Origin: Anaerocolumna sp. MB42-C2
GTDB taxonomy: Bacteria > Bacillota > Clostridia > Lachnospirales > Lachnospiraceae
NCBI RefSeq assembly: GCF_030913705.1
Contig: NZ_CP133190.1
Span: 2,557,501 to 2,621,500, forward strand
Length of the DNA: 64,000 nucleotides
Direction of reading: 5' to 3'
The position numbers were made by a program, and so were the translations under genes. The notes below the pieces were generated by a model that was given only the letters and a program-made list of their open reading frames with translations, was not told the DNA's origin and searched no databases. Position 1 is the first letter of the stretch. Every line of letters starts with the position of its first letter. Shown here piece by piece: positions 1 through 64,000 of the stretch.

Positions 1-13
1 TCCTTAGACCCAT
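1..13 (-). CDS. Possible start of a downstream gene (5' end only)
   Basis: On the minus strand an ATG at 13-11 opens a frame reading M-G-L-R before the window ends. It lies 13 bases past the stop of the small membrane protein. ABC ATPase and COG1361-type operons normally continue with an FtsX/MacB-like permease, so this may be its first codons. Only four codons are visible and no clear ribosome site precedes them, so the identity is context only. Confidence 0.3.
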
Positions 14-26
14 TTTAATTAAATCG

Positions 27-299
27 CTAATCCTCATAAAGCTCATATCCTTTTTTTATTTTTCTTTTAGCTAATAAAATGCCCAAAAAAATACTTACCG
101 CCAAAGTAACTGCAGATATACCAATAACAAAAGGCCAGCTTGACAGGAGCGGATCCTTGCCGGCACCGGCATCACCCTGAACTTCTCCTACTACTTCCCC
201 ATCGCTTCCTTCGGCACCGGTTTCACTAACAGCACCTTTCGCCATAGCATCATTTAATAATACCTGTACATTAAATTCATGATCCATGAATATAGTCAT
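27..299 (-). CDS. Small single-pass membrane protein of an ABC export operon
   Basis: A 90-residue protein with a polar, Gly/Glu-rich N-terminal half, one hydrophobic helix at about residues 55-77 and a positively charged tail (KRKIKKGYE). It has no typical signal peptide. The topology suggests an outside N-terminal part and a short cytoplasmic tail. The start has a good ribosome site (AAAGGAGAG, 4 bases before ATG), 18 bases after the stop of the large secreted protein, so the two are probably co-transcribed. It resembles the C-terminal anchor of that neighbour and may be an accessory subunit. No family was recognised. Confidence 0.6.
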   Translation of the reverse strand: MTIFMDHEFNVQVLLNDAMAKGAVSETGAEGSDGEVVGEVQGDAGAGKDPLLSSWPFVIGISAVTLAVSIFLGILLAKRKIKKGYELYED

Positions 300-317
300 A
301 GTTCTCTCCTTTCAGGC

Positions 318-2792
318 CTATTCCACTTCTTCCTGTTTTCTTAACTTTCTTCTATATAATGCTAATCTAACTTTTCGTGTTACCGGTGTAATGATTACTA
401 AAATTCCAATTTGCAAAAGGACAAAAGCCCATGCCGGAAGAATCGGATGTTTCGCCGTATCTACAATCGGCATATCTCCTCCCATATCTCCCCCGTCTTC
501 TGGTACAAATTCTCCCTGTATCGTTCCCTCAAATTCTTTCTTAATACTGACTTCATCCCCGTTACTGTCTTCAAAGGTTACTACCAGCGTTCCTTTTGCC
601 TGACCTTCAATGGAAGGTATTACCTCTAACTCCGCATATTCCTGACTGCCTGCTTGCACATTACCGATGAAGTACATATTTCCCGTACTTAGTTTATAAT
701 CTCCCTCCACGGTAGCATGAACATTATTAAGCGTAGATTTACCCATGTTATAAAATTCGAAAGTTAAAGCGGTTGGTTGATTTACTACGGGAGCATCCCA
801 GGAACCTACTGCGATATTATCGACAACAGGTCTTGCATTTTCCACTGCTTGTAGATTAATTGTCTCTTTTGCCGTCTCTCCTATTTCTCCTGTTTGAGGA
901 TTAGGTTCCGCGCCTTCGTATTCATATTCCATGGCAATTTCCAACGGATAAGCTTTGGTAGTGGCATCTGCTTTCACTCTTAGTTCCAGTGTATTTTGCA
1001 CCGTTTCTCCGGCTGGTATTTCATTTATGTAAAATGTATTGCTGCCTTTGGTAACGGAAAACACATTATCAGCCTGTGATACAGTAACCTTAATATTTCT
1101 GGCAGCTACACTGGAATGTGTATTTTTGATATCAAAATTAAATTTAAAATTATTACCTGCTCTTAATTCCTCTTTATCAGTTGAAAAATTACTTATTATT
1201 AATTTCGGCTTACTTGATCCGATACCGCTGTTTTGAACATCCTGAATAAATAGGGTTGCTGTGTCGGACTGAATTTTACCGTTTGTCACTTTATATTCTA
1301 ACTTTAAATTCAGGCTGTTTGTTCCCTCCGGTGCATTTTCAGAAACAGTTAAGGGTATTGAAATTCTTTTCTTTTTATGACCATCTAATTTATCAATATA
1401 CTGATATGGTTCGGAATCCATTGGAGCAAAGCTGGCACCCTCTGCACTCACAATAGAAACTTTAATTTCTTTTATATTGATTTTACTCTTATTTTCAAGA
1501 TCGAAAGAAACATCCATACGTGCACCTGCATTAGGTTGTGCAGGATTTTGAGATACATTACTTACAACTATATTCGGCTTACCGTCAGCATCTACTCCGT
1601 CGGCTGATACTACTTCCAGGTATAATGTTGACGTTGTCGTAAGTTCCACGTCTGCATCATCTTTATAAGTGATGGTTAACGGCACTTCTTTTAAACCCGC
1701 TGTTGCATCATGTGATACAATCAAAGGAATTTTCACATCTATTTTATTGTTATATTTCAAGTCCTTTACGGCTATGGTTTTAGAGGTATAACCCGGCAGA
1801 AAACTGCTTGTACCTAATCCTCCTACTGAGACTTCGATTTTATCTGCTTTCTTCTCACCAGTATTACGTAAAGTAGCAACCAGATTAAAGCTGTCTCCGG
1901 CTTTTAATTCACTGGCATATTTTGTGCTGACTACTTCTATTTTAGGTGACATACTGTCATTTTTAATATTAACATAAATTTCGACCGAATTTTCACCGGC
2001 TTCCCCCTCTACATTTTTATATTCCATCTTAACTGTTAACTTTTTAGTACCGGCTGTAGCAGTAGTAGCTATACTTACAGGCAGTTCAACATAACAGCTT
2101 GCATTTGCAGCTAAATCCCCATCATCGTCAATACTTTGTTTTAACTTTGAATATTTGGGGACAATTCCTGCTGCGTCATATCCATCAATACTGAAATACG
2201 CATTATAAGCTGTAATTTCTCCCTCATTTTTTATCATAAAAGATAATTTTGTATCCTTGCCAATAACTGCATCCTTAAATTCTACATTATCAACCGTCAA
2301 TTGGGCGGGTTCTTTTTCTTTACTAATTACCAGATAAGCAAGAGGCAGATCCAAGGTAAAAGAGTCAAGGGATCCGTCATCCTGATCCTCAGCGGTAAAT
2401 TCTACACTTACCTGTAATTTATATCTGTTTATTTTGGCAGATTCTTTTACCTTTATATCAAATTCTATATATGTAGTATCATAATAGGAAATTCCGGCTG
2501 GTTTAATACCATCAACTGAATAGGTTATATTTGATACCGTAAATGGCAGATCCTCCGTTTTAACTCTGATTATCGGATCATTAATATAACCATTAACTGC
2601 TCTGACAGGTAATTTAACATGTGCGGTTTCTCCCGGTATTCCCTCTATATCATCTACTCTGCCGTCAAAATTAATCGCTGTTGCTTTATCATTATAAGAT
2701 TCTGCATCTGCGACAATCACATTACCTAATATATTGCTTAAGATTAATGCCAGAGTTAAGATCGCAGTAAAGATTTTTCTTACTCTTTTCAT
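318..2792 (-). CDS. Large secreted, membrane-anchored protein with CARDB/COG1361-like repeats
   Basis: An 824-residue protein starting at MKRVRKIF. This start has GAGGGAG placed 5 bases upstream and exposes a signal peptide (basic N-terminus, hydrophobic stretch, cleavage near ADA). The body is about five beta-sandwich repeats of roughly 120 residues, each with phrases such as 'AGDSFNLVATLRNTGEK' and 'AGNNFKFNFDIKNTHS', typical of CARDB/NPCBM-associated modules. A transmembrane helix and a basic cytoplasmic tail close the protein. COG1361 proteins commonly sit beside MacB-like ABC transporters, as here (ATPase at 2928-3893). The likely role is surface or envelope export. Substrate unknown. 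Confidence 0.8.
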   Translation of the reverse strand: MKRVRKIFTAILTLALILSNILGNVIVADAESYNDKATAINFDGRVDDIEGIPGETAHVKLPVRAVNGYINDPIIRVKTEDLPFTVSNITYSVDGIKPAGISYYDTTYIEFDIKVKESAKINRYKLQVSVEFTAEDQDDGSLDSFTLDLPLAYLVISKEKEPAQLTVDNVEFKDAVIGKDTKLSFMIKNEGEITAYNAYFSIDGYDAAGIVPKYSKLKQSIDDDGDLAANASCYVELPVSIATTATAGTKKLTVKMEYKNVEGEAGENSVEIYVNIKNDSMSPKIEVVSTKYASELKAGDSFNLVATLRNTGEKKADKIEVSVGGLGTSSFLPGYTSKTIAVKDLKYNNKIDVKIPLIVSHDATAGLKEVPLTITYKDDADVELTTTSTLYLEVVSADGVDADGKPNIVVSNVSQNPAQPNAGARMDVSFDLENKSKINIKEIKVSIVSAEGASFAPMDSEPYQYIDKLDGHKKKRISIPLTVSENAPEGTNSLNLKLEYKVTNGKIQSDTATLFIQDVQNSGIGSSKPKLIISNFSTDKEELRAGNNFKFNFDIKNTHSSVAARNIKVTVSQADNVFSVTKGSNTFYINEIPAGETVQNTLELRVKADATTKAYPLEIAMEYEYEGAEPNPQTGEIGETAKETINLQAVENARPVVDNIAVGSWDAPVVNQPTALTFEFYNMGKSTLNNVHATVEGDYKLSTGNMYFIGNVQAGSQEYAELEVIPSIEGQAKGTLVVTFEDSNGDEVSIKKEFEGTIQGEFVPEDGGDMGGDMPIVDTAKHPILPAWAFVLLQIGILVIITPVTRKVRLALYRRKLRKQEEVE

Positions 2793-2927
2793 TTTTTCTC
2801 CCTCTACTTCCTTAATTTTCTTATTCCCTGTAATTACCTGCTTCGAAGAAACAAGTAATACCTTTATACGCATTTTTATTTATATTCAATAAGCTGCTTG
2901 TTGTTATTTTGCAGGTATTTCTATTAA

Positions 2928-3893
2928 TTAACCAGCAGGCGTTTCTCTTTCCTCTTTAACCTCCGACCTATTACCTGTCTCATTCAATTGGATTGATAAT
3001 AGATCTGCTTGTTTTGAATCAATTTGTGAAGTATCAGCTTGTTCGTTCTCAGATTTTGTAATTTCTGCTTGAACAGTTTCAGATAATGCAGTCTCAGTTT
3101 GCGCCTTTTGAGATGGTACCGTATCAAAGCCAAAACCGTTCTCCTTATTATTCTCTTCCGAATTATTACAATCTTTATTAACCTCTTTCGGATTGTGATT
3201 CAGTTCAACACTTTGGATTTTACCATCTAAAATATGTATGATCCTGTCAGCAAAATCTGCCAGTCTTCGGTCATGAGTAACCATTACAATGGTCTGGTTA
3301 TTATCTTTGGCTATACTTTTAATCAGATTCATAACTTCCATAGCCGTTTTTGTATCCAGATTCCCGGTAGGTTCATCAGCAAATACGATCTCCGGTTTTG
3401 CTACGAATGCTCTGGCTATCCCGACCCTCTGCTGCTGCCCGCCGCTCATCTCTTTCGGTTTATGCGATAATCTTGTACCCAGTCCAACTTCTATCAGCAT
3501 ATCTCTTGCCATCTTTTTTCGGACTTTAGTTTTGACTCTTTTAAATACCAGCGGAAATTCCACATTTTCCAAAGCCGTCATAGAACTCATAAGGTTGTAA
3601 GATTGAAAAACAAAACCTAAATAGCGCTGTCTGAACCTAGCCAGACTGTTTTCATTCATCTTATGAATTTTCTTACCTTTTATAATAATCTGACCACCGG
3701 ATAATTTCTCTATACCAGCCATCAGGTTAAGAAGTGTTGATTTACCTGAACCCGAAGTTCCTAACAAGCAGCAGAACTCACCTTTTAAAATATCAAAGCT
3801 TACATCGTCAACAGCAAATATTTTTTCGCTGCCCATTCGATATACTTTTTTAACATTCTTAACCTCGATTATCTTTTCAATCTGGTCATCCAC
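2928..3893 (-). CDS. MacB/LolD-type ABC transporter ATP-binding protein with a long C-terminal tail
   Basis: A 321-residue ATPase. Walker A is GTSGSGKST (about residues 45-53); the signature MSGGQQQRVGIARAF, Walker B IVFADEPT and the H-loop VTHD are all present. Closest in style to the MacB/LolD/FtsE group, which works with FtsX-like permeases. Translation starts at GTG (3893-3891), with GGAGG 8 bases upstream. The first 225 or so residues are the normal domain. The last 90 are an acidic, Gln/Ser/Thr-rich tail with repeated Q-A-(D/E) phrases, not part of the fold. First gene of the minus-strand operon with the secreted protein and the small membrane protein. Confidence 0.9.
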   Translation of the reverse strand: MDDQIEKIIEVKNVKKVYRMGSEKIFAVDDVSFDILKGEFCCLLGTSGSGKSTLLNLMAGIEKLSGGQIIIKGKKIHKMNENSLARFRQRYLGFVFQSYNLMSSMTALENVEFPLVFKRVKTKVRKKMARDMLIEVGLGTRLSHKPKEMSGGQQQRVGIARAFVAKPEIVFADEPTGNLDTKTAMEVMNLIKSIAKDNNQTIVMVTHDRRLADFADRIIHILDGKIQSVELNHNPKEVNKDCNNSEENNKENGFGFDTVPSQKAQTETALSETVQAEITKSENEQADTSQIDSKQADLLSIQLNETGNRSEVKEERETPAG

Positions 3894-3986
3894 CCTGGCA
3901 TCCTCCTCCCTTTTTTCGGATTCTTTTCTCCAGTTTATGTTACTCTAAATTTATTAAATAAAGACTATATTATTTCTTAAATTTTT

Positions 3987-4011
3987 ATGACATTTTGTTA
4001 AATTATGTCAT
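3987..4011. promoter_or_regulatory. Inverted repeat upstream of the ABC operon
   Basis: ATGACAT (3987-3993) and ATGTCAT (4005-4011) form a perfect 7-bp inverted repeat with an 11-base gap, about 95-120 bases upstream of the ABC ATPase start. It could be an operator or a weak terminator for the AI-2E-type gene ending at 4037; no T-run follows. Confidence 0.3.
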
Positions 4012-4036
4012 GTTTTCATTAATATAATGATAACAT

Positions 4037-5230
4037 CTACTTTGTCATGTTGTTGCTTTCTGCTTCTTTCTTTTCCAACTGGTGATTGATATACCGTACA
4101 AATAAAACCTTTATGAGTGCACCTACCGGTACTGCTAAAAGCATACCAAGCAATCCTCCTATAGCACTGCCGAATATCAAGGAAATTATAACTAATACAG
4201 GATGAATCTGAATACTCTGGCTAAGAAGCTTAGGCGCAATAATATTACCATCTATGGCCTGAATGATAAATAATGCTATTAATGCAGCTATCAATACCTT
4301 ATACTGGCCATTAATTATACAAATCAGTGCGGTACTAAAATAAGCTACTATCGGGCCAAGATAAGGAACCAGGTTACCAATGCCTGCTAATATACCAATA
4401 ATCACTGCGAATTTCACACCGGTGATAGAAAGGGTAATACTAATTAAAACAGCCATTACTAACGCGTCTGTAAGCTGTCCTCTGATGTACCCTGAAAAAA
4501 CGCTGTCAGCATCAGCCAGAAATCTGGCAATTCTTGTATTCCATTTATCACTTAATAAGGCTTTGCCAACTTTCTTTATATAATCTAAAATCATTTTTCC
4601 ATCTATCATAAAATAAATAGCAATAATAAATGAAAATAGAAACGTTGTAATATAGGTTGAAATATTACTGATAGAGGTAGCCAGGGACATCCCTGCCGTC
4701 TTTAAATAATTTAAGATATAGGTGGCCGCATCCTTAACATATTGTGTTATTTCATTGGATTGTATGTTTAAATCATCCAGTTTAGCCGATATGGAATTAT
4801 AGAAATCATTAAAGGTATTCAAATAAGAATTAACCAATACTATAATATCATCAAAATTAGCAAGTCTTAACTGATCGGTTACAGTGAAAACCAATATGGA
4901 TATAATTCCGATAATTACAATAAAAAATAATATGATGGTTATAAGAACAGCCCAGGAACGGGTAGACTTCAATTGTTTGTTTTTAATCTTTATTTTCTTT
5001 AATTTTTCTTCAAGGAAATCATTCAACGGATCAAAAAGATATGCAAACACAAAACCAAATAAAATCGGTTTTGCCACCTGCATAAACCAATTTACTCGAC
5101 TCATGATGTCTTTTATAATAGAGGGAGCACTTTTTGCCACTAAACTCAAACAATAAATAATGATACAGGTTACAATCACATATAAAGATATTAAGGTATA
5201 TCTCTTATTTAATTTATTATTCCAATTCAT
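4037..5230 (-). CDS. AI-2E family membrane protein (first paralogue)
   Basis: A 397-residue polytopic protein of the AI-2E/PerM/YtvI superfamily. It has two N-terminal helices, a central soluble segment around residues 130-180, and a C-terminal block of helices with the family phrases 'GNLVPYLGPIVAYF' and 'LGMLLAVPVGALIKVLF'. Members are variously described as exporters of autoinducer-2 or as ion antiporters, so the substrate cannot be assigned. The ribosome site is weak (GAAAGG about 15 bases upstream). A 169-base leader with several hairpins separates it from the kinase-like gene. A paralogue lies at 11506-12567. Confidence 0.88.
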   Translation of the reverse strand: MNWNNKLNKRYTLISLYVIVTCIIIYCLSLVAKSAPSIIKDIMSRVNWFMQVAKPILFGFVFAYLFDPLNDFLEEKLKKIKIKNKQLKSTRSWAVLITIILFFIVIIGIISILVFTVTDQLRLANFDDIIVLVNSYLNTFNDFYNSISAKLDDLNIQSNEITQYVKDAATYILNYLKTAGMSLATSISNISTYITTFLFSFIIAIYFMIDGKMILDYIKKVGKALLSDKWNTRIARFLADADSVFSGYIRGQLTDALVMAVLISITLSITGVKFAVIIGILAGIGNLVPYLGPIVAYFSTALICIINGQYKVLIAALIALFIIQAIDGNIIAPKLLSQSIQIHPVLVIISLIFGSAIGGLLGMLLAVPVGALIKVLFVRYINHQLEKKEAESNNMTK

Positions 5231-5399
5231 TTAATTAACCAAACCTTTCAAATTCTGTAGTTGTAATCGGAAGAAGTACCCAGGTTAACTTCGACCGTTT
5301 GCGGTGTGTCAAAACAGGCTCTTACACGAAAATAATCTAGGTAATTACGACACTTCACCTTTGTGTCGCAATTACCCAGTAAGTTAAGACTATCCTATT
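5231..5399 (-). other. Hairpin-rich leader of the AI-2E-type gene, including an AATTG-family hairpin
   Basis: Read on the minus strand, this gap holds the hairpin GGTAATTGCGACAC / GTGTCGTAATTACC (5340-5376, one wobble, 9-base loop). Smaller stems follow (GTGT...ACAC; ACCG-CAAA-CGGT; GAAGT...ACTTC). The first hairpin belongs to a family also seen at 12595, 38199 and 41956. There is no T-run, so it is not a standard terminator. Confidence 0.5.
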
Positions 5400-6020
5400 T
5401 CATTTCTTGTTAGCATATTCGATATAAGATTTAATGCAGTCTGCACAACTGTCTATTCCTATAAAATCACTTCGCAGGGATAAATGATAGTTTTCAGCCC
5501 TTCCCCATTTTTCTGAGGAATGGTAGTTATAATAATTAGCTCTGCCTTTATCGATTTTTTGGATTCTATCTCCGGCTTTTACTTCCGACAAATTATCCGA
5601 CTCCATAACTCTCTTAATTCTGAATTTAACGTCTGCCCATATAAATACATTTATAACTCCGGGTAAATCCTTTAATACATAGTCTGCACACCTGCCTACA
5701 ATAACACAGGGTCCTTTCTGTGCTACCTGCCTTATAACATCTGATTGCGTCAGATAAATCCGGTCATCTAAGGACAAATTAGTAAATCCTAATTCCTGGT
5801 TTCCATATGCATTCATTCCCATGGCAATAGAATATAACAAACTATTTGTTGCTTTATTTTCAGCATTTTCAAAAACTGAGGTACAATATCCGCTTTCCTT
5901 GGCTGCAAGGTTTATTAATTCATTATCATAAAATGGGATACCAAGTTTATCGGCAAGTTTCTTACCAATTTCTCTTCCGCCGCTTCCGTACTGCCTGCTT
6001 ATTGTTATCACGTTTTTCAT
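5400..6020 (-). CDS. Cytidylate kinase-like family protein
   Basis: A 206-residue P-loop protein. The N-terminus MKNVITISRQYGSGGREIGKK carries the modified P-loop (RQYGSGGREIG) of the cytidylate-kinase-like family (cytidylate_kin2), followed by LGIPFYDNELI. A later segment, GRCADYVLKDLPGVINVFIWA, matches the usual GRxADyvL block. Clostridial genomes carry several such paralogues apart from true Cmk; the physiological substrate is unclear. A promoter sits upstream at 6103-6131. The AI-2E-type gene follows after a structured gap. Confidence 0.85.
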   Translation of the reverse strand: MKNVITISRQYGSGGREIGKKLADKLGIPFYDNELINLAAKESGYCTSVFENAENKATNSLLYSIAMGMNAYGNQELGFTNLSLDDRIYLTQSDVIRQVAQKGPCVIVGRCADYVLKDLPGVINVFIWADVKFRIKRVMESDNLSEVKAGDRIQKIDKGRANYYNYHSSEKWGRAENYHLSLRSDFIGIDSCADCIKSYIEYANKK

Positions 6021-6102
6021 ATAACCTACCCGCCTTTCCCTATTGATTCATCATAGAATAAAACGAACAGAAAAAATGCCAAATATAACTATTTTCACTA
6101 CC

Positions 6103-6131
6103 ATTATAGCATAGTTATTCTATCCTGTGAA
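6103..6131 (-). promoter_or_regulatory. Promoter of the cytidylate kinase-like gene
   Basis: Minus strand: -35 TTCACA (6131-6126), 17-base spacer, -10 TATAAT (6108-6103) preceded by TATGC, an extended -10 context. It lies 83 bases upstream of the ATG. Confidence 0.65.
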
Positions 6132-6170
6132 CTGAATTTTCTAGTTTTAAGAAGTTATTTGTTACAGACC

Positions 6171-6333
6171 GTTACTGTTCAGGCCAATAAACGCGACGTG
6201 TTTTTTATGAGTGTATTGTCACAGAAAACCGGAGAATAGCAGCGTAGGAACGCAGTCTTCGCGTTTTGTGTGCATCGCGAAGCGTGTTATTGTTCGCGGA
6301 ACTGCTGCTTTTTGCAGGGGAGTGAACAGTAAC
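6171..6333 (+). repeat. ITR-bounded structured element, copy 1 (163 bp)
   Basis: Starts GTTACTGTTCA and ends TGAACAGTAAC, an 11-bp inverted terminal repeat. It is nearly identical, in reverse orientation, to 59679-59843, and its left part matches the truncated copy at 41433-41538. Internal stems include TTCGCG/CGCGAA and CTGC/GCAG. It has no ORF and sits in the 328-base gap between the kinase-like gene and the transglutaminase operon end. Confidence 0.85.
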
Positions 6334-6348
6334 TACAGATCGTCAGGT

Positions 6349-9162
6349 TTAATAAAACACTTTAACAAACCGTAAGATAAACTTTTTTGCAGGAGTTGTA
6401 TTATGATAAACAGAATTTATAAGTTCCCTATAAAATTTTTCTGCTTCCCGGTATTCCTCCTTAGTAATACAATGCCGGTCAAAACCCGCCTTTAATACAA
6501 TTCCATAAAACTGTACAAATCCACCGGTTTTTATCAATTTCCAATGTTCTTCCACACGTGCTGCTGTCTCCTCATAGGTTAATTCTTCATCCATTTTTAT
6601 ATGGTAAAAGTCTAAGATACGCCTGATTTCTTTATATCTTAGCAATACTCTTTTACTGAAGTCAGCTGCTTTTCTTATCTTTTTTCTATTATTCTGAACC
6701 AGAAAAGAGCGAAGTATAAAATACGATAAAATCACACTGAATAAAACAACCGTCCACAGAATAATCCAGCCGGCTTTTTTTAGGTATAACGAAATTAATA
6801 ACTTTTGATTTTTATCCGTTACCGTTGCACCATTCGCTTTTGTCCCCTCTTTCTCTAATTCAGAGACTGTCGATTCTTCCTGTGAATTCCCGTCATTTTT
6901 AGTTTCTTCATTCTGATCGTTTTCTTTTTGACTTAGATCGTTTTCTTTCTTATTATCAGAGATTTCAGATTCCTTGACTGCTTCTGTATCTTTATCGGAT
7001 TTTGATAGGCTCTCTTCCTCCTTTGAATCTTTCGTATATCCCTCCCCGTTACCGCTGCCGTTAAAACCAGGAGTAACTTCAACAGGTGCCCATCCAAAGC
7101 CATCTACATAGACCTCGACCCAGGCATGGGCATTGGCATCCGGGATTTCAATTAACTTCTCAGTTGCCTGATATTCTTTAAGTTTACCTTTCTCAAATTC
7201 TTTAACATCCGCTACGTCGCTATCGGTGCCTTTTAATATATCACTGGGTTTTACAATATACCCCTCCACATATCTGGCTGGAATTCCCATGATTCGAAAA
7301 ATCAAAACAGCAGCAGAAGCATAGTGGGTACAATAGCCTGTTTTATTTTCATATAAGAAATACTCTACGAAGTCCTTATCCTTTGGTAAAATACCTGGGC
7401 TCAATGAATATGTCGTCTCCTTATCTAAATTTTCACGAACCATTTCAATAAGTTTATTTAGCGCTTTTCTGCCATATTGTTTCTTATAACCCTCATATTG
7501 AATTGCTCCATAATCTTCCCTCAGGTGCTCCAGACCTTTATCCGGGACCTGCGTATAAGTTTTGTAAACAAATTTCCGGTAAGCTTCTTCAAAAGTCCGG
7601 TAATCCTTCAATCGATTAAGCGCCAAAGTCTCCGCTTTTCTTTTTTCTTCACTTAAACCATTATTTGAAAAAGAGCTGCTTAATATTGTATAATCACTAT
7701 TCAGTTCAAACTGATATATATTGTTAAAGCAGTTATAATACTCCAGCGAATATGAGCTCTGTCTCTTCTTTGGTGTTACATATTCCGGGTTATCTGCTTT
7801 CATTACGGAATCCGGTGAATAAACGGAATAATAAGGTGCATAGATATAATCCGAGTCCGAACGAATACCATCCACCTCTATATTACTTATGGAATAGCTG
7901 AAATCAGTGTAGGATTTCCCATCCAATTGTTGAATCAAGGATAAAAAATAACTGGTTTGGTTACCAATCTTAAAATTACTGTTTTTCCATAAATTTTCTG
8001 TTTTTTTGTATTCTTTTAGCTCTGTCTTGCTTAAGCCATCCCAATAATTACCTTTATATTCACTTCCCACATAACCTTTCATGTATAGACCGGACCCCAT
8101 GGCCGCTGTTTTAATCCTGAGCATAGTCTGGTTATTAAAATTTACTTCTCCTATTCTACCCAATTTGCCGCCGCTCAAACCGCCTGAGGCTGTAATCCCC
8201 TCGAACAGGTTAAGCCCGTCTACCTGAATGGAACTTACCTGGCCGATGGCATCTTCCAGATTAAACTCCATCATTTCTTTCTGTATTTTATTTTTGGTAT
8301 TCGCTATATTAATTTTTTCTTCATAAAAGTCCGGTGTAAACAGAATAGATAAGACTAAAATTATGCTTAATAATAATACAGCTAAAAAACCTCCTATTTT
8401 CAATCCTATGATATATCTGAATTTTTGTTCCAGCAGCTGATTTTCCGTTATTTCATTTTCGCTATCATTTAGTGCTTTTTGTTTTTTACGAATATTTTTT
8501 ATATAATAATGGTGTTTCTCTTTTAATGTGGTTCCTATTCCGATTACGCTAACTGCACAGGCCAGATAGATTCCAAAGGGTACAGGTGCTGGAATGCAGC
8601 CTACGGTAAATGCTAAAAAAACGATTGGTAAGGTTACGATTACAAACAAAGGCCGCAGAACATTAAGCAAAATAACGTAACTTAATAGCAGACACAATAA
8701 AATTGCAGCAAAAACAAAAAATATAGTTAGTACCATTATAGGGTCGTAATCTTCAACTAAATATTTTAAAACATTAGTGCCTAAATAAGTATTGATTTTA
8801 CTGATATAAATATTTTCCAAATGCCAGAATCCGTTTTTTATCTCCTTCCAAAATACATAACCTGCGATCAGATAGATCAGCGCAAAGAATAACAGTCCAT
8901 ATTTCATCAGACCGGGTGTTGTAAATACTGTAAAAAAGTATACTGAAGCAAGAAAAACAGCCACAAGTAAACTCATTTTATTTACTTCTATTGAAAGTCC
9001 ACTGATTAAACTAAGTAGGGTCCCAAATACCCCTGCTATGATAAGCATAAACTGCAGCAGCTTAAGCTGGGTTGATATTTGTATCTTATTGGTCAGCGTA
9101 ATACGGTTTCTTTTTGTAAACTCAATTCCATTATTATTTTCTATTTTATTCCTGTGAAACAA
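6349..9162 (-). CDS. Membrane transglutaminase-like protein (TgpA type)
   Basis: A 937-residue protein: several N-terminal membrane helices (about residues 30-225 and another near 260), a long extracellular region, a transglutaminase-like core, a low-complexity Lys/Glu/Ser stretch, and a C-terminal helix followed by a cytoplasmic DUF4129-like domain. The core shows the expected Cys (TGYCTHYASA), His (ANAHAWVEVYV) and acidic partner region (GFGWAPVEVTP). Translation starts at TTG (9162-9160) behind AAGGAG with a 7-base gap. MoxR, DUF58 and TgpA proteins form a widespread operon of unknown exact role, thought to act on extracellular proteins or the envelope. Last gene of that operon. Confidence 0.9.
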   Translation of the reverse strand: MFHRNKIENNNGIEFTKRNRITLTNKIQISTQLKLLQFMLIIAGVFGTLLSLISGLSIEVNKMSLLVAVFLASVYFFTVFTTPGLMKYGLLFFALIYLIAGYVFWKEIKNGFWHLENIYISKINTYLGTNVLKYLVEDYDPIMVLTIFFVFAAILLCLLLSYVILLNVLRPLFVIVTLPIVFLAFTVGCIPAPVPFGIYLACAVSVIGIGTTLKEKHHYYIKNIRKKQKALNDSENEITENQLLEQKFRYIIGLKIGGFLAVLLLSIILVLSILFTPDFYEEKINIANTKNKIQKEMMEFNLEDAIGQVSSIQVDGLNLFEGITASGGLSGGKLGRIGEVNFNNQTMLRIKTAAMGSGLYMKGYVGSEYKGNYWDGLSKTELKEYKKTENLWKNSNFKIGNQTSYFLSLIQQLDGKSYTDFSYSISNIEVDGIRSDSDYIYAPYYSVYSPDSVMKADNPEYVTPKKRQSSYSLEYYNCFNNIYQFELNSDYTILSSSFSNNGLSEEKRKAETLALNRLKDYRTFEEAYRKFVYKTYTQVPDKGLEHLREDYGAIQYEGYKKQYGRKALNKLIEMVRENLDKETTYSLSPGILPKDKDFVEYFLYENKTGYCTHYASAAVLIFRIMGIPARYVEGYIVKPSDILKGTDSDVADVKEFEKGKLKEYQATEKLIEIPDANAHAWVEVYVDGFGWAPVEVTPGFNGSGNGEGYTKDSKEEESLSKSDKDTEAVKESEISDNKKENDLSQKENDQNEETKNDGNSQEESTVSELEKEGTKANGATVTDKNQKLLISLYLKKAGWIILWTVVLFSVILSYFILRSFLVQNNRKKIRKAADFSKRVLLRYKEIRRILDFYHIKMDEELTYEETAARVEEHWKLIKTGGFVQFYGIVLKAGFDRHCITKEEYREAEKFYRELINSVYHNTTPAKKFILRFVKVFY

Positions 9163-9176
9163 GGACTTACTCCTTT

Positions 9177-10388
9177 CTAAGCGATTCCGACAGCCCTGAT
9201 TGTTGATTCAATATTATTGATATCGATTTCATATAAATCAATATTGAAATCATACAATACCGATTTTAACTTCTCATTTACCGGATATTTATCCAAATCA
9301 TTGATATAGAGCACAGTAAAAAAAGTATCTTTATGATTCCTAGACCATTCAAAAATATCCTCTTCTCTGAATTCAGAGGTAATATAAATTACATGGGTGT
9401 AACTTTTATTAATTCCGTATCGGTTTTGTTCCGTAAGAATTGAGGTATTATTAACCGGAAACTGTAACTTTAAAAGCTGTCCAATTGCTGCTAAACAATC
9501 CTCTTCTGTTTGAACGGAAAACTCCCCTTCTTTCCTTTCATTATTTTCAAACCAAAACATCTTAAATCTATGTTGATTGATGATAAGGTTATAGGCAATG
9601 GATATGATGCAATCCAGTAAACCATCCAGGATCTGCAGCCTTGTTACATATTTACCTTTGCAATTTAAATCTAAAAACACAGCGATAACCTCTTTCACCG
9701 GTTCACTAAATTCCTTTACCATCAGCTGCGACTGCTTTAACGTGAGTTTTTGATGGATGCGGTTTGGTTTATCCCCTTCCCTGTATTCTCTGATACCAAA
9801 TACTTCAGAAGGGTCATCTCCAGGCCTGTTATCGGAATAGATTCCACTGTCTATGTTAATAAAATGATTTTCTTTTATTATATCAACCGGAATTTCATAA
9901 GTTTCAGGCAGAACTGTTACTGGAATTTCCTGCTTACTTTTTCTGGTAAACGACCAGATGTGGAAATAATCATATAAGGTAATGCTTTTCACTTTAAATA
10001 ATACATTACCACTGTACTTGGAGCTAATTTGGCAGGATACATTCTGAGAACTTTTCTGATCTAAAGTTACCTGTATACTTTCCTTATTGCCCTCTTTAGA
10101 GAGTTCATTGTAGTATTCAATTACTATGTTCATACGGGCTATAGGAAAGATTGAAGTATTGTTAAGATTAACAGTCAAATTAAGAAATTCACGTTTTCCT
10201 GCGGTTTTCGTAGTACTATCCAGTTTTATTCTTACTTTAAAAGAGCAGTAAACAGCAATTGAAAGCAGAACCATAGGAAACACTACCGCGGTTAGAAAGA
10301 TGATACCTATAAAATACTCATTATATAATATGGCAAAAAAACCGGCAATAATAAGAAACAAAAGATATCCCAATTTATTTCTGACCAT
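9177..10388 (-). CDS. DUF58 domain protein
   Basis: A 403-residue protein with two N-terminal hydrophobic helices, a beta-rich middle and the DUF58 signature near residues 190-225 (GDDPSEVFGIREYREGD, then HQKLTLKQSQLMVKEF). A von Willebrand-A-like region follows (VIAVFLDLNCKG). DUF58 proteins are usually encoded between a MoxR ATPase and a TgpA-like transglutaminase, exactly the order here. Gaps are 8 bases to moxR and 14 to the transglutaminase gene. Probably a membrane-bound partner of the MoxR chaperone. Confidence 0.9.
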   Translation of the reverse strand: MVRNKLGYLLFLIIAGFFAILYNEYFIGIIFLTAVVFPMVLLSIAVYCSFKVRIKLDSTTKTAGKREFLNLTVNLNNTSIFPIARMNIVIEYYNELSKEGNKESIQVTLDQKSSQNVSCQISSKYSGNVLFKVKSITLYDYFHIWSFTRKSKQEIPVTVLPETYEIPVDIIKENHFINIDSGIYSDNRPGDDPSEVFGIREYREGDKPNRIHQKLTLKQSQLMVKEFSEPVKEVIAVFLDLNCKGKYVTRLQILDGLLDCIISIAYNLIINQHRFKMFWFENNERKEGEFSVQTEEDCLAAIGQLLKLQFPVNNTSILTEQNRYGINKSYTHVIYITSEFREEDIFEWSRNHKDTFFTVLYINDLDKYPVNEKLKSVLYDFNIDLYEIDINNIESTIRAVGIA

Positions 10389-10396
10389 ATAATCTC

Positions 10397-11338
10397 CTAT
10401 CCTACCCTGGGGGCTTGTACCTGTTGTAAAATGGTATCAATCAGGCGGTCTATTGTTATATCGTTTAACCGTGCTTTCGGTTTTAACAGGATACGATGTG
10501 TGGTTACCTCACGAAAAACTGCCTTGACATCATCGGGTATCAGATAATCCCTGTTATGAATAAAAGCATTCGCCTTAGCCATATTTGTTAAAGCGATAGT
10601 TCCTCTTGGGCTTAACCCCAATTCTATATAAGGGTTTTTCCTGGTCAGCAGTATTAAATTAACAATATAATCATATATACTGTCATGAATAAATACTTGT
10701 TCAACCTTAGCCTGCATCGCAAGAATTTCTTTCTGGTTAATTACTTTATTCAAGTTGGATAAAGGATTAGCCGTCTGCCTGCCTTTTAACATATTTACTT
10801 CACTTCGGATATCCGGATATCCCATAGTTAATTTTATCATAAAACGGTCTAATTGCGATTCAGGTAACATCTGGGTTCCGATAGAGCCGATTGGGTTCTG
10901 GGTGGCGATTACCGTGAATGGTTTTGGAATCTCTTTTGTTATACCGTCAACGGTTACGGTTCCCTCCTCCATGACTTCTAACAAAGCCGATTGAGATTTT
11001 GGTGAAGTACGGTTAATTTCGTCTGCTAAGAATAAATTACACATTACAGGGCCCGGTTTAAACTGGTAGTCACCCTCTTCTTTCGTAAGAAGATGATAAC
11101 CTACTACATCTGTCGGCAGAACATCCGGAGTAAACTGAAGCCTATTATGTTCTAAATCCATAACACGGGAAAATGCAAGTGCAAGGGTAGTTTTTCCTAC
11201 CCCTGGAATATCTTCAATTAATATATGGCCTTTTGCCAATATTGCAGTTAAAACTTTGCTTATAATATGATTTTTACCAATTATAACTTTACCTACTTCA
11301 TTTATAATTTGTTGCGTATTTTCAGAATAAATATCCAT
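10397..11338 (-). CDS. moxR: MoxR family AAA+ ATPase
   Basis: A 313-residue AAA ATPase. Walker A is GVGKTT (about residues 42-47), then FTPDVLPTDVVG; Walker B is LFLADEINR, the sensor is VIATQNP, and an arginine-finger region (LPESQLDRFMIKL) and lid domain follow. MoxR ATPases are chaperone-like and assist maturation or insertion of partner complexes, here probably DUF58 and TgpA encoded downstream. The start has AAGGGGA 8 bases before ATG. It is the first gene of the operon, behind the promoter at 11385-11413. Confidence 0.93.
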   Translation of the reverse strand: MDIYSENTQQIINEVGKVIIGKNHIISKVLTAILAKGHILIEDIPGVGKTTLALAFSRVMDLEHNRLQFTPDVLPTDVVGYHLLTKEEGDYQFKPGPVMCNLFLADEINRTSPKSQSALLEVMEEGTVTVDGITKEIPKPFTVIATQNPIGSIGTQMLPESQLDRFMIKLTMGYPDIRSEVNMLKGRQTANPLSNLNKVINQKEILAMQAKVEQVFIHDSIYDYIVNLILLTRKNPYIELGLSPRGTIALTNMAKANAFIHNRDYLIPDDVKAVFREVTTHRILLKPKARLNDITIDRLIDTILQQVQAPRVG

Positions 11339-11384
11339 AATAATAGTCCCCTTAAACTTTCCTCATTTTATGTCATGATAAATA

Positions 11385-11413
11385 ACTATAGCTTATATTG
11401 TAAATAATTGCAA
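11385..11413 (-). promoter_or_regulatory. Promoter of the moxR operon
   Basis: Minus strand: -35 TTGCAA (11413-11408), 17-base spacer, -10 TATAGT (11390-11385). It lies 47 bases from the moxR ATG. Confidence 0.6.
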
Positions 11414-11425
11414 GTTGAAGTCCCA

Positions 11426-11475
11426 AAAAAGTCTGCATAAAACTCATTGGCATTAATAAGTTTTAAGCAGACTTT
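11426..11475 (-). terminator. Intrinsic terminator of the second AI-2E-type gene
   Basis: AAAAAGTCTGC and GCAGACTTTT form a long stem extended by TAAAACT/AAGTTTTA. On the minus strand it is followed by a T-run, 30 bases past the stop at 11506. It can also work on the plus strand. Confidence 0.75.
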
Positions 11476-11505
11476 TGATATTTTATACACAATTTCCAAT
11501 TTTAG

Positions 11506-12567
11506 TTAACGAAAGAAATGAATGGTTCCTTCATCATTTAGCTTTTTAATGATTGTAGCCGTTACCGGAAGAAGGAAGATACCAACTACTCCTAACAGCT
11601 GCGCACCCACGAAGATGCAAATTAATGTTACAACCGGATGAAGACCTATCTGCTGTCCGACTATTTTAGGTTCTAAGGTTTGTCTTACTACGGTAATAAC
11701 AACATATAAAATCAGTATTCCAATACCCATGGTATTATTTCCGAAGATAAAAGAAATAATTGTCCAAGGCAGCAGCACGGCTCCGGTTCCAAGTATGGGA
11801 AGTATATCTACAAAAGCAACAAGGGCCGCTACAAGAAAGGGATTCGGTATCTTTAAGATCCAAAATCCTACTGATAATTCCAAAAAAGTTATAATAATTA
11901 AAGTGGTATAAGCTCTGATGAATTTGCCCAAGGTACCAATTATATTGTCTTTCACCAGTATAATCATATTCCTCTTTTCACTGGAAAACTGTTTCAGTAC
12001 AAAACCTGCAATTCTGTGATAATCTATGGTAAAGAAAAAGGTAGATACTATTGTAAAAATGAAATTAATCAATATGGAAGGAACCTGTCCTGCAAAACCG
12101 GTTATGGCACCTACTACAGTGGAAGATGCTTTGGTAAGAAAAGAAAAAATAGATTCATTGATACTGTTAAAAATATCTTCCAAATAAATCTCAATATCCG
12201 GGAACCGGTTCAGTATATCCCCTGCAGCTTTATTTAGTGCAGGATTAATGGAATCTGCATATATTTTAGGCAGCTGATAAAATATATTCTGAACAAATGA
12301 AAACACCCTCGCACTCATCAAGGTCGCTAAAAAAGCTATAAAACTATAAAAAAGCAGAAGAATAAAGATGGAAACAAAAGATCGCTTCAAATGTAATTTA
12401 CCTGATATAACATCAATAAGAGGACGTAACAGCGCAGCAACAATTAAACCAATGACAAATGGCATCAGTAACGGCAGGAAATATTTAATACTAATATACG
12501 CAATTCCTAAGATAACTGAAAAATACGCAAAATGTATAAGAAACGCCTTTTGCTTATTTAAATTCAT
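11506..12567 (-). CDS. AI-2E family membrane protein (second paralogue)
   Basis: A 353-residue polytopic protein of the same superfamily as 4037-5230. Hydrophobic helices lie at both ends, with an amphipathic middle (YADSINPALNKAAGDILNRF) and the C-terminal family block 'AALVAFVDILPILGTGAVLLPW'. The closing motif 'LLGVVGIFLLPVTATIIKKL' is close to the YtvI/sporulation-type branch. The gene follows ktrA by 87 bases across a hairpin (12595-12638) and ends at a terminator, so it may be the last gene of the phosphate/potassium unit. Substrate unassigned. Confidence 0.85.
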   Translation of the reverse strand: MNLNKQKAFLIHFAYFSVILGIAYISIKYFLPLLMPFVIGLIVAALLRPLIDVISGKLHLKRSFVSIFILLLFYSFIAFLATLMSARVFSFVQNIFYQLPKIYADSINPALNKAAGDILNRFPDIEIYLEDIFNSINESIFSFLTKASSTVVGAITGFAGQVPSILINFIFTIVSTFFFTIDYHRIAGFVLKQFSSEKRNMIILVKDNIIGTLGKFIRAYTTLIIITFLELSVGFWILKIPNPFLVAALVAFVDILPILGTGAVLLPWTIISFIFGNNTMGIGILILYVVITVVRQTLEPKIVGQQIGLHPVVTLICIFVGAQLLGVVGIFLLPVTATIIKKLNDEGTIHFFR

Positions 12568-12594
12568 TCTTCTTCTCCTATTTTATAGATTCCT

Positions 12595-12638
12595 CAGGCA
12601 ATTGAGAAACTACAATGCTCCAGTTTCCCAATTGCCTG
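12595..12638 (-). repeat. AATTG-family hairpin between ktrA and the AI-2E-type gene
   Basis: CAGGCAATTGAGAAACT and AGTTTCCCAATTGCCTG pair over 17 bp with a single mismatch and a 10-base loop. The hairpin ends 28 bases upstream of the AI-2E-type start. It shares AGGYAATTG...GAAAC with the hairpins at 5340, 38199 and 41956. There is no T-run. Confidence 0.65.
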
Positions 12639-12654
12639 TTATAGTTCAAAATTC

Positions 12655-13332
12655 TTATCGAATACCGGTTAAGAATTCCTCGAATTTCTTAATATTGACA
12701 CGCTTACCCACAACAACGATTTTATCATTCACCTTTAATTCAATATCAGGAGTAATATCTGTAGTAGTTTTTCCACCCTGTTCCAGTGCTATAATATTAA
12801 GATTATATTTTTTACGCAGGTTTGCCTGTACGACAGTCTGCTCCGCAAGTTTTGATGTGAGTTTTAATTCAGCTATGGCAATATCACCGGTTAACTCAAT
12901 GGAGTCCAGGATACTTGAGGAGATTAAACGGTCCGCAAGCCTGATTGCCATATCGCTTTCCGGATAAATTACTTCTGCTCCGATTTTTTCCAATACCATA
13001 CCCTGCTCATAGCTGATCGCTTTGGCAATTACTCTTGGAACACCCATGCTGATAACATTAAGGGTAGTTAAGATGCTTACATCAATCTTCTCTCCGATAC
13101 ATACGATTACTGTCTGACAATTCTGAATACCCGCGTCTTCCAAAGTTTCTTTATCCAGTGGGCCTACTACGAAAGCATTTTCCGTAATATTCCTGATTTG
13201 TTTAATTTTGTTTTCATTATTATCTATAACTAATACTTCTTTTCCGGCATCTGCTAAGGTTTTAGCTAATGCAAATCCAAAACGTCCAAGTCCTATTATA
13301 CCGAATTCTATGATTGATTTATGCTGTATCAT
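12655..13332 (-). CDS. ktrA: Potassium uptake regulatory subunit KtrA (RCK protein)
   Basis: A 225-residue cytosolic gating subunit. It has an N-terminal Rossmann RCK domain (GIIGLGRFGFALAKTLADAG, then the acidic end VLVIDNNE) and a C-terminal RCK_C domain from about residue 140 (LKLTSKLAEQTVVQANLRKKY). One RCK_N plus one RCK_C fits the KtrA form rather than the doubled TrkA. The start MIQHKSIIEF is chosen because GGGAGG lies 6 bases upstream. In known Ktr systems this subunit forms an octameric ring that gates the KtrB channel in response to ATP/ADP and often c-di-AMP. It follows ktrB by 52 bases. Confidence 0.9.
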   Translation of the reverse strand: MIQHKSIIEFGIIGLGRFGFALAKTLADAGKEVLVIDNNENKIKQIRNITENAFVVGPLDKETLEDAGIQNCQTVIVCIGEKIDVSILTTLNVISMGVPRVIAKAISYEQGMVLEKIGAEVIYPESDMAIRLADRLISSSILDSIELTGDIAIAELKLTSKLAEQTVVQANLRKKYNLNIIALEQGGKTTTDITPDIELKVNDKIVVVGKRVNIKKFEEFLTGIR

Positions 13333-13384
13333 TATAATCCTCCCAAGAGATACCAAAATTACTTTTAATCTTTAATATACTTTT

Positions 13385-14677
13385 TTAACCAATTGTTAAT
13401 GTTTCTTCCGAATAGGTGACATTGGGCATCGCTTTAAATGACCATATGGTTGCTATGGTTAACGGTCCCAAACGCCCTATAAACATAGTTAATATCAGAA
13501 TGAGTTTACTTAAAGAAGATAACTCTGTCGTAATGCCTGTTGATAAACCTACCGTACCAAAAGCGGACACCACTTCAAAAAGCACTTGTATAAATGAATA
13601 TTCCGGTTCAATAATACTAATCAAGAATGTATCAACGCATATTAAGGAAAGCGCTAAAAACGTTATAATGAACGCTTTTGTAACCACCTCATGCGGTATG
13701 CGCCTTTTGAAAGCGCAGCAATGTTTGTTTGTAGCTATACTATATGCACTTCTGAATAAAGTAAACGCTGTCGTAGTCTTAATACCACCGCCTGTTGATC
13801 CGGGAGATGCACCAATAAACATTAAGATAATAATAACAAAAAGACCGGCATTTGTAAATGACCCAACTGCATAAGTTGCAAATCCGGCTGTTCTGGCTGA
13901 AGTACTGAAGAAAAATGCCCCTAACCAGCTTACGTCTTCGGTTAATTTTATTAATAATGTACCCGTTATTAATAACGCTGCTGTCATAGTTAAAACGATT
14001 TTAGTGTGTAGACTGAATTTTTTAAAAGAATGTTTATGAATAATTTCCTTAATAACAAAAAAACCAAGTCCTCCAAATATAATTAACCCACATGTAGTAA
14101 GATTCAAGAGAACATTATCCACATAGGGAACTAAACCTTTGAATCCTCCTAAAACATCAAACCCTGCATTATTAAATGAGGATACTGCATGAAACATACT
14201 TATTCCAAGCGCTGTCAAAGGCGGGTAATCTTTTGAAAATACAATAAAGCTAAGTATTACACCGACTAACTCAAAACTAAGTGTTATTAACAAAACTGAT
14301 TTAACCAGTTTAACAATACCTTTTACAGATCCCAGATTTAAGGCTTCTTTTATAACTAATCTGTCTTTAAAAGATACTTTTTTTCTCGCCAGCAGGAAAA
14401 AACCTACACCTACTGAAGCAAATCCAAGCCCTCCGACTTGGATTAAAAGTGCTACCACTATTCTTCCCAAAACATTAAAGCTGTCTCTCGTATCAACTGT
14501 AGCTAAGCCTGTAACACAGACTGCACTAGTTGACGTAAATAAAGCATCTATAAAAGATACTTTCACTTCATGATTTGATGTAAATGGTAATACTAATAAC
14601 AATGACCCCAATAGGATTACCGCAGCAAAACCTAATACAATAAACCTGCCTGGACTCATTTTTTTAAATATAGCCAC
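13385..14677 (-). CDS. ktrB: Potassium uptake channel subunit KtrB/TrkH
   Basis: A 430-residue Trk/Ktr membrane subunit with the fourfold pore-loop pattern. Selectivity-loop glycines are visible in STSAVCVTGLATVDT, SSFNNAGFDVLGG, STSARTAGFATYAV and EVVSAFGTVGLSTG. The flexible gating loop is seen at GASPGSTGGGIKTTT. Sodium- or proton-coupled potassium uptake at the plasma membrane, with KtrA. Translation probably begins at GTG (14677); an ATG six codons later is an alternative, and neither has an ideal ribosome site. It sits between the DUF47 gene (17-base gap) and ktrA. Confidence 0.92.
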   Translation of the reverse strand: MAIFKKMSPGRFIVLGFAAVILLGSLLLVLPFTSNHEVKVSFIDALFTSTSAVCVTGLATVDTRDSFNVLGRIVVALLIQVGGLGFASVGVGFFLLARKKVSFKDRLVIKEALNLGSVKGIVKLVKSVLLITLSFELVGVILSFIVFSKDYPPLTALGISMFHAVSSFNNAGFDVLGGFKGLVPYVDNVLLNLTTCGLIIFGGLGFFVIKEIIHKHSFKKFSLHTKIVLTMTAALLITGTLLIKLTEDVSWLGAFFFSTSARTAGFATYAVGSFTNAGLFVIIILMFIGASPGSTGGGIKTTTAFTLFRSAYSIATNKHCCAFKRRIPHEVVTKAFIITFLALSLICVDTFLISIIEPEYSFIQVLFEVVSAFGTVGLSTGITTELSSLSKLILILTMFIGRLGPLTIATIWSFKAMPNVTYSEETLTIG

Positions 14678-14694
14678 CTAAAATCACCATTCCT

Positions 14695-15318
14695 TTATGA
14701 ATTTTTCATTACGATATTTTCAATATCATTTGCGACATCTTCACAGGCATCACAGCATTTTTCCAGTCTACGGAAGATTTCTGTCCATACCATCAGCTCA
14801 ATTGGATCTTTTGATGTTTTATACAGGTTACGTACACCACTAAGATACAGTGCATCTCCCTCTTCTTCCAGACGGTTGATTTCTACAATCTCAGAATGTA
14901 ATCTTTTGGATTTTTTAAAATTCTGAAATTCCGCTAAAGCAACATCCATGGATTTGCAGCAGTCTACAATCATTTCCGTAAATTTTAATATTTCCGGGCG
15001 TATGGATTGTACATTAAAAATATCAATACCCATTAACACATCTTCAATCGCATCCGTAACATCATCAATTTTTTGTGAAAGACTGGTTATATCTTCTCTC
15101 TCAATAGGAGGAAGGAATTCTTTCACTAACCTGTTCAGCATATCATGTTTTGCTATATCTGCGGAATGCTCAATATTATGCATTTCACGAAGCTTCTCTT
15201 CCAATTTTTTTATATCAAATTCACGTAACGTTTTGTTTAATATTTCAGCGGATTTTAATGAAAATTTTGATAAATCTACAAATGCCTCAAAATAATTATA
15301 ATCTTTTTTACCTTTCAT
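14695..15318 (-). CDS. DUF47 (PhoU-like) Pit accessory protein
   Basis: A 207-residue all-helical protein of the DUF47/YkaA family, related to PhoU. Typical features are the N-terminal YFEAFVDLSKFS, the HNIEHSADIAKHDM segment and the acidic DDVTDAIEDVLMGID helix that in PhoU-like proteins binds metal clusters. DUF47 genes are usually paired with pit phosphate transporters, as here. The start has AAAAGG 7 bases upstream. Its 5' region contains the structured element at 15332-15398, which ends 13 bases before the ATG. Confidence 0.88.
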   Translation of the reverse strand: MKGKKDYNYFEAFVDLSKFSLKSAEILNKTLREFDIKKLEEKLREMHNIEHSADIAKHDMLNRLVKEFLPPIEREDITSLSQKIDDVTDAIEDVLMGIDIFNVQSIRPEILKFTEMIVDCCKSMDVALAEFQNFKKSKRLHSEIVEINRLEEEGDALYLSGVRNLYKTSKDPIELMVWTEIFRRLEKCCDACEDVANDIENIVMKNS

Positions 15319-15331
15319 ATATATACCTTTT

Positions 15332-15398
15332 CATATCCCAGCTTGCCGGGATACTGCCACATAATCAGCTGAAAGAATCTTAGTGTGGCATTCCTTTC
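15332..15398 (-). ncRNA. Pseudoknot-type 5' leader element, copy 1 (before the DUF47 gene)
   Basis: Minus strand order: GAAAGGAA, TGCCACA, 8 bases, CTTTC, 9 bases, TGTGGCA, then GTATCCC...GGGATA and TG. TGCCACA pairs with TGTGGCA, while GAAAG can pair with CTTTC inside that loop, giving an H-type pseudoknot. The last helix is TATCCC/GGGATA. The same order recurs at 29606-29681 and 32957-33026, always just 5' of a start codon on the sense strand. No known riboswitch class was recognised. Confidence 0.65.
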
Positions 15399-15450
15399 TC
15401 TTCTAATATTTTCTTTCAACCAAAATAGTTAAATATAAAATACTTAATAT

Positions 15451-16503
15451 TTAAAAGATTCTCATAAATATGTAAGCCATTAAAAATCCTACCACACCAC
15501 ATCCCGGAAAAGTTAAAACCCAAGCTGCGGCCATTTCCTGTACAACGCTCCAATTTACCGAACTAACTCTCTTGGATGCACCAACACCCATAATCGCTGT
15601 TGTTTTCGTATGCGTTGTACTAACCGGCAAACCGAATACCGATGCCATAAAAAGACTTATGGCTGCGGCTAAATCTGCTCCGAATCCCTGGTAAGTATCC
15701 ATTTTGACCATACCCATGCCTACTGTTTTTATAATACGATAACCTCCGATGGAAGTTCCAAGTGCCATCACTACGGAACACAAAATCATTAACCAGACCG
15801 GGATATGAAAATTTGAAACATTACTCTGACCGTTTGCAAGGAATATACCTAACATAAATACACCCATAAATTTCTGACCGTCCTGCGCTCCGTGCATAAA
15901 TGCCATAAAAGCTCCGCCGGTTATCTGAGCGTATTGAAAAAACGGTCTGGACTTACGCTTGTCCACTCTCTTGAAAAGAATCCCAATTAGGCGAACCACA
16001 AAAAAACCGAGCACAAAACCCAATATGGTGGATAAAAACAAACCATATATAACCTTTATCCATTCGTGACCGTTAATACCGGAAAATCCTCCCTGCAGCG
16101 CGATTGCCGCACCGGAAACACCGGCAATTAATGCATGGCTTTCACTGGTTGGTATTCCAAAAGCCCAGGCAGCGGTTGCCCATAAAACTATAGCAAACAA
16201 TGCCGCGCAAAGAGCAATCAGGGAATTCTTGGGATCTCCTCCAAAATCAACCATATTATAAATAGTCTGAGCAACTGTAGCATTCAACAGTGTCATTACA
16301 AATACACCTAAAAAATTAAACACTGCTGCCATAACGATTGCCTTTTTGGGTCCCATTGACCTGGTTGATACACAAGTTGCTATCGCATTCGGTGCATCGG
16401 TCCATCCGTTTACCAATATTACACCTAAAGTAAGAATTACGGTAATAAGTAAAGGTGGGTTACTTATTATCTGTCCAATAAATTCACTCAAAGAAAATGT
16501 CAT
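15451..16503 (-). CDS. pit: Low-affinity inorganic phosphate transporter (Pit family)
   Basis: A 350-residue PiT-family permease with about ten helices and the two inverted family signatures: GWTDAPNAIATCVSTRSM near residue 33 and the C-terminal repeat GFGADLAAAISLF with VSTTHTKTTAIMGVG. The mid-protein GIPTSESHALIAGVSG is also typical. It imports phosphate, probably as a metal-phosphate complex with a cation. It is the first gene of the unit pit, DUF47, ktrB, ktrA, divergent from the KdpDE-like genes. The start has GGGAGAC 5 bases upstream. Confidence 0.92.
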   Translation of the reverse strand: MTFSLSEFIGQIISNPPLLITVILTLGVILVNGWTDAPNAIATCVSTRSMGPKKAIVMAAVFNFLGVFVMTLLNATVAQTIYNMVDFGGDPKNSLIALCAALFAIVLWATAAWAFGIPTSESHALIAGVSGAAIALQGGFSGINGHEWIKVIYGLFLSTILGFVLGFFVVRLIGILFKRVDKRKSRPFFQYAQITGGAFMAFMHGAQDGQKFMGVFMLGIFLANGQSNVSNFHIPVWLMILCSVVMALGTSIGGYRIIKTVGMGMVKMDTYQGFGADLAAAISLFMASVFGLPVSTTHTKTTAIMGVGASKRVSSVNWSVVQEMAAAWVLTFPGCGVVGFLMAYIFMRIF

Positions 16504-16640
16504 AATTGTCTCCCTAAGTACTATATTATTTTTTCATAAACAAGTGAATCTTAACATGTATTTTACAAAATTTCAATATTATCTAAATTTCTTAACGTTT
16601 TCTTTATTTAGTATTACTAGGTTTTCCTTTCTATATGTAG

Positions 16641-16646
16641 TATAAT
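16641..16646 (+). promoter_or_regulatory. Possible -10 box for the histidine kinase operon
   Basis: TATAAT 67 bases upstream of the kinase ATG. No convincing -35 is found at 17 bases, so the promoter may need an activator. Confidence 0.35.
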
Positions 16647-16712
16647 AAAAGAAGTTTTATCATTAATTGCAGAATGCTCTAATTCTCCTAATTTATCTTG
16701 GAAAGGGACCCA

Positions 16713-18242
16713 ATGGAAAAACATAATTTCAGGAATGACTTTAAAAACGGTTTAAAGACATTTTTAATTCTTTTAACTGCTGTTACTTTGTCATTTCTTC
16801 TCATAATAATAACTCATAACCGTCTAAATTCTCTTATCCTTTACTTTTTGACTATCATTTTGATTGCCAAGGTAACAGACGGGTATTTCTGGGGTATATT
16901 ATCTTCCGTCCTGGGCGGTGCGGCTGTCAATTATTATTTTAATTATCCGTCTTTTTTGCAATTTAACCGTTATGGCTATCCCCTTACCCTGACAGGCCTG
17001 TTATCCATATCTGTCATAATCAGTACTACCATCTCTCATTTAAAGGATTTCACAAAACGGGCGGAGGAGCGGGAAGCAAAATCAAACCGGCTAAATGAAA
17101 TCAATAACAGGCTGTTTTCCACTAATGATCTCACCGGTATTATTGAAGTGGCTCTGGAATACATCGGTGAATTTACGGGAACCACGGTTGTTTATTATGA
17201 AGAATCTCCCCAGTTAGGCAGCAAATGTTATATGAGTAGTTTAAAACCGGAACATGAAAAAATTATTCATTCCCACCATGAAGAGTTTATCGCCAACTGG
17301 GTATTCCAAAACAAAAGCCCGGCCGGAATCGGCACTGATTTTCCCGGAGTTTCCAGCTGTACGTATCTCCCCCTGCTTTCTCACAATACCATTTGGGGGG
17401 TTATGGGTATTTTTCGGACTGGCCAGGAAAAGTTTAAGCAAATTAATATTTCTTCACTTAATTTAATTATTAAACAGGTCGCCCTTGCTATAGAAAGGCA
17501 GCATCTGTCAGACAACCAGCAATTAATACAGATAGAAAACGAAAAGGAAAAAACAAGAGCTAATCTTTTAAGGGCCGTATCCCACGATCTTAGAACTCCG
17601 TTAACCGGTATGATCGGTGCCAGTGAAACTATACTGAATAATAAAAATATTTTAAGTGAAAAGGAGCAGATTAAATTAATCGAATACATTTATGAGGATT
17701 CCAACTGGCTTCTCCATATGGTAGAAAATCTGTTATCCGTTACTCGAATACGGGAGGGTAATTCTTCTGTTAATAAAGTACCCGAACCACTTGAGGAAGT
17801 CATAACCGAGGCAATTATGAGGACCCGCAAGCGGTTTCCATATGCCAATATTAAAGTGAATATACCGGATGACTTTATTATGGTACCTATGGATGCAACT
17901 CTGATCGAGCAGGTTATTATCAACTTATTGGAGAACGCAATTAAATACTCCGGTAACAATAAGCCGGTCATTTTACTGGTTGAAAAGGATGATTCCGATA
18001 TTACTTTTCATATTAAGGATGAGGGTAAGGGTATTTCCGTATCCAAAATAGATTCTATATTTGACGGCTGTTCCCAGACAGAAAATTTAAGCAGCGATTC
18101 CGCTAAAGGACTTGGAATTGGTTTATCTATCTGTAAAACAATCATCAATGCACATGGGGGTACTATTACCGCGAAAAACAATGATGGGCAAGGTGCCGTC
18201 TTTACTTTCACCCTGCCTTTGGAAGGGAGTTTAATCAAATGA
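16713..18242 (+). CDS. KdpD-like sensor histidine kinase lacking the N-terminal KdpD/USP domains
   Basis: A 509-residue kinase. The start ATG at 16713 has GAAAGGG 5 bases upstream. Four helices (about residues 15-110) match the DUF4118 membrane domain of KdpD. A GAF-like region follows (about 135-260), then a HisKA domain with the phospho-acceptor in RAVSHDLRTPLTG (His near 291), and an HATPase domain (ENAIKYSG, DEGKGIS, GLGIGLSIC). Full KdpD has an extra N-terminal KdpD/USP half of some 350 residues, absent here. The response regulator start overlaps the stop by 4 bases. Lying beside ktrAB and pit, it may sense ion or envelope state. Confidence 0.9.
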   Translation: MEKHNFRNDFKNGLKTFLILLTAVTLSFLLIIITHNRLNSLILYFLTIILIAKVTDGYFWGILSSVLGGAAVNYYFNYPSFLQFNRYGYPLTLTGLLSISVIISTTISHLKDFTKRAEEREAKSNRLNEINNRLFSTNDLTGIIEVALEYIGEFTGTTVVYYEESPQLGSKCYMSSLKPEHEKIIHSHHEEFIANWVFQNKSPAGIGTDFPGVSSCTYLPLLSHNTIWGVMGIFRTGQEKFKQINISSLNLIIKQVALAIERQHLSDNQQLIQIENEKEKTRANLLRAVSHDLRTPLTGMIGASETILNNKNILSEKEQIKLIEYIYEDSNWLLHMVENLLSVTRIREGNSSVNKVPEPLEEVITEAIMRTRKRFPYANIKVNIPDDFIMVPMDATLIEQVIINLLENAIKYSGNNKPVILLVEKDDSDITFHIKDEGKGISVSKIDSIFDGCSQTENLSSDSAKGLGIGLSICKTIINAHGGTITAKNNDGQGAVFTFTLPLEGSLIK

Positions 18243-18943
18243 ATCGGAAAGCTATGATTCTGGTTGTGGAAGATGAACCTAACATATGCAATTTTATTGC
18301 AACCACACTGTCGGCTAATGAATATAAAGTAATTGAATGCAGCACCGGGAAAGAAGCTGTTTCCCTGATCCCTTCCCACTGCCCGGATGTGGTTCTGCTG
18401 GATCTTGGTCTTCCGGATATGGATGGCCTTACCGTATTAAAAGAAGTAAGAGAATGGTCCGATACACCGGTTATTATAGTATCTGCCAGAGGTGATGAAA
18501 AATCCAAAGTACAGGCTCTGGATCTGGGTGCCGATGATTATATTACCAAACCTTTTGGTACTTCAGAATTATTGGCCAGAATCCGTACTGCCATCCGCCA
18601 TAATACTAAGACCGGATCCGGCGGTAAATCATCACAAGATGCTTTTAAAGCAAAAGGTTTAATCATAGATTTTAATAAATATCTTGTAACCGTAAACGGT
18701 GAAGAGGTTCATTTAACTCAGATAGAATATAAACTTGTATCCCTGTTGGCCCGTAATGCCGGAAAAGTTCTTACTTATGATTTTATTATATCTAAAATAT
18801 GGGGTCCTTTTGCTTTAAAAGACAATCAAATCTTAAGAGTTAATATGGCTAATATCCGACGAAAATTAGAGAAAAATCCGGTGGATCCGGAATATATATT
18901 CACTGAAATCGGTGTAGGATACCGAATGATTGAAGATGATTAA
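18239..18943 (+). CDS. OmpR/KdpE-family response regulator
   Basis: A 234-residue regulator. The receiver domain has acidic pocket EDE (11-13), phospho-acceptor D55 in VVLLDLGLPDMDG, the conserved Ser/Thr in IIVSARG and Lys in YITKPFG. A C-terminal winged helix follows (LTQIEYKLVSLLARNAGKVLTY, IWGP..., GVGYRM). Translationally coupled to the kinase through ATGA. Probable targets are neighbours: the serine hydrolase downstream or the divergent pit/ktr unit. This is inferred from position only. Confidence 0.92.
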   Translation: MNRKAMILVVEDEPNICNFIATTLSANEYKVIECSTGKEAVSLIPSHCPDVVLLDLGLPDMDGLTVLKEVREWSDTPVIIVSARGDEKSKVQALDLGADDYITKPFGTSELLARIRTAIRHNTKTGSGGKSSQDAFKAKGLIIDFNKYLVTVNGEEVHLTQIEYKLVSLLARNAGKVLTYDFIISKIWGPFALKDNQILRVNMANIRRKLEKNPVDPEYIFTEIGVGYRMIEDD

Positions 18944-18959
18944 AATTTGATTAAGATAA

Positions 18960-18987
18960 TTGATTCCTATATTCGTTATGCTATAAT
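18960..18987 (+). promoter_or_regulatory. Promoter of the secreted serine hydrolase
   Basis: -35 TTGATT (18960-18965), 16-base spacer, -10 TATAAT (18982-18987), 42 bases before the ATG at 19030. It gives the hydrolase its own transcript in addition to read-through from the two-component genes. Confidence 0.65.
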
Positions 18988-19029
18988 ACAATGGTAAATA
19001 AAGGAATAAAATATCAGGAGGACAATAAC

Positions 19030-21204
19030 ATGGTTATAAAATTAGTAAAGGCCGGCCTCTCCATTGTTTTAGCATTAACGATTACATTAGTACCAAATAC
19101 TTATGTATCAGCAAAAGCAATGAATCACTTGCCTCAAAGCCAAAGTGATATAACTTTGACTTCCTTTCCACAAGCAGAGAAAACAGCTCTGAGTCAGGAT
19201 ACAACTGATCCTGCTCCGAGTGATACCAGTACCCCAGTAAAAAAACTGGCAAAAGATAAAGCTGCTACTTTGACTACTCTGTATGGGGCAACCAGTGTTC
19301 AATATGCCTTGCTGGAAGACGGCAATATTACAGTATCAGGTTTTTCCGGAGTCTATAGTAAAGATACCAGTACACCTCTGACGGATACTAACATGTATGG
19401 TATTGGCTCCATCAGTAAAATGTTCACAACCGTTGCAGTAATGCAATTAGCAGAGGAGGGTAAGGTTGATCTGGACACCCCGGTTATAGAATACATACCC
19501 GAATTTACCATGTCGGACCCCCGCTATAAGGATATTACCGTAAGAATGTTGATAAATCATTCTTCAGGATTAATGGGAAGTACCCTTGGAAATGCCGTAT
19601 TATTCAATGACAAGGATAATACAGCTTATAAAAATTTGTTAAATACATTGAAAACTTCAAGATTAAAAGCTGATCCCGGTGAATTTTCCGTATATTGCAA
19701 CGATGGTTTCACAATGGCAGAACTTTTAGTGGAAAAAGTATCAGGAGAAAGCTTTACGGATTATATGAAAGAACATATTTCTGCTCCCCTTAATCTATAT
19801 AATACGAAAACACCTCAGGATAACTTCGAGCAGGAACGGCTGGTAAAAACATATATCCCAGGTTCAAGTACGACTTTACCAACAGAAACCCTGAATATGA
19901 TCGGAGCAGGCGGAATATACTCCTCTGCCAGTAATTTATGCCAATTTGCCAGGATCTTTATGAATGATTCCAACTCTTTTGTACTTAATAATTCTTCTGC
20001 AAAATCCATGGAGAATAAAGAATATCTAAACGGCTTGTGGTCTGAAGATAAATCTTCCACAATTAACTACGGTCTTGGCTGGGACAGTGTAATTACCTAT
20101 CCTTTTGATAAATATAATATAAAAGCCTTATCAAAAGGCGGCGACACATTATTTTATCATGGTAATCTGACCGTGCTGCCGGAAAAAAACATGGCAGTTG
20201 CCGTATTATCTTCCGGTGGATCCAGTATGTATGATCAGGTAATGGCTCAGGAAATCCTTTTAGCTGCTTTAAAAGCAAAAGGTGATATTGATGGAATCCT
20301 CCCTGATGTAACTTATGCAAAACCGGTGAAATCAGAGATGCCGGAAAATCTGAAGCAATATGCCGGGATATATGGGAGTTACGGCGGTACTTATAAGATA
20401 GCAATCAGTGATGACGGTACCTTAACTTTTAGCAACCTCACAACACCTGCTGCCCCTGCACAGAAGTTTATTTACACCGGTGATGGAAGATTCTATTTCA
20501 GCGACGGCAGTACTTATGTCAGTTTTGAAAATGGAAAGAATGGCATCATTTATCTGAATGTCTCCGGATATGTGGCACTGCCAGGTTTAGGCCAGACCGT
20601 TACCGACGGCTACCAGGCACAGAAACTTACGGACAATCCAATCTCACAGGAGCTAAAAGCTGTCTGGGAAAAAAGAAATGGGAAATACTACTTCCTGGTT
20701 AACGAAAAATACGATTCCGAATATTACACCGCTGGTTCCCTGTATAGCAAGATCAGCCTGTTAAATGAGCTGGAGGGTTATTGCCTATATGCTAAAATTA
20801 TAGACCAAAATACTGCGAGAGCAGTTTTAGAAATACCGGGTGTTTTCGGCAGAGATTTAAGCGATTTTGTCTTTTACCAGGATAATGGTTGTGAATACCT
20901 GAAAGCAGAAAGCAGCGTATTAATTTCGGAAGATGAGATTAAAACAATGCCGGCTTCTGCATTTAAGGTGGGTATCACCAGCAACGGATATGCTAAATGG
21001 TATAAAATCGGTAAGAAATCCGCTAATAAAAAGCTTAAAATTGCACTACCCCAAAACGCTTCTTTCTGTGTATATGATTCTAATAATTCCTGTATTATGG
21101 ATTCCTATATTACTAAAAAGGATACTGTAACTTTACCTAAAAACGGATATATTGTATTTGCGGGAGATGTTAATTCCAAATTCCATATTAACTATATAAA
21201 ATAA
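19030..21204 (+). CDS. Secreted beta-lactamase-fold serine hydrolase
   Basis: A 724-residue protein. The start has AGGAGG 8 bases upstream and yields a signal peptide ending near VSA. After a Ser/Thr-rich linker, the beta-lactamase/class C-type domain shows S-x-x-K in GIGSISKMFTT (Ser near 127), Y-x-N in VYCNDGFTMAELL (near 222) and the third-box region SKGGDTLFYHG. The remaining 300 residues are beta-rich extensions of unknown function. Such enzymes include peptidoglycan-modifying esterases and D-amino-peptidases; the exact reaction cannot be stated. It directly follows the response regulator gene and ends at a strong terminator. Confidence 0.87.
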   Translation: MVIKLVKAGLSIVLALTITLVPNTYVSAKAMNHLPQSQSDITLTSFPQAEKTALSQDTTDPAPSDTSTPVKKLAKDKAATLTTLYGATSVQYALLEDGNITVSGFSGVYSKDTSTPLTDTNMYGIGSISKMFTTVAVMQLAEEGKVDLDTPVIEYIPEFTMSDPRYKDITVRMLINHSSGLMGSTLGNAVLFNDKDNTAYKNLLNTLKTSRLKADPGEFSVYCNDGFTMAELLVEKVSGESFTDYMKEHISAPLNLYNTKTPQDNFEQERLVKTYIPGSSTTLPTETLNMIGAGGIYSSASNLCQFARIFMNDSNSFVLNNSSAKSMENKEYLNGLWSEDKSSTINYGLGWDSVITYPFDKYNIKALSKGGDTLFYHGNLTVLPEKNMAVAVLSSGGSSMYDQVMAQEILLAALKAKGDIDGILPDVTYAKPVKSEMPENLKQYAGIYGSYGGTYKIAISDDGTLTFSNLTTPAAPAQKFIYTGDGRFYFSDGSTYVSFENGKNGIIYLNVSGYVALPGLGQTVTDGYQAQKLTDNPISQELKAVWEKRNGKYYFLVNEKYDSEYYTAGSLYSKISLLNELEGYCLYAKIIDQNTARAVLEIPGVFGRDLSDFVFYQDNGCEYLKAESSVLISEDEIKTMPASAFKVGITSNGYAKWYKIGKKSANKKLKIALPQNASFCVYDSNNSCIMDSYITKKDTVTLPKNGYIVFAGDVNSKFHINYIK

Positions 21205-21289
21205 TTAGATCACAAAACCAATTTTATATCAATTTGCACATCTGTAACTCTACAATGCGTGATTCGAGCGAGCATCTGTTATGAACGAG

Positions 21290-21333
21290 AAAACAGCCAC
21301 GATTCCAATTTAATAAGGAATCATGGCTGTTTT
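21290..21333. terminator. Bidirectional terminator
   Basis: AAAACAGCCAC-GATTCC and GGAATC-ATGGCTGTTTT pair with one mismatch and a 10-base loop, with A and T runs on either side. It separates the convergent serine hydrolase and nitroreductase genes. Confidence 0.85.
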
Positions 21334-21338
21334 ATTTA

Positions 21339-21941
21339 TTATCTAAATATCTTAATTCTGGTATCAAGATCAGAGAATTCTTTCTCGCCAGGTTCTCCTA
21401 GCGGTTTACCAAACGGCATCTGGGCTACAAGTTTCCAATTCTTTGGTATGTTCCATTCCTTTTGCACCGCCTGGTCAATCAACGGATTATAATGCTGCAG
21501 AGAGGCACCAAGGCCTTCTGCTTCCAGAGCTGCCCAGATGACAAATTGGTGCATTGCACTGGTATGCTCGGACCACACAGGGAAATTATCTTTATATAAT
21601 GGAAAATTATCCATCAAACCTTTTACAACATTCTGATCTTCAAAGAAAAGAATGGTACCATATCCCGAAGCTAAACCATTATTTACTTTTGCTTTCGTAT
21701 CTTCAAATTGCTCTTCTGAAGTTAACTTCTTTAGCTCATCAAGGGTAAAATCCCATAACTTCCTGTTATTTTCATTAAATAATACAACGATTCTTGTACT
21801 CTGAGAATTAAACGCTGACGGTGTATATTTAACAGCATCTTTTACTATCTGCTCGATACGGTCTTCACTTACAATTTTTTCATTACTAAAACCATAGATA
21901 CTTCTTCTTCCTTTAACAGTTTCCCAAAAAGATTTTGACAT
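21339..21941 (-). CDS. Nitroreductase family flavoprotein
   Basis: A 200-residue enzyme of the nitroreductase fold, which binds FMN and reduces substrates with NAD(P)H. The N-terminal FMN-binding GRRSIYGF is followed by SAFNSQSTRIVVLF, and the later WAALEAEGLGASLQHYNPLID and MPFGKPLGEPGEKEF are typical of the fungal/bacterial Frm2/HbN1-like branch. The ribosome site AAAGGAGG is 8 bases before ATG. It stands alone, convergent with the serine hydrolase. Substrate unknown; possible roles are redox balance or fatty-acid signalling as described for Frm2. Confidence 0.88.
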   Translation of the reverse strand: MSKSFWETVKGRRSIYGFSNEKIVSEDRIEQIVKDAVKYTPSAFNSQSTRIVVLFNENNRKLWDFTLDELKKLTSEEQFEDTKAKVNNGLASGYGTILFFEDQNVVKGLMDNFPLYKDNFPVWSEHTSAMHQFVIWAALEAEGLGASLQHYNPLIDQAVQKEWNIPKNWKLVAQMPFGKPLGEPGEKEFSDLDTRIKIFR

Positions 21942-22382
21942 AATGATTACCTCCTTTTAAATTCATCCTATCTGATGATCTGACTATATATTATATCATC
22001 TTCTTCAGCAAATATAACCTGAAAGAAAATAGGTTACTTACAAATATCTGTTTCGATTGTGTACAATTAATATTGTTTATTAGATAATATCATGTCTTTT
22101 TATTTTATTCAAGTACTAAAAAATTAAATACATACTATTGATTTAAATATTTAGTATATTAAGTATACTGTAAAACACAAATTACCTATAATCATATATT
22201 AACACTCCCTTTCTTTTAATTAATAAACATAAAAGCGAAAATACTCCTAAATATAATATGAAAGCCATTATTTCTTATATGAGTAAAATTGAGCCTTATG
22301 TGTGAATAGTCATAAATCAAATATAAAAGAATACTATTAAGAGATAAATAAAAAATTTTTTATATTTTTTTTTAATTAGGTA

Positions 22383-22411
22383 TTGCATTTTATAAATTTT
22401 GGATATATAAT
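22383..22411 (+). promoter_or_regulatory. Promoter of the encapsulated ferritin/encapsulin operon
   Basis: -35 TTGCAT (22383-22388), 17-base spacer, perfect -10 TATAAT (22406-22411), 45 bases before the ferritin ATG. The rest of the AT-rich gap 21942-22382 shows nothing else convincing. Confidence 0.75.
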
Positions 22412-22413
22412 AA

Positions 22414-22440
22414 CAATAACAGTAATTATTACTATTATTG
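22414..22440 (+). promoter_or_regulatory. Fur/PerR-like operator over the start of the encapsulin operon
   Basis: CAATAACAGTAAT, one T, ATTACTATTATTG: a 13-1-13 inverted repeat with one mismatch, beginning 3 bases after the -10 box. Length, AT-richness and ATAAT-type half-sites resemble Fur-superfamily boxes, and the position would block initiation. Iron or peroxide control is inferred. Confidence 0.55.
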
Positions 22441-22455
22441 AGGAGGTAAATTAAA

Positions 22456-22824
22456 ATGCCAGCTTTTGGAAACCCATTTCAGGGTAATGTTGAAAGAAAA
22501 ATGTCAAAAGAAGAACTGATACAAGCTATTCGTCTTGATATTGCAGGAGAATTGGAAGCAATCTATCTATATGATGCGCATGTTCAGGCAACGGACGAAG
22601 ATATTGCAAAAAAAGTAATAGCCGATATCAGAGATGAAGAAAAAGCCCATGTAGGCGAACTAATGACTCTGCTTAAGATCCTAGATCCTACTGAAGCAGA
22701 GATGTTTGTATCCGGGGAAGCTGAAGTAAAAGAGATGTTAGAAGATTTAGGTATCACCAGTCAGGATTCTGTACAGGCAGCTTCATCCTCAAATCTTCAT
22801 ACAGTTGGAAGTTTAATAAAGTAA
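22456..22824 (+). CDS. Encapsulin-associated ferritin-like protein (EncFtn)
   Basis: A 122-residue two-helix ferritin-like protein. The iron-site pattern is present: Glu32 in AGELEAIYLYDAH, then Glu62 and His65 in RDEEKAHVGEL. It forms an annular ferroxidase that loads iron into an encapsulin shell. After a flexible linker the C-terminus reads LHTVGSLIK, matching the encapsulin targeting peptide (x-x-x-GSL-x). The start has GAGGAGG 8 bases upstream. The encapsulin gene follows after 25 bases. The Trp near position 38 described for the studied homologue is a Leu here. Confidence 0.92.
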   Translation: MPAFGNPFQGNVERKMSKEELIQAIRLDIAGELEAIYLYDAHVQATDEDIAKKVIADIRDEEKAHVGELMTLLKILDPTEAEMFVSGEAEVKEMLEDLGITSQDSVQAASSSNLHTVGSLIK

Positions 22825-22849
22825 AAAAAGTCCAGGAGGTGTATTTTAT

Positions 22850-23665
22850 ATGAGCTATTTATCAAGAGAAAACTCAAACTTACCGGATGAATTGTGGAAT
22901 CAAATTGATTCCAATGTTGTAGATACCGCTCGTAATGTTTTAATAAACAGGAGATTTTTACATATCTTCGGTCCACTTGGAATCGGTACGGAAAGTATCC
23001 ACATCGATGACTCAGATAATTTAGATGAAGTCAGTGAAGATGGATTTATTACCACCAAAGGGAGAAAATACGTTGAAATACCTACCCTATATGAGGATTT
23101 CACTCTTCTGTCAAAGGATTTGGAAAACAGTCGGAAATTAGGATATCCTGTAGATTTATCAAAAGCAGCATTTGCTGCGGAAGTTTGTTCCAAAAAAGAA
23201 GACCGTTTTATCTTTTTTGGCAATGAATCTTACGGATACGAGGGTTTATTTACAGCTTCCGGTATTAACAAACTAAAGAAAAACGATTGGTCTGCGGGAG
23301 AAAATGCATTTTCTGATATAGCAGCGGCATTGGAACTATTTTCTGTAAAAGGTGTCTATGGAACTTATGCTTTAATACTAAGCCCCGATCTTTATATGCA
23401 GCTGCAGCGAATTCAACCTGGGACCGGTTTATTGGAAATTGAACGTATTAATAAATTATTAGACGGCAATGTATTTTTCTCATCGGTATTAGGCAGCAAT
23501 AAAGCCGTTATTGTTTGCCCCGAGGCCAGAAATATGGATCTTGTTATTGGTCAGGATTTAACTTGTGCTTATCTGGAGCAAAAGGATTTAAACCACAGTT
23601 TCCGTGTTATGGAAAGTATTCTGTTAAGGATTAAACGTAAACAGGCAATCATTGCTTTTGAATAA
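22850..23665 (+). CDS. Encapsulin shell protein (family 1, HK97 fold)
   Basis: A 271-residue capsid-like protein. The N-terminus SYLSRENSNLPDELWNQID matches the conserved start of family 1 encapsulins, whose N-terminal helix lies inside and binds cargo. Other family blocks are ARNVLINRRFLHIFGPLG, the P-domain region KGVYGTYALILSPDLYMQL and the A-domain end VIGQDLTCAYLE. It self-assembles into an icosahedral compartment; with EncFtn cargo it stores iron away from the cytoplasm. The ribosome site is AGGAGGT, 9 bases before ATG. Confidence 0.93.
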   Translation: MSYLSRENSNLPDELWNQIDSNVVDTARNVLINRRFLHIFGPLGIGTESIHIDDSDNLDEVSEDGFITTKGRKYVEIPTLYEDFTLLSKDLENSRKLGYPVDLSKAAFAAEVCSKKEDRFIFFGNESYGYEGLFTASGINKLKKNDWSAGENAFSDIAAALELFSVKGVYGTYALILSPDLYMQLQRIQPGTGLLEIERINKLLDGNVFFSSVLGSNKAVIVCPEARNMDLVIGQDLTCAYLEQKDLNHSFRVMESILLRIKRKQAIIAFE

Positions 23666-23710
23666 TAGAAAATTATTATTATACAATAATTAATAATTAT
23701 GATAAAATTA

Positions 23711-23775
23711 TAGGTAATTACTAATCACTAAGTTCACAAATATACTATTCCATAATCTGGTTATGTAATTACCCC
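23711..23775 (+). repeat. Weak AATTG-family hairpin upstream of desulfoferrodoxin
   Basis: TAGGTAATTAC (23711) and GTAATTACCCC (23765) pair across a long AT-rich loop, 34 bases before the desulfoferrodoxin ATG. This is a degenerate relative of the hairpins at 5340 and 38199; assignment is uncertain. Confidence 0.35.
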
Positions 23776-23808
23776 AAAAAATATATTAATTTAAAGGAGA
23801 TTATTATT

Positions 23809-24183
23809 ATGGCAGATGTAAATTTTTTTCGTTGTAAACATTGTGGAAATATGGTGGCATTAATTAAAAACGGAGGCGGCACTCTTTCCTGCTGCGGAGA
23901 TGAAATGACTAAACTGGAAGCAAATACTTCCGACGGAGCACAAGAAAAACATGTTCCGGTAGTTATAAAAGAAGATGGCAAAATAAAAGTTACAGTTGGT
24001 TCCGTTCTTCATCCATCCCTTCCTGAGCATTACATTGAATGGATTGCTTTAGCAACCGGGGATTCGGTACAGTTAAAATATCTGGAGCCTGGCATGGAAC
24101 CGAAAGCTGAATTTGATGAAGTAGAATCAGGAACCGTTTATGAATACTGTAATTTACACGGACTTTGGAAAGCTGACTTTTAA
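23809..24183 (+). CDS. dfx: Desulfoferrodoxin (2Fe superoxide reductase)
   Basis: A 124-residue enzyme with both iron centres. The N-terminal desulforedoxin-like site has Cys9, Cys12, Cys28 and Cys29. The catalytic Fe(His)4Cys site has His48 (EKHVPV), His68, His74 (LHPSLPEHYIEW), Cys114 and His117 (YCNLHGLW). It reduces superoxide to hydrogen peroxide without releasing oxygen, a usual defence of anaerobes. It lies 143 bases after the encapsulin gene in the same direction, fitting a joint iron/oxygen-stress function. The ribosome site is AAAGGAG. Confidence 0.95.
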   Translation: MADVNFFRCKHCGNMVALIKNGGGTLSCCGDEMTKLEANTSDGAQEKHVPVVIKEDGKIKVTVGSVLHPSLPEHYIEWIALATGDSVQLKYLEPGMEPKAEFDEVESGTVYEYCNLHGLWKADF

Positions 24184-24229
24184 TCTGTAACACCTTAAAA
24201 CCTACAATTGTTTTATCTTAAATAAAGAA

Positions 24230-24269
24230 GGGGTATTGAAAAATTGTATTTTCTATTTTTCAATACCCC
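24230..24269. terminator. Bidirectional terminator
   Basis: GGGGTATTGAAAAAT and ATTTTTCAATACCCC form a perfect 15-bp stem with a 10-base loop, followed by TTT. It separates the convergent desulfoferrodoxin and DUF975 genes. Confidence 0.85.
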
Positions 24270-24311
24270 TTTATCGATTTAGTTCCTTTTTCTCATAATC
24301 CGTTTTCCTGC

Positions 24312-25025
24312 CTAAATCATGTCCTCCGGTCTGTAATTTCCTTCCGGTGCTATACTTTTACCTGAGACATCATCATAAAAAGCTGCATATGCTGCACTTA
24401 CATAAGGATTTAACCACAGAAAACCAATGCCCAATGTAAATGCGCATAAAATAATCCAGCCAATAAAACTAAAGCCCAGACAGAAAAAGCGCCATTTGTT
24501 TCCATACATCATGCTCTTTGACTGTTTTATTGCTTCCTTTATACCCAGGGATGGGTTATCTTCCAAGATATATGGAGTCATCGCATAACTAATGGAAGCA
24601 ACAATTCCGGGAATAATGAACAATAAACACCAAAGAATGGTATAAAGGCCAATTAATAACTGCATGCCAAAAGCTTTCCAGAATAAATCTAACTTAGAAA
24701 ACAAGTCTGAAAACTTTGGGTTTGTATCGTGGATCAGGTTTAAATTAAATCGGCAGTAACCTATTTGAATTACACCACCCAATAATAAAGAAATAATGAT
24801 ATAAATAACGATACCTGTAAAAAATATGGCAAAAAATGAGGTACTTACAATTCCGAAATTAGAATCTGCATAATGTTCTACTTCATTATAATGAACACTT
24901 GAGGTACTGCTTAAATCAGCACCCGCACCCAATAATCCCGCTACTAACCCGGTTCCTACTGCCAGGCCCCACTTTCCGTTTAATGCTCTTCTGGCAATAC
25001 TGCGAAAGTCTTCTGCATATAACAT
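24312..25025 (-). CDS. DUF975 family membrane protein
   Basis: A 237-residue integral membrane protein. The start MLYAEDFRSIARRALNGKW has GGAGG 7 bases upstream and matches the conserved DUF975 opening (regulatory helix then LxGxW). Six or so helices follow, with family blocks LLLGGVIQIGYCRFNLNL and KLDLFWKAFGMQLLIGLYTILWCLLFIIPG. The C-terminus ends EGNYRPEDMI. DUF975 proteins are common in Firmicutes; function unknown. Single gene, with no partner visible. Confidence 0.85.
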   Translation of the reverse strand: MLYAEDFRSIARRALNGKWGLAVGTGLVAGLLGAGADLSSTSSVHYNEVEHYADSNFGIVSTSFFAIFFTGIVIYIIISLLLGGVIQIGYCRFNLNLIHDTNPKFSDLFSKLDLFWKAFGMQLLIGLYTILWCLLFIIPGIVASISYAMTPYILEDNPSLGIKEAIKQSKSMMYGNKWRFFCLGFSFIGWIILCAFTLGIGFLWLNPYVSAAYAAFYDDVSGKSIAPEGNYRPEDMI

Positions 25026-25272
25026 GTCTTTTCCTCCTATTCCTCCTAATAAGATACATGGTTTACTATCCATTATAGATTATGCTGCTCTTGATAATAT
25101 GATGCTCTTTCTGCTTATATTCATTCTATCACATTTAATACCAGATTTATACATTTTTTAGTTCGTAACTATTTATCTCCCTCAAATAAATTTATTATAA
25201 AATGCATGTTAATCCTTACATTCTATTGCTGTTAGCACAAACTTCTTTAACTAACATTTAACATATCAACGA

Positions 25273-25301
25273 TTGCATATTTCGACTTTATCTGATATAA
25301 T
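25273..25301 (+). promoter_or_regulatory. Promoter of the chemoreceptor gene
   Basis: -35 TTGCAT (25273-25278), 17-base spacer, -10 TATAAT (25296-25301). It sits about 177 bases before the ATG, leaving a long leader. Confidence 0.7.
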
Positions 25302-25382
25302 CTTCACAAAATCCAGCTATTACTAATAAAATATCGTATAAATATACAGTTAACTTTGATTTACCGTACCTGATAACAAAGC

Positions 25383-25420
25383 TAGTTATTCAAAGCATTA
25401 GCAGTGAATAACTATTTTTT
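25383..25420 (+). terminator. Terminator-like hairpin inside the chemoreceptor leader
   Basis: TAGTTATTCA (25383-25392) pairs perfectly with TGAATAACTA (25405-25414) across a 12-base loop, followed by six T. It lies between the promoter and the ATG, so it would end transcription before the gene unless prevented. An overlapping upstream stem, CTTTG...CAAAG (about 25354-25381), could act with it. Confidence 0.6.
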
Positions 25421-25477
25421 ATAAAACATTTTCAAGTAAAGCAATTTATTGACAGGATGAAGCAGGAGGAGATTACT

Positions 25478-27535
25478 ATGAAAAAAACAAAAGAAAAACG
25501 AACTTCAGAAAGAAGGGCGGTAAATCAAAGTATGAAACTAAAATTGGTATTAACATTTCTATCTATGAATGTTATTACTCTGTTAGCAATCATTCTGGTT
25601 ATCGGCTTCATGTCATACAGGATAATTTCATCGGAAAACAATCAAAAACTAATCAACATTTCCGAAAAAAATTCTAATGAAATTGATGGCTGGTTATCCA
25701 TTCAGGGTCAGATAGTAAATGAAATTACTGACAGTATTACATCCCAGAAAGAACTGGACAAGGAGCAGATAGTACAATATCTTGAGACAAAAACAAAATC
25801 AAATACCTACACTTCGGATGTATATTTTGGTTTTGCAGATAAAAGCTTTTTAGATGGTTCCGGCTGGCAGCCACCGGCAGATTATGATTGTACCACCAGA
25901 GCATGGTTTCAGAATGCCAAGGAAAAAGGTGCCCTGAATTACGGTTCCCCCTCCTTCGATATGACAACCAAACAAATGGTTACCGTAATATCTAAACCAG
26001 TTATCATTGATGGTAATTTTATCGGTGTTATAGGTATGGATGTTAAACTGGGAACCCTGAATGAGATTGTACAAAAGTCTGTTTCCACCAAAAACAGCTA
26101 TGCATTTATGGTTGATGAACAGGATAATATAATGATTCATCAAAATGATGCTTTTATGCCAGAAGAAGATAATGTAAGCAATATGAAAGAGGTTATGAAC
26201 TTAGTAAGTGAAGATGTAATACAGGCTATTCAAAATAATAACCAATTGGTTACCTTAAAGGATTATGATGGTGATGTCAGGCATTTCGTTATGACTAACA
26301 TAAACTCTACCAACTGGAAGTTCGGTTTGGCAATATCCGATGTAGAATACATTAGGCCGGTTGAAGATCTGTTGACAGCACTTATTATTTGTTCTCTGAT
26401 TACTCTATTAATAGTGGCGGTTCTTGCTTTTATTGTAGGTGACAAAAATTCCAAACCGATTATATCACTTACCGCAGCAATTAAGAAACAGGCAGATCTG
26501 GATTTTAGCAGGGACAGTGAAGCTGACTTTCTGAAGTACGGTAAGCGGAAAGATGAAATAGGAATTATCACCCGTTCCCTGATAGCTATGGAAGAAAATG
26601 TAAGACAGCTTCTGATAAATGCCGCAGATAATGCCAGCCAGGTTTCTTCAACTGCCGACGAATTATCGGCAACCTCCAAACAATCAGCCATAGCAGCACA
26701 AGAGGTAGCCCAAACCATTAATCAGATTGCGGTCGGTGCAACAGAGCAGGCAGAAAATACGGAGGAAAGCTCACAAGGTCTGATGGAATTAGGAAACCTT
26801 ATTGATACGGATAAAACTCATATAGCAAACCTTACAAAAGAAACCAATCACGTTAATGAATTGGTTCATAAAGGACTATCTGCGGTAAAAACTCTGTCCC
26901 TTAATACCAAAACCAATGGAGAAGCTGTATCTGTTGCTTACCAAAGCATTCTAAAAACCAATGAAAGTTCTGAAAAAATAAGTGAAGCAAGCAACTTTAT
27001 TACCTCTGTTGCCGAACAGACAAATCTGCTTGCATTAAATGCAGCCATTGAGGCTGCCAGGGCAGGAGAAAATGGTAAGGGATTTGCAGTTGTCGCCGAA
27101 GAGATAAGGAGATTGGCTGAGCAATCCACCGATTCAACCAAAATTATTAATGAGATTGTACAGACCTTAAAGGAAGCAGCTGCAATAGCTGTTACAAAAA
27201 TGGAAGAGGCAGATACCCTTGTTAAAGAGCAGGCAGCCAGCGCGGTAGAAACAGAAACGAATTTCAATGCTATTGCATCGGCAATGAACAATGCAAAAGA
27301 AGCTGTTACTGTACTGAATGAATCCGGCAACCGGATGAAAGAAAGAAAAGATGACATATTTGATCTGATTCAAAATCTGTCTGCGGCTGCGCAGGAAAAT
27401 GCAGCTGCTACAGAAGAAGCCTCTGCTGCTATGGAAGAGGAGTACGCATCCAGTGAAGAAATTGCAAGTGCCAGTGAGAATTTAACCAAAATTACTTCTG
27501 AATTACAAAGGTTGATTAACCGATTCAGAGTATAA
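25478..27535 (+). CDS. Methyl-accepting chemotaxis protein with dCache sensor
   Basis: A 685-residue receptor. The start is ATG 25478, with AGGAGGA 7 bases upstream. One N-terminal helix (about residues 25-45), an extracellular double Cache domain (blocks [34 protein letters not shown] and VIGMDVKL), a second helix near 300-322, a HAMP domain, and the signalling hairpin with the near-invariant ERAGE-type tip ([33 protein letters not shown]). It senses an external ligand and controls CheA. No C-terminal tethering pentapeptide. Orphan: no che genes nearby. Confidence 0.93.
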
Positions 27536-27588
27536 TTATACTAAGTTTATAATAAAAAATTAGTCTATACTATTTAAATTATAAAATT

Positions 27589-27629
27589 CCGTTGTATGGA
27601 AAGATTGCCCTAACTTCCATACAACGGAT
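27589..27629 (+). terminator. Terminator of the chemoreceptor gene
   Basis: CCGTTGTATGGAA and TTCCATACAACGG form a 13-bp stem followed by ATTTCTTA, 53 bases past the stop. Confidence 0.75.
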
Positions 27630-27720
27630 TTCTTAGTTAGTGGTTCTTCAAAAAAGTGTAATATTGGTTCTCGGATCATACAACTTTTTCCTTTATAATA
27701 TTGTTATGAATTAACATAAT

Positions 27721-27777
27721 TAGGAATTGCGAAACTTTGTTGTTTAAAAAACTCATTGTTGCATTGCAATTATCTAT
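27721..27777 (+). repeat. Degenerate AATTG-family hairpin before the broken aldo/keto reductase
   Basis: TAGGAATTGCGAAAC at 27721 and TTGCAATTATCTA near 27764 form imperfect ends. The left arm is the family motif; the right arm is diverged. It lies about 30 bases before a start codon, as other members do. Confidence 0.35.
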
Positions 27778-27807
27778 TATTAATAAAATAACAAGGAGGA
27801 TATAGAA

Positions 27808-28008
27808 ATGTTAAACAGAACATTAGGTAAATCCAATATTAAGGTAAGTGAGTTGGGGTTAGGCTGCTGGCCTATCGGTGGTCCTTTTTATTCCGGAGAC
27901 GGGCAGCTCTGTGGTTTTAAGACTGTTAATGATAACGAATCCATCAAAGCATTATTAAACGCTTTAGACATGGGAATAAACTTTGCATTGCCGGGTTATC
28001 TCCGTTAA
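27808..28008 (+). pseudogene. Truncated aldo/keto reductase (N-terminal fragment)
   Basis: The 66 codons read MLNRTLGKSNIKVSELGLGCWPIGG, the standard N-terminus of aldo/keto reductases, through the first helix (LLNALDMGINF). The expected FDTADVYG catalytic segment is missing: after GINF the frame reads ALPGYLR and stops. Full enzymes are about 280-330 residues, and no remainder is recognisable in the next 80 bases before the sulfatase end. The ribosome site (AAGGAGGA) is intact, so this is probably a gene shortened by a deletion rather than a chance ORF. Confidence 0.75.
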
Positions 28009-28085
28009 ATTCCAACTGGGTTATAAAATCATCAGAAGGTACGACAGCGCCTTGATTTTAATTCGTGTAGTTTTTTATTAGGTTT

Positions 28086-29603
28086 TTATTTCTTTTCATC
28101 TTTCGTTGTCTTCTTACGGACAGCACTTATCATAGGAAGACCTGTGTCATAATCCAACTGTCTCGGTTCATACTCTTCATTTTCCCTCTGTCTGGTATAA
28201 CCGTCATTTGCCCATACAGATACCCTGTCTTTCCTCCATGGTCGGACCGCCCATTGGTATCCACGGTATAAGTCCCTGGTCCGGTTCATATGTTCTAAAA
28301 GTTCATCATGCATTTTATTTCGAATCTCTGCATAAGCTTCCTCCCCGATCAAATTATTTACTTCAAAAGGATCTTCTTTCATATCGTAAAACTCATCGGT
28401 ATCCAACAGGTGGATTACCAGCTTATAACGTTCACTGGTTATGGCACGCATCACCTGCAATCCTCCGAACCCATCATGGTCTACCTCATATCTTGTAAAT
28501 TCCAGGAATACATAATCATTTATCTTCTCGTTGCAGTTATAAATCTGAGGAAGCATGCTTTTACCTTCCAGAATCACCGGAACCGGCAGTTTAAAGTAAT
28601 CTAAAACCGTAGGTACAATATCAATGTGAGATGCCGGAGCCGTAACCGTCTTACCTGCTTCTCCGCCTTTTATAATAAGAGGTATATTGGAAACCTCCTT
28701 ATAGGCTGTCGCATTTTTCATCTGCAGCCGGTGTGCCCCAAGCATATCTCCGTGGTCAGATGTAAATATTACCATTGCATCCGGTATCTGTTCCTTAATT
28801 ACATCTAATACTCTGCCGATTTCATAATCTACAAAAGAGTTACATCCCATAAACAGAGATAATAACGTAGATGGCTTGTTGATTTCCTCCTTTGTCTGAT
28901 TCATTGCATCTCCTGCCCAAAGCTGCTGCATCATGGGTTTCTTAGTCAGATCATCCTGAAAATTCGGATTATCCTCAAACTGAAATCCTTCATACATGGT
29001 ATTATAAGGCGCCGGACAAATACAAGGTCCGTGAGGCTCATCATAGGACAATACAAGAAAGAACTCATCATCTTTATTCTCATGAATAAAATCTATGGCA
29101 CGATTGGTACACCGGTGGGCATAGGTAAATTCTTCGGTAATATCTTCATCAAAAGACGTAGCCGGATTTCTCGAACGAAGCCTGTCTTCCTCGCTAAGTT
29201 CCTCCAGATAACATCTCATATCATACCAGTATTTTTCATCCCAGCCCTCAGGACATTGTCCAAGTCCAAAATAGTCTCCGCCGTCAAGATGCCATTTTCC
29301 CACATATCCGCAGTGGACATGATTGTCGCTAAGCCGTTGTCCAATGGTCTTAACATTGGCACCCATAGCAATACTGTTAGTCACCATACCATTTGTATGA
29401 GGAAAGGTTCCTGTAAATAATGCCGAACGGGCAGGTCCGCACACAGGCTGGCAGGTATAGGCATTATCATATTTAATTCCTTCTTTCGCAAGCCTGTCTA
29501 TATTAGGTGTTATCATCTTTTCATTTCCGTAACAGCCAAGCATATCCTTTCTGGTTGTATCTGTCATAATTAATACAATATTTTTTTTCATTTTAATACC
29601 CAT
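28086..29603 (-). CDS. Sulfatase (type I, formylglycine-dependent)
   Basis: A 505-residue cytoplasmic-type sulfatase. The activation motif C-x-P-x-R is Cys55-G-P-A-R59, where Cys is converted to formylglycine (by an anSME in anaerobes, not seen here). Metal-site residues occur in IMTDTTRKD and FTSDHGDMLGAH; GKWHLDGGDYFG is the usual downstream block. It hydrolyses sulfate esters, probably on a sulfated sugar, since it is expressed with a sugar-type sodium symporter and near a ROK regulator. No signal peptide, so the substrate is imported. The start has GAGGTG 8 bases upstream, and that site lies in the last helix of the leader element 29606-29681. Confidence 0.92.
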   Translation of the reverse strand: MGIKMKKNIVLIMTDTTRKDMLGCYGNEKMITPNIDRLAKEGIKYDNAYTCQPVCGPARSALFTGTFPHTNGMVTNSIAMGANVKTIGQRLSDNHVHCGYVGKWHLDGGDYFGLGQCPEGWDEKYWYDMRCYLEELSEEDRLRSRNPATSFDEDITEEFTYAHRCTNRAIDFIHENKDDEFFLVLSYDEPHGPCICPAPYNTMYEGFQFEDNPNFQDDLTKKPMMQQLWAGDAMNQTKEEINKPSTLLSLFMGCNSFVDYEIGRVLDVIKEQIPDAMVIFTSDHGDMLGAHRLQMKNATAYKEVSNIPLIIKGGEAGKTVTAPASHIDIVPTVLDYFKLPVPVILEGKSMLPQIYNCNEKINDYVFLEFTRYEVDHDGFGGLQVMRAITSERYKLVIHLLDTDEFYDMKEDPFEVNNLIGEEAYAEIRNKMHDELLEHMNRTRDLYRGYQWAVRPWRKDRVSVWANDGYTRQRENEEYEPRQLDYDTGLPMISAVRKKTTKDEKK

Positions 29604-29605
29604 TG

Positions 29606-29681
29606 CATAACACCTCTGTTTATAGATGTGTTACTGCCACAAATAAAAAGTGTGAAAGAATTAATATGTGGCATTCCTTTC
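29606..29681 (-). ncRNA. Pseudoknot-type 5' leader element, copy 2 (before the sulfatase gene)
   Basis: Minus strand: GAAAGGAA, TGCCACA, 8 bases, CTTTC, 12 bases, TGTGGCA, then GTAACAC...GTGTTA and TGCA before the ATG. The layout equals copies at 15332 and 32957. The final helix changes as a unit (TAACAC/GTGTTA here). Its 3' strand contains the GAGGTG ribosome site of the sulfatase gene, so folding could hide it. It lies in the 101-base gap after the symporter gene. Confidence 0.68.
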
Positions 29682-29704
29682 AGTTATTCTATTTATCTTT
29701 CAAA

Positions 29705-31414
29705 CTATTTTTCCTCTAAATAATTCTTATTGAATTTATTCTTAACAATGATAAATAATGCAACGGTTACAATAGTATAAATAACTGTTATTACCCCCAA
29801 CCTTGGAAGATAGTCTCCGCCGTGGTAGATAATTCCGATGGGTGAAAATACTACATAAATATAGATTAAGGTTGTAACAATCACAGCAGATATCGGTTTT
29901 ACATATTTCCAGGAATTTAAATCCACCTCTCCCACATCTTTTTGTATATATGCATCTTTTCTGGGAGCTACAAATCCCGTTATCAGCATAATGATAATAC
30001 AGCATACAAATAAAATACCATATACATGCAGATAATGTATCGGAATATGGAATACAAACTTATATAGCGCATAGGCGCCAATAAAGAAAATAATCGATAA
30101 TTTGGCACCGATTGCAGGCACCTTTTTCGTAGCAAATCCCATTAATACAACAACTAATGTTGGTATGTTGAAAAATCCCATTATACTTTTCATAAAAGTA
30201 TATAACCCATTCGGTGCTTTCGCTATGAAAGGTGCAATAAATATGGAAAAAATACCAATAACCACACCGAATACTTTGCCGATAAATACTAACTTTTTAT
30301 CAGAAATGTCTTTTTGAAAAATCGGTTTATAGATATTTAAGCAAAACATAGTGGAAGCTGAATTTAATGCCGAGTTAAAAGAACTTAAAACAGCTCCGAA
30401 AAGCACGGCTCCAAAAAATCCGATTAATGGCACCGGTAATACATTGGATACCAGCACGGAATATGCCGAATCCTGGTTTGTAATCGAGTCTCCGTATAAT
30501 TGAAAGGCTATGATTCCGGGAATTACCAAAATAATAGGAACAAACATTTTAATAAATCCGGCATACAAGACACCTTTTTGTCCCTCTTTAAGATTCCTGG
30601 CCCCAAATGCCCTCTGTACAATCTGCTGATTCGTACACCAGTAAAATGTATTTACTAATAACATACCTGTAAATATAGTACTAAACGGTACACTGCTGGA
30701 TGCTGTACCAATTGCATCCATTCGCTCCGGTGAATTCTGAATCAGAGAATCAAAACCGTGTAATATACTTCCGTTACCCAATTTTATCAATCCCAATACC
30801 GGTATCATTAATCCACCGATTAAAAGCCCGACACCGTTAATGGTATCCGATACCGCTACGGCTTTTAACCCCCCGAATATAGCATAAATACCACCTACGA
30901 CTCCTGTTGCAGCTATAACTACAAATAAGGACTGATCTTTCGAAATATGTAATAATTCAGAAACATTAAATAAAGAATTCATCGCAATACCACCTGCATA
31001 TAAAACAATGGGTAATGTAACAAAAGTCAGACTGATTAAAAATAAACCCGTTACCAGATTCCTGGTGCCCTTGTCAAATCTTTCTTCTAAAAATTCAGGT
31101 ACTGTTGTAAATCCGCCTTTTAGATATCTTGGTAAAAATAGAAGCGCCATAAATACCAGCGTTACACCGGATGTGGCTTCCCAGGACATTGCGTTTAAAC
31201 CACTGCTGAAACCATTTCCATTAAGCCCCACTAACTGTTCAGCCGATAAGTTTGTCAAAATTAAAGAACCTGCTATTACAACGCCACTTAAACTTCTTCC
31301 TCCAAGAAAATACCCTGTATTTGTTGACAAATCCTCTTTCCTGGTTATCACCCAGGAAATAAGCGCTACTAACACTGTAAAAAATATAAATGATACAATT
31401 GTCCACCAACTCAT
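29705..31414 (-). CDS. Sodium:solute symporter (SSS family)
   Basis: A 569-residue permease with about 14 helices. Family features are GYFLGGRSLSGVVIAGSLILTNLSAEQLVGLNG, the FLPRYLKGGFTTVPEFLEERF segment and GGLKAVAVSDTINGVG, close to the sugar branch (SglT/YidK). It probably imports a (sulfated) sugar or derivative with sodium. It is first in an operon with the sulfatase, driven by the promoter at 31458-31486 with a palindromic operator before the start. The ribosome site is GGAGGAG, 5 bases before ATG. Confidence 0.9.
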   Translation of the reverse strand: MSWWTIVSFIFFTVLVALISWVITRKEDLSTNTGYFLGGRSLSGVVIAGSLILTNLSAEQLVGLNGNGFSSGLNAMSWEATSGVTLVFMALLFLPRYLKGGFTTVPEFLEERFDKGTRNLVTGLFLISLTFVTLPIVLYAGGIAMNSLFNVSELLHISKDQSLFVVIAATGVVGGIYAIFGGLKAVAVSDTINGVGLLIGGLMIPVLGLIKLGNGSILHGFDSLIQNSPERMDAIGTASSSVPFSTIFTGMLLVNTFYWCTNQQIVQRAFGARNLKEGQKGVLYAGFIKMFVPIILVIPGIIAFQLYGDSITNQDSAYSVLVSNVLPVPLIGFFGAVLFGAVLSSFNSALNSASTMFCLNIYKPIFQKDISDKKLVFIGKVFGVVIGIFSIFIAPFIAKAPNGLYTFMKSIMGFFNIPTLVVVLMGFATKKVPAIGAKLSIIFFIGAYALYKFVFHIPIHYLHVYGILFVCCIIIMLITGFVAPRKDAYIQKDVGEVDLNSWKYVKPISAVIVTTLIYIYVVFSPIGIIYHGGDYLPRLGVITVIYTIVTVALFIIVKNKFNKNYLEEK

Positions 31415-31431
31415 TTTTCTCCTCCGTTTAT

Positions 31432-31444
31432 TTCACGACGTGAA
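31432..31444. promoter_or_regulatory. Operator palindrome before the symporter gene
   Basis: TTCACG-A-CGTGAA is a perfect 13-bp palindrome, 14-26 bases downstream of the symporter -10 box and 18 bases before its ATG. It is a likely site for the divergently encoded ROK repressor, inferred from position. Confidence 0.5.
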
Positions 31445-31457
31445 TTAATATATGATA

Positions 31458-31486
31458 TATATAACATTTTTGTTTTACTTTGTCAA
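31458..31486 (-). promoter_or_regulatory. Promoter of the symporter-sulfatase operon
   Basis: Minus strand: consensus -35 TTGACA (31486-31481), 17-base spacer, -10 TATATA (31463-31458). Confidence 0.75.
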
Positions 31487-31503
31487 GTATTTATATTTTT
31501 ATT

Positions 31504-31531
31504 TTGCTTTTAAGCTTAATTATGGTATACT
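31504..31531 (+). promoter_or_regulatory. Promoter of the ROK regulator gene
   Basis: -35 TTGCTT (31504-31509), 16-base spacer, -10 TATACT (31526-31531), 23 bases before the ATG at 31554. Confidence 0.55.
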
Positions 31532-31553
31532 TACACAAAAGGGGGTATATCAA

Positions 31554-32714
31554 ATGACACATATTTCCGATATCAAGGATAAAAACAAACATGATATTAT
31601 TAAATTGCTTTATACCAAACATAACCTGTCAAAAAAGCGTATCGCTATAGAATTAGGACTTTCTCCTTCTGTTCTCACAAAACTTTGCAACGAACTGAAA
31701 GAGGAAGGTTTAATTATGGAGACATCACCCCTTGAATCCTTAAGCGCAGGCAGAAAGGAAATCGGTATCTCCATAAAACCGGATTATAAATACTGTTTCG
31801 GGATTACACTCAATCATAAAAAGACTTCGATTCTATTAGTAGATATGGGCTTAAGCGTACTGGATGAGGTACAATTTACTACTTCCTCTTATCCAGAGGA
31901 ACATTTAAACGGAATAATTGATTCACTTCGAAAATTAATAGATAAGCATAATCTGGGTCCCCACCAAATATTAGGAATCGGAATCAGCTTAAAAGGCATT
32001 ACAGACGGGATACATACCCACTCCGGGATATGGAATCTTCAGTTTAATGTAAAAGAAGTATTTGAAAGGAATTTAAAGATACCGGTGGTAATCGATAACG
32101 GAATTCGCTGCAGCGCCATGTTAGAACAGCTTACCACTTCCGACAATAATTTTCTTTTTATCAAATATATGGAGCCGGGTATCGGCGGCGCAGTGATAAA
32201 GCATGGCAGAGTACAAAAGGGCGAATCTCATTCTATTATGGACTTCGGACATCTGATTATGGATAAAGAGGGAGACTACTGTCCTATCTGTAAACGCCGG
32301 GGCTGTCTCGAGAGCCTCATATCCATCGAATCAATCCTGCAATACACAAAAGATAATTTTTCTAATAATGAAACTTCTCTTTTACGGGATTTATGTGATG
32401 GAAATATAGAAAATATTAATATACAAAATATAATGCAGGCGGCAGATAAAGGGTGTATTCTATATAATAAACTATTTAAGCACCATGCGGAATATCTGGC
32501 TATTGCATTGATTAATACCTTAGCAGTTATGGATATTAAAAAAGTTATAATGATTGGTGATTTATTTTCTTCCAAGCGGTTTTGTGAATATTTTCGTTAT
32601 GCGATTTACGAATATCAGCTGACACCTATTTATGATAACATCGAGATTCATATTCATAAAAATGAACTGTTATCCCCTATTGCTTTAGTTTTGAATGAAT
32701 TTTTATTTGTATGA
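31554..32714 (+). CDS. ROK family transcriptional regulator
   Basis: A 386-residue XylR/NagC-type repressor. The start MTHISDIKDKN has AGGGGGT 7 bases upstream. It has an N-terminal winged helix (residues 10-70; HNLSKKRIAIELGLSPSVLTKLCNEL) and a ROK domain with the zinc motif as CPICKRRGCLES. The sugar-kinase catalytic region is degenerate, as expected of a regulator. It probably senses a sugar released by the sulfatase pathway and controls the divergent symporter-sulfatase operon. A terminator follows. Confidence 0.9.
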   Translation: MTHISDIKDKNKHDIIKLLYTKHNLSKKRIAIELGLSPSVLTKLCNELKEEGLIMETSPLESLSAGRKEIGISIKPDYKYCFGITLNHKKTSILLVDMGLSVLDEVQFTTSSYPEEHLNGIIDSLRKLIDKHNLGPHQILGIGISLKGITDGIHTHSGIWNLQFNVKEVFERNLKIPVVIDNGIRCSAMLEQLTTSDNNFLFIKYMEPGIGGAVIKHGRVQKGESHSIMDFGHLIMDKEGDYCPICKRRGCLESLISIESILQYTKDNFSNNETSLLRDLCDGNIENINIQNIMQAADKGCILYNKLFKHHAEYLAIALINTLAVMDIKKVIMIGDLFSSKRFCEYFRYAIYEYQLTPIYDNIEIHIHKNELLSPIALVLNEFLFV

Positions 32715-32744
32715 AATTTCCCGCTTGTTTTATAAGAATAACTA

Positions 32745-32797
32745 AAAACTCACAAGATTTCCTGTAAGTATTACAGTGGTCCGGTGAGTTTTATTTT
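32745..32797 (+). terminator. Terminator of the ROK regulator gene
   Basis: AAAACTCAC (32745) and GTGAGTTTT (32784-32792) pair, followed by ATTTTTT. The loop is long, with an inner TGTAA/TTACA stem. Confidence 0.65.
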
Positions 32798-32893
32798 TTG
32801 ACATACAATCGTAAGTTTATAAAGTGACGAAAAGAGCAGCGCCCGGCACCTGAGAAAAGTTATGAAAAAAATTTGATTTTGTGATAAAAAGAC

Positions 32894-32922
32894 TTGACAA
32901 TAGTACTATATAGTACTATCCT
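32894..32922 (+). promoter_or_regulatory. MarR promoter with operator between -35 and -10
   Basis: -35 TTGACA (32894-32899) and -10 TATCCT (32917-32922), 17-base spacer. The spacer and -10 edge are filled by ATAGTACTATATAGTACTAT (32900-32919), a perfect 20-bp palindrome, ideal for a dimeric MarR repressor controlling itself. Confidence 0.75.
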
Positions 32923-32956
32923 ATATAAAAAGGTGATCTGGTTTAATAGATTATAA

Positions 32957-33026
32957 GAAAGGATGCCACAAAAGGATACTTTCAGCCTCTTTATTTGTGG
33001 CAGTATCGCAGCCAGCCTGCGATATG
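32957..33026 (+). ncRNA. Pseudoknot-type 5' leader element, copy 3 (before the MarR gene)
   Basis: Plus strand: GAAAGGA, TGCCACA, 8 bases, CTTTC, 12 bases, TGTGGCA, then GTATCGC...GCGATA and TGCAA. It sits between the MarR promoter and the start codon at 33042, so it is in the mRNA leader. The final helix is TATCGC/GCGATA, differing from copy 1 (TATCCC/GGGATA) at both partners of the changed pair. Confidence 0.68.
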
Positions 33027-33041
33027 CAATTAGGTATAGAC

Positions 33042-33467
33042 ATGAAAACTTACGGTGGTTTTTTAATATCACAAATACGTCAGCTTCAAGGTCGGGCATT
33101 TGAAAAAATGCTGAAAGAAAGTGGCATAGAAGCGTTTAACGGTGCACAGGGAAGAATTCTTTATGTACTATGGGAGTATGAAAAGTTATCCATTACAGAC
33201 ATAGGACGGCTTACTTCTCTGGCTAAAACAACATTGACAAGTATGCTGGACAGAATGGAAGAAAGTGGACTTGTAGAACGGATTCCTGATAAAAAAAATA
33301 GAAGGCAGATTTTTATAACAATTACAAAAGAGGCAAAAGGATACCGTAAAATGTACGATCAAGTTTCTGAACGGATGAACGAATTGTTTTATCAAGGTTT
33401 TACAGATGTTGAAATTGAAGATTTTGAAAATAAATTAAGAAAAATCATCAATAATTTAGAAAAATAG
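33042..33467 (+). CDS. MarR family transcriptional regulator
   Basis: A 141-residue winged-helix regulator (MKTYGGFLISQIRQLQGRAF). DNA-binding blocks are LSITDIGRLTSLAKTTLTSMLDRMEESGLVER and the wing DKKNRRQIFITIT. The start is set at 33042 because the upstream in-frame codons lie inside the leader element; the ribosome site (TTAGGT) is weak. It probably represses its own promoter through the 20-bp palindrome and controls the downstream oxidase-fold gene, 12 bases away. Confidence 0.88.
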   Translation: MKTYGGFLISQIRQLQGRAFEKMLKESGIEAFNGAQGRILYVLWEYEKLSITDIGRLTSLAKTTLTSMLDRMEESGLVERIPDKKNRRQIFITITKEAKGYRKMYDQVSERMNELFYQGFTDVEIEDFENKLRKIINNLEK

Positions 33468-33479
33468 GAGGATTTATTA

Positions 33480-33908
33480 ATGAACGAACAAGTAAAAAAG
33501 GATATCTTTCGATTAGTTGAAAATAGCAGAGATGTGATTGTGTGTTCTGTTACTGAAGACGGTTATCCTAATGCAAAATCTATGTTTAAAGCAAAACAAA
33601 CCGGACTTAAAACATTCTGGTTTTCAACCAATGTCTCTGCGGCACGTACAGGACAGTGGCTTAAGAATCCTAATGCCTGTATCTATTTCCTGGATTCCGA
33701 AAATATTCATGGACTGATGTTGACCGGACAGATGGAGGTTTATATGGATAATGAAACAAAACAAGCTTTTTGGAAGCCGGGTGATGAACAATATTACCCC
33801 CTTGGACCAACCGACCCGGACTATTGTATGTTAAAGTTTACGGCTATGGAGGGCAATTACTGGGGTCAGCAGAAATATCAGTTTCATGTGGATTCGATAG
33901 AGGAATGA
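33480..33908 (+). CDS. Pyridoxamine 5'-phosphate oxidase-fold protein
   Basis: A 142-residue split-barrel flavin-binding-type protein (general stress protein 26-like). Blocks are VIVCSVTEDGYPNAKSMFKAKQ, TFWFSTNVSAARTGQW and the beta-strand IYFLDSENIHGLMLTGQMEVY. Such small proteins bind FMN, F420 or haem, and most are not true PdxH. It is co-transcribed with the MarR gene; the ribosome site is AGGAGG, 7 bases before ATG. A redox or detoxification role is inferred from the pairing. Confidence 0.85.
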   Translation: MNEQVKKDIFRLVENSRDVIVCSVTEDGYPNAKSMFKAKQTGLKTFWFSTNVSAARTGQWLKNPNACIYFLDSENIHGLMLTGQMEVYMDNETKQAFWKPGDEQYYPLGPTDPDYCMLKFTAMEGNYWGQQKYQFHVDSIEE

Positions 33909-34043
33909 TCCTACGTCAGATCAGCGGTGAAAGCCTGTAACATCTTATTAAAAGACTCTGCCCAAAAGCCAATCCTGACGGCTTGATTTCTCCGACGTTA
34001 GTGGCTTGTAAAAAGTAGTGTTTGATGGATCGAGTATTTCATA

Positions 34044-34112
34044 CAATTGATACGAATTTCAGAGCTTCGTTACCTTTCGTGCAAGCTTCAGCTCTGAAAT
34101 TGTATTAATTGC
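34044..34112. repeat. Long imperfect inverted repeat between genes
   Basis: Arms of 23 bp (34044-34066 and 34090-34112) pair with two mismatches around the perfect core AATTTCAGAGCT / AGCTCTGAAATT, with a 23-base loop. It lies in the 284-base gap between the convergent oxidase-fold and recQ genes. No T-run on either strand, so it is not a standard terminator. Nothing else was recognised in this gap. Confidence 0.6.
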
Positions 34113-34192
34113 ATGACATGATGCCGTTTACTGATAACCTGCCTTTTAGGTCATAATCTTACCAACGTGAGAAAAAGGACTGGAATACTTCA

Positions 34193-36544
34193 TCAATTGA
34201 TTTCCATTATATTCTCTGTCATTCTGAATATAAGCTCCAATAACTGTTGCTGCGCTTCCTCGTTGTACATAAACACTTCATATTCATTTCCCTTTTCGCT
34301 GATACGCTTTTCTGCCGTAATTCCTATTTCCTGCCCTTTCTTAGTAGCAACCGCTATATTTCTGGACAACAGTGTACTGTAACGGTCTTCCAGATACCCC
34401 TCTTCCCGCAGCTTTGCGGTAAGTTTTGTAACAGCCAGCTTTTTCATACTTCCTTCATCCCGGGTTTCATTGACCATCTCAACAAATTGGCTGACTGTAA
34501 CCAAACCTTCCGGATATATGGAATCCATCATCTCTCTGGTCAGGCAAAACTCTGCTTTCCTCCCCCCATTGCGGATTACCTCTGCAGGTTTAATATCTTC
34601 CGTATGGTCATTGTAGTATAATATCTCTTTCTGACTATTTGAAAATTCTAAAATAGCACTTATAAACTGCTGACCGTATTTTCCGTACTTATTCTCTCCG
34701 ACTCCGGAGACGGTAAGCATTTCCTCTTTACAAAAAGGCAGCTTGATACACATATCCGTAAGAGTTTTATCAGAAAAGATGATATAAGGGGGCATACCCT
34801 CCTCCCTGGCAATATCTGTTCTGACCCGGCGTAACATATCAAAAAGGGCTAATCCCCTGGAAGTCAACAATTCCGATCTTCGGATATCTTTATTTTTCCC
34901 GGTATCGTCTGTTTTATCGGCTTTACTATACAGAGGTAATTTCATAATGACGGCGGCGCGATTATCCAGAATGTCAAAAGATCTGTTATTTAGTTTTATA
35001 ATGGAAAATTTATCGCTTGTTACAGATAGATAACCATCTATTAAAAGCTTATTCAAAATCTGTTTTAGGAAAACTTCAGACTCCTTAGTACGTTTTCCAT
35101 AAAAAGATGACTGAACCATATTATTAGCTGAAAGTTTTGCTGTTTTTTTACCCATAATTGTAGCTACAATAACATTTAATCCATATCTTTGACCACTTTC
35201 TATAACGCAGCCTATCAGGTCTTTGCAAAGCTCTGTTACATCTATTTCCTGAAAATCAGTCAGGCAGTTGGAACAGTTATTACAGCTGTTTTTTCCATAT
35301 TGTCCGAAATATCTTAGTATATATTCCCTCAGACAATCCTTTGTAAAGCAATAATAGGTCATCTTTTTCAACCGTTCCATATCCTGTTCCTGTATTAACA
35401 TTCTGTCATCGGCAGATAATTCTTCATTTTCATTTTCTTTTTCAATTAAAAAGCGGTTAATTTGTACGTCTTTTGCACCATAAAGCAGGATACACTCGGC
35501 AGGTTCTCCGTCTCTGCCTGCCCTGCCTGCTTCCTGATAATAACTTTCCATATTTTTGGGCATGTTATAATGAATTACATATCGGACATTAGATTTATCA
35601 ATTCCCATTCCAAACGCATTTGTTGCTACCATAACCGGCAGTTTGTCATAGATAAAATCCTCCTGGTTCCTGGACCGTTCCAAATCACCCATACCTGCAT
35701 GGTACTTTGCCGTCTCCACACCATGTTCTAATAAAAGCTTCTGAAGCTCCTCCACATTATTTCTGGTACTGCAGTAAATAATACCGCTGTCACCTCTGTG
35801 GTTCTTAACATATTCTAGAACTTCCGTATCCTTATCCTTAGGTGTTCTTACTTCAAAATATAAGTTTTCCCGGTCAAAACCTGTTACTACCACTCGGGGT
35901 GATCTTAGCTTTAATATGCAGATAATGTCATCCATTACCTCTTTTGTTGCCGTGGCTGTAAAGGCACTGATTACCGGTCGTACCGGAAGTTCTTCGATAA
36001 ACCTCATTATCTTTAAATAACTTGGCCTAAAATCCTGTCCCCACTGGGAAATACAATGCGCTTCGTCTACTGTAATCATTGAAATTCCAGTATGGAGGGC
36101 AAAATCAAGGAATTCCTCCGTCATAAGGCGTTCCGGAGCTACATAGATAATCCGGTACCTACCCTGTTTTGCATAGGAAAGGGCTAAATTTACCTGTCCC
36201 CGTGACAGGGAACTGTTAATATAAGCGGCATGGATACCTGCTTCATTCAGCGCCGATACCTGATCTTTCATCAGGGATATTAAAGGTGATATAACAATAG
36301 TTATTCCCTCCATCATTAATGCCGGAACCTGGAAGCAAATCGATTTACCGGCTCCCGTAGGCATAACACCAAATACGTCTGTACCATTTAAAATGTTTTG
36401 CACCAGTTCTTCCTGTCCAAAGCGAAAGCTGCTGTAACCAAAGTATTTTTTTAATACGTTAACCGGAAGTGTATTCCTGTATGTAAAAGTTTGTTCCATG
36501 GTTTCCGTTGTTTCTTCTGTTTGTTCCACCTTCGTATTACCCAT
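34193..36544 (-). CDS. recQ: ATP-dependent DNA helicase RecQ
   Basis: A 783-residue helicase. Motif 0 is FRFGQEELV, Walker A MPTGAGKS (62-68), DEAH VDEAHCISQWGQDFR (160-170), motif VI YYQEAGRAGRDG. A zinc-binding Cys cluster follows (FTKDCLREYILRYFG, then CNNCSNC), then the RQC winged helix, an HRDC domain near residues 560-650 (LFDMLRRVRTDIAREEG) and a further C-terminal helix-turn-helix region. It unwinds DNA 3' to 5' in recombination and repair. The start MGNTKV has GGGGAG 10 bases upstream; an ATG 15 codons later is possible. Confidence 0.95.
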   Translation of the reverse strand: MGNTKVEQTEETTETMEQTFTYRNTLPVNVLKKYFGYSSFRFGQEELVQNILNGTDVFGVMPTGAGKSICFQVPALMMEGITIVISPLISLMKDQVSALNEAGIHAAYINSSLSRGQVNLALSYAKQGRYRIIYVAPERLMTEEFLDFALHTGISMITVDEAHCISQWGQDFRPSYLKIMRFIEELPVRPVISAFTATATKEVMDDIICILKLRSPRVVVTGFDRENLYFEVRTPKDKDTEVLEYVKNHRGDSGIIYCSTRNNVEELQKLLLEHGVETAKYHAGMGDLERSRNQEDFIYDKLPVMVATNAFGMGIDKSNVRYVIHYNMPKNMESYYQEAGRAGRDGEPAECILLYGAKDVQINRFLIEKENENEELSADDRMLIQEQDMERLKKMTYYCFTKDCLREYILRYFGQYGKNSCNNCSNCLTDFQEIDVTELCKDLIGCVIESGQRYGLNVIVATIMGKKTAKLSANNMVQSSFYGKRTKESEVFLKQILNKLLIDGYLSVTSDKFSIIKLNNRSFDILDNRAAVIMKLPLYSKADKTDDTGKNKDIRRSELLTSRGLALFDMLRRVRTDIAREEGMPPYIIFSDKTLTDMCIKLPFCKEEMLTVSGVGENKYGKYGQQFISAILEFSNSQKEILYYNDHTEDIKPAEVIRNGGRKAEFCLTREMMDSIYPEGLVTVSQFVEMVNETRDEGSMKKLAVTKLTAKLREEGYLEDRYSTLLSRNIAVATKKGQEIGITAEKRISEKGNEYEVFMYNEEAQQQLLELIFRMTENIMEIN

Positions 36545-36715
36545 TAAATCAAATCTCCCCTGCTAATTTATGTAATTTTTATATCGTTCTTTATCTGATT
36601 CGCTTTATATCCTTACACATAATCAATTCTTTGTCCTTAAATGCAGTAGGATAAAAGCATTACAATACCTTATGTTTTACTATTGTATCATAATGTATAA
36701 ATTATTAAAAACATA

Positions 36716-37435
36716 TTACCATTTTAAATTTTTTAGCAGCTGTGAATCAAATGGATTTCCATGACCGGGATAGATTGTTTTGATTTTCAATGATTTTATT
36801 CTCATAATACTTTTTAGAAGTTCTTTAAAATCACAGAAATTCGGTGCAATTTCAACTTTTCCTGTATTGGCAAAGATATCACCTGAAATTAAATCACCCG
36901 AGTCTGTAATAATACCGATGGATCCTCTGGTATGACCTGGAATATGTATTATCTTACCATGGAAACCGAATTCAGACAGGTCGAAACCCTCGTCTATCAA
37001 AATTTCAGGTCTAAAACTTTCATAATCTTTTAGATATTTTCTTATAAGTTTTTTGATTAGACTCTTCATGAAAAGAAAAACAAATCTATTTACAACAGAA
37101 CGATATTTGCAATTTTCCATTAACTTTTCCATCTCCGGATTGTTCACTAAAGCTTCATCCGCAGAATGCATTGCTATCCGAGTATTATATTTTTTTCTAA
37201 GATACGAAGCATTTGCCACATGATCATTATCACCGTGTGTCAGTACTATGAGTTTCAAATTGTTCTCATTACAGCCATATTTCTCCAATTTTTTCACAAT
37301 GGACTCTCTGCGGTTATCAAATTTTTTGTCAAAAAACAGATGCCCTCCAGTATCAAAAAGAATATAATTATCATCTTCCCTACCAAGGTAACAGTTTACA
37401 CCATTTAAATCAATTCTTATAATTTCCTGATTCAT
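36716..37435 (-). CDS. MBL-fold metallohydrolase
   Basis: A 239-residue metallo-beta-lactamase-fold enzyme. The metal-binding motif is LTHGDNDHVANASYL (H-x-D-x-D-H, a variant of HxHxDH). Further ligands are in IHIPGHTRGSIGI, SGDLISGDIFA and TIYPGHGNPF. The substrate is not predictable. It lies 82 bases after the TetR gene on the same strand, so TetR may control it. Confidence 0.88.
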   Translation of the reverse strand: MNQEIIRIDLNGVNCYLGREDDNYILFDTGGHLFFDKKFDNRRESIVKKLEKYGCNENNLKLIVLTHGDNDHVANASYLRKKYNTRIAMHSADEALVNNPEMEKLMENCKYRSVVNRFVFLFMKSLIKKLIRKYLKDYESFRPEILIDEGFDLSEFGFHGKIIHIPGHTRGSIGIITDSGDLISGDIFANTGKVEIAPNFCDFKELLKSIMRIKSLKIKTIYPGHGNPFDSQLLKNLKW

Positions 37436-37517
37436 GATTTTTCTCCCTTATAAGCTTCTCCGAATTTATGTCTCCAAAAGTCAATGTTGTGTTCTACCTT
37501 TTATTGCCGTATTACTT

Positions 37518-38111
37518 TTATTTATGATTTTTATGGTAATTTCCATGAGTGTCTTCATAAACCTTTAAAAACAACCGGTCAAATTGTTCTTTTTCTATCC
37601 CGTAATATTTAATCCATGATTCATTAAAACAAATATAAGCGTAGTTTGTTATAAAGCTTGTAAAAAATTCCGTTACTCTTCTTTCCTGAATATCCAAGTC
37701 ACCCTCTTTTGAATCTCTTGCTTCTTGGGTTATCAATACGTCTAACATTTTAAAAAGTACAGGTTTATCCTTGGATTTTTTTAATGAATCGATAAAAATA
37801 ACTCGAACTAAATCAGCATTCCTCCGTCCGAACTCATAATACTCATTTTTTATTCGATCGGCCAGCTTTTCTGCTTTTTCCTGATGCGTTTCTTTGGTTT
37901 TCTCTGAAATAAGATCAGCATACTCATTAATAAATTTCGAAGTCAGAACTTCCAGAATTTCTGCTTTACTTTTAAAATGATAGTAAATAAGTGATTTAGG
38001 CACATAGGCTTCGCGAGCTATCTCATCCATACGGGAACCCTCATAACTTTTTTCCGCAAATACCTTTATGGCAGCTTTTAGTATTCTATCCCGTGCATTA
38101 GGTTCATTCAT
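37518..38111 (-). CDS. TetR family transcriptional regulator
   Basis: A 197-residue TetR-type regulator. The N-terminal HTH is RDRILKAAIKVFAEKSYEG, with recognition region IAREAYVPKSLIYYHFKSKAEIL. The helical C-terminus is unassigned. The start has GGGAGCA 5 bases upstream. Its promoter is followed by a TTTAGTACTAAA palindrome, probably for autoregulation. The MBL hydrolase gene downstream is the likely target. Confidence 0.9.
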   Translation of the reverse strand: MNEPNARDRILKAAIKVFAEKSYEGSRMDEIAREAYVPKSLIYYHFKSKAEILEVLTSKFINEYADLISEKTKETHQEKAEKLADRIKNEYYEFGRRNADLVRVIFIDSLKKSKDKPVLFKMLDVLITQEARDSKEGDLDIQERRVTEFFTSFITNYAYICFNESWIKYYGIEKEQFDRLFLKVYEDTHGNYHKNHK

Positions 38112-38137
38112 AACATTGCTCCCTTTTTATACTGACT

Positions 38138-38178
38138 ATTTAGTACTAAATTATAACAGGATTTTACCAGTGAATCAA
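38138..38178 (-). promoter_or_regulatory. Promoter and operator of the TetR gene
   Basis: Minus strand: -35 TTGATT (38178-38173), 17-base spacer, -10 TATAAT (38155-38150). The perfect 14-bp palindrome ATTTAGTACTAAAT (38138-38151) begins within the -10 box and covers the start site. Confidence 0.75.
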
Positions 38179-38198
38179 CAGTAAGATATTATAAAAAA

Positions 38199-38268
38199 TT
38201 TAGGCAATTACGAAACAATATTGTTTTTTGTAATGTCAGACAATATTTAAGTTTCACAATTACCTAAA
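38199..38268 (-). repeat. AATTG-family hairpin upstream of the TetR promoter
   Basis: TTTAGGCAATTACGAAAC (38199-38216) pairs with GTTTCACAATTACCTAAA (38251-38268) with two mismatches, and an inner AATATTG/CAATATT stem lies beneath. It ends 21 bases upstream of the TetR -35 box. The remainder of the gap up to 38495 shows only a TTCGA-rich stretch and nothing assignable. Confidence 0.6.
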
Positions 38269-38495
38269 ATAAGATTTAGTGTCAAATGGTCTCTCTACTA
38301 GTATTTTATGAATATCGGTGTAACTATTCGATTTTAGTCGAATTATTTCGACTTCAACCGGTTGAGAATATTGCTTATATTTTGTTAAGACTCTGGCCAA
38401 AAATCAAGCCAGATTAACCGCCTATTTGCTGCAAATGCTGTTTGATGGTCCGGTGAACTGCCAAAGAAAGTATCTTATCCTATTAATCCCTCTTA

Positions 38496-40103
38496 TTAGT
38501 CGTTCAGAATTCTGCCTGCAGAATAAATTGGACGATAGTTCATATCTGCAATTACCACACCATCTTTTGCATTTTTGGCATGGATAATCTTATTATCCCC
38601 AATATATATTCCAACATGATTAATCGTTTTCTTGTTGGAACCTGCATAAAATATCAAATCACCCGGAAGAAGATTATCTGTATCTATTTGTGTACTGTTC
38701 TTTTCCTGCTCTTTTACTGTTCTGGGTAAATCAAAACCTGCTTCTTTATACACTGCCTGAATAAATCCACTGCAGTCTACACCCGTTTTAAGATTATTAC
38801 CTCCCCATACATAAGGTATCCCCTCCGCTTGTTTTGCACAGGTAACTACCTTTTTACGCACTGAATCTGCTTTGGAAACATCTTCTGTTTTTTTAACTTT
38901 GGTGTTAAGTTGATGTTTTTCACTTGGTAATACGACAATTGAGTGTTCCGCAATCTTTGCATTTATATCAGATGCCAAAACCTCCTTTTGATTGCCTGCT
39001 GCTACAATTACAGTTGTAAAAATCAAACTGAGAAACAGTGCCGGTAATAATTTTCCCGTTATTTTTTTTCTATGATCAAAAATAAATGTTAATCTATGTT
39101 TCATGTTATTTTTCCCTCCATATAAATTCATTAATGATACTGTACTCTGTTTGGGCAAAGCCACCGAACATCTTAATAAAAGCTTTCCATAATACAGACA
39201 ATCCGACTTCGTGGATTCACGAAGAACTATCTCATCACAGGAAATTTCACACCAGTTATCCAACTGTTTCGCCAATACATAACCAAATGGATTATACCAG
39301 TTTAATATCAGAACAATTAACCCGATTAGTTTAATGAAAGAATCTTTTCGGTAAATATGTATCAGTTCATGCCGCAGGATAAAATGCAGATCTTTGTCCG
39401 GATAAGATTCCTCGGGCAGGAGAATTGCCGGTTTAAAAATACCTATAGACATAGGACTTGAGATGACGGAACACGTAAATAGGTTTATTTTACTGGATTG
39501 GGTGAACACCGAATAATTAAGCCTGCTGTAATTATTATGAAATTGATTAATACAGTATGCCATTTCCTGCTTAAGAATACCCGGGTTCGCAGGAATGCTA
39601 AACCGAAATAAGAGTTTTTTAATCCGGTAATAACGGATACCCTTTATCATCAATATGAAAGCAGCTCCGATAAGCCAGATCAGGAACAATAATAAGTATC
39701 GGTATTGTACGATAACTATAAAAACCGTTAATGGTATCCCCTTTAAGAAATATGTATGTTTTCTAATCAGTTTATCATAATTCGTGTTCCATCTGCTTAA
39801 ATCTGTATGTTTTTTCTGCAGTGAAGTTCTGTCATAGTTATCACCTGCAGTTTGGTTACCTGGTTCGTTAAATACATACGTATTATTTTCAACAGTTTTC
39901 CGCGGTAAACTGATATGAAATAATGCTTCTGAAAATTCGAAACGAATCGGTAATAATAATCCGATCAATAATATTAACCAAACACGATATAGACAAGTAG
40001 CAGAAAAGTGTTTTTTTAAAATAGGTTCAAGCATAAGCAGGAGTAATATAAAAAATGTGATATTAAGCGAATTTATAAAATTCGAAAATAATAAATGAAT
40101 CAA
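38496..40103 (-). CDS. BlaR1-type M56 membrane protease fused to an NlpC/P60 peptidase
   Basis: A 535-residue fusion. Residues 1-370 form an M56 peptidase: four helices and the zinc motif HELIH (245-249) with a third ligand near CDE (291). After a last helix (355-370) and a linker, residues 415-535 are an NlpC/P60 cell-wall endopeptidase with Cys444 (GVDCSGF), His496 (INHVGIY) and His508. Normal BlaR1 carries a penicillin-binding sensor here. It is encoded directly after a BlaI-type repressor (1-base gap). Presumably it senses cell-wall state and cleaves BlaI; the fused hydrolase could cut or bind muropeptides. No ribosome site is needed beyond coupling. Confidence 0.88.
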   Translation of the reverse strand: MIHLLFSNFINSLNITFFILLLLMLEPILKKHFSATCLYRVWLILLIGLLLPIRFEFSEALFHISLPRKTVENNTYVFNEPGNQTAGDNYDRTSLQKKHTDLSRWNTNYDKLIRKHTYFLKGIPLTVFIVIVQYRYLLLFLIWLIGAAFILMIKGIRYYRIKKLLFRFSIPANPGILKQEMAYCINQFHNNYSRLNYSVFTQSSKINLFTCSVISSPMSIGIFKPAILLPEESYPDKDLHFILRHELIHIYRKDSFIKLIGLIVLILNWYNPFGYVLAKQLDNWCEISCDEIVLRESTKSDCLYYGKLLLRCSVALPKQSTVSLMNLYGGKNNMKHRLTFIFDHRKKITGKLLPALFLSLIFTTVIVAAGNQKEVLASDINAKIAEHSIVVLPSEKHQLNTKVKKTEDVSKADSVRKKVVTCAKQAEGIPYVWGGNNLKTGVDCSGFIQAVYKEAGFDLPRTVKEQEKNSTQIDTDNLLPGDLIFYAGSNKKTINHVGIYIGDNKIIHAKNAKDGVVIADMNYRPIYSAGRILND

Positions 40104-40104
40104 A

Positions 40105-40560
40105 CTATTCCTCCTCCTGATTTTTTAACCAAGTGTTAAGTTCATCTAGTTCCGATTTACTCAGTTTATTATTTCCGGTGAATGCATTCACTAACTGAAA
40201 TAATGAATTTGCATGATAACGTTCTACAAAAAGGTTCGTTTCATATTGAATGTAATCTTCTTTCTTAATACAGGGATAATAGGTACGTTCCTTTCCTGCT
40301 TTTTCACTGTGTAAAAAGCCACGTTCCGTTAAACGATTTAAAAGAGTAATTAAAGTCTGCAGCTTCCACCCTTTTTCATTTCCCAGTTGATTCATAAGTA
40401 TAGCTGTGGTTACCGGAGGGATGTTTTTCCACACTGCCGACATCACCTCAAATTCAGTTTCTGGTAATTTTGTTAGGGTAACTGTCTTAACGGCATTATT
40501 GTTTGTTGACTGTCTGTCATTATTACAGGGTGTGGAATTATCATTTTCATTTCGTTTCAT
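40105..40560 (-). CDS. blaI: BlaI/MecI family repressor
   Basis: A 151-residue repressor. After a 30-residue polar N-terminus rich in Asn, the winged helix is LPETEFEVMSAVWKNIPPVTT, TLITLLNRLTERGFLHSEKAG and the wing RTYYPCI, as in BlaI/MecI. The C-terminal helices give dimerisation and hold the cleavage region in relatives. It is first in an operon with the M56-NlpC/P60 gene. Two BlaI-like sites overlap its promoter, which supports autoregulation. Confidence 0.92.
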   Translation of the reverse strand: MKRNENDNSTPCNNDRQSTNNNAVKTVTLTKLPETEFEVMSAVWKNIPPVTTAILMNQLGNEKGWKLQTLITLLNRLTERGFLHSEKAGKERTYYPCIKKEDYIQYETNLFVERYHANSLFQLVNAFTGNNKLSKSELDELNTWLKNQEEE

Positions 40561-40586
40561 AGAAGTTCTCCTATTTGCCTTGATAT

Positions 40587-40636
40587 TCTACATTTGTCTA
40601 TATTTATATTCTACGCTTGTCTATAATGATTGTCAA
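40587..40636 (-). promoter_or_regulatory. blaI promoter with two operator copies
   Basis: Minus strand: -35 TTGACA (40636-40631), 17-base spacer, -10 TAGAAT (40613-40608). TCTACATTTGTCTA (40587-40600) and TCTACGCTTGTCTA (40610-40623) are near-palindromes of TACA-NN-TGTA type, 23 bp apart. One covers the -10, the other the start region, as in bla/mec operators. Confidence 0.8.
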
Positions 40637-40670
40637 CCATTTTTTTATAAAATGTCAACATGATAACACT

Positions 40671-40686
40671 TTCGCGCCCTCGCGAA
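40671..40686. repeat. Small palindrome upstream of blaI
   Basis: TTCGCG-CCCT-CGCGAA, a perfect 6-bp stem. The same TTCGCG/CGCGAA pair occurs inside the ITR-bounded repeats at 6171 and 59679. Confidence 0.4.
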
Positions 40687-40728
40687 TTGGGTAACAATAT
40701 ACTTTTGCTCTGCGCGGTACGCTTTTTT

Positions 40729-40765
40729 ATTTCATCGGGAAGTTCGGAGAACTTTCCGATGAAAT
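40729..40765 (-). terminator. Hairpin in the blaI-cupin gap
   Basis: ATTTCATCGGGAAGTTC and GAACTTTCCGATGAAAT form a 17-bp stem with one mismatch and a GGA loop. On the minus strand AAAAAA follows rather than T, so it is a backup or a structural element. Sixteen bases of it recur at 41554-41569. Confidence 0.45.
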
Positions 40766-40771
40766 AAGAAA

Positions 40772-40790
40772 GGGATACCAGTAGTATCCC
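40772..40790 (-). terminator. Terminator of the cupin gene
   Basis: GGGATAC-CAGTA-GTATCCC, perfect 7-bp stem; on the minus strand TTTCTTATTT follows, 10 bases past the cupin stop. Confidence 0.7.
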
Positions 40791-40800
40791 GTCATTACTA

Positions 40801-41265
40801 TTATTCATTAGGATCTGAAGACCAATTTTTAACCGTATCATCCAGATCAAATACTAACTTTTTATTTCTTAAAAAGACTTTATTCTCATCCGGATATACC
40901 GCTATATCTTCTTTATCACGATTTCCCATATCAAGTATTTGTAATATTTCAGAACCATTATTTATAAACTGATGAGCGATATCCTTGCCGGCAGGTTTAG
41001 AGATAACATCCCCTGCCACAACGGATATCTCTTCTCCGTTTATTCTCAATATACCTTTTCCGCTCATTATAAGGAAGAATTCTTCCTGCCTTGTGTGGGA
41101 ATGGTATTTTGTACTTTTAGCACCCGGTTTTACATAATCAATATTGACATAAATTTTTTCGCACCCCAGAACATCACCTATTAACAACGTTTTCAACTGT
41201 GTCTGAAAATCAGGATCGTCTATATAGTCTCTGGGTATTTTATTAATATTTGAAATTTTATACAT
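40801..41265 (-). CDS. Cupin domain protein
   Basis: A 154-residue single-cupin protein. Motif 1 is YHSHTRQEEFFLIMSGKG, where two His and a Glu bind metal; motif 2 is DVISKPAGKDIAHQFIN. Small cupins of this type include sugar isomerases and oxygenases, and no specific reaction can be given. The ribosome site is AGGAGG, 8 bases before ATG. It stands alone between blaI and a repeat-rich gap. Confidence 0.85.
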   Translation of the reverse strand: MYKISNINKIPRDYIDDPDFQTQLKTLLIGDVLGCEKIYVNIDYVKPGAKSTKYHSHTRQEEFFLIMSGKGILRINGEEISVVAGDVISKPAGKDIAHQFINNGSEILQILDMGNRDKEDIAVYPDENKVFLRNKKLVFDLDDTVKNWSSDPNE

Positions 41266-41432
41266 CGCTTTCCTCCTAATTTATATTAACATGAGCACGA
41301 AATCCACCATTAATCTAAAAAGGTAAAACCCTGTATCATAATCGGCAGATAAAAAAAACTAATAATATTATACCCTATTACATTCGAATCGTAAAGAATA
41401 AGAAAGGGGCTGGTTTGCCAGACTCTAGGTTT

Positions 41433-41538
41433 TTGCACACAAAACGAGGAGGCAGCGTTCCTACGCTGTAATTCTCCGGTTTTATGTGACAATACACTCA
41501 CATAAAACACGTCGCGTTTGTTACCTGTGAACAGTAAC
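41433..41538 (-). repeat. ITR-bounded structured element, copy 2 (truncated, 106 bp)
   Basis: It matches the right-hand two thirds of 59679-59843, from TTGCACACAAAACG to the TGAACAGTAAC end. The other terminus is missing. Its hairpin TTTTATGTGA / TCACATAAAA is perfect here. The element fills most of the 335-base gap 41266-41600. Confidence 0.75.
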
Positions 41539-41582
41539 AGGTTTTTTATATAAGGAAGTTCGGAGAACTAGTCTATGTAATA

Positions 41583-41602
41583 AAAAAAGGCCTCCGCCTT
41601 TT
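41583..41602 (-). terminator. Terminator overlapping the stop of the 109-residue gene
   Basis: AAAAAGGC-CTCC-GCCTTTTT; the minus strand reads into a long T-run directly after the stop codon. Confidence 0.75.
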
Positions 41603-41930
41603 AACAGGCCAGAGAACTTAAGTTAATCCTGGGTTTTACCATTAATTCAATATAAGTCAGTGCATCTTTGCAGGCCTTAGTTGCTTCTTCCAGATATTCC
41701 TCATCCTGCCGTATCTTTTTTTGGAGCCTGAAAATCATTTCTTTTTCTATCTCATAGATACTCTTTGTCACGGAATAACTTCTTGTATCTTCTTTATATT
41801 CCTGTCTTATGGAATAAATCATTGCGGAACACTCATAGATTACTTTCTCATTCACACTTTTTTTAGTCTTTCGCCCATAAATTCTAAGGCTTTCTTTCGC
41901 CAGATCGTAAATCACTTCTTCTCGATGCAT
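41601..41930 (-). CDS. Hypothetical helical protein
   Basis: A 109-residue, charged, predicted all-helical protein (MHREEVIYDLAKESLRIYGR...). No signal peptide, membrane helix or recognised motif. The ribosome site is AGAGGA, 5 bases before ATG, and a terminator overlaps the stop, so it looks like a real single-gene unit. An AATTG-family hairpin (41956-42002) precedes it. Function unknown. Confidence 0.65.
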   Translation of the reverse strand: MHREEVIYDLAKESLRIYGRKTKKSVNEKVIYECSAMIYSIRQEYKEDTRSYSVTKSIYEIEKEMIFRLQKKIRQDEEYLEEATKACKDALTYIELMVKPRINLSSLAC

Positions 41931-41955
41931 TTAATCCTCTTTTCCTTAAAATGAC

Positions 41956-42002
41956 CAGGTAATTGCCAGACTTCAATATGGCTGTCTGCTCACAATTATC
42001 TG
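41956..42002 (-). repeat. AATTG-family hairpin before the hypothetical gene
   Basis: CAGGTAATTGCCAGAC and GTCTG...CAATTATCTG pair imperfectly around a short loop, 25 bases upstream of the start at 41930, on the sense side as for other members. Confidence 0.5.
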
Positions 42003-42133
42003 ATTTTATTCTTATAAACCTAAACTTAACTTGTTGATTATTACAATTACAGAATACCACAACCGGGTATAATTCGTATATAGTTTTTGTAAAAATTGTG
42101 TAATTTATTCAATTTCCGATCATAATGGCTGTA

Positions 42134-42955
42134 TTACCGCTTTTTAGATGAAGACGGCAGGTAGCCCATATGCTTTTTATAAGTCTTTGAAAAATAAGAT
42201 AAATTATCAAACCCACAGGCAAATGCTGCTTCTTCCACACTGTATTTACCGCTTAACAGAAGTCTTTTTGCATTGGTACATCTTAAAATATTAATAAAAC
42301 AAACCGTTGTATAGCCGGTAATTTCTTTAAAAATACGACAAAAATAATATTTGCTTACTCCTGCTTCATAGGCAATTTCAGAAATGGAGATATTTTTATC
42401 ATAATTACTTTGTATAAATCTGATTGCTTTTTTAATCATCTCTATTTTATTTGTCTCCGGTTTATTAGACAAGGGCGATTCCGACAGGGTGTAATCCCGG
42501 TATAAAGTAATAATCAAATCCATGATTACTGATTTAATTTTCGCTTTATAGAGAGCTTTCTGTGAAAGAAATTCTTCTTTTATCAGGTTTAATTTATCCC
42601 GTATCTCCCTGTCTTTTAACAGCCTTTGAAATATGATTTCTTCTGTATCTATTCCAATTTCCTCACAGAATTTCCGGTCAATAATCAAGCAATAATATTT
42701 AGACTCCTCTTCTATTGTTTGTATGTAGTGAACATTGTTTGAATTAATGACAGCAATCTCATCCTTATTTGCAGTAATACTGCTGGCATCTGATGAAACA
42801 GTTATTGTTCCTTTTATAACGTAAAGAATCTCAATATTTTCATGCCAATGAGGCAAAAAATTGGATCGGCTTTTTATCATTGTATCCAAATGGAATATAA
42901 TCGGAAAGGACGGATCTTTATGAGTATGCGGTTCATAGAAATTACTTGAATTCAT
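42134..42955 (-). CDS. AraC family regulator (cupin sensor)
   Basis: A 273-residue regulator. The start MNSSNFYEPHTHKD has AAAGGGGAG 6 bases upstream. The N-terminal cupin has the usual LPHWHENIEILYVIKGTITV. The two C-terminal HTH motifs are ISEIAYEAGVSKYYFCRIFKEITG and VEEAAFACGFDNLSYFSKTYKKHMG. Divergent from the isomerase/dehydrogenase operon at 43109, which it probably activates when a sugar is bound. Confidence 0.92.
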   Translation of the reverse strand: MNSSNFYEPHTHKDPSFPIIFHLDTMIKSRSNFLPHWHENIEILYVIKGTITVSSDASSITANKDEIAVINSNNVHYIQTIEEESKYYCLIIDRKFCEEIGIDTEEIIFQRLLKDREIRDKLNLIKEEFLSQKALYKAKIKSVIMDLIITLYRDYTLSESPLSNKPETNKIEMIKKAIRFIQSNYDKNISISEIAYEAGVSKYYFCRIFKEITGYTTVCFINILRCTNAKRLLLSGKYSVEEAAFACGFDNLSYFSKTYKKHMGYLPSSSKKR

Positions 42956-43108
42956 CTTTCGCTCCCCTTTATAACAGTTTATATTATTTCCTATCACCAA
43001 GAGCAATATAGTGTTAATTTATAGCAACTTCATTTCTTTACTTCGACGTAGCTCAATTATACAATAAGCTTAATAAACAAACAACTTTTATTTGAAAGGA
43101 TGGTTTTT

Positions 43109-43984
43109 ATGTACGATTTTCCTATTGGTGTCATGCTGGATTCCTTTAAGCTGGATACAAAAACTGCAATAGAAAAAGCTGCAAATCTTGGAGCAAGGGG
43201 ACTTCAGATGTATGCGACCTCCGGTGAGTACTCTCCCGAATATTTAACCCCTGTCAAAAGGAAAGAGCTTCTTAACATGGTAAAATCAAGCGGCTTGGTT
43301 TTTTCAGCATTATGCGGTGACCTTGGGCAAGGTTTTGGCAATAAAGAGAAAAATCCTGAGCTCATTGAAAAATCAAAACGTATTATGGAACTTGCGAAAG
43401 ATCTGGAAACCGACATTATTACTACGCATATTGGTGTTGTTCCTAAGGATAAGTACCATGAAAGATACAAAATTATGCAGGAAGCCTGCTATACCTTAAG
43501 CCGTTTCGCCGACTCCATAGACGGACATTTTGCTATTGAAACCGGTCCGGAGATTGCAGTTACCCTGAAAGAATTTCTGGATGCACTCCATTCAAAGGGT
43601 GTCGCAGTGAATCTTGACCCTGCCAATTTTGTTATGGTAACAGGTGATGACCCTGTTAAAGCTGTTTATACATTAAAAGATTATATCGTACATACCCATG
43701 CAAAAGACGGCAGGCGTTTGCTGGTAAAAGATCCGGAAGTTATTTACGGTATCACGGAAGAAGAAATAACTGCCTCCCATGATAGTTTTACATCCGGAGA
43801 GAGTAATCTGCCCTTTATAGAACTTCCTCTTGGCGAGGGCGATGTAAACTTTACAGAATATATAAAAGCACTTGATGATATTGGTTATAAGGGGTTCTTA
43901 ACCATCGAACGTGAAGTCGGGGAAAATCCGGAAGAGGATATTAAAAATGCAGTTATTTTTCTTAATAAGATGAAAGGTTTATAG
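43109..43984 (+). CDS. Sugar phosphate isomerase/epimerase-like TIM barrel (first)
   Basis: A 291-residue xylose-isomerase-like TIM barrel (AP endonuclease family 2 fold). ATG at 43109 has GAAAGGA 9 bases upstream. Metal-binding acidic/His residues are visible in the strands [25 protein letters not shown] and IVHTHAKDG, with the end [10 protein letters not shown]. Such enzymes act on keto-sugars, inositol derivatives or sugar acids. First of three co-directional genes; the Gfo/Idh gene follows by 13 bases. Confidence 0.87.
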
Positions 43985-43997
43985 GAGGAATTAAATC

Positions 43998-45056
43998 ATG
44001 GAAAAAATCAAAATTGGTATTATCGGAACAGGCTCAATCTCGGTAGAACATATAGAATCTTATCTAAAAAATGATCATGTTGAATTATATGCTTTCTGCG
44101 ACCTGAATGAAGAACGCTTGAAATATATGGCTGAAAAATATAATGTAAAACATACTTTCACCGATATGGATGAAATGCTGAAACTTAAGGAAATCGATGC
44201 TGTCAGCGTATGCACCTGGAATTCTGCCCATGCTCCCTGTGCCATTGCTGCCTTAAACGCAGGCAAACATGTGTTGTGTGAAAAACCAATGTCCGTATCA
44301 GAAGAAGATGCAAAAGCTATGAAAGCCGCGGCAGATAAAAACGGTAAATTACTGATGATTGGATTTGTAAGACGATATGGAAATGACTGCAAAATACTAA
44401 AAGATTTTATTAATTCCGACTATTTCGGTGATATCTATTATGCAAAAGCAACTTACCTCAGACGGAAAGGAAATCCCGGCGGATGGTTCGGTGATAAATC
44501 CCGTTCCGGCGGCGGCCCTTTAATCGATTTGGGTGTTCATGTAATTGATCTTGTGCGATTCCTGATGGGCAATCCAAAACCTGTATCCGTATATGGTACA
44601 ACCTTTAAAAAGCTGGGGAACAGAGACAATATTAAAGGTAAAAAATCCTATCGTTCTTCCAGTGCCACGGATCATGATATCTGCGATGTAGAAGATTTAG
44701 CCTCCGCTATGATACGGTTTGACAACGGCGCGGTACTTTCCATAGAAGCAAGCTTTAGCCTTAACCTAAAGAAAGATGAAGGAAAAATTGAACTATTCGG
44801 TACAAAGGGCGGTGCCAAATTAGATCCGGAGCTGGAATTATACAGCGAGATCAATGATTACTTAACCGATGTAAAATTGGATGCAGAGACCTCCTTAAGT
44901 TTTGACGGTCTTTTCGCCAAGGAAATCAATCATTTCGTTTCCTGTATCACAGAGGGAACTCCCTGCATTTCTCCTGCCCAGGACGGTATTGAGATTATGG
45001 CTATTTTAGATGCCATATATAAATCAGCAGCAACAGGACATGAGGTTATATTATAG
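43998..45056 (+). CDS. Gfo/Idh/MocA family oxidoreductase
   Basis: A 352-residue NAD(P)-dependent dehydrogenase. The Rossmann fingerprint is IGIIGTGSISVEHIES. The substrate-side motif is CEKPMS, whose Lys is typically catalytic, and the C-terminal half has GGPLIDLGVHVIDLVRFLMG with the conserved Asp and His. It likely oxidises a sugar or cyclitol between two TIM-barrel isomerases, a common arrangement for 3-keto-sugar or inositol catabolism. The ribosome site is TAGGAGGA, 9 bases before ATG. Confidence 0.92.
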   Translation: MEKIKIGIIGTGSISVEHIESYLKNDHVELYAFCDLNEERLKYMAEKYNVKHTFTDMDEMLKLKEIDAVSVCTWNSAHAPCAIAALNAGKHVLCEKPMSVSEEDAKAMKAAADKNGKLLMIGFVRRYGNDCKILKDFINSDYFGDIYYAKATYLRRKGNPGGWFGDKSRSGGGPLIDLGVHVIDLVRFLMGNPKPVSVYGTTFKKLGNRDNIKGKKSYRSSSATDHDICDVEDLASAMIRFDNGAVLSIEASFSLNLKKDEGKIELFGTKGGAKLDPELELYSEINDYLTDVKLDAETSLSFDGLFAKEINHFVSCITEGTPCISPAQDGIEIMAILDAIYKSAATGHEVIL

Positions 45057-45178
45057 GAACAAGACCCGTGTTCCTATAATCGGATGCACGGCGCAAAAAC
45101 AGCGCCTTTTAGCAGAAGTTTAAAAACAACTTAAGCTAAGTTATATTATAGGAACAAAACACGGCGCAAAACAGCAAG
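45046..45178 (+). repeat. Short duplicated segment between the Gfo/Idh and isomerase genes
   Basis: TTATATTATAGGAACAA occurs at the 3' end of the Gfo/Idh gene (about 45047) and again near 45143, each followed by an ACGGCGCAAAA block ending in CAGC. The first copy also forms TATAGGAAC...GTTCCTATA. The 137-base gap seems to come from a local duplication of the gene end. Confidence 0.45.
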
Positions 45179-45193
45179 AGAGGTTACTTAAAT

Positions 45194-46048
45194 ATGAAAA
45201 TATCCGTTAGTTCGTACAGCTTTAATAAATTGTTATCTTCAGGTGAAATGACACAGCTTGACTGTATCAGTAAGGCTAAGGAAATTGGCTTTGATGCCAT
45301 TGAATTTGTAGATATTCTTGCACCGGACGGTGTATCAAAAGAAGAGTATGCAAAAGTTTTATCCAAGGAATGTAAACGCTTGGAATTACCTATATCCAGT
45401 TTTACCTTTGGCGCTGATTTTTTAACTGGCAGCGGCGGTAATACTGAGCTCGAAATAGAGCGTGTGAAAAAGATGGTGGATATTGCGGAAATCCTGGGTG
45501 CAAAATTAATTCGACATGATGCTACAAGGGGGGATGGCAAGTCATTTGATGCCATATTACCAATCATTGCAGATGCCTGCAGAGAGGTGACAGTCTACGC
45601 TGCTGCCAAAGGCATTAAAACTACGGTTGAAAACCACGGTTATTTCTGTCAGGATAGTGACAGAGTAGAAAAATTATATAATGCGGTAGGTCATGAGAAT
45701 TTTGGATTACTGGCAGATATGGGTAATTTTTTATGTGCAGATGAGCAACCGGAGAAAGCTTATGGCAAAATAGCCCCTTATACCTTTTATGCTCACGCCA
45801 AAGATTTTCATGTAAAATCAGCCATGCTTCCGGATCCGGGAGAAGGATTTTTCAGGTCAAGAAGCGGTAATTATCTCAGAGGTGCGATCATCGGTCATGG
45901 TGATGTCCCAGTCCTTCATTGTATCCGCGCTTTAAAAAATGTTGAATTTGATGGTTATATCGCTATCGAATTTGAGGGTATGGAAGAGACCATAAGCGGT
46001 ATTACTATTGGATTTAATAATTTGAAACGATATATAAAGGAAGCATAA
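45194..46048 (+). CDS. Sugar phosphate isomerase/epimerase-like TIM barrel (second)
   Basis: A 284-residue TIM-barrel protein of the same superfamily as 43109-43984 but clearly distinct. Metal-site residues are seen in IEFVDILA, KLIRHDATRGD, TTVENHGYF, LLADMGNFL and FYAHAKDFHV, with the C-terminal GYIAIEFEGME. Probably a later step of the same carbohydrate pathway. The ribosome site is AGAGAGG, 12 bases before ATG. A strong terminator follows. Confidence 0.87.
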   Translation: MKISVSSYSFNKLLSSGEMTQLDCISKAKEIGFDAIEFVDILAPDGVSKEEYAKVLSKECKRLELPISSFTFGADFLTGSGGNTELEIERVKKMVDIAEILGAKLIRHDATRGDGKSFDAILPIIADACREVTVYAAAKGIKTTVENHGYFCQDSDRVEKLYNAVGHENFGLLADMGNFLCADEQPEKAYGKIAPYTFYAHAKDFHVKSAMLPDPGEGFFRSRSGNYLRGAIIGHGDVPVLHCIRALKNVEFDGYIAIEFEGMEETISGITIGFNNLKRYIKEA

Positions 46049-46062
46049 TAATATTATTGAAG

Positions 46063-46098
46063 ACTCCGGCAAAGGATAAACTTGCCGGAGTTTTTTTT
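46063..46098 (+). terminator. Terminator of the isomerase-dehydrogenase operon
   Basis: ACTCCGGCAA and TTGCCGGAGT, perfect 10-bp stem with a 9-base loop, followed by eight T, 15 bases past the stop. Confidence 0.92.
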
Positions 46099-46100
46099 AT

Positions 46101-46196
46101 GCAATAGGAAATTGCGTCCTATTGCATAAAAAAGCCCGACCGGCAGGATGCACATGACGCGCTTAAGGAAGATGTCACTGTCGTGACAGCGCGTCA
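46101..46196. repeat. Palindrome cluster in the 46 kb gap
   Basis: GCAATAGGA/TCCTATTGC (46101-46125) is followed by a nested palindrome: TGACGCGC (46155-46162) pairs with GCGCGTCA (46189-46196), enclosing TGTCAC-TGTC-GTGACA (46173-46188). The segment is GC-rich compared with its surroundings. No gene is visible. Confidence 0.5.
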
Positions 46197-46235
46197 GCGC
46201 CAGAGCCTGGCTTGTTAATAGATGTTGGCAATTTA

Positions 46236-46264
46236 TTGCATATGTTTGGCAAATATTGTATAAT
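46236..46264 (+). promoter_or_regulatory. Promoter of the secreted Ig-like protein gene
   Basis: -35 TTGCAT (46236-46241), 17-base spacer, -10 TATAAT (46259-46264), leaving a leader of about 100 bases before the ATG at 46372. Confidence 0.7.
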
Positions 46265-46371
46265 TAAATGTAAATATTATTAGATCAATCCATATGTTGT
46301 ACTTATGGAGGTCATAATAGTTTTGAGGGAACATATACCAAAAGAAATAGAATATTTAAGTGGGGGTTTCT

Positions 46372-48486
46372 ATGATTAATTTCAGAAAAATAATAGCGGT
46401 TTTATCATTTACTTTAGCATTAACTCTGGTTATATCAGTTGAATTTTCTTCAACGCTGACTGCAAGTGCAAGTACTGAAGAAATATTAAGACTTTATGTT
46501 GGTCAAAGTTTGGATTTAGATATTAACAATTATTCAACCGATAAAAATATATCCAAAGGCCGCTGGCACTCAAGCGATACCTCAGTGGCAGACACAGATA
46601 TGCACGGCTATGTTACAGCAGCAGGTGAGGGTACAACCGATCTTATATTTGATTATAAAAAAGGCCGCAAAACAATCCAGGTTTACAGCATAAAGCTTGC
46701 TGTGACACATGGACCATTAACAGTCACAACAGTTCCTGAATCAGTCGATTATAACATAAACGACACTACTTCTCATATCGTCTTTATCATGAATTATAAC
46801 ATGGTTAAATCAAAAGTTGCAGAATTTTATAAATACCTGGGCGATTCTGCAGGGCATTCCACAGTGGACTGTATCTACTCCTATAGTATATCAACCGTTT
46901 TGAACGATCAGGCAGCTATATCTATAATTGCTGATGTAGATAAAGTTATTCTGGTTGGGTTGCAGCCTACAACTGTTAATTTTGAGAGATTAGAAGCATA
47001 TAAAAAAGCCGGTGCAAATATTGCTTTAGCATACTATCAAGCCTCCGATGAGAGTGTATTTAAACATTCTGTATTAAAAAGTGATTTGGAATCTGCAGGA
47101 TTAAACATGATATCAGCACGTCAGGTCTGGACCAATATGTACTACGCTGATATTGCAGATGAAAAACAGCTCAATTTTACTAATCCTGACTCCACCCCTA
47201 CTCCTCTGGCGGGTTTCGGTCTGGCTGTCTTTTTACAGTATAATCTTAATAATAATAGTTGTAATGAAACTTCCTATTCCGATTTATTAAATAAAATGAC
47301 AGCAGATGCTCTTAGGGGAATTGACGAAACTTTTTATAACAAAACCAAAAATCTTATAACTGCAGGGCGGACATTTCCGCTTAATGAAAAAGATCCGGTT
47401 TTAAAATTAAATGAAATGAAAGAACCTGATATGCTTAATCAGTACAAGCAAAAGCACTATAATGTTTATGATACTTTTTACAATGGCAATACCGCCCAGG
47501 GAATATTCTCCATGGAGCAAATGGCGGATAAAACTCCGGTCTGCTATAATACAATCCACTATGATCCGGATTCTTTTAAAAATGAGAAATTATATGCATG
47601 GATTGGTGGTAAATGGAAAACCCAGAAATCTACCCCAGAGGATGAATACTCCTTAAGGGTACTCACCTGGTCGGAGGGGAAATGGATTACAAACTCTTAC
47701 CGCTATACAGATAGCGGTACAAAAGCTAACCCATTAAAAAAACATGACACCGAAGAAATTAAAAGAGATTCTAATGGAAACTGGTATATATCTGTTCAAT
47801 ACGAGGATAAGTTTTATATTTATCAATTGGATAAATCGCTGAAAATAAAACAAAAGGTTTGTATTTCCGATCTTACAGACAGCCAATGTGCCGGATTCTA
47901 TTTATTATCAGACGGTAAGGTGTTGCTTAAAACGTATGATTCCGCCGATACCTCTTCTCAAAAGGTTTGGGGGGATTGGTACACACCAAACAATCTGCGG
48001 TTATATAACAACCTGCAGCTCCTTGATCTGGCCTCCGGTAAAATTATCAGAGAATATGATACTGGTTATTATCCTTCTTCCGGAGATGTAAAAGTTAACG
48101 GTAAGCTTATATACATGCAGGATTACTCTGAAGATAATATTATCGTAATTGATTCTGACGCAGGTAAAGTCATTAATATAATACATCTTCCAGATTACGG
48201 CTACCTCATTAAGCTGCATGATTACTCCGAGGAATTAGGCTCCCAATATAACTATGATTACGCAGTTTCAGGAAAATATATGTATATCCTGAAGAAAACA
48301 GGTATCTATCGAATCAATATGGAAAACGGGCACTTGAGAACACTTATGGATGGCAGCAATAAACCCTTTTATGTTCAGGACATGAGATTCCTGGATTTTG
48401 AGGTCAAAAATTCCAAAACCTTTTATATTCTGGCAGTATACTTTGATGCAGAATGTGCCGCCGATTTTTATACCTATACTAAATAA
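46372..48486 (+). CDS. Secreted protein with an Ig-like (BIG2-type) domain, function unknown
   Basis: A 704-residue exported protein. The start MINFRKIIAVL is preferred: it follows AAGTGGGGG by 5 bases and opens a signal peptide ending near ASA. Residues 35-110 resemble a BIG2 domain (LYVGQSLDLDINNY, SSDTSVADTDMHGYVTAAGEGT). The middle is alpha/beta with no recognised family. The C-terminal third has strands resembling a beta-propeller (LQLLDLASGKIIREYDTGYY, IIVIDSDAGKVINI). No anchor motif is seen. It sits between carbohydrate operons, so a sugar-binding or sensing role is possible but unproven. Confidence 0.72.
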   Translation: MINFRKIIAVLSFTLALTLVISVEFSSTLTASASTEEILRLYVGQSLDLDINNYSTDKNISKGRWHSSDTSVADTDMHGYVTAAGEGTTDLIFDYKKGRKTIQVYSIKLAVTHGPLTVTTVPESVDYNINDTTSHIVFIMNYNMVKSKVAEFYKYLGDSAGHSTVDCIYSYSISTVLNDQAAISIIADVDKVILVGLQPTTVNFERLEAYKKAGANIALAYYQASDESVFKHSVLKSDLESAGLNMISARQVWTNMYYADIADEKQLNFTNPDSTPTPLAGFGLAVFLQYNLNNNSCNETSYSDLLNKMTADALRGIDETFYNKTKNLITAGRTFPLNEKDPVLKLNEMKEPDMLNQYKQKHYNVYDTFYNGNTAQGIFSMEQMADKTPVCYNTIHYDPDSFKNEKLYAWIGGKWKTQKSTPEDEYSLRVLTWSEGKWITNSYRYTDSGTKANPLKKHDTEEIKRDSNGNWYISVQYEDKFYIYQLDKSLKIKQKVCISDLTDSQCAGFYLLSDGKVLLKTYDSADTSSQKVWGDWYTPNNLRLYNNLQLLDLASGKIIREYDTGYYPSSGDVKVNGKLIYMQDYSEDNIIVIDSDAGKVINIIHLPDYGYLIKLHDYSEELGSQYNYDYAVSGKYMYILKKTGIYRINMENGHLRTLMDGSNKPFYVQDMRFLDFEVKNSKTFYILAVYFDAECAADFYTYTK

Positions 48487-48515
48487 AATAATGTAACAAA
48501 GGAGCTTAAAAGCAG

Positions 48516-48554
48516 AAAAAAGGTTCAAAGTTTTCATACTTTGAACCCTTTTTT
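48516..48554. terminator. Bidirectional terminator
   Basis: AAAAAAGGTTCAAAG and CTTTGAACCCTTTTTT form a long stem with an 8-base loop, between the convergent secreted-protein and GH31 genes. Confidence 0.88.
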
Positions 48555-48598
48555 AAAACCTCCATTCATCATTAAGACAGATACTCTTCTATCAATAC

Positions 48599-50122
48599 CT
48601 ATTGTTTTTCATACCATGGCAGTCTTTCTAACGGTGCTTCTACCAATAATGTACATGGCCCGTTAACTATACTGTTATCATCTCCAACCCAGACTCCCTC
48701 GGGGAAAACTACATTCTTCGTAACAGCACCTTTAATAATTACCGGTGCAACTAAGATGTTATCCCCTAACATGAATTGATCATTTATTTTCTCGTAACCC
48801 TTGTGGGGAAAAACATACTCCATAGGTCTGATGATAGGTTCACCGCTTACGGAAGCTTCTTTTGCTAATTCCAGGATTTTTCCCCCGAACTTTTGATGCA
48901 GTTTTGCCATTTCAACACATATCGCAAGATGAATTTCATCCAGTACTCTCCAAGGCGCTATGGAGAACTGCATCATAGGAAATAATGCGGCGCACTCTGC
49001 ATTCCGGACGATCAGTTTCTGATCAATATTCTCTATATCAAGGAAATCTTTATATTCACCTCCGCCAATCATATCCGGACAAGTAAAGGCATAACCCAGA
49101 AGACCTTGCGCAAGGCCATTGGAAATAAGGCTGCCAAGACCGCCCTTAACCTCCCAGCTGTGATTTTTATCACTAAGCCGCTGTGCTAATGGTTTTCCTC
49201 CCATCTTCCAGCAGGCACGGTATTCATTTAAGGAATATGTCAAACCGATTTGAGCCCATTTTTCAGAATATTTAAGTCCATCTGTTACTTTACTGCAAAT
49301 AAAATCATCTCTAAATTGATCTAAATCACCTGCATCAAACTTAAATCCATCAACACCCTGCTTTTGCATAAGAACATTCAGCTGCTCCTTAAACCAATTA
49401 ACTGCCTCCTCATTGGTTATATCTAACATTGTGCTGTAACCATTCCACCATTTTGCAATTGCAGGATCTCCATCCATATTTTTCACCAGATAACCATGAT
49501 TATGAGCTATTCTGGAAGTGAGGCTGTCCGCACTAATGAAATTGCACACCCAAAGCATTACTTTAAATCCCATTTTATGCAGTTTATCGATCATAACATC
49601 CGGTTCCGGGAAACGGCCCGGATGGAACCTCCACACACCATAATCCTCCTGCCAATTATCATCAATAATAAGTACCCCCGGTGCCATACTGTTATCTATA
49701 ATCGACTTGGCATAAGCTAATACTTTCTCCTGGGTCGGTTCATACATCATCTCTATCCAGGTATTATACTGTGGAGCGGTAAAGAGCAACGAATCAGTAA
49801 TTCTTCCATCGGATGGAAAATAACTTCTTGATGCATGTAGAAAAGCTCCTCTTAAATCTCCATAACCTTCGCTGAATATGATCTCATCACCGGAATCCAA
49901 AGTTATTTTGTTATCATGAAAAGAATAAGAAAAAGGGGTTTCGCTCCAGATGTAACGGCCTTTATTAGATAATAACAGAGGTGAACTCTGATTATATAAC
50001 TGCTCCTTATTCAAATCTCTCATAAAATTTATTTCTTTATAGGGCATATAAATCCCGTCCTGCACGATTCCACCCCACCAGTATTCTCCCTCTAACAGTT
50101 CTTTCTCCATATTGCTTTTCAT
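48599..50122 (-). CDS. Glycoside hydrolase family 31
   Basis: A 507-residue enzyme without a signal peptide. The start MKSNMEKELL has AAAGGGTGGG upstream; a GTG three codons earlier is possible. The GH31 barrel shows APGVLIIDDNWQEDYG, the nucleophile in DGFKFDAGD (Asp near 263), CPDMIGGGEY, and the later block QFSIAPWRVLD; the barrel ends with EPIIRPMEYVFP and LVAPVIIKGA. It is shorter than typical alpha-glucosidases (650-900 residues), with a reduced N-terminal domain. Likely an intracellular alpha-glycosidase. Divergent from an AraC regulator at 50297. Confidence 0.9.
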   Translation of the reverse strand: MKSNMEKELLEGEYWWGGIVQDGIYMPYKEINFMRDLNKEQLYNQSSPLLLSNKGRYIWSETPFSYSFHDNKITLDSGDEIIFSEGYGDLRGAFLHASRSYFPSDGRITDSLLFTAPQYNTWIEMMYEPTQEKVLAYAKSIIDNSMAPGVLIIDDNWQEDYGVWRFHPGRFPEPDVMIDKLHKMGFKVMLWVCNFISADSLTSRIAHNHGYLVKNMDGDPAIAKWWNGYSTMLDITNEEAVNWFKEQLNVLMQKQGVDGFKFDAGDLDQFRDDFICSKVTDGLKYSEKWAQIGLTYSLNEYRACWKMGGKPLAQRLSDKNHSWEVKGGLGSLISNGLAQGLLGYAFTCPDMIGGGEYKDFLDIENIDQKLIVRNAECAALFPMMQFSIAPWRVLDEIHLAICVEMAKLHQKFGGKILELAKEASVSGEPIIRPMEYVFPHKGYEKINDQFMLGDNILVAPVIIKGAVTKNVVFPEGVWVGDDNSIVNGPCTLLVEAPLERLPWYEKQ

Positions 50123-50218
50123 TAATCCCACCCTTTCATACGTATTGTGCCAAATACTGCGCCAGGAAAAGCAGTTAATTATAATATTATTTTTTTCTCC
50201 GGCTATAGTAATCCTTGT

Positions 50219-50235
50219 GATTATAACATATAATC
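50219..50235. promoter_or_regulatory. Palindrome in the GH31-AraC divergent region
   Basis: GATTATA-ACA-TATAATC, perfect 7-bp arms, near the middle of the divergent region. It could be a regulator site; the arms also resemble -10 boxes. Confidence 0.35.
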
Positions 50236-50296
50236 ATATTAGCATTTAATAAAGTCTTAGACAACAGTAATATAATGCTTCAAGGAGGGTAAAATA

Positions 50297-51190
50297 TTGC
50301 TTCAAAAAAACAACGATTCCAAACATAAATCCTTTGGTTATCGCTTCATAAAAGCACCTCAATCACCCCCCGCACAAATATACTCTTTAGGCTGGCAGAT
50401 ACAGACCTCTTCCGATTATGATTTTGATGGGATGAGCCGGCCTGGTGAAAATGGTAACTGTATCTTTCAATATACCTTGTCCGGTTATGGAATATTAGAA
50501 TTGAACAGTCAAAAACATATCCTTGAAGAGGGTTATGCATTTATTACTGCGATTCCCGGTGAACACCGTTATTATCTTCCGAAAAGCAGTGATAAATGGG
50601 AGTTTATATTTATTACACTAACAGGGGATTATGCCTTTTTAGAATGGGATAAAATTCAGGAACAGTTTGGTGCGGTTATACACTTTAAGGGGCAGGAAGA
50701 GATTATTAAGTATTTATGGGAAATCTATTGGTCTGCTGCCGGCGGTAAAATAACGGATGGCTATCAAACCTCTTATATCGCCTATGAATTTGTCATGAAA
50801 CTCTATAGAAGCCTGAATTCTCAATACAATAACTTAAGTCTTGGGAATAGTAACATAGATAAATCCATTCAATATATGAAAGATAATTTTCACAGGATTC
50901 ACTCCCTGGATGAAATTTCAAGCTTCATTAATATGTCAAAATATCATTTTAACCACACCTTTACCAGGATTATGGGGATATCTCCCTGGAACTACATGAC
51001 TAAACTGAGAATTGAATATGCCGCAGAATTGTTACTGTCTACAAACCTTACCGCCCATGCCATCGCCAATATGGCTGGTTATGAAAGTTCCAATTATTTC
51101 AGTAAAGTATTCAGAAAATATATCGGCACCTCACCGGGTAGATTCCGGATCTTGTACCATGATATAAAAGACTTTAAAATCAACCTGTAA
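50297..51190 (+). CDS. AraC family regulator
   Basis: A 297-residue regulator starting at TTG (50297), with AAGGAGGG 7 bases upstream. The N-terminal cupin-like sensor includes NCIFQYTLSGYGILEL and AIPGEHRYYLP. The C-terminal HTH pair is LDEISSFINMSKYHFNHTFTRIMG and AHAIANMAGYESSNYFSKVFRKYIG. It probably activates the divergent GH31 gene in response to its sugar. Confidence 0.92.
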   Translation: MLQKNNDSKHKSFGYRFIKAPQSPPAQIYSLGWQIQTSSDYDFDGMSRPGENGNCIFQYTLSGYGILELNSQKHILEEGYAFITAIPGEHRYYLPKSSDKWEFIFITLTGDYAFLEWDKIQEQFGAVIHFKGQEEIIKYLWEIYWSAAGGKITDGYQTSYIAYEFVMKLYRSLNSQYNNLSLGNSNIDKSIQYMKDNFHRIHSLDEISSFINMSKYHFNHTFTRIMGISPWNYMTKLRIEYAAELLLSTNLTAHAIANMAGYESSNYFSKVFRKYIGTSPGRFRILYHDIKDFKINL

Positions 51191-51426
51191 ACAGTCTTCT
51201 CTTTCTGAAGTCTGTTGCTCTAAACCCGGCTGCGGATTCATTTATAATATTTAGTTCTCTTATGTACCTAATATCCTCTATGTCATTGCTAATTTAGGTA
51301 TCTTTTACCCGGAAGAACCAAGATCCCGGAACACTTTAATGACTTTACAATTAATTACAGTACAAAAGTATACCCTAAAAATATTGGTAAATACTATCCT
51401 ATATATTCTAAGAAAGAGGTAAAGTC

Positions 51427-51799
51427 ATGAGTAATAAAGTAAGCAATAAAAAAAGTGCAGGTAAAGGCAACGGTAATTCCGTAATCAATAATACCGAAAA
51501 AGCACGAAATACTGTCAGTGGTGATTCTTCATCCAAAAATAGAGAGGGTGGAAATACACAACGATAATCCTATTACAAGTATTAAAAAAACGCTTAGGGA
51601 CCTTGTTGGAGGATTCCCTCTGTTTCGTATAACCCCTCTTGGTAAAGAACTTTTTAATCTTCATGAGGTAATGCATAGGGAAAATGACATAAGAGTTAAT
51701 AATTTTCTAATAAAATATGAAACCCGGGATTTACAGTTTCTTATTCAAATGCTAATGGATTTTATTGATGAAGCAGATTCAAAAAAAGAAATAGGGTAG
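51427..51799 (+). pseudogene. Small gene of unknown function, apparently frameshifted
   Basis: ATG at 51427, with GAGGT 7 bases upstream, opens a 46-codon polar frame (MSNKVSNKKSAGKGNG...) ending at 51567. The +1 frame is open from 51518 to 51799 (NPITSIKKTLRDLVGG, ITPLGKELFNLHEVMH, FLIQMLMDFIDEADSK). Skipping one A in CCAAAAATAG (about 51535) would join them into a protein of about 120 residues. Either an indel broke the gene or the frameshift is used. The second part may also start alone at GTG 51548. Its end abuts the group II intron. No family was recognised. Confidence 0.55.
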
Positions 51800-53677
51800 A
51801 GAAATAATGGTTAACATTATTTCCCTCCCGTTGAACCGTACATACGGGTCACGTATACGGCTCTACAACTTATATTCCAACTTTTCTTAGATAATAATTT
51901 AAAGGATTGAGCAAACCTGCATTGTCCTTTATTTTGTTTTCAAGCAAATCTGGGCTGATAATAAAATTCACTACGTTCATTCCACTTCTTCTGTACCAAC
52001 CCAGTCTTGAATTTGCAACTTTATAGATTGCCTCATGGTCGAATCCATTCTTATTTTTTCGATTTAGATAACATAAATTTCTGTATATCGTCTTAGGCAT
52101 TTTCCATTGTTTTATAACAATTACTCTTATTTTATGCCTAAGCCATGTTCCAAACTCTTCCATGAACTGTTTCATCATTCCGATTCTGAAATAGTTAATC
52201 CATCCTCTTACTATTTCATTCACTCTCTTTGTTGTTTCCGCAAGCGGTCGTGAAATCGCTTTGTTTCTTTTGAGGTATTCACTCATTTTCTGTTTCAGTT
52301 TCTTTTTCTTCTCTGTGGTTGGTTTCACTTTCCATTCGCCACCATGTTTCAGAAATGTAAATCCTAGATATTTACTCCTTGTCGGTCTGACTACCTTAGT
52401 CTTTGTTGCATTCACCTTTAGGAACAGCTTTCTTTCAATCCACTCTGTTATGGACTTCATCACTCTGTTTGCCGCCAATTCACTTCTCGTGAATATCAAT
52501 GCATCGTCGGCATATCTCGTGAAACGCAGACCTCTTTGTTCCAGCTCTTTATCTAGCTTATCAAGGTAGACGTTCGACAACACAACCGACAACGGTCCGC
52601 CTTGTGGAACACCGGTGATTGTTGCTTTTTCCAGTCCTTTTTCCATTACTCCTGCTCTTAAATATTTGCGAATCAGATTTAATGTTGTACTGTCATTTAC
52701 TTGTTCTCTAAGAATCTGAATTAATTTGTCATGATTCACCGTATCAAAGAATTGTTCTATATCAACATCAATGACCCATTCATATCCCTCATTAAGATAA
52801 TCCAATGCTTGCTTTATAGCGTTATGGCAACTTCTTCCAGGTCTGAACCCATAACTGAATTCACTAAATATTTCTTCATAAATATCAGATATCGATTGTG
52901 CAATGGCTTGTTGTATCACTCTGTCCAAAACCGTTGGTATTCCCAGTGGTCTTTTCTTCCCATTATCCTTTGGAATGTATGCTCTACGCACTGGCTTGGG
53001 CATATAGGTTCTGTTTCGAATTGACTGTACGATTGTGTCTTTATTTTCTCTGATGTATGCACCAAGTTCATCTACAGTCATTCCATCTACTCCACTTGCA
53101 CCTTTATTCGCCACCACCTTTTTATAGGCTCTGTTTAGGTTTTCTTTCGATGTAATCATATCTATTAATTCCACTGTTGTTACTCCTCTGCTTATTACTA
53201 AATTTATACACATCACCCCTCTGGATATAGATAATTGTCATTGGTTACGTTCCTACTTTCTTTATCCATCCGATTTCTGGCTTGCGTATTATTCTCTTAA
53301 TAACGATTTGTACTATAAATCGTTTCAGTCCTTCGGTTATTACACCTACTATAACTTCATCTGACTCCCTCCCTAAACCTTTTTCGACCACATCTATGAT
53401 ATGTGGGTAGGGTCTCCCAAGGTAAGACACTAATCTTTCGTTCCACAACCTCTTGATTTACAACTTCGGTTTACGTTTACCATTTGGGCTTTGGTTTGTC
53501 TAGCAACCTTACCCACCTAATCGCCTTATCAAGTTTCTGTACGTAGGCTCAAGAACTTTGCTACACCACTTCCTTCATCCATACCATTACTGATACCAAC
53601 TTGTGGTTCGCTACACTTGGCGGTAAATACCCGCGACTGGACTTGCACCAGTTAGATTAGTGCCATGCTTGGCACAC
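51791..53677 (-). mobile_element. Group II intron (IIC-like placement)
   Basis: On the minus strand the element begins GTGTGCC at 53677, matching the GTGYG 5' consensus, and its ORF encodes a reverse transcriptase/maturase. After that ORF, domain V is clear (GAGCCGTA...TACGGTTC, catalytic AGC), then a domain VI stem with a bulged A in CTACCC. The 3' end is probably 51791 (…CCCTAT), with 51796 as the alternative. The 5' exon ends with a hairpin (53684-53729) plus ATTCTA, the setting favoured by group IIC introns. About 1.9 kb and apparently complete. Confidence 0.85.
51870..53174 (-). CDS. ltrA: Group II intron reverse transcriptase/maturase
   Basis: A 434-residue LtrA-type protein starting at GTG 53174, with AGAGGAG 8 bases upstream. 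Reverse transcriptase blocks are VANKGASGVDGMTVDEL, RPLGIPTVLDRVIQQA, FSYGFRPGRSCHNAI, the catalytic RYADDALIF and the KYLGFTFL block, then the maturase X domain (INYFRIGMMKQFM). The C-terminus lacks a visible HNH endonuclease domain, as in IIC introns. It supports splicing and target-primed reverse transcription of its own intron. Intact by reading. Confidence 0.93.
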   Translation of the reverse strand: MELIDMITSKENLNRAYKKVVANKGASGVDGMTVDELGAYIRENKDTIVQSIRNRTYMPKPVRRAYIPKDNGKKRPLGIPTVLDRVIQQAIAQSISDIYEEIFSEFSYGFRPGRSCHNAIKQALDYLNEGYEWVIDVDIEQFFDTVNHDKLIQILREQVNDSTTLNLIRKYLRAGVMEKGLEKATITGVPQGGPLSVVLSNVYLDKLDKELEQRGLRFTRYADDALIFTRSELAANRVMKSITEWIERKLFLKVNATKTKVVRPTRSKYLGFTFLKHGGEWKVKPTTEKKKKLKQKMSEYLKRNKAISRPLAETTKRVNEIVRGWINYFRIGMMKQFMEEFGTWLRHKIRVIVIKQWKMPKTIYRNLCYLNRKNKNGFDHEAIYKVANSRLGWYRRSGMNVVNFIISPDLLENKIKDNAGLLNPLNYYLRKVGI

Positions 53678-53683
53678 TAGAAT

Positions 53684-53729
53684 ACAGGGCTGCCAACTCA
53701 CGTTAAAAACCGCTCATTAACAGCCCTGT
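53684..53729 (-). terminator. Flotillin operon terminator hairpin, next to the intron
   Basis: ACAGGGCTG (53684-53692) and CAGCCCTGT (53721-53729), perfect 9-bp stem, about 40 bases past the flotillin stop. On the minus strand the tail ATTCTA is interrupted by the intron; joined to the sequence beyond the intron it would read ATTCTATTCTTTTTTT. Confidence 0.7.
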
Positions 53730-53766
53730 TCTGACTATGTTAAAACAATCTAAATAGGATTATGTT

Positions 53767-55407
53767 CTACTTACCTGCTTTACTATTATTACCTATGCTA
53801 TTATTAAGAACTTCATCTACACCGGTGACATTGACATTCTTAGTGGTTTTCGCTTCAAGGCTGTCAGCCATAACAATGTTTTTCATATCAATACCGACTG
53901 AACTTTGTACCGTATCAAATACTTTTGCCAATACGGTGGGGACATTGTCCGATACATTATCAATACCTCCGCCATAGATTTTAATATCTGAGATCTGGCT
54001 AAGAGGTTCCGCAATTGCTTTCGCAATATCAGGCAATTTTTCTATTAATTTATCCGCCATAGCCGCACCGGTATACTTCTTATATGCTTCTGCTTTTTTC
54101 TCCATCGCTTCTGCTTCTGCAAGACCTTTTGCTTTGATTGCTTCCGCTTCCGCAAGACCTACGGCCGCTATTGCTTTTGCTCTGGATTCACCGCTAACAG
54201 TCTCTGCATTTGCTTCCGCTTCCGCCTTTAACTTGATTGCTTCAGCTTCGGCTTTTGCTTCTGCCTTTTTTGCTTCTGCTTCCGCATTCGCTTCCGCTTT
54301 TCTCGCTTCGGCTCTCGCTTCCGCTTCGGCAATCCTGGTATATTTTACTGCATCTGCCTGTGCCTGTTTTTGCTGTCTGTCGGCATTGGCAGGTTCAACA
54401 ATCTTAACTTTTAACTCTTCACGTGTCTTCTCTGCACGGCGTTGTTCCAGTTCTGTCTGTTTTTGTTCTCTTGCAATCTCAACTTGTAATTGTGCTTCCT
54501 GTAATTCTTTTTGTTTTAATTCTTTTAAAATATCCGCTTCCATCTGAGCCGCGATTACTTCTTTGTTCGTAATACTTTTCTGAATTTCATAGGCGGCATC
54601 CGCCTTAGCCTTTGCAGATTCCTGTTCACTTCTGTACTGTGCTTCCTGAACTTCCTTTTCTTTTAAAGCAGCACTTACTTGTGTCTGGGCTTCCAAACGG
54701 GCTTTTTCTCCCTCTTTTGTAGCTTCTGATTTCTTAATGGACTCTTCTTTCAGTGCCATTGCCTGAGCAATCTCCGCATCTTTTTTCTTTTCGGCGATTT
54801 GCTTCGCACCAAGAGCTCTTATGTATCCATTCGTATCATTTACATCCTTAATGGAGAAATCTTTCAGTTCAAGTCCCATCTCACCAATCTTAGTCCCGAC
54901 AACTTCCTGTACTTTAGCCGAAAAAGCTTCCCGATCGTTATAGATCTGTTCAACCGTCATGGAGGCTACAATCTCCCGGAGTTTACCCTCAAGTATAAGA
55001 GTAACCTGTTCTGATATGGAATTTTGAATCTGACTTTCATTAGTTCCTGTAAATTGCTCTATGGCAGCATAAATGCTTTCATGAGTATTTCTTACTTTTA
55101 TTACGGCAGTGCCGGCTACATCAATTGGTACTCCCTGTGAGGACATCGTCTGGGATGTATTTACATTTAATTGTATGTTGCCCAGGGAAATTGTATCGGT
55201 CCTTTCCAAAACCGGAAGAACCAAACCGCCTCCGCCTGTAATGATTCTCTTCTTCATACCGGTAACTACCATTGCCTTATCCTGAGGGACCTTCTTCCAC
55301 ATGCGGAATATACTTGACAGTATGGCCAATCCCGCCACGACAGCTACAACTGTAATAATGATCGGAACAAGATTAGATGCCCCTAAGTACTCTGTTAAAA
55401 AAACCAT
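53767..55407 (-). CDS. floT: Flotillin-like protein
   Basis: A 546-residue SPFH/flotillin protein. The start MVFLTEYLG has GGAGG 7 bases upstream. A membrane helix lies at about residues 10-35, then a PHB/SPFH domain (DKAMVVTGMKKRIITGGGGLVLPVL, ERTDTISLGNIQLNV). A long coiled-coil of Ala/Glu/Lys repeats follows (EARAEARKAEANAEAEAKK...), and a C-terminal oligomerisation part ends ISDIKIYGGG. It organises membrane domains and membrane fluidity. It forms an operon with the upstream YuaF/NfeD-like gene, as in Bacillus yuaF-floT. Confidence 0.93.
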   Translation of the reverse strand: MVFLTEYLGASNLVPIIITVVAVVAGLAILSSIFRMWKKVPQDKAMVVTGMKKRIITGGGGLVLPVLERTDTISLGNIQLNVNTSQTMSSQGVPIDVAGTAVIKVRNTHESIYAAIEQFTGTNESQIQNSISEQVTLILEGKLREIVASMTVEQIYNDREAFSAKVQEVVGTKIGEMGLELKDFSIKDVNDTNGYIRALGAKQIAEKKKDAEIAQAMALKEESIKKSEATKEGEKARLEAQTQVSAALKEKEVQEAQYRSEQESAKAKADAAYEIQKSITNKEVIAAQMEADILKELKQKELQEAQLQVEIAREQKQTELEQRRAEKTREELKVKIVEPANADRQQKQAQADAVKYTRIAEAEARAEARKAEANAEAEAKKAEAKAEAEAIKLKAEAEANAETVSGESRAKAIAAVGLAEAEAIKAKGLAEAEAMEKKAEAYKKYTGAAMADKLIEKLPDIAKAIAEPLSQISDIKIYGGGIDNVSDNVPTVLAKVFDTVQSSVGIDMKNIVMADSLEAKTTKNVNVTGVDEVLNNSIGNNSKAGK

Positions 55408-55456
55408 TGTATTACCTCCATTTAATATTATTATATAATAATGCTCAAAGCATTTA

Positions 55457-56089
55457 TTACTCGTACTTATTTTTCGCTTCAACGATTACAACGCCATTTT
55501 TTAACTCAATTGTCTTAACAACCTTTCCTGTTTCCAGTCTGACACTTCCATCATTACACCTGGCCGGGTAACTTACCATTACATTTTGTAATGTAGTAAA
55601 GCTTACCGTTCCTAATTGACCCGGCAGTATCGTATCCACTACCTTTCCGTCATATAAAAGTAATTCATTTTCGTCGATTCCGTAACTATGCGTTTGAACT
55701 TTCTTTAATGTCTTTATCAATGTTTGTATTATGACAGACGCTATGTATCCGGTAATGATTGCTGTGGCAAAAGTAATTCCTTTTCCTTTCCCGCCGTATG
55801 TCATTATTCCGCCTACGGCACCAAATGTAATTGCAAGTGCTGACAGTGACATTAATGAGGAAGGAAACAAACCAATTGAGAACACTGTATTCGTATTTAT
55901 CCCTATGTCCGTATGCGTGTCAAGATCTACATGCGTATCTAGATCTACATGAGTATCTAGATCTACATGGGTATCTAGATTACCCATATCAACATCCGAA
56001 TCAAGCCCATCACTCAGGCTTCCTAAAATAAAACTGATAATTGGAAGTACTGCGCCTCCGGCAAGGAAACATAAATATATCGTCATCAT
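55457..56089 (-). CDS. YuaF/NfeD-like membrane protein with a tandem LDTHVD repeat
   Basis: A 210-residue partner of flotillin. The start is ATG 56089, with AAGGGG 8 bases upstream. It has an N-terminal helix, a short extracytoplasmic Asp/His-rich segment with four LDTHVD-type hexapeptides, two more helices (about residues 70-125), and a C-terminal OB-like NfeD domain (LPGQLGTVSF, VSYPARCND, GKVVKTIELKNGVVIVEA). NfeD-like proteins bind the SPFH partner. The flotillin gene follows after 49 bases. Confidence 0.88.
   Translation of the reverse strand: MMTIYLCFLAGGAVLPIISFILGSLSDGLDSDVDMGNLDTHVDLDTHVDLDTHVDLDTHTDIGINTNTVFSIGLFPSSLMSLSALAITFGAVGGIMTYGGKGKGITFATAIITGYIASVIIQTLIKTLKKVQTHSYGIDENELLLYDGKVVDTILPGQLGTVSFTTLQNVMVSYPARCNDGSVRLETGKVVKTIELKNGVVIVEAKNKYE
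55907..55978 (-). repeat. Four 18-bp in-frame tandem repeats
   Basis: The unit encodes Leu-Asp-Thr-His-Val-Asp; three copies are almost identical in DNA and the fourth reads LDTHTD. It lies within the YuaF/NfeD-like gene. The period keeps the frame, so copy number could change without breaking the protein. Confidence 0.9.
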
Positions 56090-56191
56090 AAAAAACACCC
56101 CTTATTCTATTTTCCTATACGTTTAATTAAGTGGAAATAAAGAAACCGCTCTGGAATATGTTAACGAATTATCACAATCCGTGTTTCTTTC

Positions 56192-56220
56192 ATTATACCA
56201 TTATTCCCCAATATATTCAA
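56192..56220 (-). promoter_or_regulatory. Promoter of the yuaF-floT operon
   Basis: Minus strand: -35 TTGAAT (56220-56215), 17-base spacer, -10 TATAAT (56197-56192), about 100 bases before the start. The rest of the gap 56221-56433 shows nothing convincing. Confidence 0.65.
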
Positions 56221-56433
56221 AAGGTATTTAATCTCAGTCCTTCCGTATTATGCCGTAAGAAAATAAAATGTCTTAACCTTTGTATTTAAAGTACTATAAT
56301 ATTGTTATACAGGATATTATTTAAATCTAACTTTAAATTCTATTAAAATCAAATTAAAAATCACCTTTACAATTAATTTCAAGATCCTTATCTTGTTTAT
56401 TCTGTAAAAGTGATTTAAATAAGTTGTAAGAAT

Positions 56434-56526
56434 TTAATTCATTGCACTTACCTTAGTATTAAATTGAGGTATCATATTTTCTTTTTTAAACGAACCCTCC
56501 TCAAACCGCAACAATTCTGTGTTCAT
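56434..56526 (-). CDS. Possible 30-residue peptide after the lipoprotein gene
   Basis: ATG 8 bases past the lipoprotein stop opens a short frame, MNTELLRFEEGSFKKENMIP and on to ...VSAMN. The AAGG upstream is a weak ribosome site. It could be a small coupled gene, a gene remnant, or chance. Confidence 0.25.
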   Translation of the reverse strand: MNTELLRFEEGSFKKENMIPQFNTKVSAMN

Positions 56527-56536
56527 TTTTATATCC

Positions 56537-57226
56537 TTACTTTTCTTTTAGATAATTACAGATAGCGGAAATTGTCAGGTCTTTTTCCTCTATATTATTT
56601 GTTATATCATCAATCAAATCATTTGCCAGATTAAATTCTTTTTTATCAGCTAAAAATATTCTGGCTCTGGGCCGCGGAACCATACCTTGAGGACCGGCAC
56701 CTGTGATATAATTAATTATAACGATTACATCCTTGATATTATCCTTATTCACATCACAAAAACCCACTGCTGCCACACTATCATAAAGACCCACATAATT
56801 TTCTGTACTGTTATTTTCACAATAATATGGGAAAGAATATATCACACTATTATTTTTCATTAAAAAAAATGAAACATCCTCAAAATCATTACTATTATCC
56901 GGTTCATAGGAAATAAACCTCACGTTACCCCAGTCATTCAGCTTTACATCAAATGATTGATCTTGTATGATTCGATTTTCTACAAGAGTAACGTCCGAGG
57001 CAGGCGAACCAAGGTCATCAGTTGAAGAATCCTCTGTCTTCTCATTTTTATTTTCAATCGAAGATTCTTTTCCCTCGTCAGTGGATACTCTCTCAGTCTT
57101 ATCTTCTTTCGTATACCTCTCTTGCGGATTGGTATTCTGATTATCTTCATTCACCTTTGCCGAGCACGCACATAACCCTATAACTGAATATAATAGCATT
57201 AACACAAGAAATAACTTTTTTTTCAT
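56537..57226 (-). CDS. Lipoprotein of unknown function
   Basis: A 229-residue exported lipoprotein. The signal peptide MKKKLFLVLMLLYSVIGLCAC has lipobox residues before Cys19 or Cys21. A low-complexity Glu/Asp/Asn linker (to about residue 80) precedes a compact domain with DVNKDNIKDVIVIINY, which resembles the Asp/Asn-rich calcium loops of FG-GAP/VCBS-type strands. A surface-bound protein; partner unknown. It has its own promoter (57283-57311). Confidence 0.75.
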   Translation of the reverse strand: MKKKLFLVLMLLYSVIGLCACSAKVNEDNQNTNPQERYTKEDKTERVSTDEGKESSIENKNEKTEDSSTDDLGSPASDVTLVENRIIQDQSFDVKLNDWGNVRFISYEPDNSNDFEDVSFFLMKNNSVIYSFPYYCENNSTENYVGLYDSVAAVGFCDVNKDNIKDVIVIINYITGAGPQGMVPRPRARIFLADKKEFNLANDLIDDITNNIEEKDLTISAICNYLKEK

Positions 57227-57282
57227 ATCGATCCCCTTTCAAATCCTGATTTCACAAAATACACTATTCCATTACCATGAAA

Positions 57283-57311
57283 ATTATAGCACTTATGCCT
57301 TACTTGAACAA
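57283..57311 (-). promoter_or_regulatory. Promoter of the lipoprotein gene
   Basis: Minus strand: -35 TTGTTC (57311-57306), 17-base spacer, -10 TATAAT (57288-57283), 57 bases before the ATG. Confidence 0.55.
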
Positions 57312-57351
57312 TCCATTATTGCAGTTTCATCTTTTATGCTGCACAACGCTT

Positions 57352-57383
57352 AAAAAATGGCCCCCGTTTAAAAGGAGCCATTT
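57352..57383 (-). terminator. Terminator downstream of the split chemoreceptor gene
   Basis: AAATGGC and GCCATTT pair; on the minus strand the stem is followed by TTTTTAAG, about 95 bases past the stop at 57478. Confidence 0.6.
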
Positions 57384-57477
57384 AGTTATATTTTAATTAA
57401 CACTGCAATGTATGTATCAACAATCGTCATTTTGTGAATATGCTTTAGATGGCGTACTTACGATTATACTGTATTAA

Positions 57478-59532
57478 TTACTCTAATTTAAATTTATTTA
57501 CTATATGATCCAATTCCCCTAACATTTCCTTTTCATTCACCACTGCTTTTCTGATATTATCCAAAACAACAGAAGCTTCCTGCATACTTTTTAAGATATC
57601 ATAACTTCCTGCTGTTGTCTTCTCTGTATCTGCCGCAATACCCTGTATTGCTGCTGCAACTTCGCTTATTATACGCTCAATATTATTGGTCATATCAGAG
57701 ATTTTTGTTGCTGTTGTCTGTATATCATTTGCATCCAGTTCATATTGGTTACCCATCTCCACAAAAACTTTATAATCAGGCGTTACAATCTCCCGGATAA
57801 AAGTTAACATCTGCCTTGCATTTTCAAGGAGGTTATGAAAGGCTAGCTGAACTTTATCCGTAGTTTGAGTAATTTCATTTACGGTTTTAGTTGTCTGGTC
57901 TGCCAGCTTACCAATCTCTTTCGCCACTACTGCAAATCCTTTGCCCTGTTCTCCGGCTCTGGCAGCTTCGATGGAAGCATTTAATGACAGCAGGTTAACC
58001 TGTTCGGCTATTTTGGAAATAGCTGCTGCCATGATTCCTATTGATTCAACTATTTTAGCATCTTCCATACTTTTATCTAATTGTTTCTCATTCTTTTCAG
58101 ATAGCTCCATAACCTGATCAAAGGAAGTACTGCTTCTTTTCTGAACTTCTTAGGCCCTGCCTTTAATTGCATAAGCCTTATTATGGCTGATGACCGTCTC
58201 CTGGGACAGGATATTGATAAATGCATTCACCTCTTCTACTGAGGCATTCACTTCTTCTGTTGCGGCACTGGAACTTATGATATCTTCGTTAATATTTTGT
58301 ATCGCTGAATCAATCTGATTAAAATTATTTGACAATTTTTTCATAATCTCATCCAGTTGGATGCTGGTTTTACGGATATCCTGGGAATTGTCTTTCATAG
58401 TCTGTATCACTGCTTTATTATTCTGAAGCATCTGATTCAGTGCTTGTCCCATCTGTCCGAACTCATCTTTTGTCTTTATATTAACTCCCTGAACTGAAAA
58501 ATCACCGTCAGCCAGGCTAAGTGCAAACCGGTTAACTACTTTAATATTTTTTATTACTCCTCGAACCAGCAAAATAATTACTGCAAATAATAACAACAGA
58601 CCTGCCGTACAGATCGTAATCAACTTAAATAATAAAGTATCTAATGGTTGATTCATCTCCGACTCAGGCATCTGGATCATAATCCTCCACCCCAGATTCC
58701 CGACCCTACTGTAATATGTTTTATAAACGATACCTTTCATATCAAACTCACCGGTTCCGTTGTCTTTTTGCAGCATAACCTGCCCCATGGATGCGAGGGA
58801 TTTATTCTCTTCTTCTTTAATATTGGCAGTCATAATTTTAGACGGATCTTCATTTGATATATAGAGTCCGTCATCTGTAAGTAAGGTAATCTTACCTTTT
58901 TTCCCAATGGTAACCTTATTTATCATATCCTGTATGGAGGATATCTCCATATCAATGGTGATAACTCCAAGGAATTTCTCACTTCTGTCATACATGGGTA
59001 CTGCACAGGTAGCCATAGTTGTATCCAGGGTGGAATCATAATAAAGCTCCGAAAATACAGGTTCTTTAGAATCTATGGCATTTTTATACCAATCATAACT
59101 TAAATAATCATATTCTTCGTTACTGTAATCATAAGTGACCACCGGAGCATCTTTATCCTTATATGCATAGGGTCCAACATACTTTTCCTGCTTATCATAA
59201 ACATAGGGTTCAAACCAGATACCACCGCCAAAAGCCAGATTGCTTTCAAATATGACTTTACCCAGCATATCCTCGTATTGGGTTAGTTTCGTTGTCGTAT
59301 AATTGGATTCAACATTTCTGGCTATCTGAGACGCAATGGTAGAAATCTTTTCTGTCTTTAACAGAATATTATTGATCTGCGCCTCCAGCTCGGCATTCAT
59401 ATTTTGCTGTATCTGATTATCGATAATAGCTTTACTGCTGGTATAACTGACAATAGATAATAAAATCATTGAAAGCAGACTTACGGTTAATAAAGTAACT
59501 AGCATTTTCGTTCCAATTGTTCTGAATTTCAT
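57478..59532 (-). pseudogene. Chemoreceptor gene interrupted by one in-frame TAA
   Basis: The frame from ATG 59532 encodes an N-terminal helix, a Cache sensor (GGIWFEPYVYDKQEKYVGPYA, TMATCAVPMYDRSEKFLGVI), a second helix, HAMP and the start of the signalling domain, then stops at 58150-58152. Without any frame change, reading continues past the TAA as [16 protein letters not shown] and completes the signalling hairpin ([22 protein letters not shown]) to 57478. The full product would be about 684 residues, the normal size. Either a recent nonsense mutation or read-through. The second half might restart at ATG 58110, but without a sensor. Confidence 0.85.
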
Positions 59533-59610
59533 AATCGTCATCTTCCTTTCCACACTGCGGTAAACTATTATTATTTGCTCCTTTACGACATTGCTGAAAA
59601 TATTAGCAGT

Positions 59611-59639
59611 ATTATACTTTACTTTTCTACGCTTTACAA
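59611..59639 (-). promoter_or_regulatory. Promoter of the split chemoreceptor gene
   Basis: Minus strand: -35 TTGTAA (59639-59634), 17-base spacer, -10 TATAAT (59616-59611). The leader carries a small GCTAATA/TATTAGC-like stem. Confidence 0.6.
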
Positions 59640-59678
59640 TAGCAATCCTGTTAAATCCATGTTAAAATCAGAATATAT

Positions 59679-59843
59679 GTTACTGTTCACTCCCCTGCAA
59701 AAAGCAGCAGTTCCGTGAACAATAACACGCTTCGCGATGCACACAAAACGCGAAAACAGCGTTTTGGCGCTGCAATTCTCCGGTTTTCTGTGACAATACA
59801 CTCACAAAAAACACGTCGCGTTTATTAACCTGTGAACAGTAAC
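59679..59843 (-). repeat. ITR-bounded structured element, copy 3 (165 bp)
   Basis: Begins GTTACTGTTCA and ends TGAACAGTAAC. Reverse-oriented relative of 6171-6333, nearly identical over its length, and of the truncated copy at 41433-41538. Internal stems are CTGC/GCAG, TTCGCG/CGCGAA and CAGCG/CGCTG. No ORF. Confidence 0.85.
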
Positions 59844-59911
59844 GAATATATTCAGTATAGATATCAAACTAAAAAATCTCTGATAAAAATCAGCAAATAA
59901 TGATATCATAG

Positions 59912-59964
59912 TTGACTTATTGAATAATCGGATATATAATCTATTTAGACATAATTCTAAATAG
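59912..59964 (+). promoter_or_regulatory. sdpRI promoter with operator
   Basis: -35 TTGACT (59912-59917), 17-base spacer, -10 TATAAT (59935-59940). The operator CTATTTAGA-N6-TCTAAATAG (59941-59964) abuts the -10 box. The same 9-6-9 palindrome abuts the -10 of the hydrolase promoter at 62566. Confidence 0.85.
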
Positions 59965-59982
59965 AATGAAGGAGGCAGTTCT

Positions 59983-60258
59983 TTGGGGTTTGCGGAAACT
60001 TTTAAAGCTTTGTCAGACCCGGTGCGGCGGGAGATATTAGTTATGCTTCGCAACGGTAAATTATCCGCGGGCGATATTGGCAAAGAGTTTGCTATGACCG
60101 GCGCTACAATTTCATATCATTTGTCACAGTTGAAAAAAGCGGGGCTGGTAACTGAAAGCAAGTATAAGAACTATATTTATTATGAATTAAATACTTCGGT
60201 CTTTGAAGAAGTTATGCTGTGGTTTTCACAGTTTGGAGGAAATGAGGATGAAAAATAA
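59983..60258 (+). CDS. sdpR: ArsR-type autorepressor SdpR
   Basis: A 91-residue winged-helix repressor starting at TTG (59983), with AAGGAGG 7 bases upstream. HTH blocks are ALSDPVRREILVMLRNGKLSAGDIGKEFAMTGATISYHL split around the recognition helix, then the wing KYKNYIYYELN. No metal-binding Cys pair, as in SdpR. In Bacillus, SdpR represses sdpRI and is held at the membrane by SdpI when toxin is present. It overlaps sdpI by 11 bases. Confidence 0.9.
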   Translation: MGFAETFKALSDPVRREILVMLRNGKLSAGDIGKEFAMTGATISYHLSQLKKAGLVTESKYKNYIYYELNTSVFEEVMLWFSQFGGNEDEK

Positions 60259-60880
60259 AACAACTATTTTGTCGACTATTCTATGTCTCCTGCCGATGGT
60301 TCTCTCGGCTGCCGTATATGAAAAACTTCCCCAACAGGTGGCAGTACATTTTGATATCTCCGGGAATCCCGATAACTATGTTCCGAAGGTGATCGCAGCA
60401 TTCGGTATCCCACTTCTGTTAGCCATAATCAATTTATATACAAATTTTCGTGTGAGCAAAGATCCAAAGGTTGAAAATGCATCTTCCTCACTTCGGGCGA
60501 TCACAAGATGGCTTGTTTCGCTTCTATCTGTAATAATGGTTCCGGTCACATTATTTGGAGCTATGGAGAGAAAAATACCAATCATCATGCTCACGACGGC
60601 AATTACCGGTGTTGTAATCGTAATCTGCGGAAATTATCTACCCAAATGCAAGCAGAACTACACTATAGGCATTAAACTTCCATGGACATTGGATAATGAT
60701 GATAATTGGAACCGGACCCATCGTTTTTCCGGTTTTGTCTGGGTGACCGGTGGTTTTATTATCATTATCAATGCGTTTATTCAGATACCGAATTTACTGA
60801 CTGCTGTAGTTATAGGTCTGGTATTGCTGCCGTTTTTATATTCGTATTTATTTTATAAAAGCCAAAAGACACAGGGTTGA
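60248..60880 (+). CDS. sdpI: SdpI family immunity/sensor membrane protein
   Basis: A 210-residue protein with six or so helices. The start MKNKTTILS has GGAGG 8 bases upstream inside sdpR. The first third is the DUF1648 block (LPQQVAVHFDISGNPDNYVPK), and the later segment NYTIGIKLPWTLDNDDNWNRTHRFSG is the SdpI signature. In Bacillus subtilis SdpI protects against the SdpC toxin and sequesters SdpR. No sdpC-like gene is visible here. A terminator follows. Confidence 0.92.
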   Translation: MKNKTTILSTILCLLPMVLSAAVYEKLPQQVAVHFDISGNPDNYVPKVIAAFGIPLLLAIINLYTNFRVSKDPKVENASSSLRAITRWLVSLLSVIMVPVTLFGAMERKIPIIMLTTAITGVVIVICGNYLPKCKQNYTIGIKLPWTLDNDDNWNRTHRFSGFVWVTGGFIIIINAFIQIPNLLTAVVIGLVLLPFLYSYLFYKSQKTQG

Positions 60881-60908
60881 TAGGCAACTATCTTTCCCTG
60901 TGTCTTTA
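60864..60908 (+). terminator. Terminator of sdpRI
   Basis: AAAGACACAGGG and CCCTGTGTCTTT, perfect 12-bp stem, overlapping the sdpI end and followed by ACTTTTCTTT. Confidence 0.8.
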
Positions 60909-60958
60909 CTTTTCTTTAAGCCTTGATTCCTGATTCAGATTTTAGTCCAGTTTATTTC

Positions 60959-62338
60959 TCATAATCCATTAATCCATGCAGCAATATCCATAATTACCTG
61001 AGGTTCTACATGGTTTGGGGCATAATAAACTGAAATATCGGGAATTCCGTTTGCTGAAATCTGGTTGGGCATAAACAGATGGCTAAGACCCTCATAGAGG
61101 TGATAAGTAACATTATTACGTCCTTCCAGAGTCGTCTGCCATAGTTTATAGTCTTTGTCCGGATAGATTTGAAAATCAGCACTGCCCTGCAGAATAAGCA
61201 TTGGAACTTCTAAATTTTTTACTATTGCCATGCTGTCAATGTCGTTAAGACTTTTCCAGTAGTTTCCTGTAGCGCCCAGGATATAATCCGTACCGGTTGC
61301 ATCTTTGGCTTTTGTTTTTTCAATCTCAGCTTCAATCTGCTTAAGTGAATCATTTTTTTGCTGTTCGGTTAGTGTATTTTCCGCATCGATTGCTGCTTTG
61401 CACTGGTCAAGCATTATGTCCTGTAAGGAGCGTAAGGAGCCGGCCATCGATATAAAACCTTTTATTTGGAAATTATCGTTAGCAATTTTAGGTGCCAGCA
61501 TTCCACCAAGACTGTGTCCTAATAAATAGATCCGTTCTGTATCCACCCTTTTATCATTACAGAGCATTTTAACTGCAGCCGCCGCATCATCCAGCACCTC
61601 ATATTCAATTGTATCCCCTCCATCGGCAGGATATTGATAGGTAGATTTATTATAACGAAGTGTTGCTATCCCTTGTTCGGCAAGACCAAAAGCAATATCT
61701 TCGAATGGGCGGTTTGGTACAGGTCCAAGCGACTCATTCATGTCATGAGCTCCGGAACCTTGTATCATTATAACTACCGGAGGTTTCTGCACACCTTTTG
61801 GCAGGGTGAGCATACCCGGCAGTTTTTTCTCACCGACAGTGACCGGAATTTCTTCCCACTTATCTGAAGTCTGAGGTTTCGGCGGAGCCTTTGGTACAAA
61901 ATTAGTCCAAATGCCAACAGGTACACCACTAGAATTATAGCTGATTGTTATAATTATATTATAAAGTGTGCATTCAACCTCTTCCGCTACGATACTCATG
62001 TTTTCCTTCTGGGAATACTTGCAGCTAATAACCTTGCCAGGTTTGCCGGTCTGTACCATTATCTCATCCCAGCCTTGTTTCAACGCACTTTTTGTAATAC
62101 TCTTTCTTATCTGTTCGGCAGAATCTTTATAAAAGTCATCGAAATTCCCCTTTATAAATTGAGATACATAATTGGAAGTGCGCTTTTCTAAAACCGCTTT
62201 ATTATTTGATGTATTTGTTGTGTTACCGGTATTACTTTTTGCAATAACTCTTATTGGGTTATTGCTCACGCTGAGACTTAAAACCATTACAATAGTAAAT
62301 GTTAAAATTAATTTAAATTTCTTTGCAATTGTAAGCAT
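60959..62338 (-). CDS. Secreted DUF3887 plus alpha/beta hydrolase
   Basis: A 459-residue exported protein. The start has AAGGAG 7 bases upstream. The signal peptide ends near VIAKS. Residues 45-150 are a DUF3887-like domain. The alpha/beta-hydrolase domain follows: oxyanion region VIMIQGSGAHDMN, nucleophile elbow GHSLGG, an acid in LILQGSADFQIYPDKDY and the His in LYEGLSHLFM. Esterase or peptidase activity on an external substrate is likely. The promoter upstream is flanked by two SdpR-type palindromes. Confidence 0.88.
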   Translation of the reverse strand: MLTIAKKFKLILTFTIVMVLSLSVSNNPIRVIAKSNTGNTTNTSNNKAVLEKRTSNYVSQFIKGNFDDFYKDSAEQIRKSITKSALKQGWDEIMVQTGKPGKVISCKYSQKENMSIVAEEVECTLYNIIITISYNSSGVPVGIWTNFVPKAPPKPQTSDKWEEIPVTVGEKKLPGMLTLPKGVQKPPVVIMIQGSGAHDMNESLGPVPNRPFEDIAFGLAEQGIATLRYNKSTYQYPADGGDTIEYEVLDDAAAAVKMLCNDKRVDTERIYLLGHSLGGMLAPKIANDNFQIKGFISMAGSLRSLQDIMLDQCKAAIDAENTLTEQQKNDSLKQIEAEIEKTKAKDATGTDYILGATGNYWKSLNDIDSMAIVKNLEVPMLILQGSADFQIYPDKDYKLWQTTLEGRNNVTYHLYEGLSHLFMPNQISANGIPDISVYYAPNHVEPQVIMDIAAWINGL

Positions 62339-62382
62339 ATCATTACTCCTTCGCTTTAATATAATTTTATTTATGTACTACT

Positions 62383-62527
62383 TCAGAAATACAGTGAGTA
62401 AATAATTAAGATAAGAACTCTTAATGTTACAATAACGGTAAATATCTTAACAAAAGGATACCTGCCGAACGAACTTAATATCATAATGAATCCTGTGAGC
62501 AGAGAATCACACCAAGGGTAATCCCAT
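62383..62527 (-). pseudogene. Leader ORF, probably a frameshifted small membrane peptide
   Basis: ATG at 62527 has a strong ribosome site (AAGAGGTG, 5 bases) but stops after MGLPLV. In the next frame, 40 further codons are open and hydrophobic (LLTGFIMILSSFGRYP, then KIFTVIVTLRVLILIIYSLY) up to a TGA at 62383. One base lost near 62512 would give a 47-residue membrane peptide. It is the first frame after the SdpR-flanked promoter, before the hydrolase. Confidence 0.4.
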
Positions 62528-62541
62528 TAAATCACCTCTTT

Positions 62542-62565
62542 CTATTTAGGATTTTATCTAAATAC
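62542..62565 (-). promoter_or_regulatory. SdpR-type operator, downstream site of the hydrolase promoter
   Basis: CTATTTAGG-N6-TCTAAATAC, one step from the perfect 9-6-9 palindrome, directly after the -10 box on the minus strand, the same geometry as at sdpR. Confidence 0.75.
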
Positions 62566-62594
62566 ATTTTACTTCTATTACCACTTACTGTCAA
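62566..62594 (-). promoter_or_regulatory. Promoter of the secreted hydrolase unit
   Basis: Minus strand: consensus -35 TTGACA (62594-62589), 17-base spacer, -10 TAAAAT (62571-62566), sandwiched between two SdpR-type palindromes. Confidence 0.75.
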
Positions 62595-62597
62595 TGA

Positions 62598-62621
62598 CTA
62601 TTTAGATATTTTTCTAAATAG
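62598..62621 (-). promoter_or_regulatory. SdpR-type operator, upstream site of the hydrolase promoter
   Basis: CTATTTAGA-N6-TCTAAATAG, perfect arms identical to those at 59941-59964, four bases upstream of the -35 box. Confidence 0.8.
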
Positions 62622-62680
62622 CTTGAACGCATGAGTAAACTATTAGCTCTGCATAATTTGTATACTTTGGTCCGAAAATG

Positions 62681-64000
62681 TTAAACTTGCGAACGCCGGG
62701 GATGCAAATTGAATAATTCTAAGAGAGCTGATATCAATAATAGTAAAAAAAGCAGCAAAAAAACAAAACTGCAAATAATTAATGTCCGGGGCATCCACAC
62801 CCATACCATGTAATAGTTATAACCGGCCAGGTATGGCCAGAACCCTAAAGCTAACGTCATTCCAAGACATAATACACCTTTCATTATTAACAGGGATTTT
62901 TTAAATTTAGTTTTGGACTTCCTCTTTTTAGAGACATCTTTTTTTGACGTCTTTTGCCGAATTATAATTAGGATAATAAGTACTGCTCCTATAACAATAC
63001 CTATACTTAGAAATTTATCTAACGGCCCATTTATTGAATTCTGTCGATACGAACTCTCACCCAAAAAAGCCCTCATAATGTTCTGAGATATATCAACCGT
63101 GTGATTACCTTGAATATTGGACATAACACATACTGATCTACCAGTTTCAGGCATTATGATAATGTTTGATGAATAACTTGGGTTACTGCCACTATGAGTA
63201 ATCATTTTCCCATCTGCTGATGTTTCCCAGCCATATGTATAATAAACCGGCTTCTTTCTAAATTGACTTATTACGATTGTATTATCTTCCTCTATTTCAT
63301 GAGATTTTTTAATTAATCTTGACAATTGTTCCGGTACATCCTCTCCCCCCATTTGAGCATTTAACCATAAACCCATATCAGAAGAACAGGTTATTAAATA
63401 TCCGTCAGCCAGGCATCCCTGATAGCGGGGAGCATTATATTCTCTTGCTTTCATAAAAAACTGCGAATAACCTTGGGCCATTTTACCGGTATTGATTGCA
63501 TATGGATAATCAAAAGTACTATTTTTCATTCCCAGAGGAAACAGAATTCTATCTGTAACAAAGTCTTCATATTTTTCTCCTGTTACGGCTTCTATTATAT
63601 ATGCCAGCAGATCATACCCAATATTAGCATATTCGTATTGTGTACCCGGCATAAAATCAAGCTCTGTTCCCTCCGTAAGTCTGACCGTTTCTTCAAGGAG
63701 ATCTTCTGACGTTCCTTCCGGGAAATGATTCATTATGCTACTGCGTAACCCACTGGTATGCTGAAGTAATTGTTTTATCGTCACTTTCACATTTTGGTCC
63801 TGATATCTCACATGAAACCACGGTACATATTTTGATACATTATCATCAATGGATATTACCCCATCATCCTCCAGAATAAGTACGGCAAGGGCTGTAAATG
63901 CTTTTGTTGTTGAGCCAAGTTCGTATAGGGTATTCTCAGTTGCTTTTTTCCCATCATTTATATCAGCATAACCAAAATTATAATAGCTCGCATCCGATCC
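62681..64000 (-). CDS. Beta-lactamase-fold serine hydrolase with C-terminal membrane helices (partial)
   Basis: The frame is open to the right edge, so the N-terminus is missing. The visible 439 codons show S-x-x-K as ELGSTTKAFTALAVL (about 63885), then LLQHTSGL, Y-x-N as YEYANIGYDLLAYI, and a third-box region MITHSGSNPSYSSN. Three hydrophobic helices follow in the last 120 residues, with a Lys/Ser-rich cytoplasmic loop (SKKDVSKKRKSK). An outward-facing, membrane-anchored hydrolase of the PBP4*/esterase type. It ends 60 bases before the SdpR-flanked promoter. Confidence 0.88.
   Translation of the reverse strand, partial: GSDASYYNFGYADINDGKKATENTLYELGSTTKAFTALAVLILEDDGVISIDDNVSKYVPWFHVRYQDQNVKVTIKQLLQHTSGLRSSIMNHFPEGTSEDLLEETVRLTEGTELDFMPGTQYEYANIGYDLLAYIIEAVTGEKYEDFVTDRILFPLGMKNSTFDYPYAINTGKMAQGYSQFFMKAREYNAPRYQGCLADGYLITCSSDMGLWLNAQMGGEDVPEQLSRLIKKSHEIEEDNTIVISQFRKKPVYYTYGWETSADGKMITHSGSNPSYSSNIIIMPETGRSVCVMSNIQGNHTVDISQNIMRAFLGESSYRQNSINGPLDKFLSIGIVIGAVLIILIIIRQKTSKKDVSKKRKSKTKFKKSLLIMKGVLCLGMTLALGFWPYLAGYNYYMVWVWMPRTLIICSFVFLLLFLLLLISALLELFNLHPRRSQV

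Follow-up and report, generated by a model that had tools for sequence, protein, structure and literature searches.

The window analysed in this study, a 64,000-nt stretch of the Anaerocolumna sp. MB42-C2 genome (contig NZ_CP133190.1, positions 2,557,501 to 2,621,500), carries three copies of a folded RNA element with a length of approximately 105 nt. The element almost certainly represents a new structured RNA family, which is located before start codons and shows a narrow range in the samples searched. The best explanation of its features, to which we assign a probability of roughly 55%, is a mobile RNA-level element that resides between the Shine–Dalgarno (SD) sequence and the start codon of a gene and acts as a split ribosome-binding site. 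A first-pass annotation of the window had recognized the structured family, a pseudoknot, a covarying helix, and the position 5′ of start codons, all of which were retained here; the pairing partner of CTTTC had been misassigned and the insertion between SD and start codon had not been noticed. The alternative offered in that annotation, a mobile or genome-wide regulatory hairpin, comes close to the explanation favored now.

The strands of the element follow each other in the order P1 5′, P2 5′, P1 3′, P2 3′, and then P3. The sequences UGCCACA and UGUGGCA pair to form P2, which is interleaved with P1; together, P1 and P2 constitute an H-type pseudoknot with the hairpin P3 located 3′ of it. The interleaved H-type arrangement of UGCCACA/UGUGGCA had been described correctly at first, but the CUUUC strand pairs with an upstream, covarying GAAAGA(A), which is seen in copies A and B. 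Because this upstream strand covaries with CTTTC, a main helix of CTTTC with the adjacent GAAAG was rejected; the adjacent GAAAGGA forms an SD-like stretch of its own. The upstream strand lies in a second purine stretch approximately 25 nt 5′ of UGCCACA with the consensus (G/A)(G/A)(T/G)TGAAAGAA; its complement is UUCUUUCA(A/C)(C/T)(C/T), and the pairing of the two is P1. The search expression matched 82 of the 106 copies, and in 79 of these P2 begins 1–2 nt past G(A/G)AAGG. The loop from P1 3′ to P2 3′ comprises at least 24 nt in 19 of 56 measured copies (of 106), and such a long loop often consists of an extra hairpin, as judged by eye.

Copy B is encoded on the minus strand and extends approximately from position 29592 to 29704 of the window, not from 29606 to 29681 as annotated at first. 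It starts directly after the stop codon of a gene for an SSF-type symporter (PF00474), and its end adjoins the ATG of a sulfatase gene (PF00884; start codon at 29589–29591, second in-frame ATG at 29601–29603). Read in its own direction, copy B comprises the P1 5′ strand UUUGAAAGA (29696–29704), GAAAGGAA as the proposed 5′ half of the split SD (29674–29681), the P2 5′ strand UGCCACA (29667–29673), the P1 3′ strand UUCUUUCACA (29651–29660), the P2 3′ strand UGUGGCA (29635–29641), the P3 hairpin (29608–29633), and GGGUAU as the proposed 3′ half of the split SD (29596–29601). The helices are supported by the covariation of P1, P2, and P3, the proposed 5′ half by its complementarity to the 16S rRNA tail, and the proposed 3′ half by SD pairing and co-folds.

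Copy A (15319–15421, minus strand) is located between the gene of a PHO4-type phosphate transporter and a PhoU_div (DUF47) gene, both assigned with Pfam. Its P1 5′ strand GGUUGAAAGAA (15411–15421) is followed by GAAAGGAA as the proposed 5′ half of the split SD (15391–15398), the P2 5′ strand (15384–15390), the P1 3′ strand UUCUUUCAGC (15368–15377), the P2 3′ strand (15355–15361), the P3 hairpin (15334–15353), and AGGUAU as the proposed 3′ half (15323–15328), downstream of which the start codon follows (15316–15318). Copy C (32938–33041, plus strand) is located in the leader of a MarR-family gene (PF01047; start codon at 33042–33044). Its P1 5′ strand is degenerate, and no convincing one is visible. 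The remaining parts are GAAAGGA as the proposed 5′ half (32957–32963), the P2 5′ strand (32964–32970), the P1 3′ strand UACUUUCAGCC (32977–32987), the P2 3′ strand (32996–33002), the P3 hairpin (33004–33024), and AGGUAU as the proposed 3′ half (33032–33037). The three copies were thus found where, and on the strands on which, the first-pass annotation had placed them, and a start codon follows each of them as claimed.

The core pattern TGCCACA-N6-12-CTTTC-N6-16-TGTGGCA was found 22 times in the 6.44-Mb genome from which the window derives, whereas a reversed control pattern gave no match. In 21 of the 22 matches, a short joint leads from the core to a hairpin, behind which lie a GCAATGGGTGT-like stretch and an ATG (judged by eye); the exception is locus L005. 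Twenty of these 21 loci, with copy A left out, formed the alignment A2, from which the covariance model R1 was built with the helices P2 and P3 only; any further helix could thereby be examined in an alignment that had not been fitted to it. R1 matched at least 117 places in the genome at E ≤ 0.001, and the search for more copies envisaged in the first-pass annotation therefore yielded many more copies, with covariation among them. Within the window, copies B, C, and A scored 115.2, 92.9, and 89.1 bits, respectively, and the next match reached 17.6 bits. Since copies B and C belong to the training set, copy A alone (E 9.8 ∙ 10−16) is an independent match. The 106 distinct copies of this genome used below are 105 of the 117 R1 places plus one extra weak match (37.0 bits). 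Outside the 105 are the seven weakest places (L208–L214), the four strong places L006, L009 (copy A), L011 (copy C), and L018, and one tandem neighbor at L141 lost to overlap; an ATG is present at L006, L009, L011, and L018.

No known family could be assigned, in agreement with the first-pass annotation. Using Rfam 15, the window gave no match at the element at the gathering threshold, and the sole match was a group II intron elsewhere. Among 20 of the 22 first loci, searched up to an E-value of 5, the only match at the element was mir-1252, which overlaps the L004 copy and was dismissed as a chance match (E 4.2, 26 bits versus a gathering score of 70). Eleven further loci, searched up to an E-value of 2, gave none at the element.

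The covarying helix behind the pseudoknot, P3, was borne out in the 106 copies, in which eight of its nine pairs show changes in both strands. P2 did not vary in the first 20 copies, but both-side changes occurred at five of its seven pairs in the 106 copies. In the latter, 93.6% of the P2/P3 cells were paired as compared with 80.7% in shuffled and at most 52.9% in slid alignments, the underlying alignment A3 having been fitted to P2 and P3. In A2, which was not fitted and to which P1 was added, 93.5% of the cells were paired versus 85.0% after shuffling, and the covariation score was above all 500 shuffles. The doubly changed pairs and the pair types of this small alignment were reached by 41 and 107 of 500 shuffles, respectively, so that two of five measures lie within the shuffles. 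P1 was analysed in copies from several species (233 assembled, 206 with the P2 anchor, 168 with both P1 anchors after removal of duplicates). Its three outer pairs were formed in 154, 146, and 142 of the 168 copies, while the means of shuffles, which take no account of relatedness among the copies, were 79.7, 106.6, and 125.2. The exchanges observed at these pairs were U-A/G-C, G-C/A-U/U-A, and G-C/A-U, and slid registers showed nothing comparable to the true register. The P1 anchor (TGAAAGAAAA, two mismatches allowed) is biased toward GAAAGAA; therefore, an unselected count is given separately: exact GAAAG was absent from the P1 5′ region in 41 of the 106 copies, and copy C is a case of this kind, which indicates that P1 is not universal.

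The position in front of start codons is a nearly constant feature of the family. Of the 106 copies, 98 lead to an ATG and one to a TTG, each opening an ORF of at least 60 amino acids in the element's own sense, and the random orientation that the first-pass annotation had considered as an objection was not observed. Some of the seven copies without a called ORF have an ATG with a short or cut ORF. Ninety-one of the 99 starts fall on two adjacent model positions. R1 includes the ATG, which favors a fixed start position, but the ATG-free pattern agrees with this result (21 of 22 in this genome). In other species, 78 of 88 matches of the ATG-free pattern were followed by an ATG with an ORF of this size 20–84 nt downstream (0.195 for random positions), and six of the remaining 10 continue into a further tandem unit. 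Based on rough ORF calls, 83 of the 106 copies have a same-strand ORF of at least 100 amino acids within 400 nt upstream, nine an ORF on the opposite strand, and 14 none. Hence, most copies probably lie between cistrons, and any effect that they have would be exerted at the RNA level.

The downstream genes identified include dxr, miaA, rbfA, ribF, pyrH, nusB, cinA, ligA, mnmE, ispF, cysS, apt, nrdR, accC, leuD, and deoB, as well as a phosphoglycerate mutase-like gene, an flhA-like gene, genes for parts of ABC transporters, and a response regulator gene. Twenty-seven downstream proteins were scanned for families and 25 matched, with no common pathway among them. The elements of pyrH (L155, G000:C1:120404) and dxr (L108, 123632) are located on the same strand at a distance of 3.2 kb, presumably in one operon.

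Copies were detected in all 15 Anaerocolumna genomes searched, with 3 to at least 58 copies per genome; G003 and G004 contain three each, and every other genome of the genus at least 21. In the same sample, two weak matches came from a single genome among 22 that represent other genera of the family, and none was found in 24 genomes of other families of the order. A sample of 397 genomes of the family contained 14 with matches at E ≤ 1 ∙ 10−4 (three of the genus, 11 of other genera); at least three of these matches (G210, G301, G338) belong to a sister type described below. In a sample of 398 genomes of the phylum, only the genome studied here matched. Stricter filters were used in all of these many-genome searches (genus, family, and phylum), and the copy counts per genome are lower bounds. 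Named carriers are Anaerocolumna, Clostridium sp. KNHs205, Robinsoniella, and metagenome-assembled genomes called Anaerocolumna, Herbinix, or Clostridiales; Anaerocolumna and Robinsoniella are members of the Lachnospiraceae. A pattern match in Flavobacterium was judged to be a chance match, and a phage origin was rejected, because the strict pattern did not occur in viral contigs.

Comparison of orthologous genes revealed gain or loss of the element between close relatives. The dxr element is present in one of 13 genus genomes read, namely, in the genome studied here, and this gain or loss is seen between close species with proteins 92% alike. The miaA element occurs in two of 13 genus genomes read (14 miaA loci, with an unreadable upstream region at L248 and a missing start in G001). 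For 15 element-bearing genes of the genome studied here, an orthologue start was found in 1.2 Mb of the relatives G006 and G010, and six of these have at least one relative without the element, as judged by eye. Three sites allowed for a clean comparison. Upstream of the L109 gene, the sequence ...TAAAAAGAACATGGAGAGGAAAAA-[element]-ATATG is opposed to ...TAAAAGGAGCATGGAGATGAAGATTATG at the empty site of G010. The ribF gene of G006 is preceded by ...TTTTTATAGACATTAATAGGAGCATATA-[element]-ATATG, and the empty site of G010 reads ...TTTTTATAATAATAGGAGTAATTCGTATG. In the same manner, the sister-type copy L311 is present in G010 and the site is empty in G006. At all three sites (two of the type found in the window, one of the sister type; by eye), the SD of the empty site recurs just 5′ of the element. 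For dxr and miaA, the sequence preceding the ATG is too diverged for a clean insertion call. An SD-like motif 5–20 nt 5′ of the P1 anchor was detected in 67 of 141 non-tandem copies, as compared with 16–23 of 141 in five control windows; for the copies of the genome studied here, the numbers are 24 of 58 versus 2–9. The sequence comparisons argue for insertion between SD and ATG and for mobility, both of which are likely.

Tandem arrangements were also observed. L042 contains about five 106-nt units head to tail, of which the outermost is truncated and the ATG-proximal one is intact; two units are present in L081, and half-units occur in G010. The tandem half-units of L310 and L299 (P1-GAAAGG-P2-P1′) are devoid of P3 and are apparently slippage products. 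At orthologous sites, the arms at times differ as whole sets, as if copies replaced one another (by eye). By eye, no terminal inverted repeat was visible in the 106-nt unit of L042 and no target-site duplication at the empty sites, and no transposase was found. An origin from REP/RAYT or IS200/IS605 elements was rejected, since the Y1 transposase (PF01797) gave no match in the genome studied here, whereas the same search matched five of 14 control genomes. Other repeats were noticed in the vicinity of the element. Immediately upstream, a hairpin repeat of another kind with the sequence GATGCCGC-loop-GCGGCATCATGTC, or a variant of it, is often present (L115, L117, L122, L128, L135, L137, L156, and L183), and another dispersed repeat (GCTGCCTTTTATCGGAAATTTAAG...) was found in the dxr leader of three relatives (L228, L229, and L240). 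Near the miaA start of G009 (L251), there is a short GAAAGGCTGCCGG-like piece with the rest of the element absent, which is perhaps a remnant or due to chance.

Two short stretches of the element are complementary to adjoining parts of the 16S rRNA tail, which reads GGAUCACCUCCUUUCU in relatives. Neither a pattern search nor the Rfam model located a 16S rRNA in the available sequence of the genome studied here; for the pairing tests, the tail was taken from G006 and G009. GAAAGG fits CCUUUC and GGGUG fits the adjoining CACCU with one G-U pair, so that on the 16S strand GAAAGG continues exactly where GGGUG ends. For pairing of the tail with the 10 nt that precede P2, the energy is −8.74 kcal/mol, compared with −5.04 kcal/mol for shuffled sequences (n = 99). 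The local SD within the last 20 nt is weaker in element genes (−5.82 kcal/mol, n = 99) than at empty dxr and miaA sites (−8.39 kcal/mol; 12 dxr and 10 miaA sites, L247 and L248 left out) and in 707 other ORFs (−8.15 kcal/mol; at least 200 amino acids, first ATG taken). A local SD better than −6 kcal/mol was present in 60% of the element genes and in 74% of the other ORFs. The 3′ motif of the 99 copies was GGGTG in 45 cases, GGGTA in 22, AGGTG/A in 10, another GGGT sequence in four, and none of these in 18. Co-folds with P1 3′ blocked comprised 60 copies of this genome that have both anchors and a start; the tail paired with both halves in 55 of them, versus 16 of 60 with a shuffled tail (one shuffled tail each).

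The two purine strands of the element also differ from each other. At the 5′ end of the 106 unselected copies, GAAAGA was found 61 times and GAAAGG once, and the stretch before P2 contained GAAAGG in 75, GGAAGG in seven, and GAAAGA in one of them. This fits a 5′-end strand that pairs with UUCUUUC of the element itself and a strand before P2 that pairs with CCUUUC of the 16S rRNA. A sister type (type II) consists of a local P1 hairpin and P3 and has neither P2 nor GAAAGGA. It carries a contiguous GCAGGAGGU (GGAGGU) just before the ATG in all four copies of the genome studied here, which were counted by pattern, and in L326, the gene behind which presumably encodes ribosomal protein L18. The sister-type copies are located at L137:1625–1712, L199:2502–2589, L212:1517–1605, L336, L326:1502–1592, and L311:3879–3967; variants carry motifs other than GGAGGU (CGGGUAU in L325, GAGGAU in L328, and GGGGGUU in L311). 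Two distant relatives have a helix that links the two parts directly, as seen by eye: GAAAGGAAAA-[GUGCA..UGCAC]-GGGUG in L322 and AGAGGAG-[CCAUGC..GCAUGG]-GAAUUGAUAUG in L324. Taken together, the weak local SD, the complementarity to the 16S tail, the co-folds, the difference between the strands, the sister type, and the helices of L322 and L324 support a split SD, for which we see about even chances. GAAAGG could in part serve an alternative pairing with CUUUC, and GGGUG alone, at normal spacing, might be enough for initiation. A trade-off between a strong contiguous SD and the integrity of P2 was rejected as not significant (at least six P2 pairs in 10 of 15 copies with such an SD versus 71 of 84 copies without; rank correlation, p 0.16). 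A leader peptide starting at the (N)TG-CCA of P2 was also rejected: this frame runs through the element without a stop in 25 of 60 copies as compared with 20 and 10 in the other frames, which is no clear sign of coding.

In the favored reading, the element would insert, or be retained, between the SD of a gene and its start codon. The pseudoknot and P3 would fold away the approximately 75 nt between GAAAGG and GGGUG/GGGUA, and the joined halves would be complementary to one continuous stretch of the 16S tail, CACCUCCUUUC, with the G-U pair included. This arrangement would allow the 30S subunit to bind both halves by base pairing, with the usual spacing to the AUG, and the invaded gene would therefore stay translatable, although its own SD is located approximately 105–115 nt upstream. 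UUCUUUC within the element resembles an anti-SD that GAAAGAA would keep paired in P1; upon opening of P1, this sequence could instead bind GAAAGGA and thereby turn the site off. Ribosome binding via both halves, on/off switching, and a spread by transposition of some kind are what we infer here. Tentatively, and with less confidence, this may be extended to a selfish RNA that inserts specifically into the SD–AUG interval of active genes and hides by refolding the ribosome-binding site, possibly with copying at the RNA level during ribosome binding. With an anti-SD mimic that has two alternative partners, such an element might also serve the cell as an on/off switch. If true, it would be the equivalent, at initiation sites, of introns, inteins, and translational bypass elements.

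The tandem arrays and the gain and loss between relatives look selfish, and GGGUG/GGGUA is kept at an ordinary spacing from the start codon. Both would also be expected of a mobile repeat without a role in initiation, for which the weak SD at the 3′ end suffices and the pseudoknot helps the repeat to spread, for instance, as a structure recognized by a reverse transcriptase or transposase. We regard this as rather unlikely, since it leaves GAAAGG unexplained, a conserved complement of the 16S rRNA that differs from the P1 strand, and accounts neither for the sister type with its contiguous SD and without GAAAGGA/P2 nor for the location before starts.

The same anti-SD look-alike with its two mutually exclusive partners could alternatively belong to a translational switch of a global regulon, in which binding of a protein, a small RNA, or a second messenger to the pseudoknot decides whether GAAAGGA, the start region, or both are free or paired with UUCUUUC. 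More than 100 copies are in line with such a switch, as is the presence of the element at the same gene in 10 of 12 orthologues of other species (by eye; loci preselected for the element). The lack of a theme among the downstream genes and the gain and loss between close species, as in the case of dxr, speak against it, and we consider it improbable, slightly more so than the mobile repeat.

An element for the processing or stabilization of intercistronic mRNA would agree with the 83 copies behind a same-strand ORF, but it predicts neither a fixed distance to the ATG nor complementarity to the 16S tail and is very improbable. P3 is not followed by a U-run in the copies of the window (by eye) and is therefore not an intrinsic terminator. 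Least probable is a classical metabolite riboswitch as considered in the first-pass annotation: an H-type pseudoknot close to the ribosome-binding site is also a feature of the preQ1 and SAM-II riboswitches, which bind metabolites and have few and related target genes, but the present element has no Rfam match, occurs in at least 117 copies, and precedes unrelated genes in those examined, which makes this possibility very unlikely.

Returning to the split ribosome-binding site, the closest precedents differ from the element in several respects. The split sites of phage T4 contain an intact SD. In T4 genes 25 and 38, RNA structure between SD and AUG shortens the spacing (22 to 5 nt and 27 to 11 nt in the two cases) and restores a functional distance, which resembles the arrangement proposed here (PMC3014915). 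Unlike these two phage genes, the present element is a mobile, genus-wide family with a pseudoknot and SD halves of its own. To our knowledge, the BOX, RUP, and SPRITE repeats of Streptococcus pneumoniae are not tied to start codons in one orientation. Their description, in which orientation and distance were analysed, presents them as small interspersed repeats with extensive predicted secondary structure that are proposed to have proliferated and to affect cotranscribed genes, and the element is similar to them in its genomic behavior (PMC3049150). It differs in being located right at start codons, and no terminal inverted repeats were visible in it by eye. In Escherichia coli tisB, a standby-site pseudoknot and a distant single-stranded site are needed for binding of 30S/S1; the pseudoknot aiding 30S loading is similar to the role proposed here, but tisB is a single gene with a sequestered SD downstream and not a repeat (PMC7708055). 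By the features tested, the element belongs to none of these three groups.

In the open-access literature, as far as its accessible parts go, no description of the family or of insertions between SD and start codon was found (a term search in the case of surveys of new bacterial RNAs). We know of no element class located strictly between SD and start codon. Because no such class is known to us or was found, we take the element as a new class; a more cautious view is that of an interspersed repeat with an unusual target. Within the limits of our knowledge and the open-access literature, it would be the first bacterial class with the interval from SD to start codon as its target, and split ribosome-binding sites would for the first time be seen in use across a whole genome. 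It makes testable how the ribosome finds a start when the SD is presented in two pieces held by RNA structure, and how more than 100 genes, including housekeeping genes, can be invaded, apparently without being silenced.

Two minor observations were made in the window. The group II intron match mentioned above is a domain match (RF02001, 114.4 bits) at positions 53427–53596 on the minus strand. A TTGACA sequence and the palindrome ATAGTACTATATAGTACTAT are located at 32894–32919, 5′ of copy C, and possibly represent the promoter and operator of the MarR-family gene.
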